This document shows, one piece after another, positions 1 through 41,936 of a stretch of 41,936 bases of DNA (the first letter of the stretch is position 1; the number at the start of each line of letters is the position of its first letter). The stretch covers positions 1-41,936 of the forward strand of contig CACDEU010000008.1 in the NCBI GenBank assembly GCA_902551895.1, in the 5' to 3' direction. Both the position numbers and the translations under genes were made by a program. This DNA is from an uncultured Pelagibacteraceae bacterium. Lineage in GTDB: Bacteria > Pseudomonadota > Alphaproteobacteria > Pelagibacterales > Pelagibacteraceae. A model generated the notes under the pieces. That model saw only the letters and a list, made by a program, of their open reading frames with translations. It did not search any database and had not been told where the DNA came from.

Positions 1-1175
1 GGAGCAATAATTCTTCTTAGAATATTCATTTTTTGTAAATCATTATTATCAAAAAGTAATTCTTCTCGTCTGGTTCCAGATTTGGTAATATCAATAGCGG
101 GAAATATTCTTTTTTCTGATATCTTTCTATCTAAAATAGTTTCACTATTACCTGTTCCTTTAAATTCTTCAAAGATTACCTCATCCATTCTACTACCAGT
201 GTCTATCAAGGCTGTTGCTATTATTGTTAGAGACCCTCCTTCTTCTATATTTCTTGCTGCGCCAAAAAATCTTTTTGGTCTTTGTAAGGCGTTTGCATCA
301 ACACCACCGGTTAAAACTTTACCTGAACTAGGAACTACAGCGTTATAGGCTCTTCCAAGCCGAGTTATGGAGTCTAACAATATAACAACATCTTTTTTAT
401 GTTCTGTAAGTCTTTTAGCTTTTTCAATAACCATCTCTGCTACTGCTACGTGCCTCTGTGCTGGCTCATCAAAAGTTGAGCTTATAACTTCACCATTAAC
501 AGTTCTTTGCATATCAGTAACCTCTTCAGGTCTTTCGTCAATTAATAAAACCATCAAATAACATTCTGGATGGTTTGCTGTTATTGAATTAGCAATGCTT
601 TGAAGTATCATTGTTTTCCCAGCTTTGGGTGGAGAAATTATTAAAGATCTTTGACCTTTACCAATAGGACTAACAAGATCAATTAATCTTGCAGTTAAAT
701 CAGGTTTTTTTTCTACCTTGTTACTTTCTACTTCCAAAGTTACCTGCTTGTTTGGATATAGCGGTGTTAAGTTATCAAATGCAATTTTATGTTTAGATTT
801 TTCTGGTGGTTCGAAGTTAATTTTGTTTACTTGTAGTAAAGCAAAATATCTCTCTCCATCCTTCGGCGCCCTGATAGGTCCTTCGACAGTATCTCCTGTC
901 CTTAAACCAAACTTTCTAATTTGGTTAGGACTTATATAAATATCATCAGCACCTGGTAGATAATTAGACTCCATAGCTCTAAGAAAGCCAAAGCCGTCTT
1001 GTAGTAGTTGAAGAACACCTCCCCCAGTAATTTCTTCTCCTTTTTCAGCAAGTTTTTTTAATATTGCGAAATATATCTCTTGTCTTTTAAGGGTGCTTGC
1101 ATTTTCTATACCTAATTTTTCAGCTTCGTCGATCAACTGTTCAGAGCTTTTCTTTTTTAGTTCTTGTATGTTCAT
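1..1175 (-). CDS. rho: Transcription termination factor Rho (C-terminal end outside the window)
   Basis: Hexameric RNA helicase that ends transcription after loading on C-rich RNA. About 391 codons are visible, starting [10 protein letters not shown] at the ATG at 1175-1173; the usual length is near 420, so roughly 30 residues lie beyond base 1. In order the translation shows the Rho N-terminal helical region, a cold-shock-like RNA-binding domain (containing [15 protein letters not shown]), and the RecA-like motor with the P-loop PPKAGKTM, the Walker B stretch [11 protein letters not shown] and the Q/R-loop region. There is no clear Shine-Dalgarno; a run of six C's sits just before the start. 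It lies downstream of hemE-hemH-hemJ on the same strand, with a 66-base gap that may hold its own promoter. The product call is certain. Confidence 0.96.
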
Positions 1176-1211
1176 AATATTAAGGGGGGCTTTAAGATGT
1201 TAGATAATACT

Positions 1212-1239
1212 AATATATATATTATTTTATAAATTTCAA
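1212..1239 (-). promoter_or_regulatory. Candidate promoter for rho
   Basis: On the minus strand TTGAAA (1239-1234) and TATATT (1217-1212) are separated by 16 bases, just downstream of the hemJ stop. A start about 7 bases further on would give a short leader that includes the C6 run at 1184-1189. In DNA this AT-rich, box-like hexamers arise easily, so this is only a candidate. Confidence 0.35.
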
Positions 1240-1241
1240 CC

Positions 1242-1676
1242 CTACATTGGCTTAAAAATAACAATAAAAATAATAAATATTAATATAATAGTTGGAACTT
1301 CATTTATAATTCTAAAGAATTTTGATGTTTTTGTATTAGTGTTTAATTTAAGAGATTTAAGACATGCCCCCAAATATTCATGATAAATTGTAAGAAATAC
1401 TACCAAACCTAATTTTATATGCATCCATAATTGTACAAGAACATCGAGGCCATTTATGTAAATTAGAATTATACCAAAAAGCCAAGTTAAAATCATTGCT
1501 GGTCTCATAATATAAAAATAAAGACGTTTTTCCATAACCTCAAATATCTCAGTAGCATCCTTTTTTTCTGAATTTTCAACGTGATAAACAAAAATTCTTG
1601 GTAAATATAATAATCCTGCCATCCATGAAATAACTGCAATTAAATGTAAAGATTTAAAAAGTAAGTAATAATTCAT
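1242..1676 (-). CDS. hemJ: HemJ-type protoporphyrinogen IX oxidase (UPF0093)
   Basis: Membrane protein of 144 residues that oxidises protoporphyrinogen IX to protoporphyrin IX, the step before iron insertion. It begins MNYYLLFKSLHLIAVISWMA, the typical first helix of the family with a conserved histidine (H11), followed by a short R/Y/H-containing loop and three more hydrophobic helices (roughly residues 55-75, 83-100 and 125-143). It lies 3 bases after hemH in the hemE-hemH-hemJ operon, which matches the pathway order and supports HemJ over other four-helix haem proteins such as CopD. Confidence 0.9.
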   Translation of the reverse strand: MNYYLLFKSLHLIAVISWMAGLLYLPRIFVYHVENSEKKDATEIFEVMEKRLYFYIMRPAMILTWLFGIILIYINGLDVLVQLWMHIKLGLVVFLTIYHEYLGACLKSLKLNTNTKTSKFFRIINEVPTIILIFIIFIVIFKPM

Positions 1677-1679
1677 AAA

Positions 1680-2669
1680 TTAAATATTTTTTTTAATTAA
1701 ATTTTTTAATAAATTTATATGATCATCATTATCATTTAGACATGCTATCATATCAAAATTCTCGCCACCCGAATCCATAAAGCTCTTTTTGCCCTGAATT
1801 AATATTTCTTCTAATGTTTCAACGCAATCAGAAGAAAAACCAGGACATATCGTGAGAATATTTTTTTTTCCTTCTTTTGGTAAGTTTTCTAAAGTTTTAT
1901 CCGTATATGGTTGAAGCCATTCTTGTGGCCCAAATCTAGATTGGAAAGTAGTTTTAATTTCAATAGATTTAAATTTTTCTGCAACTAATCTTGTAGTTTT
2001 ATGACAATAACAATGATAAGGATCTCCTTTATCAAAGTACTTTTTAGGTATCCCATGATAAGAAGCTAAAATCAAATCTGGTTTCCAATTTATATTATTT
2101 ATTTTAACATTTATTGAATTTACTAAGGCATCTATGTATAATGGATTAGATTCATAGTGTGGAATAATTTTCAAAGATGGCTGCCACCTCATATCCATTA
2201 AAGTTCTATATACTTCGTCACAAACAGTTGCTGTAGTTGCGGCAGCATATTGCGGATAAAGAGGTAGAATTACAAGATTTTCACAACCTTCTTCGTTTAA
2301 TTTTTTTATTTTGCTTTTAATACTTGGGTTTCCATATCTCATTGCAAAATCTATAATCAGATTTTCATCTGAAAATGATTTTGATAATTTTTCAGCTTGT
2401 TTTTTTGTGTAATAAAGTAACGGGGATATATTTTCTTTTTTCATCCATATTTCCTTATAAGCCTTAGCACTTTTTGATGGCCTAAAATTTAGAATAAAAA
2501 GATTAAGTATAATTTGCCAAATTATTGGGTTTACTTCTATTACTCTTCTGTCTGATAGAAACTGCCTAAGATATCTTCTAACATCTAGCCAGTTTGTAGA
2601 GTCTGGGGTTCCTAAATTAATTATTAAAACCCCAGTCTTTCCATATTTTATTTCAGGATGTTTTTCCAT
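1680..2669 (-). CDS. hemH: Ferrochelatase
   Basis: Inserts ferrous iron into protoporphyrin IX to form protohaem. The 329 residues match the family length. Visible motifs are the N-terminal VLIINLGTPDS, the LPLYPQYAAATTA stretch near residues 135-147, and the SYHGIP motif with the metal-site histidine H205. The following GDPYHCYCHKT segment is also typical. Its ATG shares one base with the hemE stop codon (TAATG), so the two are probably translationally coupled, and hemJ follows 3 bases later. Confidence 0.96.
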   Translation of the reverse strand: MEKHPEIKYGKTGVLIINLGTPDSTNWLDVRRYLRQFLSDRRVIEVNPIIWQIILNLFILNFRPSKSAKAYKEIWMKKENISPLLYYTKKQAEKLSKSFSDENLIIDFAMRYGNPSIKSKIKKLNEEGCENLVILPLYPQYAAATTATVCDEVYRTLMDMRWQPSLKIIPHYESNPLYIDALVNSINVKINNINWKPDLILASYHGIPKKYFDKGDPYHCYCHKTTRLVAEKFKSIEIKTTFQSRFGPQEWLQPYTDKTLENLPKEGKKNILTICPGFSSDCVETLEEILIQGKKSFMDSGGENFDMIACLNDNDDHINLLKNLIKKNI

Positions 2670-3670
2670 TATTTAAAATCTCTGACTATTTTTACTAGCT
2701 CTTCTACCATCTCAATTTTCGTTTCTGGCAAAATACCATGCCCAAGATTAAATACATAAGGGTGGTCTTTAAAAATTTGAAGATATTTTATTACCTCTAT
2801 ATTCAAGTTTTCCTTGTTGGTTAAAAGTACTTTTGGATCTAGCCCTCCTTGTACTGGTATTTTTATTTCATTAATTATTTTTTTAGGATCAATATTGTAA
2901 TCAATATTCACCATGTCGGGTTTAACCTCTTCACAAAAGCTCTTATAATCGTTTATACCTCTTGGAAAACAAATAACTGGTACACCTAATCTTTTTACAT
3001 GGTTAACAAGGTCTAGAGTTGGTTCATATATATATTCAAAAATATTCTCTTCTAGCAATCCTGCCCAACTATCAAAAATTTGTATTACACTTGCACCTGC
3101 TTTTACTTGATTTTCAACATGAATTTTAAGAAACTTAACAATTAGAGCAATCAATTTTTTAATAAATAATTTATCTTCGAAAATTTTTTTTGAAAGACTA
3201 TTTTTTGGTGACATTTTATTAATCATATAAACTAAGATCGTCCACGGTGCTCCAACAAAACCGATTAAATCTTTGTTCTTTAAAATAGGGCTAGAAGATG
3301 TTTTATATATAGACTTGTAAACAGGGTCAAGTTTTCTACTAAATTTATCTTTGTTAATTTTTTCTAATTTGTTTATATTTAGTTCACCTAATTTAGGTCC
3401 CAACCCCTTTTCGAATTTTACTTCTTGTCCCAAACCATATGGGAGCATTAAAATATCAGAGAAAATTATCGCTGCATCAAAATCAAATCTATTAATTGGT
3501 TGTAATGTTATTTCTGACGACAAATTTTCATTTAAACATAATTTTATAAAATCAGGATTTTTAACTCTAATCTCCCTAAACTCAGGAAGGTATCTTCCAG
3601 CCTGCCTCATTATCCATATAGGATTTATTTTAGTATCTTTTTCTTTTACACATTTTTGAATCGGAGTCAT
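2669..3670 (-). CDS. hemE: Uroporphyrinogen decarboxylase
   Basis: Decarboxylates the four acetate side chains of uroporphyrinogen III to give coproporphyrinogen III. The 333 residues carry the signature IWIMRQAGRYLPEFR at about 18-32, whose arginines R22 and R26 bind substrate, then IIFSDILMLPYGLG and GFVGAPWTI. The C-terminus ends with the typical NLGHGILPET segment. It is the first gene of the minus-strand hem operon. In Caulobacter and Rickettsia hemE borders the replication origin, and here it faces a 285-base AT-rich gap with ppsR on the far side. Confidence 0.96.
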   Translation of the reverse strand: MTPIQKCVKEKDTKINPIWIMRQAGRYLPEFREIRVKNPDFIKLCLNENLSSEITLQPINRFDFDAAIIFSDILMLPYGLGQEVKFEKGLGPKLGELNINKLEKINKDKFSRKLDPVYKSIYKTSSSPILKNKDLIGFVGAPWTILVYMINKMSPKNSLSKKIFEDKLFIKKLIALIVKFLKIHVENQVKAGASVIQIFDSWAGLLEENIFEYIYEPTLDLVNHVKRLGVPVICFPRGINDYKSFCEEVKPDMVNIDYNIDPKKIINEIKIPVQGGLDPKVLLTNKENLNIEVIKYLQIFKDHPYVFNLGHGILPETKIEMVEELVKIVRDFK

Positions 3671-3955
3671 AAAATAGTATATATATAAACTTTAATAGTT
3701 GTTTTATATCCTGTTAATAAAAGGTATTATTAATTTTTAACATTTTACTCACTAAATATTAACAGATAAAACTATTAAAAAGTTAAGACAAATAGCCTCT
3801 TTTTCACAAATTCTAAACAATATAAATATTTATGTATATTAATTATTAATATGTTTATTTATGTTAATAATTTTAAAGATATTCAAATAAAAAATGAAAT
3901 GAAAACAATCAATGATTTTTAAATTTTTTATTAGATTATTATAAACACTTTATAC
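3671..3955. other. Putative chromosomal replication origin (oriC) and divergent promoter region
   Basis: This 285-base gap between divergent hemE and ppsR is the longest non-coding stretch in the window and is extremely AT-rich. Three sites fit TTATNNACA, i.e. the DnaA box TTATCCACA with changes only at positions 5-6: TTATTAACA on the minus strand at 3720-3712 and 3870-3862, and TTATAAACA on the plus strand at 3939-3947. TTTTTCACA at 3800-3808 is a weaker match. No open reading frame is supported. The flanking gene order (rho, hemH, hemE / ppsR, maf, aroE, coaE, dnaQ, secB) matches the alphaproteobacterial origin cluster. The boxes are degenerate, so the call rests mainly on synteny. Confidence 0.5.
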
Positions 3956-4777
3956 ATGAGTATTAAACACGATATTTACTTAATTTCTGACTCAACAGGC
4001 GAGACAATTGATAGGATATTTTTAGCTTTAAAAGCTCAATTTTTAAATTTTGAATATATTAATCATCAATTTTCATTTACTAGAACAAACAATCAAATTT
4101 TAAAAATTATAGAACTAGCTAAAAAACAAAAAGAACCAATAATCCTTTATACTATAGTTGATGATAATCTTTCCCAATATTTAGAAGAACAAGCAAGCAA
4201 ATTTAATATACCATGTTTTAGTGTACTTGGAGATTTAATATTAAATTTTTCTAAATTGTTAAATCAGAGAGCATCACATATTCCAAGCGGTCAACATACA
4301 TTTGAAGAAAATTCTAAAAGAATAGAAGCTATCCAATTTACAATGAATCATGATGACGGGAGTATGATACAAGACTTAGAAAAATCAGATATTATTTTAC
4401 TCGGTGTTAGTAGGACAGGAAAAACACCAACGTCTATATATCTTGCTAATAGAGGATATAAAACCTCTAATATTCCGTTAGTAAATGAAAATTCAATACC
4501 TGAACTGCTTAGAGAAAAACCAAAACTTAAATGTGTTGTAGGTTTAACAGTTGAGCCAAATAGATTGATTGATGTGAGAAAAAATAGGATGATGGCTCTA
4601 AAAGAAGAACACGGAACTGATTACACTAATATAGAAAAAATAGAACTAGAAACCAGGAAAGCTAAAGAAGCGTTTAAAAAATATCAATGGCCAGTAATTG
4701 ATGTTACTAGAAAATCAATTGAAGAAACTGCAGCTTCAATTATAAAAATCTATGAAATAAAAAATCAAAATGCTTAA
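3956..4777 (+). CDS. ppsR: Pyruvate,phosphate dikinase / PEP synthase regulatory protein (DUF299)
   Basis: Bifunctional serine/threonine kinase and phosphorylase that switches PEP synthase or pyruvate phosphate dikinase off and on, using ADP and inorganic phosphate. The 273 residues begin IYLISDSTGETID, the hallmark of the family, and carry a P-loop LLGVSRTGKTPTS at about 148-160. Which dikinase it controls cannot be told from this window. It overlaps maf by 8 bases and heads the plus-strand run maf-aroE-coaE-dnaQ. In Caulobacter and relatives this gene is the first one on the right side of the origin. Confidence 0.93.
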   Translation: MSIKHDIYLISDSTGETIDRIFLALKAQFLNFEYINHQFSFTRTNNQILKIIELAKKQKEPIILYTIVDDNLSQYLEEQASKFNIPCFSVLGDLILNFSKLLNQRASHIPSGQHTFEENSKRIEAIQFTMNHDDGSMIQDLEKSDIILLGVSRTGKTPTSIYLANRGYKTSNIPLVNENSIPELLREKPKLKCVVGLTVEPNRLIDVRKNRMMALKEEHGTDYTNIEKIELETRKAKEAFKKYQWPVIDVTRKSIEETAASIIKIYEIKNQNA

Positions 4778-5351
4778 AATAATTCTTGCATCTAATAGCA
4801 AAGTTAGAAAAAAAATTTTAGATGAAAATAGAATTGATTGTGAAGTTTTTCCATCTAATGTTGACGAAGAATTAGTAAAAAAAAGTTTGTTAAAAGAAAA
4901 TGCAGCCCCAGAATTAATTTCAAAAAACTTAGCGGAACTAAAGGCCAATAAAATAAGTTTAAAATTTTATAATCAAATTGTACTTGGGGCCGATAGCGTA
5001 ATAGATATAGATAATGAGCTAGTGTCAAAACCTAACGATAGAAAAAAAGCACTTGAAATATTAAAAAAACTTAATGGTAAAACTCATTATTTAATAAGCT
5101 CAGTTTGTATTTCAAAAAATGGTTCCATGATTTGGAATTATACAGATAGAGCAGCTTTGACAATGAAAGAACTGACAGATAAACAGCTCAAAGAATATTT
5201 GTCAAAAATTAGTGATGAAGCCCTTTATTCCTACAATGTTTATCAGATTGAAGGCGAGGGTAGATCCTTATTTTCAAAAATCCATGGCGATGAAAATACT
5301 ATCATGGGCCTTCCTATTAAAAAAATTAAGGAATATTTAAACACTTTATAA
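4770..5351 (+). CDS. maf: Maf family nucleotide pyrophosphatase
   Basis: House-cleaning enzyme that hydrolyses non-canonical or selected nucleoside triphosphates to monophosphates. The 193 residues open with MLKIILASNSKVRKKIL, the typical Maf start with the S-x-x-R substrate loop. The LGADSVIDID segment (about residues 70-79) carries the catalytic aspartate, followed by SKPNDRKKA and the late EGEGRSLFSKIHGDENTIMG segment. The sequence does not decide between the dTTP/UTP and m7GTP subgroups. It overlaps ppsR by 8 bases and shares one base with the aroE start (TAATG). Confidence 0.92.
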   Translation: MLKIILASNSKVRKKILDENRIDCEVFPSNVDEELVKKSLLKENAAPELISKNLAELKANKISLKFYNQIVLGADSVIDIDNELVSKPNDRKKALEILKKLNGKTHYLISSVCISKNGSMIWNYTDRAALTMKELTDKQLKEYLSKISDEALYSYNVYQIEGEGRSLFSKIHGDENTIMGLPIKKIKEYLNTL

Positions 5352-6139
5352 TGAAAAAATATTTAGTTATCGGCAATCCTATCGAACATTCTATGTCCCC
5401 AAAACTTCACAACTACTGGTTAAAAGAAAATAATATTAATGCTATCTATGATAAAAGAAAACTTGAGGTTAGTGAGCTAAAAAGGATTATTTCTCAAGTA
5501 AAAGAAGAAAAAATAAATGGTATCAATGTTACTGTACCATTTAAAAAAACAGTTATTCCTTTTTTAGACGAATTAAGTACAGAAGCAAAAGACACACAAT
5601 CAGTAAACACAATTTATTTCCAAAATGGAATTACAATTGGTCACAACACAGACATAGCTGGATTTGAGTTAGCAATAAAGTATGCTAAATATGACCTTGC
5701 CAACAAGAAAATATTTGTATTGGGCGCTGGAGGCGTCTCTCCCTCAATTATTTATGCTCTTAGAAAAATGAAAGTTTCTAAAATTTCATTAAGTAATAGA
5801 ACCAAAGAAAAAGCAGAAAGTTTAAAAAATTTATTTAAAGATATTGAAATAGTTGATTGGGGTGAAAGAATAGATTTTGACATGATTATAAATGCTACAA
5901 GTATTGGTTTAAAAAATGAAGATAGTTTAAATTTTGATTATTCAGCAAATGGTCCAGATAAATATTTTTATGATGTTATTTATAATCCAAAAGAAACTCT
6001 TTTTTTGAAGAGGGCAAAATTATTTGGCAATAGAACAGAAAATGGAAAAATGATGTTTATATATCAAGCTCACCAATCATTTACTATTTGGAATAAGATA
6101 ATGCCAAAAATAAATGAAGAAGTAATTAAGTTAATTTAA
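5351..6139 (+). CDS. aroE: Shikimate dehydrogenase
   Basis: NADPH-dependent reduction of 3-dehydroshikimate to shikimate in the aromatic amino acid pathway. The 262 residues show the substrate-binding NPIEHSMSPKLHN near the N-terminus, the catalytic-lysine motif NVTVPFKK, HNTDIAGF, the nucleotide-binding LGAGGVSPSI and the NATSIGL motif. It is coupled to maf by a one-base overlap and abuts coaE directly. Confidence 0.96.
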   Translation: MKKYLVIGNPIEHSMSPKLHNYWLKENNINAIYDKRKLEVSELKRIISQVKEEKINGINVTVPFKKTVIPFLDELSTEAKDTQSVNTIYFQNGITIGHNTDIAGFELAIKYAKYDLANKKIFVLGAGGVSPSIIYALRKMKVSKISLSNRTKEKAESLKNLFKDIEIVDWGERIDFDMIINATSIGLKNEDSLNFDYSANGPDKYFYDVIYNPKETLFLKRAKLFGNRTENGKMMFIYQAHQSFTIWNKIMPKINEEVIKLI

Positions 6140-6715
6140 ATGATTAAAATAGGTATTTTAGGAGATATTGGTTCTGGGAAAACATTTGTGGCAAATCAAT
6201 TTGGTTGTCCTGTATTTCATGCAGATATAGAAGTATCTAAAATATACAAAAGCGACAAAAGGTGCTTTAAAATATTAAAAAAAAATTTTCCAAATTATAT
6301 AATTTCTTTTCCAATAAATAAAAAAGAAATTTCTAAATTAATATTATCAAATAAAAAAAACTTAAAAAAAATAAATAAAATAGTACATCCTATTGTACGA
6401 GCTAGAATGAATAAATTTATTAATAAAAATAAAAAAAAAAAACTAGTAGTTCTAGATATTCCTTTACTTTTAGAAAACAAAATAAATAAAAAAGATTTCA
6501 TTCTTGTTTTTATTGATGCAAAAAAAAAAAAAATTATTAAAAATCTTAAAAAAAGAAAAAATTATAATGTAAAAATAATTAATTTGTTAAAAAACTTTCA
6601 ACTATCGTTAAATTACAAAAAAAAAATATCAAATTTTATCATTAAAAATGATTTTAAAATGAAACCAGTCAAAAAAAGTGTTAATATAATAAAAACCAAA
6701 ATTTTACATAAATGA
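6140..6715 (+). CDS. coaE: Dephospho-CoA kinase
   Basis: Phosphorylates dephospho-CoA at the 3'-hydroxyl, the last step of coenzyme A synthesis. The 191 residues start with the P-loop IGILGDIGSGKTFVA (residues 4-18), then CPVFHADIEVSKIY with the substrate-binding aspartate and VVLDIPLLLE in the middle. The protein is extremely rich in lysine, isoleucine and asparagine, and the gene holds uninterrupted A runs of 12 (6431-6442) and 14 (6520-6533) within the reading frame. It abuts aroE and overlaps dnaQ by 4 bases (ATGA). Confidence 0.93.
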   Translation: MIKIGILGDIGSGKTFVANQFGCPVFHADIEVSKIYKSDKRCFKILKKNFPNYIISFPINKKEISKLILSNKKNLKKINKIVHPIVRARMNKFINKNKKKKLVVLDIPLLLENKINKKDFILVFIDAKKKKIIKNLKKRKNYNVKIINLLKNFQLSLNYKKKISNFIIKNDFKMKPVKKSVNIIKTKILHK

Positions 6716-7383
6716 AAGAAGTAGTTTTAGATACAGAAACCACAGGTTTATCGGTCAAAGATGGACATAGAATTGTTGAGATAGGGTGCATTGAGTTAGA
6801 TAATTTAATTCCTAATTCAAATAAATTTCATTGTTATTTGAATCCTGAAAGAAAAGTTTCTGAAAAAGCATTAGAAGTTCATGGATATACAGATCAATTT
6901 TTAGCAGATAAAAAAAAATTTATAGATATAGCTGATGATTTTCTTTTATTCATTAAGGATAAAAGATTAATAATTCACAACGCCGAATTTGATATTACGC
7001 ATCTAAATAATGAACTTCAAATTGCTGGAAAGGAAAAAATAAATATTAAAAATGTAATAGATACATTGGATATAGCTAGAAATAAATTTCCGGGATCACA
7101 AATTAGTTTAGATGCATTATGTAAAAGATATAGAATAGATAATTCAAAAAGACAAAAACACACTGCATTGATAGATTGTGAACTACTAACAAAGGTTTAC
7201 ATAAATTTAATTGATCAAAAAGAACCTTCTTTAAATTTTGCTTCTGGTTATCAAGATAATAATGATGTTAACTTTAAAAATACAATTAACTATTCAAAAA
7301 AAATAATTAAGCCTTCAGAAAAAGAGTTGTCTCTGCACAAGGATTACTTAAAAAATTTTCTTAAAAAAAATTATTTTAATTAA
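6712..7383 (+). CDS. dnaQ: DNA polymerase III epsilon subunit (3'-5' proofreading exonuclease)
   Basis: Proofreading exonuclease of the replicative polymerase. The 223 residues show all three DEDDh motifs: Exo I VLDTETTGL with D7 and E9, Exo II IIHNAEFDITHLNNEL, and Exo III HTALIDCEL with the catalytic histidine and aspartate. The C-terminal tail after about residue 175 is the part that contacts the polymerase alpha subunit in the family. It overlaps coaE by 4 bases and runs 8 bases into the 3' end of convergent secB. Confidence 0.95.
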   Translation: MKEVVLDTETTGLSVKDGHRIVEIGCIELDNLIPNSNKFHCYLNPERKVSEKALEVHGYTDQFLADKKKFIDIADDFLLFIKDKRLIIHNAEFDITHLNNELQIAGKEKINIKNVIDTLDIARNKFPGSQISLDALCKRYRIDNSKRQKHTALIDCELLTKVYINLIDQKEPSLNFASGYQDNNDVNFKNTINYSKKIIKPSEKELSLHKDYLKNFLKKNYFN

Positions 7384-7798
7384 GTCTTTGATTATATAAT
7401 TGTTCAAAATCGACTTTTTTTTCAAATTTAATATTAGGAAAACCGGAGTTGTTCAAAAGATTAATAAAAATTTTTTCTATATTTGGATATATTTGTTTTT
7501 GGACATCACATAAAATTATTTTTTCAATTATTTTTCGATCCTTCATTTCTTCATCTATCTTTATTATTGAAGCATAGTTAATTTCAAAATAGGATTTATT
7601 TTTTGATTTTCCTTTATCGGAATATGATAGTTTTGTGTTAATCTCGATCATTCTATTTTTTAGAGGCTTGGTTGTTATATCAATATCTAAATTATAATTT
7701 TTTAAATATTCTTTTACATATAAATAAGTTTCAACATCTGGGGTTTCAGACGACATATCTTTTACAAATTGAGTAATTATTTTAAATTGTTCTGACAT
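7376..7798 (-). CDS. secB: Protein-export chaperone SecB
   Basis: Tetrameric cytosolic chaperone that keeps precursors unfolded and hands them to SecA. The 140 residues are divergent but retain the N-terminal QFVKDMSSETP pattern, the alternating strands around NRMIEINTKLSYSD, the YPNIEKIFINLLNNSGFPNI helix and the closing VDFEQLYNQR, which corresponds to the usual IDFxxLY ending. Position next to dnaQ and an FxsA gene is as in Caulobacter and other alphaproteobacteria, which supports the call despite weak sequence similarity. Confidence 0.88.
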   Translation of the reverse strand: MSEQFKIITQFVKDMSSETPDVETYLYVKEYLKNYNLDIDITTKPLKNRMIEINTKLSYSDKGKSKNKSYFEINYASIIKIDEEMKDRKIIEKIILCDVQKQIYPNIEKIFINLLNNSGFPNIKFEKKVDFEQLYNQRLN

Positions 7799-7800
7799 TT

Positions 7801-8205
7801 TTAATTTTTATCATCTATATCTTCGTATTCGCCTTCTATAAAGTTTTTTTTATTTTTATAATTTTTTTTTGATATTTTTTTTAAAAACATTTTACGAGTC
7901 CATGGAAATATAATTAAAAGACCTATAATATCTGTTAAAAAACCTGGCAAAATCATTAGAAGAGCAGCGAAAGCTAAAGCTGCACCGGAAACTATTTCGT
8001 ATATAGGAATTTCATTTCTAACAATTTGTTTAATTGCTGATCTCATTGTATTCAGCCCTTCATATTTTGCGTAATATAATCCAACTATCGCAGTAATAAA
8101 AATAAGAGAAATAGTGGTAAAAGCCCCAATTTGAGATCCTATCTTTATAAAAAGATAAATTTCAATGATTGGTATTAACAAAATAAGCAATATAACTGAG
8201 TTCAT
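7801..8205 (-). CDS. FxsA family inner-membrane protein
   Basis: Membrane protein of 134 residues. It shows the FxsA/UPF0716 pattern: a first helix ILLILLIPIIEIYLFIKIG with a conserved glutamate, a second helix around AFTTISLIFITAIVGLYYA, the EGLNTMRSAIKQI loop, and a further hydrophobic segment ALAFAALLMILPGFLTDIIG with the family PGFLTD motif. The lysine-rich tail is cytoplasmic by the positive-inside rule. Escherichia coli FxsA affects exclusion of phage T7, but the general role of the family is not known. It lies 2 bases upstream of secB, in the same transcription unit. Confidence 0.88.
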   Translation of the reverse strand: MNSVILLILLIPIIEIYLFIKIGSQIGAFTTISLIFITAIVGLYYAKYEGLNTMRSAIKQIVRNEIPIYEIVSGAALAFAALLMILPGFLTDIIGLLIIFPWTRKMFLKKISKKNYKNKKNFIEGEYEDIDDKN

Positions 8206-8264
8206 TTGTCTTTAATCTAATTTGTCAGTTGAAATTAAGCAACATAGTAAATATTATTTACTAT

Positions 8265-8855
8265 ATGAATTATAGTTTCGAATATATAGATATTATACTT
8301 TTAGCCATGATTGCTGGCTTTATTTTCCTAAGATTAAGAGGAATTTTAGGAAAGAAAACTGGACATGAGGAAAATATGAGAGCAGCTTTCCCTCATGACT
8401 TCACTACTAAAAGTCAACAGAATCAAAAAATAGACGAAAACAGTTTTGATGAAAAGGCTAAAGCAGATTTTTTAAAGGGAGCTAAAATTGCGTATGAGTC
8501 GATAGTCACAAGTTTTTCATCTGGAGAATTAAAAAAAATAAAAGCTCTTTTAGATAAAAAAGTTTTTAACGAATTCAGCGAAGCTATTGAGGAAAGAAAA
8601 AATAAAGGTTTAAAATCTGAAACAACTTTTATTGGAATAAATTCAGCGGATATAAAAAATTATAGTCAAATAAATAATATGTTTGAAGTAACAGTTGATT
8701 TTGTAAGTGAAATAATTTCTTGTGTTGAAGATAAAGAAAAAAAATTAATTTCGGGCGATCCTAAAAAAGTAAAAAAAGTTTATGACACATGGAAATTTTC
8801 AAGAGATATAAAATCTTTAAGTCCAAATTGGTTATTAGTTGATACTCAAGCATAA
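8265..8855 (+). CDS. Tim44-domain membrane-associated protein
   Basis: Inner-membrane protein of about 196 residues with a C-terminal Tim44-like domain, related to the mitochondrial import factor and to bacterial TimA. The start chosen is the ATG at 8265; a TTG at 8229 would add 12 residues, but the ATG start places the hydrophobic helix YIDIILLAMIAGFIFLRLRGILG at once at the N-terminus, as in relatives. After a charged linker, the Tim44 domain runs from about residue 70 (DFLKGAKIAYESIVTSFSSG) to WLLVDTQA. Divergent from the FxsA gene and followed without spacing by the Smr gene. Confidence 0.88.
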   Translation: MNYSFEYIDIILLAMIAGFIFLRLRGILGKKTGHEENMRAAFPHDFTTKSQQNQKIDENSFDEKAKADFLKGAKIAYESIVTSFSSGELKKIKALLDKKVFNEFSEAIEERKNKGLKSETTFIGINSADIKNYSQINNMFEVTVDFVSEIISCVEDKEKKLISGDPKKVKKVYDTWKFSRDIKSLSPNWLLVDTQA

Positions 8856-9272
8856 TTGAAAAAAAAAATTTCAGATCAAGATAAAAAAGATTGGAAAACA
8901 TTCATAGATGGTAATGTTAAATTAGTAAATAAAGATTTAAATAATCAAAATATTAAAAAAATTTTAAAAAATAAATCAATAGATCTTCATGGTTATACGC
9001 TAGAAAATGCGAATATAACAATTGATGATTTTATTAATAAATGTTTTTTAGAAGGGGTGGAAAGTATAAAAGTTATTACTGGCAAAGGATCTAGATCGAA
9101 AAATAAAGAAGATCCATATTTATCAACTGATTTAAGTATTTTGAAATATTCTGTCCCTAACTATATAGAAAATAATTCTGAATTAATGAAAAAAATTAAA
9201 AAATTAGACCTTGATTCAGTAAATGATATTAGCCAAGGTTCATTTGATATTCTGTTAAATAAAAAATTATAA
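8856..9272 (+). CDS. Smr-domain protein
   Basis: Protein of 138 residues with a single Smr (MutS2 C-terminal-like) domain, a nucleic-acid-binding or nicking fold. Its core shows [19 protein letters not shown] (motif LDLHG) at about 44-62 and the [11 protein letters not shown] loop (motif TGxG) near 75. The start is a TTG immediately after the stop codon of the upstream Tim44 gene; no nearer ATG keeps the N-terminal helix. Its 3' end overlaps convergent hslU by 6 bases. The same neighbour pair (Tim44, Smr) precedes hslUV in other alphaproteobacteria. The cellular role is unknown. Confidence 0.87.
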
Positions 9273-10631
9273 AATAAACTTAGAAAGGTCAGTATCCTTA
9301 ACAATATCACCCAGATTACTTTGAACAAAATTAGCATCAATATTTATTTTTTCACCGCTTCTATCTGTTGCAGTAAAACTAATTTCGTCTAAAACTCTTT
9401 CGATTATTGTATGTAATCTTCTCGCTCCGATATTTTCAACTTTTGAATTCACTTCGTAGGCTAAATTTGCAATCATATCGATACCATCTTCTGAAAATTC
9501 TAAATCAACATTTTCAGTTTTTAATAAGGCTTTATATTGTTTTATTAAACTATTATCTGGTTCTTTGAGTATTCTTTTGAAATCTTCACTATTTAAAGCA
9601 TCTAGTTCAACTCTAATTGGCAATCTACCTTGTAGTTCTGGCAGCAAGTCAGATGGCTTTGCTAGTTGAAAAGCACCTGAAGCGATAAACAAAATATGAT
9701 CAGTTTTTATTGTTCCATATTTAGTACTAACTGTTGTACCTTCTATAAGTGGAAGTAAATCTCTTTGAACTCCTTCTCTTGAAACATCTCCACCAGCACG
9801 GTCAGTTCTAGCTGAAATTTTATCTATCTCATCTAAAAATACTATTCCGTTATTTTCTGTAGAATCTTTTGCTGCTTTTACAATTTTATCTTGTTCTATT
9901 AATTTGTCAGACTCCTCATTAATTAAAATTTCATGAGTTTCTTTTACTAACATTTTTTTCTTTTTTGCTTTACCGCCCATTGATTTCCCTAACATTTCTG
10001 AAATGTTTATCATCCCAACATTAGCACCCGGCATACCAGGAATTTCAAACTGAGGCATTTGCCCAGTTTCATTAACATCTATTTCAATTTCATTGTTATC
10101 TAGATCTCCATTCCTTAATCTTTTTCTGAAACTTTCTCTTGTGGCAACAGTAGCCTTGTTTCCAACTAAAGCGTCCAAAACTCTTTCTTCTGCTAATTTT
10201 TGTGCCTGTGCATATACTTCTTTTCTTTTTTTTACTTTTTCCATAGCTATGGCTATTTCCAAAAGGTCTCTAATTATTTGTTCAACATCTCTACCTACAT
10301 ATCCAACTTCTGTAAATCTTGTTGCTTCAACTTTAACAAAAGGCGCTTCTGCTAATTTTGAAAGTCTTCTCGATATTTCTGTTTTCCCAACTCCAGTTGG
10401 ACCCATCATTAAAATATTTTTTGGCAAAACTTCATCTTTCATTTCGCCAGTTAAAGCTTGTCTTCTCCATCTATTTCTTAAAGCAATCGCTACTGCCCTT
10501 TTTGCATTTGTTTGCCCAACAACAAATCTGTCTAACTCAGAGACAATTTCTCTTGGAGATAGAGAATTTAAAATTTCTTTTTTGTCTGATTTTTCTTTAG
10601 GTACCAAAGGTGTTACGTTTGAATTTTCCAT
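9267..10631 (-). CDS. hslU: ATP-dependent protease ATPase subunit HslU
   Basis: AAA+ unfoldase that feeds substrates to the HslV peptidase. The 454 residues show [20 protein letters not shown] at the start, Walker A GPTGVGKT at 77-84, the [13 protein letters not shown] pore segment, the intermediate domain at about 110-235, Walker [13 protein letters not shown], and the late arginine motif [16 protein letters not shown]. The C-terminus ends in LSKFIL, close to the usual LSRYIL tail that docks into HslV. It shares one base with the hslV stop (TAATG). Confidence 0.97.
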
Positions 10632-11146
10632 TATATTTTTTCTATTCTAATATTGTCATTGGTAAATACACAAATTTCAGAGGCGACTTTAATTGCCTTT
10701 TTTGCAACTTCCTCTGCAGAAAGATTAGTGTCCATTAAAACTTTTGCTGAAGCTAATGCGTAATTTCCTCCAGAACCAATTCCAATTACATCACCTTCGG
10801 GCTCGAGAACGTCCCCAGTTCCAGAAATTATAAAGCTATTTTCTTTATCTCCAACAGCCATTAGTGCTTCCAATCTTCTTAAGTATTTGTCTGTCCTCCA
10901 GTCTTTAGCTAATTCAACTGCTGCTCTTGCAAGATTTCCTGCATGTTTTTCTAATTTAGATTCAAGTCTTTCAAATAACGTTAAGGCATCTGCTGTAGAA
11001 CCCGCGAAACCTGCAATCACATTTCTTTTCTCAATTTTTCTAACTTTATTCGCTGTGCTTTTGATAACAGTATTTCCCATGCTAACTTGTCCATCACTAG
11101 CAACTACTACTTCATTGTTTTTTCTTACTAATACTATTGTTGTCAT
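10631..11146 (-). CDS. hslV: ATP-dependent protease peptidase subunit HslV
   Basis: Threonine peptidase of the HslUV two-component protease, related to proteasome beta subunits. Translation starts [20 protein letters not shown]; after removal of Met the catalytic Thr is the new N-terminus. The G-x-x-A-D core is seen in [20 protein letters not shown], followed by the [16 protein letters not shown] segment. At 171 residues it is near full length. It is first in the hslV-hslU unit and divergent from hisB across a 91-base gap. Confidence 0.97.
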
Positions 11147-11237
11147 GCCTTATAAATGGATACTAATTTCAATAGTTCAAGCCCAAGTCTAGTATTATTG
11201 CCATAATTCAATAATAGATATATACCCTTTTTAAATT
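11147..11237. promoter_or_regulatory. Divergent promoter region hslV / hisB
   Basis: This 91-base AT-rich gap separates the 5' ends of the minus-strand hslVU unit and the plus-strand his operon, so both promoters should lie here. No clear leader peptide rich in histidine codons and no attenuator hairpin could be seen before hisB. No reliable sigma-32 consensus was recognised on the hslV side. Confidence 0.5.
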
Positions 11238-11828
11238 ATGAAGAGGAAAGCAAAAATAAGTAGAAAAACTAAAGAGACCAGTATCGCTGTTGATTTAAAC
11301 ATTGACGGCAAAGGTAAGTATAAAATTGACACAGGCATAGGATTTTTAGATCATATGCTTGAGCAATTATCAAAGCACTCTTCTATTGATATGAATATTA
11401 AAGCTAAGGGAGATACCCATATTGACTTACACCATACTACAGAAGATACAGGCATAGCTATTGGTGAGTGTTTGAAAAAAGCTTCAAAGAAATTTATTGG
11501 CATCAAAAGATATGCGCATGCAATGATACCAATGGATGAAACATTAACACGTGTAGCAATTGATGTTTCAAACAGACCTTATTTAATTTGGAAAGTTAAG
11601 CTCAAAGTAGAAAAACTTGGTGAAATGGATACAGAATTATTTAAAGAATGGTTCCAAGCATTTTCACAAGCCGCAGGTATTACTTTGCATGTTGAAAATA
11701 TTTATGGTGATAACAGCCACCACATTATTGAGTCTTGTTTTAAAGGATTAGCAAGATCGTTAAGGGCTGCATTGGAGATGGATCCAAGGAATAAAAATAC
11801 AATTCCTTCTACAAAAGGTTCTTTATAA
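11238..11828 (+). CDS. hisB: Imidazoleglycerol-phosphate dehydratase
   Basis: Dehydrates imidazoleglycerol phosphate in histidine synthesis; here a single-function enzyme of 196 residues without the phosphatase domain of Escherichia coli HisB. The metal-binding repeats are visible as [16 protein letters not shown] with [15 protein letters not shown], and again in the second half as the [19 protein letters not shown] segment. First gene of hisB-hisH-hisA-hisF-hisE, with hisH 5 bases downstream. Confidence 0.97.
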
Positions 11829-11833
11829 TTTTA

Positions 11834-12460
11834 ATGAAAGTCACAATTGTTGACTATAATTCGGGCAATATTAGCTCTGTAATAAACTCCTTTAAGGAAG
11901 TTGCTAGAGATAAAGTAAATATTGAAGTAACCTCAGATTTAAATAAAATCAAATCTAGCGATAAAGTAGTTTTGCCAGGGCAGGGTTCGTTTAAGAGTTG
12001 TGTCGATGCTTTAAATAATATTAATGGCTTAGTTGATACTTTAAATGAATTTGCAATTACCAATAAAAAACCACTTCTTGGAATTTGTGTTGGTTTACAA
12101 ATGTTTGCAGATATTGGTTATGAAGAAACAGAAACAAAAGGTTTGGGCTGGATATCTGGGAAGGTATCAAAAATAGATAATAAAAATGGAAAATACAAAC
12201 TTCCTCATATTGGCTGGAATCAAATAAATATTGTTAAAGAGAGTAAGATTTATAAAAATATAGAAAATAACTCTCATATGTATTTTGTACACAGTTATGA
12301 ATTTATTCCAAAAGATAAAACTGTAATTTCAGCAACAATAGATTATTCATCAAAAATAGTTTGCTCTGTTGAAAAAGAAAATATTTTTGGAACACAATTT
12401 CATCCTGAAAAAAGTGACAAAATAGGACTTAAAATAATTAATAATTTTATTAACTTATAA
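11834..12460 (+). CDS. hisH: Imidazole glycerol phosphate synthase, glutaminase subunit
   Basis: Class I glutamine amidotransferase that supplies ammonia to HisF. The 208 residues carry the catalytic triad: C85 in GICVGLQMF, H190 and E192 in QFHPEKS. VVLPGQGSF (about 45-53) forms the oxyanion strand region. Start follows hisB by 5 bases, and hisA begins 15 bases downstream. Confidence 0.97.
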   Translation: MKVTIVDYNSGNISSVINSFKEVARDKVNIEVTSDLNKIKSSDKVVLPGQGSFKSCVDALNNINGLVDTLNEFAITNKKPLLGICVGLQMFADIGYEETETKGLGWISGKVSKIDNKNGKYKLPHIGWNQINIVKESKIYKNIENNSHMYFVHSYEFIPKDKTVISATIDYSSKIVCSVEKENIFGTQFHPEKSDKIGLKIINNFINL

Positions 12461-12475
12461 GATGAATTTCGAAAA

Positions 12476-13195
12476 ATGAAAATATTTCCTGCTATAGATA
12501 TTAAAGATAAAAAATGTGTGAGGTTAGTTAAAGGAGACTTTGATAATAAAATTGAATATGACATATCTCCGGCTGAACAAGCGGCAGAATACAAAAATCA
12601 TGGCTTTAAAAATCTTCATATTGTGGATCTAGATGGAGCTTTAACTGGCGAAATATCTAATTTAGATATTATTCAAGATATAACTAGTAAATTTAATCTT
12701 AAAATTGAGATAGGTGGTGGAATTAGAAGCTTTGAAAGTATTCAAAAGTATATTGATGCTGGGGTTGAAAAAGTAATTTTAGGAAGTGCTGCTATAAAAA
12801 ATAAAAACTTTTTAAAAGAAGCTTGTGAAAAATTTCCAAACAAAATCGCCCTAGGCTTAGATGCTAAAGATGGATATTTATCTGTATCTGGTTGGAAAGA
12901 AAATTCTAATCAATTAACAATGGACTTTTTAGAAGAAGTGAATGATTTTGGTGCTAGTAGATTAATTTATACTGATATAAATCGTGACGGGACCAAACAA
13001 GGTCCAAACTTTGTTGAAACAGCAAAAATTGCAGATAAATCAAATTGTCCAGTAATTATATCTGGAGGAGTTTCTTCAATTGATGATATTAAAAAAGCAA
13101 AAAGCTTGAAAAATATTGAAGGTATAATAGTTGGTAAAGCTATATACGACGGAGATATAAAATTACACGAGCTTAAAAAAGAAATAGATGCTTAA
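12476..13195 (+). CDS. hisA: ProFAR isomerase
   Basis: Amadori rearrangement of ProFAR to PRFAR in histidine synthesis. A 239-residue beta/alpha barrel with paired phosphate-binding halves: [18 protein letters not shown] with the catalytic D8 at the start, [28 protein letters not shown] with the second aspartate, and [12 protein letters not shown]. It overlaps hisF by 8 bases. Confidence 0.97.
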
Positions 13196-13943
13196 AAATA
13201 GAATAATACCTTGTTTAGATGTTAAAAATGGCCGTGTGGTTAAAGGTATTAATTTTGTTGATTTAAAAGATGCAGGTGACCCTGTTGAACAAGCTAAAAT
13301 TTATTCTGATGGTGGTGCAGATGAGATTTGTTTTTTAGATATTACCGCCTCAAATGAAAATAGAGATACAATCTATGATGTAGTTGAGAAAACATCTAAG
13401 AAGTGCTTCGTTCCTCTTACAGTTGGAGGAGGAGTTAGAAGTGTTGATGATATTAACAAATTACTTAACTGTGGTGCAGATAAAGTTTCTATAAATACTG
13501 CCGCAGTTCAGAATTCCGAAGTTGTTGTAGATAGCTCAAAAAAATTTGGTTCCCAATGTATTGTTGTTGCAATAGATGCTAAGAAAAATGAAGATAGATG
13601 GGAAATTTTTACCCATGGAGGAAGAAATAATACAGGCATTAACGCAATAGAATTTGCAAAAAAAATGGAAGACAGCGGCGCTGGAGAATTATTAGTAACA
13701 TCTATGGATAGAGATGGAACTCAGGTCGGCTATGATATTGATTTAATGTTTAAGATCTCATCAAAAGTAAATATTCCAGTAATCGCATCGGGTGGAGTAG
13801 GTAATTTAGATCACTTAGTTGATGGAATAAAACTTGGGAACGCTAGTGCAGTTTTAGCTGCATCTATATTCCACTATGGCAAATATTCTGTTAAAGAAGC
13901 GAAAGAATATTTGAACTCAAAAGGAATTCCAGTTAGAATTTAG
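13188..13943 (+). CDS. hisF: Imidazole glycerol phosphate synthase, cyclase subunit
   Basis: Uses ammonia from HisH to close the imidazole ring, releasing AICAR, which the PurH enzyme encoded at 23256-24797 consumes. The 251-residue barrel begins [16 protein letters not shown] with D11, and shows [23 protein letters not shown] with the second catalytic aspartate, [12 protein letters not shown] and VIASGGVG. Overlaps hisA by 8 bases; hisE starts 1 base after the stop. Confidence 0.98.
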
Positions 13944-13944
13944 A

Positions 13945-14217
13945 ATGTTAGATACATTAGAAAGCTTATTTAAACTTGCGCGGGATAGAAAAAATAATCC
14001 TCTAGATGGATCCTATACTAATAAGCTTTTAGCTGACAAATCTTTAAGTAAAGAAAAAGTTGTAGAAGAAGTAAATGAATTAATCGAAGCAGTAGAGAAA
14101 AATTCTAACAAAATTCACGAGGCAGCTGATGTATTTTATCATTTAATAATGTATCTAGAAGCAAACGATGTTAAAATCGAAGAAGTAATGGAAGAGTTAA
14201 ATAAAAGAAAAAAATGA
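13945..14217 (+). CDS. hisE: Phosphoribosyl-ATP pyrophosphohydrolase
   Basis: Second step of histidine synthesis, hydrolysing PR-ATP to PR-AMP. It is a stand-alone 90-residue all-helical protein with the MazG-like metal motif: EEVNELIEAVE followed by HEAADVFYHLIMYLEAND. No HisI domain is fused, so HisI must be elsewhere, as must hisG, hisD and hisC. It overlaps the next gene by 4 bases (ATGA). Confidence 0.95.
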   Translation: MLDTLESLFKLARDRKNNPLDGSYTNKLLADKSLSKEKVVEEVNELIEAVEKNSNKIHEAADVFYHLIMYLEANDVKIEEVMEELNKRKK

Positions 14218-14579
14218 GTTACGATAATAATAATATATTTGCAAAGATACTAAAAGGAGAAATACCTTGTAAAAAAATTTATGAAGATGATTTCGTTTTA
14301 TCTTTTCACGATATCAATCCACAGAAAAAGATCCATGTTCTTGTTATCCCAAAAGGAAAATACATTGATCTAGATGATTTTAGCCAGAATGCTTCACAAG
14401 AAGAGATGGTTGGATTGCTAAAAGGAATAAATACTGTAGCAAAAAAATTAGGAATTTCTGTAGATACTGGAAAAGGATACAGGGCCTTAGCAAACATAAG
14501 CGAAGATGGAGGACAAGAGGTTCCACATTTACATTTTCATCTATTTGGTGGTGAAAAAGTTGGGAAAATGGTTGAGTAA
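14214..14579 (+). CDS. HIT family (HinT-like) nucleotide hydrolase
   Basis: Histidine-triad protein of 121 residues, HinT branch, that in the family hydrolyses adenosine phosphoramidates and related nucleotides. Visible are NIFAKILKGEIPCKKIYEDD at the start, FHDINPQKKIHVLVIPK in the middle and the active-site triad HLHFHLFGG near the C-terminus. It is the sixth gene of the his operon, a linkage common in alphaproteobacteria. Confidence 0.94.
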   Translation: MSYDNNNIFAKILKGEIPCKKIYEDDFVLSFHDINPQKKIHVLVIPKGKYIDLDDFSQNASQEEMVGLLKGINTVAKKLGISVDTGKGYRALANISEDGGQEVPHLHFHLFGGEKVGKMVE

Positions 14580-15083
14580 GTGAGTGCTCAAGTAGAAAGA
14601 AGTTATCTTGAAATTAGTTCAATAAATGATCTTTTGGTAAAAAATAAACCATTTAGCGATTTATATTTAGAAAAAGTTAATCCACCCAATTTTCAATTAA
14701 ATAAATTTTTTTATAAAGAAATAGGAAAAAAACATAGCTGGACAGATAGGTTAGTTTGGGATGAAAAAAAATGGATAGATTATTTAGAAGATTCGAGAGT
14801 TAATACATACATTTTAAAACATAATAATGATTTTATTGGATATTTTGAACAAATTTTTGACAAAAATAACCTAGACTGTGAAATTGCTTATTTCGGTATT
14901 TTAGAAGAGTACATAGGAAAAAAATTAGGAGGATACTTGTTATCAGAAGCTATTAAAATATCATTTAATATTGGCTCAAAAAGAATTTGGGTCCATACGT
15001 GCTCACTGGATCACAAAAATGCATTGCAAAATTATCTATCTAGAGGAATGAAAGTTTTTAAATCTGAAACTTTAAATTTATAA
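14580..15083 (+). CDS. GNAT family N-acetyltransferase
   Basis: Acetyltransferase of 167 residues, substrate unknown. The GNAT core is seen in the strand DCEIAYFGILEEYIGKKLGG, which ends in the acetyl-CoA pyrophosphate-binding loop I-G-K-K-L-G-G, followed by the helix YLLSEAIKISF and the strand RIWVHTCSLD with HKNALQNYLSRGM, the typical end motif. Start is a GTG directly after the HIT stop codon, giving the likely last gene of the his transcription unit. The end lies 4 bases from convergent lolA. Confidence 0.85.
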   Translation: MSAQVERSYLEISSINDLLVKNKPFSDLYLEKVNPPNFQLNKFFYKEIGKKHSWTDRLVWDEKKWIDYLEDSRVNTYILKHNNDFIGYFEQIFDKNNLDCEIAYFGILEEYIGKKLGGYLLSEAIKISFNIGSKRIWVHTCSLDHKNALQNYLSRGMKVFKSETLNL

Positions 15084-15087
15084 AATA

Positions 15088-15645
15088 TTAATGTGCCTCA
15101 GGTAATTTAAATATTTTCTTATCAATTTTAGAATTTTTTTTAAGATTAAATATATAAGTAACAACTAAATTTTGATATATATCTTCTGTTTGCCATCCAA
15201 TTAAATCATAGGAGTTTTTGTCAAAAAAAATATTTATTAAATTTCCATCACTTTCCATATTAAATAAATAATATTTTTCATTTAAGTATTTTGCCTTCAA
15301 CTTTCCAATTTTTCTTAACAATAAATTTTTATCTAAAATTAATTTAAATGCAGTTTGTTCTAATGGATATATAAAGTATTCTTTACCCGCTTGGTTTTTT
15401 ATTACCAAAGAATTCCCGTTGGAAACGATTATTTTTTTTTTAAAATTATTATATGTACAATTAATTTTTTTTGGATATTGTATTATACAATTACCTTCTT
15501 CAATTTTATCATTTATAGTTTGTTTAAAATTAAAACTTATATTATTTATTTTTTTAAAATTATTAATAATTTTATTTTCCACTGATGCATAAGCGTGATT
15601 TATAAAATTAAACAAAAAAAAAAATAAAAAAATTTTTTTTATCAT
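15088..15645 (-). CDS. lolA: Outer-membrane lipoprotein carrier protein LolA
   Basis: Periplasmic carrier that takes lipoproteins from the LolCDE exporter to the outer membrane. The 185 residues begin with a signal peptide MIKKIFLFFFLFNFINHAYA and a probable cleavage after A20. The mature part shows NISFNFKQTI, a short version of the family start, then GNCIIQYPKKINCTY, ILDKNLLLRKI, and strands ending in LVVTYIFNL. Coupled to ftsK by a 4-base ATGA overlap; the ftsK-lolA pair is common in alphaproteobacteria. Confidence 0.88.
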   Translation of the reverse strand: MIKKIFLFFFLFNFINHAYASVENKIINNFKKINNISFNFKQTINDKIEEGNCIIQYPKKINCTYNNFKKKIIVSNGNSLVIKNQAGKEYFIYPLEQTAFKLILDKNLLLRKIGKLKAKYLNEKYYLFNMESDGNLINIFFDKNSYDLIGWQTEDIYQNLVVTYIFNLKKNSKIDKKIFKLPEAH

Positions 15646-17756
15646 TTAAGTACTTCTCTTTTTCCTACATGATTTGCCTTACTTACTATACCATTGGCTT
15701 CCATCATATCGATTATTCTTGCAGCTCTGTTATATCCAATTTGTAACTTTCTTTGTAAAAAAGATGTAGAAGCTTTCCCCTCTGATTTTATTATTTCTAA
15801 TGCAGAGTTATATAATTCATCTTGATTATTGTTATCTAATAAATTTGTCCCAGCTTCTTTTTCATCTGCAAAACTTAATATTTCATCTACATAGTCCGGT
15901 TCTGCTTGTGATCTTAAAAAATTGTTTATTTTTTCTATTTCATTTTCAGAAACATATGGTGCATGAATTCTAACTATTTTATTAGCTGAAGACATATAGA
16001 GCATATCACCCTTGCCAAGAAGTTGCTCAGCACCTTGTTCTCCTAAAATTGTTCTACTATCTATTTTTGAGGTAACTTGAAAAGATATCCTAGTTGGGAA
16101 ATTGGCTTTTATTGTTCCAGTTATAACATCTACACTTGGTCTTTGAGTTGCCATTATTATATGAATACCGGCCGCCCTTGCCATTTGTGATAATTTTTGG
16201 ATATATCCCTCTATTTCTTTGCCTGCAACAAGCATTAAATCGGACATCTCATCTACAATCACAACAATATAAGGCATTGGAAGTTTATGCTTTGCATTAT
16301 AGCCATCTATGTTTCTGACACCTTCCCTAGTCATTAATCTGTATCTACTTTCCATTTCCTTAACTACCCAGCCTAAAACTGAAGCAGCTCTTTTTGCTTC
16401 CGTGATTACAGGGCATAAAAGATGAGGTATCCCTTCATATGTAGATAGTTCTAACATTTTAGGATCAATAAGAATAAATTTACAATTTTCTGGTTTATGT
16501 TTGTAAAGTAAAGATAAAATTATTGTATTTATGCAAACCGATTTACCAGATCCTGTTGTTCCAGCAATTAATAAATGTGGCATAGAAGTTAAATCACCAA
16601 CTATTGGAATTCCTGAAATACTTTTTCCTAGCGCTATAGGAAGTTTAATATCTTTTTTTAAAAAATTTGTACTTGAAATTATTTCACTTAAATAAACATT
16701 TTCTCTTGAAGAATTAGGAAGCTCAATTCCTATAGTACTACTACCAGGAATTGTTGCTATTCTCGCAGACTCGGAACTAGTATTTCTTGCAATATCTTCA
16801 GACAGATTGATAATTTTAGAAACTTTTATACCAGCGGCTGGTTCAAATTCATTTAAAGTAACAACCGGACCTCTACTTACTTTTTTTATATTACCTTCAA
16901 CTCCAAAATCTAAAAGTATTTTTTCTAAAGTTTTTTCATCTATTTTATCTTCTGATAAATTTTTATCACGCTCAGATTTGGTTGGTTTTTTTAAAAAATC
17001 AGTAGAAGGTAATTTAAATTTATATATAATTTGATTTTCTGGAGTTTTTTTATTGAAAGGTAAATCCTCTTGAATTAATTTTTCATTTTCTTCAGTTATA
17101 GGCTCACTTTCAACTTCATTATAATCAAAATTTTTTATTTCCCTTTTTTTTATATTAATAATATTTGAAAATAAATTTTTAAAAAAAGAAAGACTAAAAT
17201 TTATACTTACTAAAAATAAAATAATAATAATTACTGCAAGTATATAATAGGAAAAATCTTTATTTAAGCTTATTAAATTTGTTAAAAAAGTATTTTGAAA
17301 AAAATTTCCAACAAATCCTCCATTACCATTAATTGAAAGAAAAAAAGAACTTGGATAAAAAGTAGTTAAAAATAATGATCCTAAAATACTATAAATTATT
17401 GAAAAAAAAATATTTTCAATAATGATTAAAAATTTTTTATTTATAATAAGATTAATCCCAGTAAAGAATACTGTAAAAGATATAAAAAATGAAATTAAAC
17501 CAATCGATTGGAAAAATAAGTCTGATGTATAGCTTCCTTTAAAACCTAATAAATTTTTAATATTTGTATTGTCAGTAAAAATAAAGTTTGGATCTTCTGG
17601 CGAATAAGTAAATAATGCTAAAAATAGTAAAACCGAAGCTATTATAAGAAAAATACCAATAATTTCTGCAACCCTTTTTATAGTAAAATCAAGGGTTTTT
17701 TTACTTAAATTTTTTATATTCATTTTTAAAGAATCTATTTTGTAACTTTGTATCAT
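15642..17756 (-). CDS. ftsK: DNA translocase FtsK
   Basis: Septum-anchored DNA pump that clears chromosome ends and activates XerCD at dif. Of 704 residues, about 30-190 hold four transmembrane helices; a short linker (200-265) replaces the long one of Escherichia coli. The motor has Walker A IAGTTGSGKSVCIN (398-410) and Walker B IVVIVDEMSDL (about 497-507). The C-terminal 65 residues are the gamma winged helix that reads KOPS-type sites (FLQRKLQIGYNRAARIIDMME). A second in-frame ATG (M12, base 17723) is an equally possible start. Confidence 0.95.
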   Translation of the reverse strand: MIQSYKIDSLKMNIKNLSKKTLDFTIKRVAEIIGIFLIIASVLLFLALFTYSPEDPNFIFTDNTNIKNLLGFKGSYTSDLFFQSIGLISFFISFTVFFTGINLIINKKFLIIIENIFFSIIYSILGSLFLTTFYPSSFFLSINGNGGFVGNFFQNTFLTNLISLNKDFSYYILAVIIIILFLVSINFSLSFFKNLFSNIINIKKREIKNFDYNEVESEPITEENEKLIQEDLPFNKKTPENQIIYKFKLPSTDFLKKPTKSERDKNLSEDKIDEKTLEKILLDFGVEGNIKKVSRGPVVTLNEFEPAAGIKVSKIINLSEDIARNTSSESARIATIPGSSTIGIELPNSSRENVYLSEIISSTNFLKKDIKLPIALGKSISGIPIVGDLTSMPHLLIAGTTGSGKSVCINTIILSLLYKHKPENCKFILIDPKMLELSTYEGIPHLLCPVITEAKRAASVLGWVVKEMESRYRLMTREGVRNIDGYNAKHKLPMPYIVVIVDEMSDLMLVAGKEIEGYIQKLSQMARAAGIHIIMATQRPSVDVITGTIKANFPTRISFQVTSKIDSRTILGEQGAEQLLGKGDMLYMSSANKIVRIHAPYVSENEIEKINNFLRSQAEPDYVDEILSFADEKEAGTNLLDNNNQDELYNSALEIIKSEGKASTSFLQRKLQIGYNRAARIIDMMEANGIVSKANHVGKREVLK

Positions 17757-17788
17757 TTAATAATTATTGTTAAAATTAAATTTTAATT

Positions 17789-18883
17789 ATGAATATATGT
17801 TTAATTGGTAACGGTATATCTACTTTATTATTAGCTAAAGTTTTGGCTAATCGGAATATTAATGTATCAATATATCTAGAACACCAGCCAAAAAAAAAAT
17901 TAACAACAAGAACTTTAGGAATATCAAAAAATAGCTTTGAATTTTTAATAAATGAAAAAATTAATATAAAAAAAAAATCTTGGCCCATAAATAAAATTAA
18001 AATTTTTAATGAAATAGAAAATAACAAAGAAATACTTAACTTTGGATATAAAAATAAAAAAATTTTTTATATACTAAATTATATAGACTTAGTTTACTTA
18101 TTAAATTCATGTGTAAAAAAAAACAAGCTAATAAAAAAATATAAAATTAAAAATTCTTCTTTTTTTCAATCTATTCTAAATGAAAAAGATAATTATGATT
18201 TAATTATAAATTTTAATGAAAAAAATTTGATATCTAAAAAATTATTTTTTAAGAGAAATGAAAAGGAATATAATAGTTTTGCCTATACATCTTTATTAAG
18301 TCATACTACCTGTAATAATAATACTGCTCATCAGATTTTTACAAAATTCGGTCCTCTGGCATTTTTACCAAGTTCAAATAGCAAAACTTCAATAGTTTTT
18401 TCAGTATTGGATAAAAATAATAGTATGCAAGAAAATAAAATTAAGGATTTAATATTAAATTATAATAAAAATTATAAAATCAAATCTTTTTCAAGATTTG
18501 AGAAATTTAAATTAAAAAGTTCAATATTAAAAAATTACTATTATAAAAAAATTTTATGTTTTGGAGATAACTTACATAAAATTCATCCTCTAGCTGGTCA
18601 AGGTTTCAATATGACAATTAGAGATATAAAAATATTATTAAGTCTAATAGATTATAGGATTAATCTTGGTTTGCCTTTGGATAGTTCTGTTTTAAAAGAG
18701 TTTCAAAATAAAACTAAACATTATAACTATATATTTGCTAATTCTATTGATTTTATTCATGAGTTTTTCAAACTTGATAATAGTTTTAATAGTCTATATT
18801 CAAAAAAATTATTTAATTTTTTAGAAACTAATAATTTATTTAAAAAATATACGTCTAAATTTGCCGATAAGGGATTTTTTTAA
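17789..18883 (+). CDS. UbiH/UbiF/Coq6-type FAD-dependent monooxygenase
   Basis: Probable ring hydroxylase of ubiquinone synthesis. The 364 residues show the N-terminal nucleotide-binding strand and helix NICLIGNGISTLLLAKVLA, the RTLGISKNS segment, and the strong family motif CFGDNLHKIHPLAGQGFNM, which binds the flavin ribityl/pyrophosphate. The third glycine of the first GxGxxG motif is threonine (T12), and the protein is 30-40 residues shorter than typical UbiH. Which ring carbon it hydroxylates cannot be decided. Divergent from ftsK and ending directly against convergent LON-domain gene. Confidence 0.85.
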   Translation: MNICLIGNGISTLLLAKVLANRNINVSIYLEHQPKKKLTTRTLGISKNSFEFLINEKINIKKKSWPINKIKIFNEIENNKEILNFGYKNKKIFYILNYIDLVYLLNSCVKKNKLIKKYKIKNSSFFQSILNEKDNYDLIINFNEKNLISKKLFFKRNEKEYNSFAYTSLLSHTTCNNNTAHQIFTKFGPLAFLPSSNSKTSIVFSVLDKNNSMQENKIKDLILNYNKNYKIKSFSRFEKFKLKSSILKNYYYKKILCFGDNLHKIHPLAGQGFNMTIRDIKILLSLIDYRINLGLPLDSSVLKEFQNKTKHYNYIFANSIDFIHEFFKLDNSFNSLYSKKLFNFLETNNLFKKYTSKFADKGFF

Positions 18884-19528
18884 TTACTGAATTGTTTTGT
18901 TATTAAAATTATCTACCGCGTAGGTTGATAAGATTTCTTCTAATTTTTTTTTTCTTTCATTCAAGTTAGTTGTTTCCAAAAGTACTTGTTTTTCTTCCAA
19001 TGAAAATGGTGAAGCCATCGCGAGTGTATTAATAGTTTGATTTAAATTTTGCTTCTCAAGGTCCTTCCAATTAACCACATATCCTTCTTTAACAAATAGT
19101 GATTTTATATCTTTAAATATAAGTTCAAGATCAGAAAATTTTATTTCTTCTTTAGTTTCTTCAAAATCATGATGAAAGTTATCAAAATTCACAGAACATT
19201 CCCTATAAGGTTTTTCATTTTTTAATTCTTCAATTATTTTAAAACGACTAATTCCGTTCAATACAATTAAGTATCTACCATCATTTGTTTCACTAAAACT
19301 TGTGATTTTACCTGCACATCCAATATCATAAAGAACAGGTATACTTTGATCAGATTTTTTTGGCTGCACCATACCTATTATTCTATTGCTTTTCATTGCA
19401 TCATCAATCATATCAATATATCTAGGCTCAAAAATATTAAGAGGTACAGTTGTTCTTGGAAAGATTATAAAATTAGATAATGGAAAAACTGGAATTTTAT
19501 CTGGTAAATGATCGATTTTTTTTTTCAT
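18884..19528 (-). CDS. LON N-terminal (substrate-binding) domain protein
   Basis: Cytosolic protein of 214 residues that matches only the N-terminal LAN domain of Lon protease (PF02190): IPVFPLSNFIIFPRTTVPLNIFEPRYIDMI at the start, then YDIGCAGKITSFSETNDGRYLIVLNGISRF. It has neither the AAA+ nor the peptidase domain. Stand-alone versions are common in alphaproteobacteria, often next to a thioredoxin gene, with unknown function. It abuts the convergent monooxygenase gene with no spacer. Confidence 0.9.
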   Translation of the reverse strand: MKKKIDHLPDKIPVFPLSNFIIFPRTTVPLNIFEPRYIDMIDDAMKSNRIIGMVQPKKSDQSIPVLYDIGCAGKITSFSETNDGRYLIVLNGISRFKIIEELKNEKPYRECSVNFDNFHHDFEETKEEIKFSDLELIFKDIKSLFVKEGYVVNWKDLEKQNLNQTINTLAMASPFSLEEKQVLLETTNLNERKKKLEEILSTYAVDNFNNKTIQ

Positions 19529-19568
19529 AAATTATTATTAAATAATTATCTTATAATATACTACTAAA

Positions 19569-21128
19569 ATGAATAAAAATTTAGAAATAATTAATTCAGA
19601 GATAAATAATTTAAATATTTTATCAAAAGTGAATAATATTGATGAAATAATAAAAAGATCTTCAATATTAATAAAAAAATATCCTCAAGTTCAAATTTTT
19701 TATAATTTTCTTGGTTCTTCACTAGAAAAAAAAAATCAAATCTATGATGCTGAAGTTATCTATACAAAAGCTTTAGAAATTGATTCAAAAAATATTTTTG
19801 CATTAGTTAATTTGGGTAGAATATCTAGAATAATAAATGATCTAGAAAGATCTGAGCAATTATTGAAGCAAGCACTTAGCCTAGAACCAGAAAATTTACT
19901 TGTACAGTTAAATTATGGAGAATTAAAAATTGATCAAAATAATTTTAAAGAAGCAATTTATATTTTTGAAAAAATTTATGAAAAAAATAAAGATTTTCAA
20001 AATGTAATTATGAGATTAGCGACTGTATATTCTATAATTGGTGAATTTGAAAAAGCTGAGAAATATTTATCTATAAACTCAAAAAAAAAACCTGAATTAT
20101 TTGCAGCCGATTATAGACTAAGCAATATTATTAATTATTCTGAAAGAAAAGATCATCAAAAATTAATTTTAAAAAAAATAGAAAATAAAAAATTTGATAA
20201 ATTTAACAAACACCTTTTATTTTTTGCAATTTCAAAATCTTATGAAGATCAAAAAGATTATGAGCGAGCTTTTAAATATATGGAGTTAGCTAATAAAGAA
20301 AGAAACAAACTAGTCCAAGGGAATCCATTGCGATATGAAGAGTATTTTTTAAATAAAAATAAAGAAATTTTTTCAAATATAGATATTAAAGAAAACATAA
20401 ATAATGATTTCTATGAAAAAAAATTAATATTTATAGTTGGTCTTCCAAGATCTGGAACTACATTATTGCATCAAATTTTATCTTCCCATTCAGGAACCTA
20501 TGGTGTTGGAGAATCTATAGTTCTAAATGTATTTTTTTTCAAAAATTTTATGAATGATATCTTCTTAAAAAAAATAAAGAAGGATAATAAAATTAATATA
20601 GAAAATTTAAAGGAAATCTCTTTAAAACTTGGAAAAAAATATGATTATTATGATTTAAATAAAATAAAAATTGATAAGGCACCATCAAATTTTTTTTGGA
20701 TAGGCTTTATTTCCACTCTTTTTCCAAATTCAAAAATAATCCATATAAAAAGAAATATTAAAGATAATTGTCTATCAATTTATAAAAATTTATTTGGTGG
20801 AAATAGAACTGATTGGACCTATGACGTAAAAAATATTCAAAAATATGTAAAAATATATAGAGAAATGATGGATTTTTGGAAGAGTAAAATTAATAAAAAA
20901 ATTTATGAAATTAACTATGAAGATTTAGTTAAAAATCAAGAGATAGAAATAAAAAATTTATTAAATTTCTGTAATTTAGAATTTGAGCAAGAATGCTTGC
21001 AACATCATAAAAGCAAAAATCCAATTAAAACTGTTAGCATTAATCAAAGTAGACACCCAATTTATAAAGACTCAATTGAGTCAAATCTTAAATATAAAAA
21101 TTTTAATAATCTTTTTAAAGATATTTAG
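19569..21128 (+). CDS. TPR-repeat sulfotransferase
   Basis: Protein of 519 residues in two parts. Residues about 20-250 form TPR repeats (for example DAEVIYTKALEIDSKNIFALVNLG). Residues about 285-500 form a sulfotransferase domain with the 5'-phosphosulfate loop FIVGLPRSGTTLLHQIL (288-304) and the 3'-phosphate motif R395-x7-S403 (IKRNIKDNCLSIYKN), so it probably transfers sulfate from PAPS. The acceptor is unknown; cell-surface glycans or proteins are candidates. Very AT-rich and typical of this genome in codon use. It overlaps the convergent TPR gene by 4 bases. Confidence 0.87.
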   Translation: MNKNLEIINSEINNLNILSKVNNIDEIIKRSSILIKKYPQVQIFYNFLGSSLEKKNQIYDAEVIYTKALEIDSKNIFALVNLGRISRIINDLERSEQLLKQALSLEPENLLVQLNYGELKIDQNNFKEAIYIFEKIYEKNKDFQNVIMRLATVYSIIGEFEKAEKYLSINSKKKPELFAADYRLSNIINYSERKDHQKLILKKIENKKFDKFNKHLLFFAISKSYEDQKDYERAFKYMELANKERNKLVQGNPLRYEEYFLNKNKEIFSNIDIKENINNDFYEKKLIFIVGLPRSGTTLLHQILSSHSGTYGVGESIVLNVFFFKNFMNDIFLKKIKKDNKINIENLKEISLKLGKKYDYYDLNKIKIDKAPSNFFWIGFISTLFPNSKIIHIKRNIKDNCLSIYKNLFGGNRTDWTYDVKNIQKYVKIYREMMDFWKSKINKKIYEINYEDLVKNQEIEIKNLLNFCNLEFEQECLQHHKSKNPIKTVSINQSRHPIYKDSIESNLKYKNFNNLFKDI

Positions 21129-22675
21129 ATTTGTACAAAATCCCGCCAAGGATATGCGTTCAACCGAGTTTTTGCAGTTTTATAAATTGTTGGAGAAAAT
21201 AGAGTATTTTGGTTTAGTAAGTGAACACTTGGATCTCCAATACCTTTAGCATAGTCAATCCAATTTTGAATGATTAATATATCATGTAAATTTAAACCCG
21301 AAAGGCTTGGTGTTATAATTTTATTTGATTTTATTTGACTTTTTGAATCGTGACCTTCCTCAATTAATTTCCAGTCTTCATTATAGTTCATTAGCTGAGC
21401 CCCAGACTTATTTATCACCTTATAATCAGGAAAAGAAATTGGGTATTCTGAACATCCTCTTTTGACTATCGCATTCAACCCTAATCCAATATTTTCTTTT
21501 ATAGCTATCCCAATATAATCTGCTATTTGGTAAGCTTCTTCTAGGCTAGAGCAATAGATTAAACCCTTATAAAATCCAGAAATTTCTGGTCTAATCTCAA
21601 TCAAGCACTTTCGAGTATTATTTTTAACAAGCTTTATCTGATCAAAAACTACAAATAACTTTATTAACTCAATTATAGATCTAGGCTCAACTTGAACCTT
21701 ATAGCATCCAAAACAAAACTTAGGGATGATATCGAATTTATTAAATATTGCCTTGTGTCTTTTACAATTCAGATCAATTGAATTACGTCGATAGACTTGG
21801 GTCAAGTTAGTTCCAAGTTTTAACTTATATCTTTTTATAATATTTGAGGATTTACAAAATAGTTGGATAATTTTATCATCAGAAATAATTCCTGAAATCT
21901 TATCTTTTATATAAATTTTCTTAATTTCTTGATTAGCTTTAATTATCGGATGTGAAATTTCTTTATCAGGAGCATAACTAGTCAATAATCGAACTAGGTT
22001 CTTATGAGATTCTGAAAGCTGAGGATTATGTTTAATTGCTTTAGTGTAACTACTCATTGCCTCTTCTAATCTGCCAAGTTCTTCGAACGCGTTGCCCAAG
22101 TTGTTATGGGCCTGAGAATAGTCGGGTTTCAGTGATATTGCTTTTCTATAGCTTGCTGCAGCTTCTTCTAATCTTCCAATCTTTTGGAGAGTAATCCCTA
22201 GGTTGCTATGAGCTTCGGCAAAGTCGGGTTTTATTGATATTAATTTTCTCAAGCTTTTTTCAGCTTCTTCTAATCTGTCAAGATTTAATAAAATACCACT
22301 TAAGTAAAGATTAACTTTAATAAAGTCTTGTTTTAAATCTAAAGCTTTTTTTGAAGCTACTACTGCATCTTCTAATTGGTTTTTTTTCATAAGAGCATCA
22401 ATATAACTGAGCCAAAACTGCTCTATATTTGGATTAGCGTCTAAAGCAGCTTTAAATAGTGGTAATGCTGCTTCAGTTTTATTAAGTGATACTGCTAATA
22501 CACCAAGGTTGTGATTAGCGTCCGGATGTGATGGTTGTGATTGTAATATAGCCTGATAAAAACGCTCAGCTTCTTGAAGCTTACCTTCTTTATGTGCGGT
22601 TACACCTTGTTGTAGTACTTGTTCAATAGTTAGTTTCATTAAATGATCACTATCTTTTTCTTCATGTTTCATCAT
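21125..22675 (-). CDS. TPR-repeat protein with unrecognised cysteine-bearing C-terminal domain
   Basis: Protein of 516 residues. Residues about 14-235 hold six or so TPR units, of which three are near-identical in DNA with a 102-base period (marked by the same 14-base word near 22059, 22161 and 22263). Residues about 250-516 match no family I recognise. This part has cysteines at 304, 321, 324, 357, 375 and 408, including a CFGC pair, with blocks FGCYKVQVEPRSIIELI, CLIEIRPEISGFYKGLIYC and RGCSEYPISFPDYK. It could bind a metal or be a transferase fused to TPRs. GC content and codon use look higher than in the sulfotransferase next door, which may mean transfer. The real start may be M13 (MKLTIEQVLQQG). 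Confidence 0.85.
   Translation of the reverse strand: MMKHEEKDSDHLMKLTIEQVLQQGVTAHKEGKLQEAERFYQAILQSQPSHPDANHNLGVLAVSLNKTEAALPLFKAALDANPNIEQFWLSYIDALMKKNQLEDAVVASKKALDLKQDFIKVNLYLSGILLNLDRLEEAEKSLRKLISIKPDFAEAHSNLGITLQKIGRLEEAAASYRKAISLKPDYSQAHNNLGNAFEELGRLEEAMSSYTKAIKHNPQLSESHKNLVRLLTSYAPDKEISHPIIKANQEIKKIYIKDKISGIISDDKIIQLFCKSSNIIKRYKLKLGTNLTQVYRRNSIDLNCKRHKAIFNKFDIIPKFCFGCYKVQVEPRSIIELIKLFVVFDQIKLVKNNTRKCLIEIRPEISGFYKGLIYCSSLEEAYQIADYIGIAIKENIGLGLNAIVKRGCSEYPISFPDYKVINKSGAQLMNYNEDWKLIEEGHDSKSQIKSNKIITPSLSGLNLHDILIIQNWIDYAKGIGDPSVHLLNQNTLFSPTIYKTAKTRLNAYPWRDFVQI
22040..22345 (-). repeat. 102-base tandem repeats encoding TPR units
   Basis: Three copies of a 34-codon unit lie in tandem; the word GCYTCTTCTAATCT recurs at 22059, 22161 and 22263, exactly 102 bases apart. 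They encode the LGRLEEA-type TPR helices. Conservation at DNA level suggests recent duplication or gene conversion inside the gene. Confidence 0.75.
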
Positions 22676-22787
22676 ACTTCATAATTAACGTTGAGTCTTT
22701 GTAAGTATAAAGGTTGATTTTTCTGACTTACCATTTGTTTACACTTTAGCCGCAGTCAATCATCAAAAATGAACTTTTTAATATTGC

Positions 22788-22816
22788 TTGAATTAAAAAA
22801 AACCTCTATTTATAAT
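22788..22816 (+). promoter_or_regulatory. Promoter of tRNA-Gly
   Basis: TTGAAT (22788-22793) and a perfect TATAAT (22811-22816) are 17 bases apart, with the tRNA beginning 14 bases further on. This is the cleanest sigma-70-type promoter seen in the window. The same transcript may read into the pterin dehydratase gene. Confidence 0.7.
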
Positions 22817-22829
22817 AACTTTTTAATAA

Positions 22830-22904
22830 GCGGGCATAGCTCAGTGGTAGAGCGTCTCGTTGCCAACGAGAAGGTCGTGGGTTCAAGTCCCATTGCCCGC
22901 TCCA
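22830..22904 (+). tRNA. tRNA-Gly (anticodon GCC)
   Basis: A complete cloverleaf of 75 bases. Acceptor GCGGGCA pairs with TGCCCGC, the D arm is AGCTCAGTGGTAGAGC, the anticodon stem TCTCG/CGAGA encloses loop TTGCCAA with anticodon GCC, the T arm carries GTTCAAGTC, and discriminator T is followed by an encoded CCA. It reads GGC and GGU glycine codons. Confidence 0.97.
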
Positions 22905-22921
22905 ATTAAATAAGGATAGAA

Positions 22922-23266
22922 ATGACTGATTTAGCAGATAAGAAATGTATTCCTTGCGAAGGAGGCATCCCAAGTTTTGATATAGGAGAAATTCATAAGT
23001 ATTTAAAAAAAGTTGATGGTTGGGATGTAAAGTCAGATGATGATAAAACTTATTATTTAATTAAAGAATTTAAGTTTAAAAACTTTTTAGAAAGTCAAAG
23101 TTTTATAAATAAAGTAGGAAATATTGCAGAAATAGAAGGTCATCATCCTGATATTTGGTTTGGATGGGGATATGCTAAAATTAAAATCTTCACTCATGCA
23201 ATAAATGGTCTTCATGAAAGCGACTTTGTACTTGCTGCAAAGATTGATAAAATTTCTAATGTTTAA
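22922..23266 (+). CDS. phhB: Pterin-4a-carbinolamine dehydratase
   Basis: Dehydrates 4a-hydroxytetrahydropterin. The 114 residues contain the family active-site pattern EGHHPDIWFGWGYAKIKIFTH with the paired histidines, aromatic residue and third histidine, preceded by the KEFKFKNFLESQSFINKVG helix. Phenylalanine hydroxylase is not in this window, and in bacteria without it the protein is thought to serve in pterin or molybdopterin metabolism. An AAGGA ribosome site lies 17 bases after the tRNA end, so co-transcription with tRNA-Gly is likely. Its end overlaps convergent purH by 11 bases. Confidence 0.93.
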   Translation: MTDLADKKCIPCEGGIPSFDIGEIHKYLKKVDGWDVKSDDDKTYYLIKEFKFKNFLESQSFINKVGNIAEIEGHHPDIWFGWGYAKIKIFTHAINGLHESDFVLAAKIDKISNV

Positions 23267-24797
23267 AATGTCTAGTTTTTGAAAAAACTAATGCAGTATT
23301 TGATCTATTTGCAAATTTAATTATCTCTTTATCTCTAATCGAACCTGATGGCTGAATAATAGCTGATACACCAGATTGAACTAACTTTTCGATACCGTCT
23401 ACAAAAGGAAAAAAGGCATCTGAAGCTGCAATAATTTCATCACCTTGCTTTTCTTTGTAAAATTTATTCATTTTACTTATTGCTATTTCGCAGCTATCCA
23501 ATCTACTTGGTTGACCAGATCCAATTCCAATTGTTGAATCTTTATTTGCTATAACTATTGCATTAGATTTTACAAATCTACAAACATTAAATGCAAATAT
23601 TAAATTTTTTAAAGTTTTAAAATTAGGTTTAATTTTAGAAACTATTTTAAAATTTGATTTTGAAAAAGAAAATGTATCAGAAGTTTGTATTAGTAAAGAA
23701 TTGAACTGTGATGATATAATATTTAAATTATTATTATTTAACTTATTTGAGTCAATAATTCTTAAATTTTTTTTCTTTTTTAATATTTTTAAAGCACTGT
23801 TTTCAATACCATTACAAATAATTACTTCAAAATATATTTTTTTTAGCTCTAATGCTAAATTTTTTTTGATTTTAAAATTACAAGCAACTATTCCACCAAA
23901 TGCACTTATTGGATCACATGCGAGCGCTTGTTTAAAACTTTTTAAGTTATTTTTATTTATCGAAACTCCACATGGATTAGCATGTTTAATTATAGCTGTT
24001 CCAATGTTTCTTGGTAATGATTTAGAGATTAAAAGTGCTGAAAATATATCATTGTAATTGTTATAACTTAATTTTTTTCCACTAAGTTGTTTTATATTTA
24101 ATTTTTGTTTTAATGAATAAATTGCCGCTCCTTGATGGGGATTTTCTCCGTATCTTAAATTTTCAATTAGATTACCAAAAAATATTTTTTTTTCAGGAAA
24201 CAATGTTTTAGATTTAGAATTGAAATAATTTGCTATTAAGCCATCATAATAAGCAGTTTCAGCAAATGCCACTTCCGACATTTTTTGTCTAAATTCCAAA
24301 GTAGTTTTACTGTTATTTGAATTTAATTCTTCTATTAAGCTACCATATTGTTTGGGGTTAGTAATTACGCATACATCATTGAAGTTTTTAGCAGCTGCTC
24401 TAACCATAGTCGGTCCTCCGATATCAATGTTTTCAATTATATTTTTATGACTATTTTTAGCCTCTAAAGTTTTTTCAAAAGGATAAAAATTTACAATAAC
24501 AAGATCAATTTCTCCAAAATTATTTTTTTTTAAATCTCTAATATGTGATTTGTTTTTTCTTATACTTAAAATTCCAGCATGAATTTTTGGATGCAGTGTT
24601 TTAACTCGCCCATTCAGTATTTCTTTTGAACCAGTATATTTTGATATTTCTAAACATTTATAGCCTAGTTTTTTTAATTTTTTAAAAGTTCCACCTGAAC
24701 TAATGATTTGTATTTTATGTTTAGATAAATTTTTTAATAATAATCTCAAATTTTTTTTATCATGAACTGAAATTAAAGCTGTTTTAATTTTCTTCAT
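23256..24797 (-). CDS. purH: Bifunctional AICAR transformylase / IMP cyclohydrolase
   Basis: Last two steps of IMP synthesis. The 513 residues have the MGS-like cyclohydrolase domain first (ALISVHDKKN, IISSGGTFKKL, GRVKTLHPKIHAGIL) and the transformylase domain after about residue 200, with LRYGENPHQGAAIY, IKHANPCGVS, DPISAFGGIVACN and ASDAFFPFVDGIE. The central part is unusually lysine- and asparagine-rich. It shares one base with the upstream heparinase-like gene (TAATG), an arrangement (rpe, heparinase-like, purH) found in many alphaproteobacteria. Confidence 0.96.
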   Translation of the reverse strand: MKKIKTALISVHDKKNLRLLLKNLSKHKIQIISSGGTFKKLKKLGYKCLEISKYTGSKEILNGRVKTLHPKIHAGILSIRKNKSHIRDLKKNNFGEIDLVIVNFYPFEKTLEAKNSHKNIIENIDIGGPTMVRAAAKNFNDVCVITNPKQYGSLIEELNSNNSKTTLEFRQKMSEVAFAETAYYDGLIANYFNSKSKTLFPEKKIFFGNLIENLRYGENPHQGAAIYSLKQKLNIKQLSGKKLSYNNYNDIFSALLISKSLPRNIGTAIIKHANPCGVSINKNNLKSFKQALACDPISAFGGIVACNFKIKKNLALELKKIYFEVIICNGIENSALKILKKKKNLRIIDSNKLNNNNLNIISSQFNSLLIQTSDTFSFSKSNFKIVSKIKPNFKTLKNLIFAFNVCRFVKSNAIVIANKDSTIGIGSGQPSRLDSCEIAISKMNKFYKEKQGDEIIAASDAFFPFVDGIEKLVQSGVSAIIQPSGSIRDKEIIKFANRSNTALVFSKTRHFKH

Positions 24798-26425
24798 TAA
24801 ATTTTAGTTATATCCCATATAATTTCCTGATCTTCATTTTGAGTTAATCCAGAAATAAATATATTTTGATTTTCAACAAAAGAGTTTTTTTTACCGAAAT
24901 ATAAACCAGTTTCAACATCAATTTTATGATCTTTAGATGAAAATTTCCATCCCGAATTTTCCAATTCGATTAGGATTGATTTTCCATCTTGGGTCTTTGT
25001 TATTTTAACATTAGGCTCAAAATGAAATCGAATTTCAAAATTTGAACTTTTAAACTTTTTATTCTTTTTTAATCTATCTTTTCCAATAAATTTATTTTTT
25101 TCTACAAAAAATTCTATTTCTCTTTCATGGGATACTCCATATTTTTTTAAATAACCATCGTGAGAACCCGATATATTCCAATAATTTTTTTCAGAAATAA
25201 TAGATTTTTTTATAATTTTTATCTCTTCATCAACTTTAAAAATACCATCGGCATCTTTTTTCATTATACATGAAGATCTATTGTCTAAAACAACAGTAGA
25301 ATGTGTGGCGGTTGATTTGGAGATTGAATTAAGTTGATGTTTATAATTTTGAAAGTAACCACAATTTGAAATTAATTTGCAATTATTGAAAAAAATTTCA
25401 AAAGATAAAGCACCAGATTGATAATCGTTACTAAATTTTTTTTGAGGAGAAGGCCCTAAATCAACTGAAAGAATAACATTTTTATTTTTTAGAATAGCAT
25501 ATCCTCCGATCTCATTACTTTCATTTTTGAATTTATAGTTATGAAAATTTAAATATTTATCAAAATTAGTATTTGAGTTTAAATGGTTTCCATTAAACAG
25601 TAGTGTTTGATTAGTATTCTGCCAAATAAAATTATAATTTTGTCCTAAGAAAAATACTATTTCATTTAAATATTCTGGAATTTCATTTTGGGACTCTTTA
25701 AGCCATTCTCTTATCAGAATAAAATATTTCAAGTAAAATATAAGTTGTCTGAAGTTTCTAGATTTTGGAAAATTTTGAGCATCAAAAGAAAAACTAATTA
25801 TTTGTTTTAAAAGATTTAATCCATAATTTAAGTACTTTTTATCCTTGTACGCAAGACCTGATAATATAATTGAAGCACACCCAATCATCTTATCATTTAC
25901 CCATTTAGATCTATTTATTTCATTAATTAAATGATTAACCTGTTTTTTTATATTGCTATTAAACTTTTCTTTATAAGATTCATCGCTATCATCATAACTA
26001 AGTTTTGAATTTGATATCCAAGCTATAACTCTTTTTGATAAAGTATCTATTTCCCAACTTTTAGAATTATATTTTTGATTTTTTTCAATCCAATTTAAAA
26101 TAATTGATTGAGTAATTTTTTTTGAAGACTTTAAATCAATTGTAAATAACCAAAAAAAACTATGGAGTTTTTTATAATCAGTATCTTTTATATCTTGATT
26201 ATTCCAAACTGAATTTAAGTAAAAATTTTCAATATTATTTTTCTTTTTGTCGTATTTTATTAAACAATCAAGTAGGTTTGGACTGGGTTTATATTCTATG
26301 AGCTTGTCATCAATTCTAGATATTTTTTTATTATAAATTCTAGAACCTAAGTAGATTTTTCTTATTTGATTTGAAGAATAATTAAAAAATTCACTAATAA
26401 AATTCAAGGAATTTTTTAAAATCAT
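24797..26425 (-). CDS. Heparinase II/III family protein
   Basis: Protein of 542 residues. The first half is a helical alpha/alpha-toroid-like region (SWEIDTLSKRVIAWISNSKL, then NFPKSRNFRQLIFYLKYFIL), and the second half from about residue 310 is the beta-rich heparinase II/III C-terminal domain, with LSVDLGPSPQKKFSNDYQSG and TATHSTVVLDNRSS. No signal peptide is visible. The family includes polysaccharide lyases, but this purH-linked subgroup is conserved in alphaproteobacteria that are not known to degrade glycosaminoglycans, so the substrate is unknown. It follows rpe by 4 bases. Confidence 0.85.
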   Translation of the reverse strand: MILKNSLNFISEFFNYSSNQIRKIYLGSRIYNKKISRIDDKLIEYKPSPNLLDCLIKYDKKKNNIENFYLNSVWNNQDIKDTDYKKLHSFFWLFTIDLKSSKKITQSIILNWIEKNQKYNSKSWEIDTLSKRVIAWISNSKLSYDDSDESYKEKFNSNIKKQVNHLINEINRSKWVNDKMIGCASIILSGLAYKDKKYLNYGLNLLKQIISFSFDAQNFPKSRNFRQLIFYLKYFILIREWLKESQNEIPEYLNEIVFFLGQNYNFIWQNTNQTLLFNGNHLNSNTNFDKYLNFHNYKFKNESNEIGGYAILKNKNVILSVDLGPSPQKKFSNDYQSGALSFEIFFNNCKLISNCGYFQNYKHQLNSISKSTATHSTVVLDNRSSCIMKKDADGIFKVDEEIKIIKKSIISEKNYWNISGSHDGYLKKYGVSHEREIEFFVEKNKFIGKDRLKKNKKFKSSNFEIRFHFEPNVKITKTQDGKSILIELENSGWKFSSKDHKIDVETGLYFGKKNSFVENQNIFISGLTQNEDQEIIWDITKI

Positions 26426-26429
26426 TTAT

Positions 26430-27089
26430 TTATTCTAATTTTAAGGTATCAATATTTTTTTTTATATTACCGTTATTTTCTTTAAAAACAGTTGTTCCTG
26501 AAACTAAAATATTAGCTCCTGCTTCAATTACAATTTTATTATTTTCAAAATTAATACCACCATCGACTTCAATATCGAAAGTATGTTTTTTTTCTTCTTT
26601 AATTTTTTTTAAATTTTTAATTTTTTCTACAACTTCGGGCATAAATTTTTGACCACCAAATCCTGGAAAAACACTCATGATTAAAACTAGATCTATTTTA
26701 TCTAAAACATTTTCAATAATATTTAATTTAGTATTTGGATTTAAAGAAACTCCAACTTTTTTATTTAGCTTTCTAATATGATCAATCGAATCTATTAAAT
26801 TATCTGTTGCCTCTGGATGTATTGTAATTATATCTGCTCCAGCATTTGAATAATCTTCAATATATTTGTGCACCGGAGATATCATTAAATGAACATCAAA
26901 TGGTAGCTTGGTAAAATTACGTAACCTTTTAATTACAGGTGGACCAATTGTAAGATTAGGAACAAAATGACCATCCATAACATCAACATGAATCATATCT
27001 GCTCCACCTTCCTCCAATCTCTTTATTTCATTTCCTAGCTGGCTGAAATCAGCTGAAAGAATTGATGGTGAAATTTGTATTTTTTTCAT
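26430..27089 (-). CDS. rpe: Ribulose-phosphate 3-epimerase
   Basis: Interconverts ribulose 5-phosphate and xylulose 5-phosphate. The 219-residue barrel shows ISPSILSADFSQLGNEI, the metal-binding MIHVDVMDGHFVPNLTIGPP, VHLMISPVHKYI, SVFPGFGGQKF and the late EVDGGINFEN with the second catalytic aspartate. The first gene of the rpe, heparinase-like, purH unit; a 28-base gap separates it from the small membrane-protein gene upstream. Confidence 0.97.
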   Translation of the reverse strand: MKKIQISPSILSADFSQLGNEIKRLEEGGADMIHVDVMDGHFVPNLTIGPPVIKRLRNFTKLPFDVHLMISPVHKYIEDYSNAGADIITIHPEATDNLIDSIDHIRKLNKKVGVSLNPNTKLNIIENVLDKIDLVLIMSVFPGFGGQKFMPEVVEKIKNLKKIKEEKKHTFDIEVDGGINFENNKIVIEAGANILVSGTTVFKENNGNIKKNIDTLKLE

Positions 27090-27117
27090 TGATAGCTAGA
27101 TTTACTAGTATCAATTT

Positions 27118-27474
27118 TTAAAATTTAATTGAATTAAAAAATTGGTAAATTTGTCTCGAAATTTCACTTTCCAGAGGAAAAGATAACATACCCATTACAG
27201 AATAACCCAAAATCCATGGCATTAAGTAAAATCTTATCATAAAGAAAAACCAAGCCACATATAAAGGTACTAACGGATGGATTATGAATGAAGGAGTTAT
27301 GGGTTTAAACATATAAATTAATGGATTAGTAAATTTAACAAATACTTTCATAAAAAAAAATTGAGAGTCTTCTCTTTGAAAAATATTCATTGCAACCCTT
27401 CCAATCAAAGTCCACATAATAATTCCAAGAATATAATCAATTATATATACTAAAGGATGAAAGTTAGCAGACAT
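27118..27474 (-). CDS. Small YggT-like membrane protein
   Basis: Integral membrane protein of 118 residues with two clear hydrophobic helices at about 8-30 and 68-92. Between them lies FVKFTNPLIYMFKPITPSF, which resembles the short loop of YggT proteins (a T-x-P-x4-I-R-P/K-x-I-P pattern), and IHPLVPLYVAWFFFMIRFYL resembles the second helix. I do not recognise a specific family. It sits between the symporter terminator and rpe on the same strand. Confidence 0.7.
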   Translation of the reverse strand: MSANFHPLVYIIDYILGIIMWTLIGRVAMNIFQREDSQFFFMKVFVKFTNPLIYMFKPITPSFIIHPLVPLYVAWFFFMIRFYLMPWILGYSVMGMLSFPLESEISRQIYQFFNSIKF

Positions 27475-27507
27475 TTTAAAATTTATATTTGAAAAAATGA
27501 GAAATTA

Positions 27508-27533
27508 AAAGGGGCGAAATTAATCGCCCCTTT
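27508..27533 (-). terminator. Intrinsic terminator of the symporter operon
   Basis: A perfect 10-base-pair stem AAAGGGGCGA / TCGCCCCTTT with a 6-base loop, followed on the minus strand by a T-rich tail (TTAATTT). It lies 10 bases after the actP stop. It is the only strong hairpin terminator I found in the window, which suggests that this unit is heavily transcribed. Confidence 0.88.
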
Positions 27534-27543
27534 AAAAGATTAT

Positions 27544-29361
27544 TTAGTGTTTGCCAAGGATCGATTTACCAGCTGGTACTCGAACCTCATCAACCATTTT
27601 TTGTGTAGCAGCATCAGGTTCTGAAGTAATTAAACTTACAACAACCATAGATACTAAGCTGACAGCTGAACCGAAGATACCAAACGTTAACTGTGTAATA
27701 CCTAAGAATCCACTTCCACCATTTCGTACCCAAATTAGGTAACCCATACCAGAAGCAAGACCTAAAGCCATACCAGCTATAGCACCTTCTCTGTTAGCTC
27801 TCTTCCACCATACACCAAGTACAAGTGGGAAGAACAATCCAGACATCGCAAAGTCAAAAGCCCAGATTACCGAACCTAAGATACCTTGGATCTCCATTGC
27901 TGCAATAGTTGCTCCAGCAAAACCAATTACTACAAGTAATACCCTTGCAACAACTAGTCTTTTTGCAGTTTCTGCTTTTGGATCAATGATCTTGTAGTAC
28001 AAGTCATGAGATAAAGCATTTGCAATCGCTAGAATTAAACCATCGGCTGTTGACATGGCAGCGGCCATACCTCCAGCAGCAACTAGACCTGAGATTACAT
28101 ATGGTAATCCAGCTATTTCCGGAGTTGCTAACACAACGGCTTTACCACCCATGAAAAACTCATTTAATTCAAGAGTTCCATTTCCGTTAAAGTCGCTTAC
28201 AAACATTAAGTTTGCTTGGTTCCAGTTTTGATACCAATCTATCGCTTGAACTTCACTTATCGATTTACCAATAATTCCAGTCGCTAAGTTAGGATCTATC
28301 AATGACAATTTAGATAGTGTCGCTAACATTGGAGCAGAAGAATAAAGTAAGAAGATAAAGAATAAAGACCAACCTACTGATTTTCTAGCTGCTTTTACAC
28401 TTGGAGTAGTAAAATATCTCATCATCACGTGAGGCAATGAAGCTGTTCCCATCATCATCGCTAGTGCTAACGAAATAAATGCCCAAGGTGTAGCGTTAAC
28501 CGCTGAGTGAGCTTTAGTTATACCTGCTAAACCTTTTGGTACAGTTGCTAAATCAGCTGCAGAGTTTGTTACTGTTCCTAAACCAAATTGTGCTTCAAGA
28601 TCAGCAATTCTCGCAACTTCATCAGCTAACATAAAGTGTGGGAAGAAACCCGCACCCATTTTGTTACTGATCCAAAATACCGGAAGCAAGTAAGCTATTA
28701 TTAATACGATATATTGTGCAACCTGTGTCCAAGTTACCCCTCTCATACCACCTAACATTGAACATAGTAAAATACTTACTAATCCAACATAAACTGCGTA
28801 TTGGAATGGGATATCTAGAGCAACAGATGCAATAGTACCTGTAGCGTTAATTTGTGCAGTCACATAAGTAAAGGAAGCAACAGTTAAGACTACTACTGCT
28901 AGAAACCTACTTAAATTACCACCGTATCTTGTACCAATGAAATCTGGAACTGTGTAACAGCCAAATTTTCTTAGGTATGGTGCTAATAAAGATGCGACTA
29001 ATACATATCCACCAGTCCAACCTACAAGTAGTGCCATATAACCGTAACCTTTGAAGTAAATACCACCTGCCATTGCAACGAATGATGCACCAGACATCCA
29101 GTCTGCTGCAGTCGCCATTCCATTAAACACGGTCGGTACTTGTCTTCCAGCTACATAATAAGCATCAGCTTGTGCTGTACGTGATAGATAACCAATTATA
29201 GCGTAGATGGCCACAGTAAAAGCAACGAATGCAATTCCTATTGTTTTTGCTGTCATACCCATCTGTTCGCCAATTGCCATAATGATTATGAAAGCTAAAA
29301 ATCCACCTGTGTAGATTCCATAAACTTTAGGCAAATTATCTATAAAATTACCTTTAATCAT
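27544..29361 (-). CDS. Sodium:solute symporter, ActP-like large subunit (VC_2705 type)
   Basis: Sodium-driven importer of the SSS family, 605 residues with about 13 hydrophobic helices. The segment AGRQVPTVFNGMATAADWMSG (71-91) is the family's sodium-site region, and ASLPHVMMRYFTTPSVKAARKS (308-328) and AAMSTADGLILAIANALSHD are typical too. Likely substrate is acetate, pyruvate or lactate; acs lies 1 kb away. An exact EF-hand loop DFNGNGTLELNE occupies residues 390-401 in a loop between helices. Codon use is richer in G and C than the neighbours, and a strong AGGAGGAG site precedes the start, pointing to high expression. Paired with the DUF4212 subunit (TAATG). Confidence 0.93.
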   Translation of the reverse strand: MIKGNFIDNLPKVYGIYTGGFLAFIIIMAIGEQMGMTAKTIGIAFVAFTVAIYAIIGYLSRTAQADAYYVAGRQVPTVFNGMATAADWMSGASFVAMAGGIYFKGYGYMALLVGWTGGYVLVASLLAPYLRKFGCYTVPDFIGTRYGGNLSRFLAVVVLTVASFTYVTAQINATGTIASVALDIPFQYAVYVGLVSILLCSMLGGMRGVTWTQVAQYIVLIIAYLLPVFWISNKMGAGFFPHFMLADEVARIADLEAQFGLGTVTNSAADLATVPKGLAGITKAHSAVNATPWAFISLALAMMMGTASLPHVMMRYFTTPSVKAARKSVGWSLFFIFLLYSSAPMLATLSKLSLIDPNLATGIIGKSISEVQAIDWYQNWNQANLMFVSDFNGNGTLELNEFFMGGKAVVLATPEIAGLPYVISGLVAAGGMAAAMSTADGLILAIANALSHDLYYKIIDPKAETAKRLVVARVLLVVIGFAGATIAAMEIQGILGSVIWAFDFAMSGLFFPLVLGVWWKRANREGAIAGMALGLASGMGYLIWVRNGGSGFLGITQLTFGIFGSAVSLVSMVVVSLITSEPDAATQKMVDEVRVPAGKSILGKH

Positions 29362-29624
29362 TAATCATCTCCTCCTTTTTCACTGAAACCGAACTCTTCA
29401 TCGATTTTTTCTTGTCTGTTCGCAAACCAGAAAATTAGGATTACAAAAATTCCAAGAGATCCCTGACAAGTAAACCAATATGTCAGTGGATAACCGAAGG
29501 GTCCACCAACGGACTCCATTTCAGCGCCAAAAAGGAAGATGCCAATTGAGAATACAAACCAAATTGCTAATGTTACCATTAACAATCCTCTGGTTTTTTC
29601 CCAGTGTTGTGCTTGTTTTGACAT
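29361..29624 (-). CDS. DUF4212 small subunit of sodium:solute symporter
   Basis: Protein of 87 residues, the small partner that always precedes VC_2705-type symporters. It shows HWEKTRGLLMVTLAIWFVFSI (about 7-27) as first helix, a conserved FPLTYW-like block here FGYPLTYWFTCQGSLGIFVILIFWFANRQEK as second helix, and an acidic tail. It is preceded by a good AGGAG site and is first in the operon. Coupled to the large subunit by a one-base stop/start overlap. Confidence 0.93.
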   Translation of the reverse strand: MSKQAQHWEKTRGLLMVTLAIWFVFSIGIFLFGAEMESVGGPFGYPLTYWFTCQGSLGIFVILIFWFANRQEKIDEEFGFSEKGGDD

Positions 29625-29747
29625 TATTATCTCCTCTTTTAGTTATAACTGGCGGAAACCATAACCATTATGAAAGAGATTTAAAGTGTTAAAATTGTTA
29701 ATAATAGTGGTGTTTTTAGGGTATAAAATAAATAAATAGCTATTTTT
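29625..29747. promoter_or_regulatory. Divergent promoter region of the symporter operon and unknown gene
   Basis: This 123-base gap separates the divergent starts of the symporter operon and the 207-codon gene to the right. On the plus strand TATAAA near 29722 could be a -10 box for the latter; on the minus strand a CATAAT is possible. Neither has a convincing -35 box, and no operator palindrome stands out. Confidence 0.45.
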
Positions 29748-30371
29748 ATGGCAAAATACAAATTAACTTGGAAAGATCTTACTTGGAAAGACTTTAAGAT
29801 TTATCTTTTTTCACTTTTTAAAGCTTTCATACCAAAGACAAAAATAAGTAATTTGGATGAGTTAGAGGATTTTATACAATCCAAATCAGCCTGGGTTACA
29901 CAAGTAACACTTTATGGTTATTTAAAAACTAGAATGGGAACAAGATATGTTCTTCATTTTGAAAATGATAAATTCATGGCATCTGTAAATCTAGCTAAGT
30001 GGAATATGTATGCCGTTGCTCTCCAAGATCTGACATTTTTTACATTTTCTTATTTAAAAAATAATTTGAATTATCAAGAAATTAACAAAGCTAAAGAAAT
30101 TTTTTTAAAAATTTTAGATGATGAAACTACAAATAAAATGCCATTAGATATTATTGAGGAAGCAAAAAAGAATTTTAATGATAGATTACAAAATATTAAT
30201 TGGAATACCTATTGTAATGATCTTCCATTTAATCCTAGTGCATTATCATTATATAAGTGGGCGCCCATAGCTGATGAATTAAAAAAACTTGATCGTAAGA
30301 TAGTTTTAAATTCAGTAATTTTAAAGTGGGATATTGTTAAAAAAGAATTTAACGAAAGAATAAAGTTCTAA
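29748..30371 (+). CDS. Protein of unknown function
   Basis: A 207-residue, apparently cytosolic protein that I do not recognise. It starts [20 protein letters not shown], a near-duplication of LTWKD, then [20 protein letters not shown], which is the most family-like block, and [24 protein letters not shown] near the end. No signal peptide, clear membrane helix or metal motif is visible. It is divergent from the symporter operon and overlaps the 3' end of convergent acs by 4 bases. A role linked to acetate-type carbon use is a guess from position only. Confidence 0.8.
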
Positions 30372-32395
30372 GTATTTTTTCTATTCTCAACTAGACTTTT
30401 AACTACACTTGGATCAGCTAAAGTTGTCGTATCTCCAAGTTGTTCATGTTCATTAGCGGCTATCTTTCTTAAAATTCTTCTCATTATTTTTCCAGATCTT
30501 GTTTTTGGTAGTCCAGGTGAAAATTGAATAAAATCTGGAGTAGCAATCACACCAATTTGTTTTCTTACCCATAGTTTTAATTCTCTTTCTAAATCTCCAC
30601 TTGGTTCCTCTCCTACATTCAAAGTTACATAACAATATAATCCATTTCCTTTTATATCATGTGGACATCCAACTACTGCAGCCTCAGCAACTTTTGAATG
30701 CGCTACAAAGGCACTCTCTACTTCTGCAGTTCCTAAATTATGGCCAGATACAATAATAACATCATCCACTCTTCCAGTTATCCAGTAGTATCCATCTTTG
30801 TCTCTTCTACAACCATCCCCTGTAAAATATTTTCCATCGAACTGAGAAAAATATGTTTCTATAAATCTATTATGGTCTCCATATACAGATCTCATTTGAC
30901 CTGGCCAAGATTGAGCTATACACAATCTCCCTTGTGCTTCCCCTTTTAAAACTTTGCCATCTTTATCGACTATTTCTGGTTTAATTCCGTAAAATGGTTT
31001 TGTTGCAGATCCTGGTTTTAAGTCTATTGCTCCAGTTTGTGGACTAATTAATATTCCACCTGTTTCAGTTTGCCACCAGGTATCAACAATAGGACATCTA
31101 GAATCACCTACAGTCTTAAAATACCATTGCCAGGCTTCAGGATTTATTGGCTCTCCAACAGTTCCAAGTAATTTTAGAGTTTTTCTTGATGTTTTTTTTA
31201 CAGGCCCATCTCCTTCTCTCATCATTGCTCTTATTGCAGTAGGAGCGGTATAAAAAATATTTACCTTATATTTATCTACTATTTGCCACCACCTAGACCA
31301 GTCGGGATAATTTGGAATACCTTCGGACATAATTGTTGTTGCTCCATTTGAAAGAGGTCCGTAAATAATATAGCTATGACCCGTGACCCATCCAATATCA
31401 GCAGTGCACCAATATATATCTTTTGGTTTATAATTAAAAATATACTGATGTGTCATTGATGCATAAACCATGTAACCACCAGTCGTGTGCAAGACTCCTT
31501 TTGGTTTTCCTGTAGATCCAGATGTATATAAAATAAATAATGGATCTTCTGCATTCATTTCTTCTGGTTCACAACTCTTTGAAGCTCTTTTAGTTATGTC
31601 GTGATACCAAACATCTCTACTTTCATCCCAATTAATTCTATTTCCAGTTCGTTTTACTACAACGCACTTTTTAACATTTGGGCAGTTCAAAAGTGCTTCA
31701 TCAACTTTTTCTTTTAAGTCTATAATTTTTCCCCCTCTAACACCTTCGTCAGCTGTAATAACGTAGTCAGATTTACAATCATTAATTCTTCCAGATATAC
31801 TGTCCGCTGAAAAACCTCCAAAAATAATTGAATGAACGGCTCCTATTCTTGCACATGCTAGCATTGTATATGCTAACTCAGGTATCATTGTTAAATAAAT
31901 TGTAACTCTATCTCCTTTTTTTACCCCTATATCTTTTAATCCATTTGCTGCTTTACAAACTTCTTGATGTAATTGTTTGTAGCTAATTTTTTTTTGTACT
32001 TTCGGATCATCCCCAACCCATATTATTGCAGTTTTATCTTTATTTTTCTTTAAATGACGATCAATACAATTAGCTGAAGCGTTTAAAGTTCCATCATAAA
32101 ACCATTTAATATTAACTTCGGTCTTGCTGTATTTATAATCTTTAATTTTTGTATACGGTTTTATCCAAGTGATTCTTTTGCCTTCTTTTTTCCAGAAATT
32201 ATCGTTGTTTTTTATTGAATCTGAATATTTTTTTTCATATCCTGATTTATTTACTATTGCTTTTTTTATCCAATCACTTTTTGTTTTATAAATTAATTCA
32301 GAATTTTCATTTTTTTTAACTTTATTTTTTTTAAATCTTTTTTTTCTTGAAGATTTTGTCTTTTTAATTTTTTTTCTTTTTTTCTTTTTTGGCAT
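30368..32395 (-). CDS. acs: Acetyl-coenzyme A synthetase with a lysine-rich N-terminal extension
   Basis: Activates acetate to acetyl-CoA through acetyl-AMP. The 675 residues show the ATP loop [15 protein letters not shown] (about 289-303), [13 protein letters not shown], the [23 protein letters not shown] hinge region and the C-terminal [11 protein letters not shown] with the acetylatable lysine. The core aligns with the usual 650-residue enzyme from about residue 35; before it lies an added stretch in which 19 of the first 28 residues are Lys or Arg. No other start codon would remove it. Likely expressed with tsaD and the EVE gene upstream; the start is 6 bases after the EVE stop. Confidence 0.96.
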
Positions 32396-32401
32396 AAAGA
32401 C

Positions 32402-32824
32402 TTATTTTTTACTAATATTACTCATCTTCAAAATAATTTTCCAGCTTTTAGTATCTATTGGCATCACAGATAATCTACTTTGTTTAATGAGAGGCAAGTT
32501 ATTTAGATTAGGATTTTTTTTAATACTTTCTAAAGAAACGGCATAATTTAAAGCTTTTTTAAATTTAACCTGGACAGCTACAAATTTTTTTTCTTTATCA
32601 GTTGGGTCTACAAAGGCAGTTTTTATAATCTCAACTATACCTACAATTTCTTTTCCAATATTTGAATGATAAAAAAAACAAAGATCGCCCTTAGACATTT
32701 TTCTTAAATTATTTGCTGCTTGATAATTTCTAACTCCATCCCAAGTTGCTCCTTTTAAGCCAGCTTTTTTTTGATTAACAATAGACCAAACATTTGGTTC
32801 AGATTTAAGTAACCAGTATTTCAT
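32402..32824 (-). CDS. EVE-domain protein
   Basis: Protein of about 140 residues with an EVE (PUA-like) domain, thought to bind modified bases in nucleic acid. It begins MKYWLLKSEPNVWSI, the standard start, and contains TWDGVRNYQAANNLRKM and GDLCFFYHSNIGKEIVGI. The longer reading frame that starts at 32878 is not used, because the family start is the ATG at 32824, which shares one base with the tsaD stop (TAATG). Ends 6 bases before acs. Confidence 0.93.
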   Translation of the reverse strand: MKYWLLKSEPNVWSIVNQKKAGLKGATWDGVRNYQAANNLRKMSKGDLCFFYHSNIGKEIVGIVEIIKTAFVDPTDKEKKFVAVQVKFKKALNYAVSLESIKKNPNLNNLPLIKQSRLSVMPIDTKSWKIILKMSNISKK

Positions 32825-33897
32825 TAAATTTTTACACCTGCCCCTTTTAAAAAAACAGCATTTTCGTCTAGTTGCCATCTTGGTTTTGCAGGAAAATCTA
32901 AATCATTAAACTGATTTTGTTTAAATTTTTCTAAACCGGCAAATGCTATCATCGCAGCATTATCCCCACATAAGTTAATAGGTGGAAATATTGCTTCAAA
33001 ATTTTCTTCATTACAAAGTTTTATCAAAACTTCTCTTATTTTTTTGTTTGCCGCAACACCACCAGCTACAACAAATGTTTTATTCTTATTTTTATTAATT
33101 TTATTAAACTCTTGAAAAGCAACTTTACTTTTTTTATATAATATTTCTTCCATTGTTTTTTGAAAAGAAGCCGCAAGGTCATATTTATCTTTTTCATTTT
33201 TTATATTTTTTGTAATTCTAAGAATAGCTGTTTTAAGTCCTGCAAAAGATAAATTACATCCGCCTTTATTAATTATAGGTTTTGGCAAATCAAATTTTGT
33301 TGGGTCTCCTTTTTCTGCTAAAACTTCTATTTGTGGACCACCTGGAAATTCGATACCAAGTAATTTTGCAGTTTTATCAAATGCTTCTCCAGCAGCATCA
33401 TCAATAGTTGTTCCAAGTCTTTTATAATTTCCTAATCCTTCAACACATAAAAATTGACTATGTCCTCCAGATATTAAGAGTAAAAGATATGGGTAATTTA
33501 TTTTTGAATTTAATTTAGGACTTAAAGCGTGTCCTTCCAAATGATTGACAGCAATAAACGGTTTTTTTAATGATGCTGCAATTGCTTTGCCAAAATTTAG
33601 TCCAACAGATAAACAAACTATTAACCCGGGACCTGCAGTCGTTGCAACCGCATCTATGTCATTTAAATTAATTGCACTTTCATCTAATGCTTTTTTTGCG
33701 ATCAAGTCTATTTTTTCTATATGAGCTCTAGCGGCAAGTTCAGGCACCACTCCCCCAAATTCTTTATGAATATCTACCTGGCTTGAAACTATATTTGATA
33801 AAATTTCTGGCTGGCCTTCGTTATTTTCTCTTATTAAAGCTACCGCTGTTTCGTCACAACTAGACTCTATTCCAAGAATTACTGGTTTTTTTGACAT
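32824..33897 (-). CDS. tsaD: tRNA threonylcarbamoyladenosine synthase subunit TsaD
   Basis: Transfers threonylcarbamoyl to A37 of tRNAs that read ANN codons, together with TsaB and TsaE. The chosen start gives 357 residues beginning MSKKPVILGIESSCDETAVA. Metal-binding histidines H119 and H123 lie in VNHLEGHALS, and LLLISGGHSQF, GAPWTI-free nucleotide loops FPGGP and VVAGGVAANKKIRE follow. An ORF extension upstream to 33996 is not credible, since it lacks family similarity and crosses into the hemC start. Divergent from hemC. Confidence 0.96.
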   Translation of the reverse strand: MSKKPVILGIESSCDETAVALIRENNEGQPEILSNIVSSQVDIHKEFGGVVPELAARAHIEKIDLIAKKALDESAINLNDIDAVATTAGPGLIVCLSVGLNFGKAIAASLKKPFIAVNHLEGHALSPKLNSKINYPYLLLLISGGHSQFLCVEGLGNYKRLGTTIDDAAGEAFDKTAKLLGIEFPGGPQIEVLAEKGDPTKFDLPKPIINKGGCNLSFAGLKTAILRITKNIKNEKDKYDLAASFQKTMEEILYKKSKVAFQEFNKINKNKNKTFVVAGGVAANKKIREVLIKLCNEENFEAIFPPINLCGDNAAMIAFAGLEKFKQNQFNDLDFPAKPRWQLDENAVFLKGAGVKI

Positions 33898-33955
33898 AAA
33901 ATAGTTTTTATTACTTTCAAATTCTAAATATAAAGATGGAATATAAATTAATTTA
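33898..33955. promoter_or_regulatory. Divergent promoter region tsaD / hemC
   Basis: A 58-base gap between divergent starts that must hold promoters for the tsaD, EVE, acs unit and the hemC, hemD unit. The two promoters probably overlap. No clear operator was seen. Confidence 0.45.
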
Positions 33956-34879
33956 ATGAAAAGCAAAAAAATTATTATTGGATCAAGAGGTAGCAAATTA
34001 GCATTAATCTATGCTGAAAAAGCTAAAGAAAAAATTTTAGAAGTATCTAAAGAACTCAATATTGAGAGTGTTGAAATAAAAAAAATTACCACAGCAGGAG
34101 ATTTAAATCAAAAAGATAGACTTTCTGAAATAGGAGGTAAGGGACTTTTTTCAAAAAAAATAGAAATAGAATTATTAGAAAATAAAATCGATATTGCCGT
34201 GCATGCTTTAAAGGATATGCCATCAGATGAAACAGAGGGATTAATAACAAATTGTTTTTTAGAAAGAAATGATCCTAGAGAAGTATTAATTTCTAAAAAT
34301 AAAATAAAATTTAAAGATTTAAATCAAAACTCAATAATAGGAACTTCTTCTTATAGAAGAGAATTTCAGTTAAAAAATAAAAGAAGTGATTTAAATTATA
34401 AATTAATTAGAGGTAATGTTGACACCAGGATAAACAAATTAAATCAAAATTTATATGATGCAGTAATATTGTCTTATGCAGGCATTAATTCTTTAAATTT
34501 AGACGAACACATTTCTGAAATTTTTTCTATTGATGAAATTATTCCAAGTGCTGGACAAGGAGTTATAGCATTACAATGCAAAAATGATGATGACTTTATA
34601 AAAAATGTTTTAAAAAAAATAAATGATGAAAAAACTTTTAAAAGTGCTCAAGCTGAAAGAAATGTTCTTAAAGTTTTAGAGGGAGACTGTCAAACGGCAG
34701 TTGGTGCCATATCAGTTGTAAATAATGAAAATATAACACTAAAAGGAGAACTTTTTTCTTTAGATGGAAAAGAAAGATTTTATTGCAAGTCTTCCAAAGA
34801 TATAAAACATGCAGCAGAACTAGGAATAGAAATTGGTGAAAATTTAAAAAGTCAATCTATGGGGAGTTATAAAAAATAG
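33956..34879 (+). CDS. hemC: Hydroxymethylbilane synthase (porphobilinogen deaminase)
   Basis: Joins four porphobilinogens into hydroxymethylbilane. The 307 residues carry IIIGSRGSKLAL at the start, VHALKDMPS with the catalytic D87, IIGTSSYRREFQL, and LEGDCQTAVGA with C245, which holds the dipyrromethane cofactor. Starts the hemC-hemD pair; the other haem genes here, hemE, hemH and hemJ, lie 30 kb away. Confidence 0.97.
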   Translation: MKSKKIIIGSRGSKLALIYAEKAKEKILEVSKELNIESVEIKKITTAGDLNQKDRLSEIGGKGLFSKKIEIELLENKIDIAVHALKDMPSDETEGLITNCFLERNDPREVLISKNKIKFKDLNQNSIIGTSSYRREFQLKNKRSDLNYKLIRGNVDTRINKLNQNLYDAVILSYAGINSLNLDEHISEIFSIDEIIPSAGQGVIALQCKNDDDFIKNVLKKINDEKTFKSAQAERNVLKVLEGDCQTAVGAISVVNNENITLKGELFSLDGKERFYCKSSKDIKHAAELGIEIGENLKSQSMGSYKK

Positions 34880-34880
34880 T

Positions 34881-35579
34881 ATGCATATTTTGTTTACACG
34901 ACCTCTGGAAGATAGTGAGGAGCTAATATTAAAATTTAGAGACCTTGGTCATAAAGTTTCACATATGCCAGTTATTCAAATTGAAAAAGTTGAATATGAA
35001 AAAATAAATTTTTTAGATTATAAAGCAATAATTTTTACAAGTGCTAACGCATTAAAATTCTTAGACACAAAACTTATTGATAAAAAAATTATTTGTTTTT
35101 GTGTTGGAATCGCAACTGAGAAAAAAGCACTTAGCCTTGGATTTCAAAATGTAATAACGGCCGAAGGAAATGTAAGAAATTTAAAAGAGTTAATATTGCA
35201 AAATTTTAATTCTTCTATGGGAAAAATGCTTTATGTAAGTGGAGAAATTATTTCAAATGATCTTGATAAAAATTTAGTATCACTCGGATATAATGTACAA
35301 AGAATTATTAACTACACTTCAAAACCTAATTATCAATTAGACGAAAAATTTATAGAAAAATTGAGATCAAACATGCCAGATGTTGTCTATGTTTATTCCA
35401 AAAATAGTGCTTTGAGCTTCCTAAAATTAATAAATAGTTATAAATTAAATGATTTTTGGATGAACACCAATTTAATGTGTATTAGCGAAAAATCGTCGTC
35501 AGTGTTAAATAAAATCAAGTGGAAAAAAATTTTTATTTTTAGTCCTGGAGAAGAGGAATTTTTGCTATATAAAATTTAA
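34881..35579 (+). CDS. hemD: Uroporphyrinogen-III synthase
   Basis: Closes the ring of hydroxymethylbilane with inversion of ring D. The 232 residues are poorly conserved, as is usual for HemD, but show the start ILFTRPLEDSEEL, the IIFTSANALKFL segment, FCVGIATEKKALSLGF and VVYVYSKNSALSFLKLI, which are typical. Position one base after hemC confirms the call. Confidence 0.92.
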   Translation: MHILFTRPLEDSEELILKFRDLGHKVSHMPVIQIEKVEYEKINFLDYKAIIFTSANALKFLDTKLIDKKIICFCVGIATEKKALSLGFQNVITAEGNVRNLKELILQNFNSSMGKMLYVSGEIISNDLDKNLVSLGYNVQRIINYTSKPNYQLDEKFIEKLRSNMPDVVYVYSKNSALSFLKLINSYKLNDFWMNTNLMCISEKSSSVLNKIKWKKIFIFSPGEEEFLLYKI

Positions 35580-35581
35580 AA

Positions 35582-36667
35582 ATGGAATTATTTAATAATT
35601 TTAAATCACTTTTTCTTTCAGTTTGGGAAAGAGGAATTCTAGGTGTAGATATTCTTGAAATATTAATTGGTGTTGGAATATTTTTTCTATTTTTAATATT
35701 TAGAGGAATTATTAGTAAAGTTATTATTAAAAGATTAGAAAATATAGCAAAGAAAACAACAAATAAATTTGATGACTCTTTTGTTTCCGCAATGGAAGGG
35801 CCAGCTAGATTTTTGCCAATAGTTATTGGTTTTTTTATTGCAAGTTATTACATGTCTTTCTCTGAAGAGAGTAGAGAAATTGTAGATACAATTAATAGAA
35901 CTTTAATAACCATTTTTATTTTTTGGGTTATGCACCAAATTATAGAACCGGTTTCTTATGTATTAAGTGGGTTAAATAAAATTTTAACAAGAGAACTTAT
36001 TGGTTGGATTATTAAGTCATTAAAAGTATTAATTTTTATTTTAGGTATAGCTGCAGTTCTTGAATTATGGGGTATAAAAATTGGACCAATTATTGCAGGT
36101 TTAGGTTTATTTGGTGTTGCTGTTGCATTGGGTGCACAAGATTTATTTAAAAATTTAATTTCAGGAATATTAGTATTAGTTGAAAAAAGATTTAAAATTG
36201 GAGATTGGATTTTAGTCGAAGGAATAATTGAAGGAATTGTAGAAAAAATAGGATTTAGATCAACTGTTATAAGAAAATTTGATAAATCAATTGCAATAAT
36301 ACCAAATTTTCAATTTGCAGAAAATGCTGTGATAAATGTAAGTCAAACAACTAATTGGATTATTAGTTGGATAATTAATTTACAATACGATTCAACAGTT
36401 GACCAACTCAAAACAATTAGAAATGAAATTGAAGATTATATAAAAAAAAGCGAAGATTATAAACCTGAGCTTGGATATGCAGTAAGGGTTGATAAGTTTG
36501 CAGATAGCTCAATAGATATGTATATACGTTGTTTTACCAAAACAGATGATTGGGATGAGTGGTTAGCTGTTAAAGAAAGATTGGCAATTCAAATTAAACA
36601 AATTGTTGAGAAAAATGATGCTTCATTTGCCTTTCCAAGTCAGTCAATTTATGTAGAGAAAAAATGA
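35582..36667 (+). CDS. Mechanosensitive ion channel, MscS family
   Basis: Small-conductance osmotic-release channel of 361 residues. Hydrophobic helices lie at about 23-45, 75-92, 105-130 and 145-165; the pore-lining helix GPIIAGLGLFGVAVALGAQDLFKNLISGILVL (about 167-199) and the beta domain FKIGDWILVEGIIEGIVEKIGFRSTVIRKFD are clear MscS features. A C-terminal alpha/beta domain follows. It starts 2 bases after hemD and overlaps the YggT gene by 4 bases. Confidence 0.93.
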   Translation: MELFNNFKSLFLSVWERGILGVDILEILIGVGIFFLFLIFRGIISKVIIKRLENIAKKTTNKFDDSFVSAMEGPARFLPIVIGFFIASYYMSFSEESREIVDTINRTLITIFIFWVMHQIIEPVSYVLSGLNKILTRELIGWIIKSLKVLIFILGIAAVLELWGIKIGPIIAGLGLFGVAVALGAQDLFKNLISGILVLVEKRFKIGDWILVEGIIEGIVEKIGFRSTVIRKFDKSIAIIPNFQFAENAVINVSQTTNWIISWIINLQYDSTVDQLKTIRNEIEDYIKKSEDYKPELGYAVRVDKFADSSIDMYIRCFTKTDDWDEWLAVKERLAIQIKQIVEKNDASFAFPSQSIYVEKK

Positions 36668-36957
36668 TTGCTATATTTTATTTAGTACTTCAAATTTTAA
36701 AAATTTATACTTACGTTGTTATTGCAAATGTAGTTATAAGTTGGTTGATAGCTTTTAACATTTTAAATACATCAAACAGATTTGTTTATTCAATATTAGA
36801 GTTTACATATCGTTTAACAGACCCTTTTTTAAATAGAATAAGAAGATTTTTACCAAATTTGGGTGCTTTTGATATCTCACCAATTATACTTCTTTTATTG
36901 ATCTGGTTTATAGAAATGTGTATGAAGCTTTACGTGGCACCAATAATATTTAACTAA
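36664..36957 (+). CDS. YggT family membrane protein
   Basis: A 97-residue protein with two helix pairs and the YggT loop: VIANVVISWLIAFNI, then LTDPFLNRIRRFLPNLGAFDISPIILLLLI. The R-R-x-L-P-x-L-G-x-x-D-x-S-P pattern is diagnostic. The family is linked to osmotic or ion balance and envelope protein assembly, but mechanism is unknown; its neighbour is a mechanosensitive channel, coupled by an ATGA overlap. Confidence 0.92.
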   Translation: MIAIFYLVLQILKIYTYVVIANVVISWLIAFNILNTSNRFVYSILEFTYRLTDPFLNRIRRFLPNLGAFDISPIILLLLIWFIEMCMKLYVAPIIFN

Positions 36958-36960
36958 TCC

Positions 36961-37803
36961 ATGATTTTAATAGAAGGAAAAAAAATAGCAGCAGAATTAC
37001 GAGAAGAGTTAAAGAAAGAAGTTTTTGAATTAAAATCCAAATATAATAAAGTTCCTGGATTAACTGTAATTTTGATTGGAGAAGATGCCCCGAGTCAAAT
37101 TTATGTCAGGAATAAAGAAAAGTCAGCGAATGAGGTAGGTTTAAAATCAGAAGTAATTAAATATTCAGATTCAGTTGAGGAAAAAACGGTTTTAAATAAA
37201 ATTGAAGAACTTAATAAAGATGAAAGTGTATCTGGTATTTTAGTGCAACTACCTTTGCCAAAACACATAGATAAGCAAAAGGTTATTGAAACAATTTTAC
37301 CAAGCAAAGATGTTGATGGATTTCATCCTATGAATGTTGGAAACCTATCCTCGGGTTATGAAAGTTCAATTCCGTGCACACCACTTGGGTGTTATTTGAT
37401 GATAAAAAAAATTGAACCAAATTTAAGTGGAAAAAAAGCAGTTGTTGTTGGAAGATCAAATTTAAATGGAAAGCCAATGACCCAACTTTTATTAAAAGAA
37501 AATTGCACTGTAACAATTACTCATTCAAAAACAAAAGATTTAAAAGGTGAGTGCTTAAAAGGTGATATTATAGTTGCTGCAGTTGGAATACCTGAGCTTG
37601 TAAGAGGAGATTGGGTTAAAAAAGACGCAATAGTTATTGATGTTGGAATAAATAAAACAGAAAATGGAATAGTGGGTGATGTTGCATTTGAAGAAGTTTC
37701 AAAAGTTGCAAAAGCTTTAACACCTGTCCCTGGCGGTGTTGGCCCAATGACAATTGCGTGTCTTCTTAAAAATACCATTGAGTGCTTCAAAAGATCTAAT
37801 TAA
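36961..37803 (+). CDS. folD: Methylenetetrahydrofolate dehydrogenase / cyclohydrolase
   Basis: Converts methylene-THF to formyl-THF through methenyl-THF using NADP. The 280 residues show IYVRNKEKSANEVG with Y48 and K52 of the active site, VQLPLPKHI, DVDGFHP, the NADP-binding VVVGRSNLNGKPM and the final PVPGGVGPMTIACL. Formyl-THF supplies PurH. Starts 3 bases after the YggT gene. Confidence 0.97.
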   Translation: MILIEGKKIAAELREELKKEVFELKSKYNKVPGLTVILIGEDAPSQIYVRNKEKSANEVGLKSEVIKYSDSVEEKTVLNKIEELNKDESVSGILVQLPLPKHIDKQKVIETILPSKDVDGFHPMNVGNLSSGYESSIPCTPLGCYLMIKKIEPNLSGKKAVVVGRSNLNGKPMTQLLLKENCTVTITHSKTKDLKGECLKGDIIVAAVGIPELVRGDWVKKDAIVIDVGINKTENGIVGDVAFEEVSKVAKALTPVPGGVGPMTIACLLKNTIECFKRSN

Positions 37804-37833
37804 TTTTTAAATTATATAACCTATAACTTTCTA

Positions 37834-39330
37834 ATGAAGTTATTTTTTATATTGGGAAACCAACTATTTCCAATTCAACATTTAAATAGTTTTAAAGATG
37901 ACCATATTTTTTTTATGGCCGAAGATTATCAATTATGCACTTATGAAAAACATCACAAGTTAAAAATTTTATTATTTTTATCAGCAATGAGATCGTATTC
38001 AGATTACTTGAAAAAAAATAAATTTAAAGTTGAATATACTAAAATTGATTCAAATGATTTCAAAAAAGATTATTTGGAAAAAGTTAAAAAAATCATTAAG
38101 TCAAAAAAAATTAAAGAAATTACAAGTTTTGAAATTGAAGATAAGTTTTTTGAAAAAAAGCTACAAAATTTTTTTAAAAAAAATGATTTAATATGGAAAA
38201 AAATTAAATCACCGATGTTTTTAAATTCTAGAGAGGAATTTAATGATTACTTATCAAAAAATAATAGACCTTTCATGGCAACTTTTTATAAAGGAACAAG
38301 ACAAAAGTTAAACATTTTAATGAAGAAAGATGGAAATCCCGAAGGAGGCAAATGGAGCTTTGATGAAGATAATAGAAAGAAACTTCCAAAAAATATAAAG
38401 GTTCCAAAATTTCCAAATATAACAGAAACAAAACATACAAAGCATTTGAAACCTATTATTGAAAAAATGTTTAAGGATCATCCAGGTAATACCAAAAATT
38501 TTTGGTTTGCAACCGAGTACAATGATGTTGTTAAACTTTTAAATTTTTTCATAAAAGAAAAATCAAATTTATTTGGTGATTATGAGGACGCAGTTCATCA
38601 AGAAAATAATATTCTATTTCATAGTGCACTAAGTCCATATATTAATTTAGGTCTTATAACTCCCGAATTTATAATTTCTAAAGTTTTAGAATTTCATAAA
38701 AAAAATAAAATTAGACTAAATTCTCTAGAGGGATATGTAAGGCAGGTTATTGGTTGGAGAGAGTTCATGAGAGGAATTTATCAAAAATATAGTGATGAAA
38801 TGGAGACAAGAAATTTTTTTAAACAAAATAGAAGGATGAAAAATTCATGGTATAAAGGTACAACAGGTTTACCTCCTTTAGATTATGCAATTAAGAACGC
38901 ATTACACCATGGCTGGTCACATCATATTGAAAGATTAATGATACTTTCAAATATCATGAACTTATGTGAGTTAAAACCCAAAGTTGTTTACAAATGGTTT
39001 ATGGAAATGTTTGTAGATTCATCGGATTGGGTGATGGTACCAAATGTTTATGGAATGGGTTTATTTAGTGATGGAGGAATTTTTGCAACAAAACCATATA
39101 TATGCGGATCAAGTTATTTTATGAAAATGATGGATTTTAAAAAAGGTGATTGGTGCAATACTATGGATGGATTGTACTGGAGATTTATAAATAGAAATAG
39201 ATCCTTCTTTTTAAAAAATCCTAGACTTTCAATGATGGTAAGAATTTTTGATAAAATGAAACTTGATAGAAAAAAATTAATATTATCAGAAGCTGAAAAA
39301 TTCATAAATAAAAATACATATGGCAATTAA
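37834..39330 (+). CDS. Cryptochrome / (6-4)-type photolyase of the FeS-BCP (PhrB) clade, apparently without a full FeS site
   Basis: Flavoprotein of 498 residues, similar to bacterial PhrB-type (6-4) photolyases. The N-terminal domain (1-130) begins LFFILGNQLFPIQHL. The FAD domain shows LFHSALSPYINLGLITP (261-277), EGYVRQVIGWREFMRGIY, HHGWSHHIERLMILSN and VYGMGLFSDGG. In PhrB four cysteines hold a 4Fe-4S cluster, including a C-x2-C pair after MSDY; here YFMKMMDFKKGDWC shows the pair and about ten residues are missing, leaving C378, C424 and C441. Repair versus signalling cannot be decided from sequence. First of a run with the DCC and DUF2256 genes, overlapping the former by 11 bases. Confidence 0.9.
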   Translation: MKLFFILGNQLFPIQHLNSFKDDHIFFMAEDYQLCTYEKHHKLKILLFLSAMRSYSDYLKKNKFKVEYTKIDSNDFKKDYLEKVKKIIKSKKIKEITSFEIEDKFFEKKLQNFFKKNDLIWKKIKSPMFLNSREEFNDYLSKNNRPFMATFYKGTRQKLNILMKKDGNPEGGKWSFDEDNRKKLPKNIKVPKFPNITETKHTKHLKPIIEKMFKDHPGNTKNFWFATEYNDVVKLLNFFIKEKSNLFGDYEDAVHQENNILFHSALSPYINLGLITPEFIISKVLEFHKKNKIRLNSLEGYVRQVIGWREFMRGIYQKYSDEMETRNFFKQNRRMKNSWYKGTTGLPPLDYAIKNALHHGWSHHIERLMILSNIMNLCELKPKVVYKWFMEMFVDSSDWVMVPNVYGMGLFSDGGIFATKPYICGSSYFMKMMDFKKGDWCNTMDGLYWRFINRNRSFFLKNPRLSMMVRIFDKMKLDRKKLILSEAEKFINKNTYGN

Positions 39331-39670
39331 AGTTTTTTTTAATAATTCTTGCAGTGTTTGTAGACTAGAGATAAATCACTACAAAAAAATTGCTGATAAT
39401 AATTTAGAATGGGTTGATATTACAAATAATGAAGAAGCTTTAAAATTGACATCTAAATCACAAGAAGAACTTTTAAGAAGACTTCATGTTATCGACGATG
39501 GAAAGGTGATAGGGGGAGCTAAAGCTTTTGTAATCATTTGGTCAAAAATTCCAAAATATAATTTTTTAGCAAAATTATTTTCAATAAAACCTCTTTTTTT
39601 TCTTTTTCACTATATTTACGAATTCGTTGCATATTTTTTATTTTTAAAAAATAAAAATCAACTCAAATGA
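39320..39670 (+). CDS. DCC family thiol-disulfide oxidoreductase-like protein (DUF393)
   Basis: A 116-residue thioredoxin-fold protein with an active-site-like pair C11-x2-C14 in FFNNSCSVCRLEI, the position of the family's DxxCxxC motif (the first Asp is Asn here). The rest, for example VIDDGKVIGGAKAFVIIW and the hydrophobic tail PLFFLFHYIYEFVAYFLFL, fits DUF393. Role unknown. Overlaps the cryptochrome gene by 11 bases and the DUF2256 gene by 4, so the three are translationally linked. Confidence 0.88.
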   Translation: MAIKVFFNNSCSVCRLEINHYKKIADNNLEWVDITNNEEALKLTSKSQEELLRRLHVIDDGKVIGGAKAFVIIWSKIPKYNFLAKLFSIKPLFFLFHYIYEFVAYFLFLKNKNQLK

Positions 39671-39792
39671 AAAAGCAAAATTTGCCCTCTAAAATCTGCC
39701 AAGTTTGCAAAAAACCATTTGTTTGGAGAAAAAAATGGAAATTAAATTGGGATCACGTAAAATACTGCTCTAAAAGATGTTCTTCTAAGTAA
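39667..39792 (+). CDS. DUF2256 zinc-ribbon mini-protein
   Basis: A 41-residue protein that is easily missed because of size. It reads MKKQNLPSKICQVCKKPFVW and, after a basic stretch rich in Trp and Lys, ends with DHVKYCSKRCSSK. The C11-x2-C14 and C34-x3-C38 pairs can form a small zinc ribbon. The DUF2256 family is often found beside, or fused to, cryptochrome or photolyase genes, as here. The ATG overlaps the DCC stop (ATGA), and the 3' end overlaps convergent photolyase by 8 bases. Confidence 0.88.
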   Translation: MKKQNLPSKICQVCKKPFVWRKKWKLNWDHVKYCSKRCSSK

Positions 39793-40930
39793 ATTCCTGA
39801 ATTATCTTTGGTATATAATTTTTAAAATTGAAAAAACCTTTATTGCAATATTTCCAAGAATACTGGTCAATTTTTCTGTATAAAAAAGAAATATTTTTAA
39901 GATTATTTGAATTTATATAGTCGAGATTTTCGCCTACGGATGGATATAGGGCCAATAAATTTTCTTTCATATCTTTTAAATCTTGAATATTAATTATTTT
40001 ACAATTTAATGATTTATTTTTTAAATCTTTAACTTGATTATTTATAATAGACTTTTTAAAGTTGAGAACTTTTTCATTTAATTTTATTTGCCTAGTTTCA
40101 TTTTCATTAAAGACAAAATAAATATTTTTAAATGATTTATTATTAAAGTCAGATTGCTCAAAAGATAGATTATTTTCAAATATTAATAAATCATTACTGT
40201 CAGATAAATTTGTATTTAGAAAACTATTATTCAAAATTGTATAATTTCTATCATTTACTATTGGAATTGGATTTTCATTAAGTTTAATATTGTCAAATCT
40301 ATTATTGGTGAATTTTTTTATATTCCACTCCGACGCAACGTAATTTTTACCTTTTGTTTGAACTCCCGCAACCCATCTCCAACCCAATGTATTAGATGCA
40401 CTGTCACCATCAAAAAGATATTTCATGAAAAACTCAGCACCTAATTGCCAAGGCAAACGAAGGGTAAAAATCCAAATACTTGCAAACCACATTCTCGCAT
40501 GATTATGAAGGTAATTGTGATTTTTAAGCTCATTTACCCAATAATCAAAGCATTCGATATTTGTTTTGCCATTAATTGCATTTAAATAGTTTTGATTATC
40601 TTTAAAATTTTCTTTTATTTTTTTTAAATCTTCTAAATAATCTGACCAAACACTCGGTCTTAATTCAAGCCAACCTTTCCAATAAATTCTCCAAAAAACT
40701 TCTTGAATAAATTTTTCATTTTTTATGAACGAATATTTTTTTAAACATTTATCTATTATTTCTTTTTCGCTAATTATCCCGTGAGACACATATGGAGATA
40801 GACATGAAATATTTGTTCTTTGATTTGGTCCATAATCAAAGTTTCTAAATTTAGAATATTCTATAAGATTTTTTTCAATAAAATTATTTAATTTTTCAAT
40901 AGCAAAACTTCTTGATGGCTCAAAATTCAT
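39785..40930 (-). CDS. Photolyase-like protein with N-terminal FAD domain and C-terminal extra domain
   Basis: Flavoprotein of 381 residues without the usual N-terminal antenna domain. The photolyase FAD domain occupies about 30-210: TNISCLSPYVSHGIIS (39-54), EVFWRIYWKGWLE (77-89), LHNHARMWFASIW (141-153) and FDGDSASNTLGWRWVAG (173-189). Residues 220-381 form another region of alternating strands and helices (LLIFENNLS, KNIYFVF, CKIINI) ending in FLYRKIDQYSWKYCNKGFFN. Similar proteins occur in Rhodobacterales and others as FAD-binding domain proteins. Whether it repairs DNA is unknown. Last gene of the minus-strand SDR unit. Confidence 0.87.
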   Translation of the reverse strand: MNFEPSRSFAIEKLNNFIEKNLIEYSKFRNFDYGPNQRTNISCLSPYVSHGIISEKEIIDKCLKKYSFIKNEKFIQEVFWRIYWKGWLELRPSVWSDYLEDLKKIKENFKDNQNYLNAINGKTNIECFDYWVNELKNHNYLHNHARMWFASIWIFTLRLPWQLGAEFFMKYLFDGDSASNTLGWRWVAGVQTKGKNYVASEWNIKKFTNNRFDNIKLNENPIPIVNDRNYTILNNSFLNTNLSDSNDLLIFENNLSFEQSDFNNKSFKNIYFVFNENETRQIKLNEKVLNFKKSIINNQVKDLKNKSLNCKIINIQDLKDMKENLLALYPSVGENLDYINSNNLKNISFLYRKIDQYSWKYCNKGFFNFKNYIPKIIQEFT

Positions 40931-40942
40931 ATTTCGAATTTT

Positions 40943-41068
40943 TTATTTTATTACTAAGTAGGAAATCAAAATTAACCAAAAAAAAGTATAGTAATAGTAA
41001 ATATATTTTCTTGTAAATAATGAGGAGACTGAATTTTTATTTTTATTTTTATTTTTATTTTTTTTCAT
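40943..41068 (-). CDS. Putative 41-residue single-helix membrane protein
   Basis: Begins MKKNKNKNKNKN, continues with SVSSLFTRK and a hydrophobic aromatic helix YIYYYYTFFWLILISYLVI, and ends with lysine. The ATG shares one base with the SDR stop codon (TAATG), the same coupling used by confirmed gene pairs in this window, and the frame fills the gap before the photolyase gene. No family is recognised. The Lys-Asn start is encoded by a hexamer repeat. Chance ORFs of this size exist in AT-rich DNA, so confidence is moderate. Confidence 0.45.
   Translation of the reverse strand: MKKNKNKNKNKNSVSSLFTRKYIYYYYTFFWLILISYLVIK
41033..41065. repeat. ATTTTT hexamer tandem repeat
   Basis: Adenines at 41033, 41039, 41045, 41051 and 41057 are separated by five T's each, i.e. 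four perfect ATTTTT units and a T-rich partial one. Unit length is a multiple of three, so expansion or loss would change the Lys-Asn count in the small ORF without a frameshift. Confidence 0.85.
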
Positions 41069-41775
41069 TAAATAGAAGATCTTCCACCATCTACACCAAT
41101 TATTTGTCCTGTTATCCAAGAACTTTCTTCAGTAAGTAAAAACTTAGCCATTGCAGCAGCGTCTTTTCCCTCACCAATCCTTTTCATAGGGTGAGCTTTT
41201 GCAATACCTTCAGCCATAATAGTATTCTTTAATATTGGCTGAGAAATTTTTGAATTTGTTAAACTTGGAGCTATACAATTTACTCTAATATTTGGAGCAA
41301 ACTCAGCAGCAAGAGAAATCGCTAATCCTTCGATCGCAGCCTTAGTTGATGCAATAATTGAATGGTTGGCAAAGCCTCTTTGTGCCGCAACTGTAGAAAA
41401 TAATATTATTGAGCCTTTATTATTCTTAAGACTATCTTGATATGCTTTAATAATTTCAACTGCAGAATAAAGATTTAATTTCATACATTTTTGAAAATCA
41501 TCCTCCTTAACCATTTTAAATGGTTTTAAATCAATTGAACCGACACAATAAGCTATTCCTTTAACTTCAGAAATTTCAGATTTTACATTTTCAATAAAAT
41601 TATCTTCTAAAACATCTGCTACTGTATAAGTGCACTTTAACTTTTCTGATAAAGATTTAAGCTCCTCTTGGTTTCTTGAAACGAGATGAAAATTATGGTT
41701 TGAGTTATATAATTTATTTGCCAAATTAGAACCAATAGAACCTGTTGCTCCAAAAATTAAATACTTAGCGCTCAT
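41068..41775 (-). CDS. Short-chain dehydrogenase/reductase-like protein lacking the catalytic tyrosine
   Basis: Rossmann-fold protein of 235 residues. The cofactor loop IFGATGSIGSNLA (7-19) and the later VNCIAPSLTNS and TGQIIGVDGG blocks are typical of classical SDRs, and N101 and S127 are in place. The catalytic YxxxK motif reads I141-A-S-T-K145, so the tyrosine is missing. It may be a poor oxidoreductase, use another acid or be a binding protein. It lies upstream of the small membrane ORF and the photolyase-like gene on the same strand; SDR genes of this kind occur next to cryptochromes in other bacteria. Confidence 0.87.
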   Translation of the reverse strand: MSAKYLIFGATGSIGSNLANKLYNSNHNFHLVSRNQEELKSLSEKLKCTYTVADVLEDNFIENVKSEISEVKGIAYCVGSIDLKPFKMVKEDDFQKCMKLNLYSAVEIIKAYQDSLKNNKGSIILFSTVAAQRGFANHSIIASTKAAIEGLAISLAAEFAPNIRVNCIAPSLTNSKISQPILKNTIMAEGIAKAHPMKRIGEGKDAAAMAKFLLTEESSWITGQIIGVDGGRSSI

Positions 41776-41789
41776 ATTTCTTTATTTTA

Positions 41790-41909
41790 TTAAGATTTTT
41801 TTTTTGATTTAAGTCCAAGTTTATCGCTATGTCTTAATCTTAAAATTACTATAGCCGATGCAATAAGAACTATAGCTACAGCTTCATAAACTAATCCAGA
41901 TGGATCCAT
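41790..41909 (-). CDS. Putative 39-residue single-helix membrane protein
   Basis: Starts MDPSGLVYEA, has one helix VAIVLIASAIVILRLRHSD and a lysine-rich end (LGLKSKKKS). A purine-rich ribosome site AAGGTAAAG lies just before the ATG at 41909, and the stop is 14 bases upstream of the SDR start. The codon pattern and the helix with a positive flank look coding. Family unknown; the reading frame is open towards the window edge, so a longer form cannot be excluded. Confidence 0.5.
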   Translation of the reverse strand: MDPSGLVYEAVAIVLIASAIVILRLRHSDKLGLKSKKKS

Positions 41910-41936
41910 TTCTTTACCTTGTAATATTATAAATCT

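Follow-up and report, generated by a model that had tools for sequence, protein, structure and literature searches.

The non-coding gap at positions 3671-3955 of the window (the whole 41,936-nucleotide stretch that was analysed) is very probably the chromosomal replication origin (oriC) of this Pelagibacteraceae (SAR11) genome, judging from its sequence and those of its relatives, and it occupies the hemE|ppsR (COG1806) site. A first-pass annotation had proposed a putative origin here, and this proposal is supported by the conservation of DnaA boxes in 99 distinct gaps and by a GC-skew minimum in three relatives. The genome of which the window is contig 8 comprises 1.03 Mb in 56 contigs and is judged 81% complete; its closest named relatives are single-cell and metagenome genomes of Pelagibacteraceae. 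SAR11 bacteria rank with the most numerous cells of the ocean, and a reliable origin is required for estimating growth rates from metagenomes; a gap of fixed length (280 bp) would serve as an origin anchor in fragmented genomes, where skew is unusable.

The gap measures 285 bp at 14% GC, in line with its initial description as AT-rich, and no longer stretch lacking ORFs of at least 60 aa is found in the window. The runner-up by this measure, 22676-22921, contains a tRNA, which is the sole match of the RNA-family search. The gap is bordered by divergent genes, as had been stated: hemE on the left (uroporphyrinogen decarboxylase; 2669-3670, minus strand; TIGR01464 and PF01208) and ppsR on the right (COG1806/DUF299, Kinase-PPPase; 3956-4777, plus strand; PF03618 and NF003742). 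Beyond hemE, all on the minus strand, are hemH (ferrochelatase; 1680-2669; TIGR00109), hemJ (protoporphyrinogen oxidase; 1242-1676; TIGR00701) and rho (3-1175, partial at the contig end; TIGR00767, 654 bits). Beyond ppsR, the plus strand carries maf (4770-5351; TIGR00172), aroE (5351-6139; TIGR00507), coaE (6140-6715; TIGR00152) and dnaQ (6712-7383; TIGR01406), followed by secB on the minus strand (7376-7798; PF02556). The gene order given in the first-pass annotation is therefore borne out by profile matches, namely rho-hemJ-hemH-hemE and ppsR-maf-aroE-coaE-dnaQ-secB, except that hemJ had been omitted. We take DUF299, COG1806 and PF03618 to be one family, and the protein that flanks the Caulobacter origin to be a member of it. 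Elsewhere in the window (27544-32395), genes for a DUF4212 protein, a VC_2705-type sodium/solute symporter and an acetate-CoA ligase are grouped in DNA that is locally GC-richer (about 0.33-0.37).

According to the available text of PMC1914354, experiments have mapped the Caulobacter origin (Cori) to the interval between hemE and COG1806, that of Rickettsia is placed there too, and this agrees with the earlier assignment of the flanking genes to the origin cluster of these two organisms. The SAR11 gap resembles the Caulobacter crescentus Cori and the Rickettsia origin, as far as they are described there, in its flanking genes, its AT-richness and its DnaA boxes. The location of dnaA elsewhere on the chromosome is a further shared feature.

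The arrangement is highly conserved in SAR11. Of 151 genomes, 102 gave a PpsR match, among them 84 of the 91 that belong to the window's genus, and hemE is divergent beside ppsR in all 30 loci examined from this search. In a second set, the best 80 of 569 relatives with named records, which partly overlaps the first 30, 78 loci carry the hemE|ppsR gap. A non-coding gap between hemE and a COG1806/PF03618 gene, the setting of a Cori-type origin, is thus present here and in 108 of 110 SAR11 loci overall (30 + 80, partly overlapping). The two exceptions are L079, where a contig end cuts the locus, and L125, which has other DNA upstream of ppsR; in L125 the DNA upstream of position 1787 is coding-like and stands in place of hemE, through either a rearrangement or an assembly chimera. 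The 108 gaps reduce to 99 distinct sequences of 264-289 bp, and since these gaps are related, counts over the 99 are not independent events.

The three DnaA-box-like sites noted at first, which match TTATNNACA at 3712-3720 (minus), 3862-3870 (minus) and 3939-3947 (plus), were all confirmed. TTATNNACA is unenriched over the whole window (10 found vs. 16.2 expected), and 3 of these 10 sites fall within the gap, i.e. in 0.7% of the window; when the gap itself was shuffled 5000 times with its dinucleotides preserved, at least three sites turned up in 0.3% of the shuffled sequences, against a mean of 0.32 sites. The 99 distinct gaps hold 307 matches, compared with 35.5 in 200 dinucleotide shuffles (sd 5.9, largest 52), and no other XXXXNNXXX pattern is as enriched in them as TTATNNACA. 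These shuffles rule out chance AT-richness as the source of the boxes. A cluster of DnaA boxes, as in a Cori-type origin, is thus present, with 3 exact boxes here and a mean of 3.1 per gap over the 99. Forms of TTAT[T/A/C][A/C]ACA account for 294 of the 307 boxes. The strict TTATCCACA box was rejected as the site set: it is present in only 3 of the 99 gaps, and with one mismatch allowed it is found 6 times in the window (13.6 expected) and never inside the gap.

It had been suggested that relatives' gaps be aligned in search of a conserved motif, and in the 99 distinct gaps the motif does occupy fixed columns. Box 1 (3712-3720, minus; TTATTAACA) adjoins the triplet array described below and is an exact TTATNNACA in 59 of the 99 gaps. 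It is followed by three plus-strand boxes that are degenerate in the window and begin 11 bp apart, namely: box 2 (3734-3742; TTTTTAACA, one mismatch; exact in 41/99), box 3 (3745-3753; exact in 12/99) and box 4 (3756-3764; ATATTAACA, one mismatch; exact in 33/99). Box 5 (3862-3870, minus; TTATTAACA) is the most conserved, being exact in 84/99, and box 6 (3939-3947, plus; TTATAAACA; exact in 57/99) adjoins the start of ppsR. In the 99 gaps, same-direction sites with one mismatch are spaced by 11 bp in 90 cases (4.9 in shuffles) and by 22 bp in 80 cases (5.0 in shuffles). The DnaA protein has 474 aa and matches the N-terminal, ATPase and helix-turn-helix families. The first-pass idea of an unusual DnaA site set therefore goes too far where the boxes are concerned: they are ordinary boxes that have drifted towards AT, and DnaA itself is ordinary.

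GC skew was analyzed in three one-contig relatives, G003, G037 and G199 (60, 54 and 64% sampled, as 40, 39 and 39 stretches of 20 kb, respectively), the source genome being too fragmented. A cumulative skew minimum at this gap had been named beforehand as the sign of an origin. The G-C minimum does fall in the stretch adjoining the gap, and not beside dnaA, in all three sampled relatives, and the maximum lies roughly half a circle away, at +685 of 1343 kb (G003), +674 of 1438 kb (G037) and +610 of 1211 kb (G199). The skew switch of a Cori-type origin is thus seen in three relatives and not in the 56-contig source genome itself. The G-C score at the gap was reached by 0 of 2000 permutations in each of the three genomes and the coding-strand score by 0 of 2000 in G003 (P 0.0000) and 6 of 2000 in G037 (P 0.0030), values that are flattered because the 20-kb stretches were treated as independent. 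In G003 and G037, genes directed away from the gap make up 59-64% of the coding DNA. The GC skew mostly reflects gene orientation. Fourfold-degenerate sites, tried as a measure free of gene orientation, proved unhelpful, with no consistent change of sign in the first 20 stretches of each of G003 and G037. Furthermore, no other 285-bp window of the sampled DNA has as many boxes as the gap in G037 and G199 (4 boxes each), and in G003 the gap shares first place, at 3 boxes, with a second window.

The gap also survives the loss of either neighbour. In G199, a complete genome from a different genus of the family, ppsR has Rho as its neighbour in the usual place of hemE (84% identity to the Rho of the window), and the rho|ppsR gap of about 340 bp contains four boxes. 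Here hemE is at 718 kb (L299) and the gap at 141 kb (L293), about 577 kb apart; over the 39 stretches, skew is lowest and boxes are densest at this gap between rho and ppsR, and 90% of positions outscore a split at hemE. Conversely, none of the 13 genomes searched in a second family of the order has PF03618. The 12 of that family with hemE (L198-L209) have a gap of 273-293 bp before the next divergent gene, a range affected by the uncertain hemE start of L201, and that gene is Maf (34% identical in L198, the one tested; read by eye in the others). As a separate observation, the place next to hemH that hemJ occupies in the window is taken in L198 by a gene for a menaquinone-dependent protoporphyrinogen dehydrogenase of the hemG type (3490-3963; NF008316), and by eye such a gene is beside hemH in L201 and L203 as well.

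These results bear on two other readings of the gap. It could be only the promoter region of hemE and ppsR, its boxes being regulatory sites for DnaA or a product of chance in AT-rich DNA. Divergent genes such as these do require promoters, DnaA is able to act as a transcription factor, and six sigma-70-like sites lie within 3600-4020, though shuffles give 4.9. A promoter region, however, would not account for a skew minimum at the gap or for boxes nine-fold above shuffles, and the persistence of gap length and boxes both without ppsR and without hemE indicates that they follow neither gene. We therefore consider this reading very improbable. Still less credible is an origin beside dnaA, as in many bacteria, with dnaA lying at -62 kb (G003), +60 kb (G037) and -72 kb (G199) from the gap. 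The adjacency of dnaA and dnaN is observed, and the G199 permutations do not reach the score of a split at dnaA either (G-C 0/2000), which follows from dnaA being only 72 kb from the gap; the gap nevertheless outscores dnaA (14695 vs. 11205). Moreover, the best splits, at +43 kb (G003), -10.5 kb (G037) and +34 kb (G199), and dnaA lie on opposite sides of the gap in all three genomes, and the densest-window lists hold no window near dnaA with more boxes than the gap. In Caulobacter, too, dnaA is located elsewhere on the chromosome, away from Cori.

With the gap read as oriC, its control sites can be compared with those of Cori, namely five for CtrA and one for IHF (PMC1914354, in the available text). 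Unlike Cori as described there, the SAR11 gaps show no enrichment of CtrA, IHF or GANTC sites, and their boxes are AT-drifted. CtrA sites (TTAA-N7-TTAA) are absent from the window's gap and number 29 in the 99 gaps (30.9 expected); IHF sites are likewise absent from the window's gap and number 11 (7.4 expected, largest shuffle 15); GANTC is found twice in the 99 gaps (10.2 expected). In the same source, E. ruminantium is one of the relatives reported to have no CtrA sites either, so these sites do not define the location of the origin, and Pelagibacter is described as having no ctrA orthologue (PMC2877005, in part). The SAR11 gap is very probably a member of the hemE/COG1806 origin class, with an apparently reduced set of control sites. 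As for previous work on SAR11 origins, a figure legend in PMC4033161 states that oriC was identified by hand in HTCC1062, its place not being given in that legend, and the accessible text of PMC9516812 reports the use of GC skew for a Pelagibacter MAG, in which GANTC methylation falls from ori to ter. Set beside that gradient, the rarity of GANTC in the 99 gaps is odd.

On the hemE side of box 1 is a feature absent from the first-pass annotation, a phased array of triplets (TAA TAG TTG TTT TAT; 3693-3707, plus strand) that may correspond to DnaA-trios. T occurs at -19, -16, -13, -10 and -7 from the box at 3712 in 96, 98, 99, 90 and 89% of the 99 gaps, respectively, and at all five phases in 84 of them. 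The triplets over the 99 gaps are TAT (156), TAG (130), TTG (84), TAA (37) and TTT (36), with rarer others. TAG reaches 1.61 per 36 nt in the array vs. 0.29 elsewhere in the gap, and its complement CTA 0.02 per 36 nt in the array. By eye, TAG/TTG triplets also precede CCTGTG or TTTGTG in all 12 second-family gaps.

The array is similar to the DnaA-trio/BUS element of Bacillus subtilis as presented in the available text of PMC8287927: a box, a short spacer and phased triplets are found in the expected orientation, strand and side, and 3'-GAT-5' (5'-TAG-3') is a common triplet in both. The array nevertheless departs from the published trio rule, which fixes a middle A (PMC8287927; review PMC6727663, both in part). 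Its fixed base is the 5' T; in the middle, SAR11 has A or T, and other alphaproteobacteria have A, T or G. The source genome's own array is weak and fails the NAN rule, having no run of three NAN triplets where at least three are expected within 16 bp of the box. NAN runs as such are not enriched in the 99 gaps (51 vs. 55 in shuffles); those bearing TAG number 43 vs. 9.8 in shuffles. In addition, the T-D-G-T repeats contain TTGT, which along with TTATT is a single-stranded DUE motif of Escherichia coli (PMC10797057, in part), and both elements would by analogy be read by DnaA as single strand; E. coli differs from SAR11 in having 13-mers and no phased array beside the box.

We looked for the same pattern at 88 loci from across the class, of which 12 with no hemE match and then 6 duplicates among the 76 gaps were dropped, leaving 70. 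T-D-G runs of at least 4 triplets occur in 13 of the 70 gaps (0.22 in shuffles) and in none on the opposite strand; runs of at least 3 are present in 29 and absent from 41. Among the 16 X.Y triplet forms, T.G ranks first (13 vs. 0.30 in shuffles) and G.T second (7 vs. 0.42). The middle base in the 29 gaps is A 38, T 38, G 34 and C 0 times; the T and G ends are set by the search pattern, while the even spread in the middle is not imposed. A reverse DnaA box with at most 2 mismatches follows within 30 nt of the run in 18 of the 29, as opposed to 14% for random windows of the same gaps. Other repeats were rejected: the canonical NAN trio does no better than shuffles, and [TA]A[GA] gives runs of at least 3 in 21/70 gaps vs. 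12.3 (largest of 40 shuffles, 19) and of at least 4 in 4/70 vs. 1.7 (largest shuffle, 5).

From these patterns we infer that the array may be a loading track for DnaA. It might instead belong to the promoter of hemE or result from DNA that is AT-rich or prone to repeats, which we regard as a possible but less probable explanation. The array lies 22-53 bp upstream of hemE in the window, and a weak reverse-strand promoter match (3717-3689) overlaps its region. Across the class, however, its distance to hemE (median 81 nt, range 42-265) is too variable for part of a promoter; and neither version readily accommodates a phase fixed in 84 of 99 gaps, longer runs confined to one strand (13/70 vs. 0/70), the first rank of T.G or the box that follows the array in 18 of 29 gaps.

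In the loading-track reading, DnaA would bind the fixed outer boxes at 3712, 3862 and 3939 and then fill the weaker ones at 3734, 3745 and 3756, where the 11-bp spacing in one direction would bring the bound proteins onto one face of the helix. Starting at the box at 3712, a DnaA filament would extend onto the single strand of T-W-G/T triplets (3693-3707), which would act as DnaA-trios with a fixed 5' T and a free middle base; the duplex would open on the hemE side and the helicase would load there. Control of such an origin would operate with no clustered CtrA, IHF or GANTC sites in the gap.

The broader proposal, to which we give about an even chance, is that alphaproteobacterial origins, including those of SAR11, use a deviant DnaA-trio, 5'-T-D-G-3' (3'-G[A/T/G]T-5'), in which both ends are fixed and the middle base is free, and that SAR11 drifted to T-W-G/T and lost the clustered CtrA, IHF and GANTC sites, arriving at a near-minimal origin of 280 bp. 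This would be the kind of trio, lacking the middle adenine, that the authors of the BUS survey suspected and left undescribed in the available text of PMC8287927. Among open-licence papers, in the portions accessible, we found no description of the SAR11 hemE|ppsR gap or of a free-middle trio. If the T-D-G array is where DnaA takes its grip, the middle-A rule is too narrow, and Caulobacter and other alphaproteobacteria in culture would allow a direct test of the idea. Finally, in many of the class gaps (L228-L297), just past the T-D-G run, CCTGTG-n-A is followed about 10 nt on by CGGGGAT, and this motif is perhaps a second type of box.
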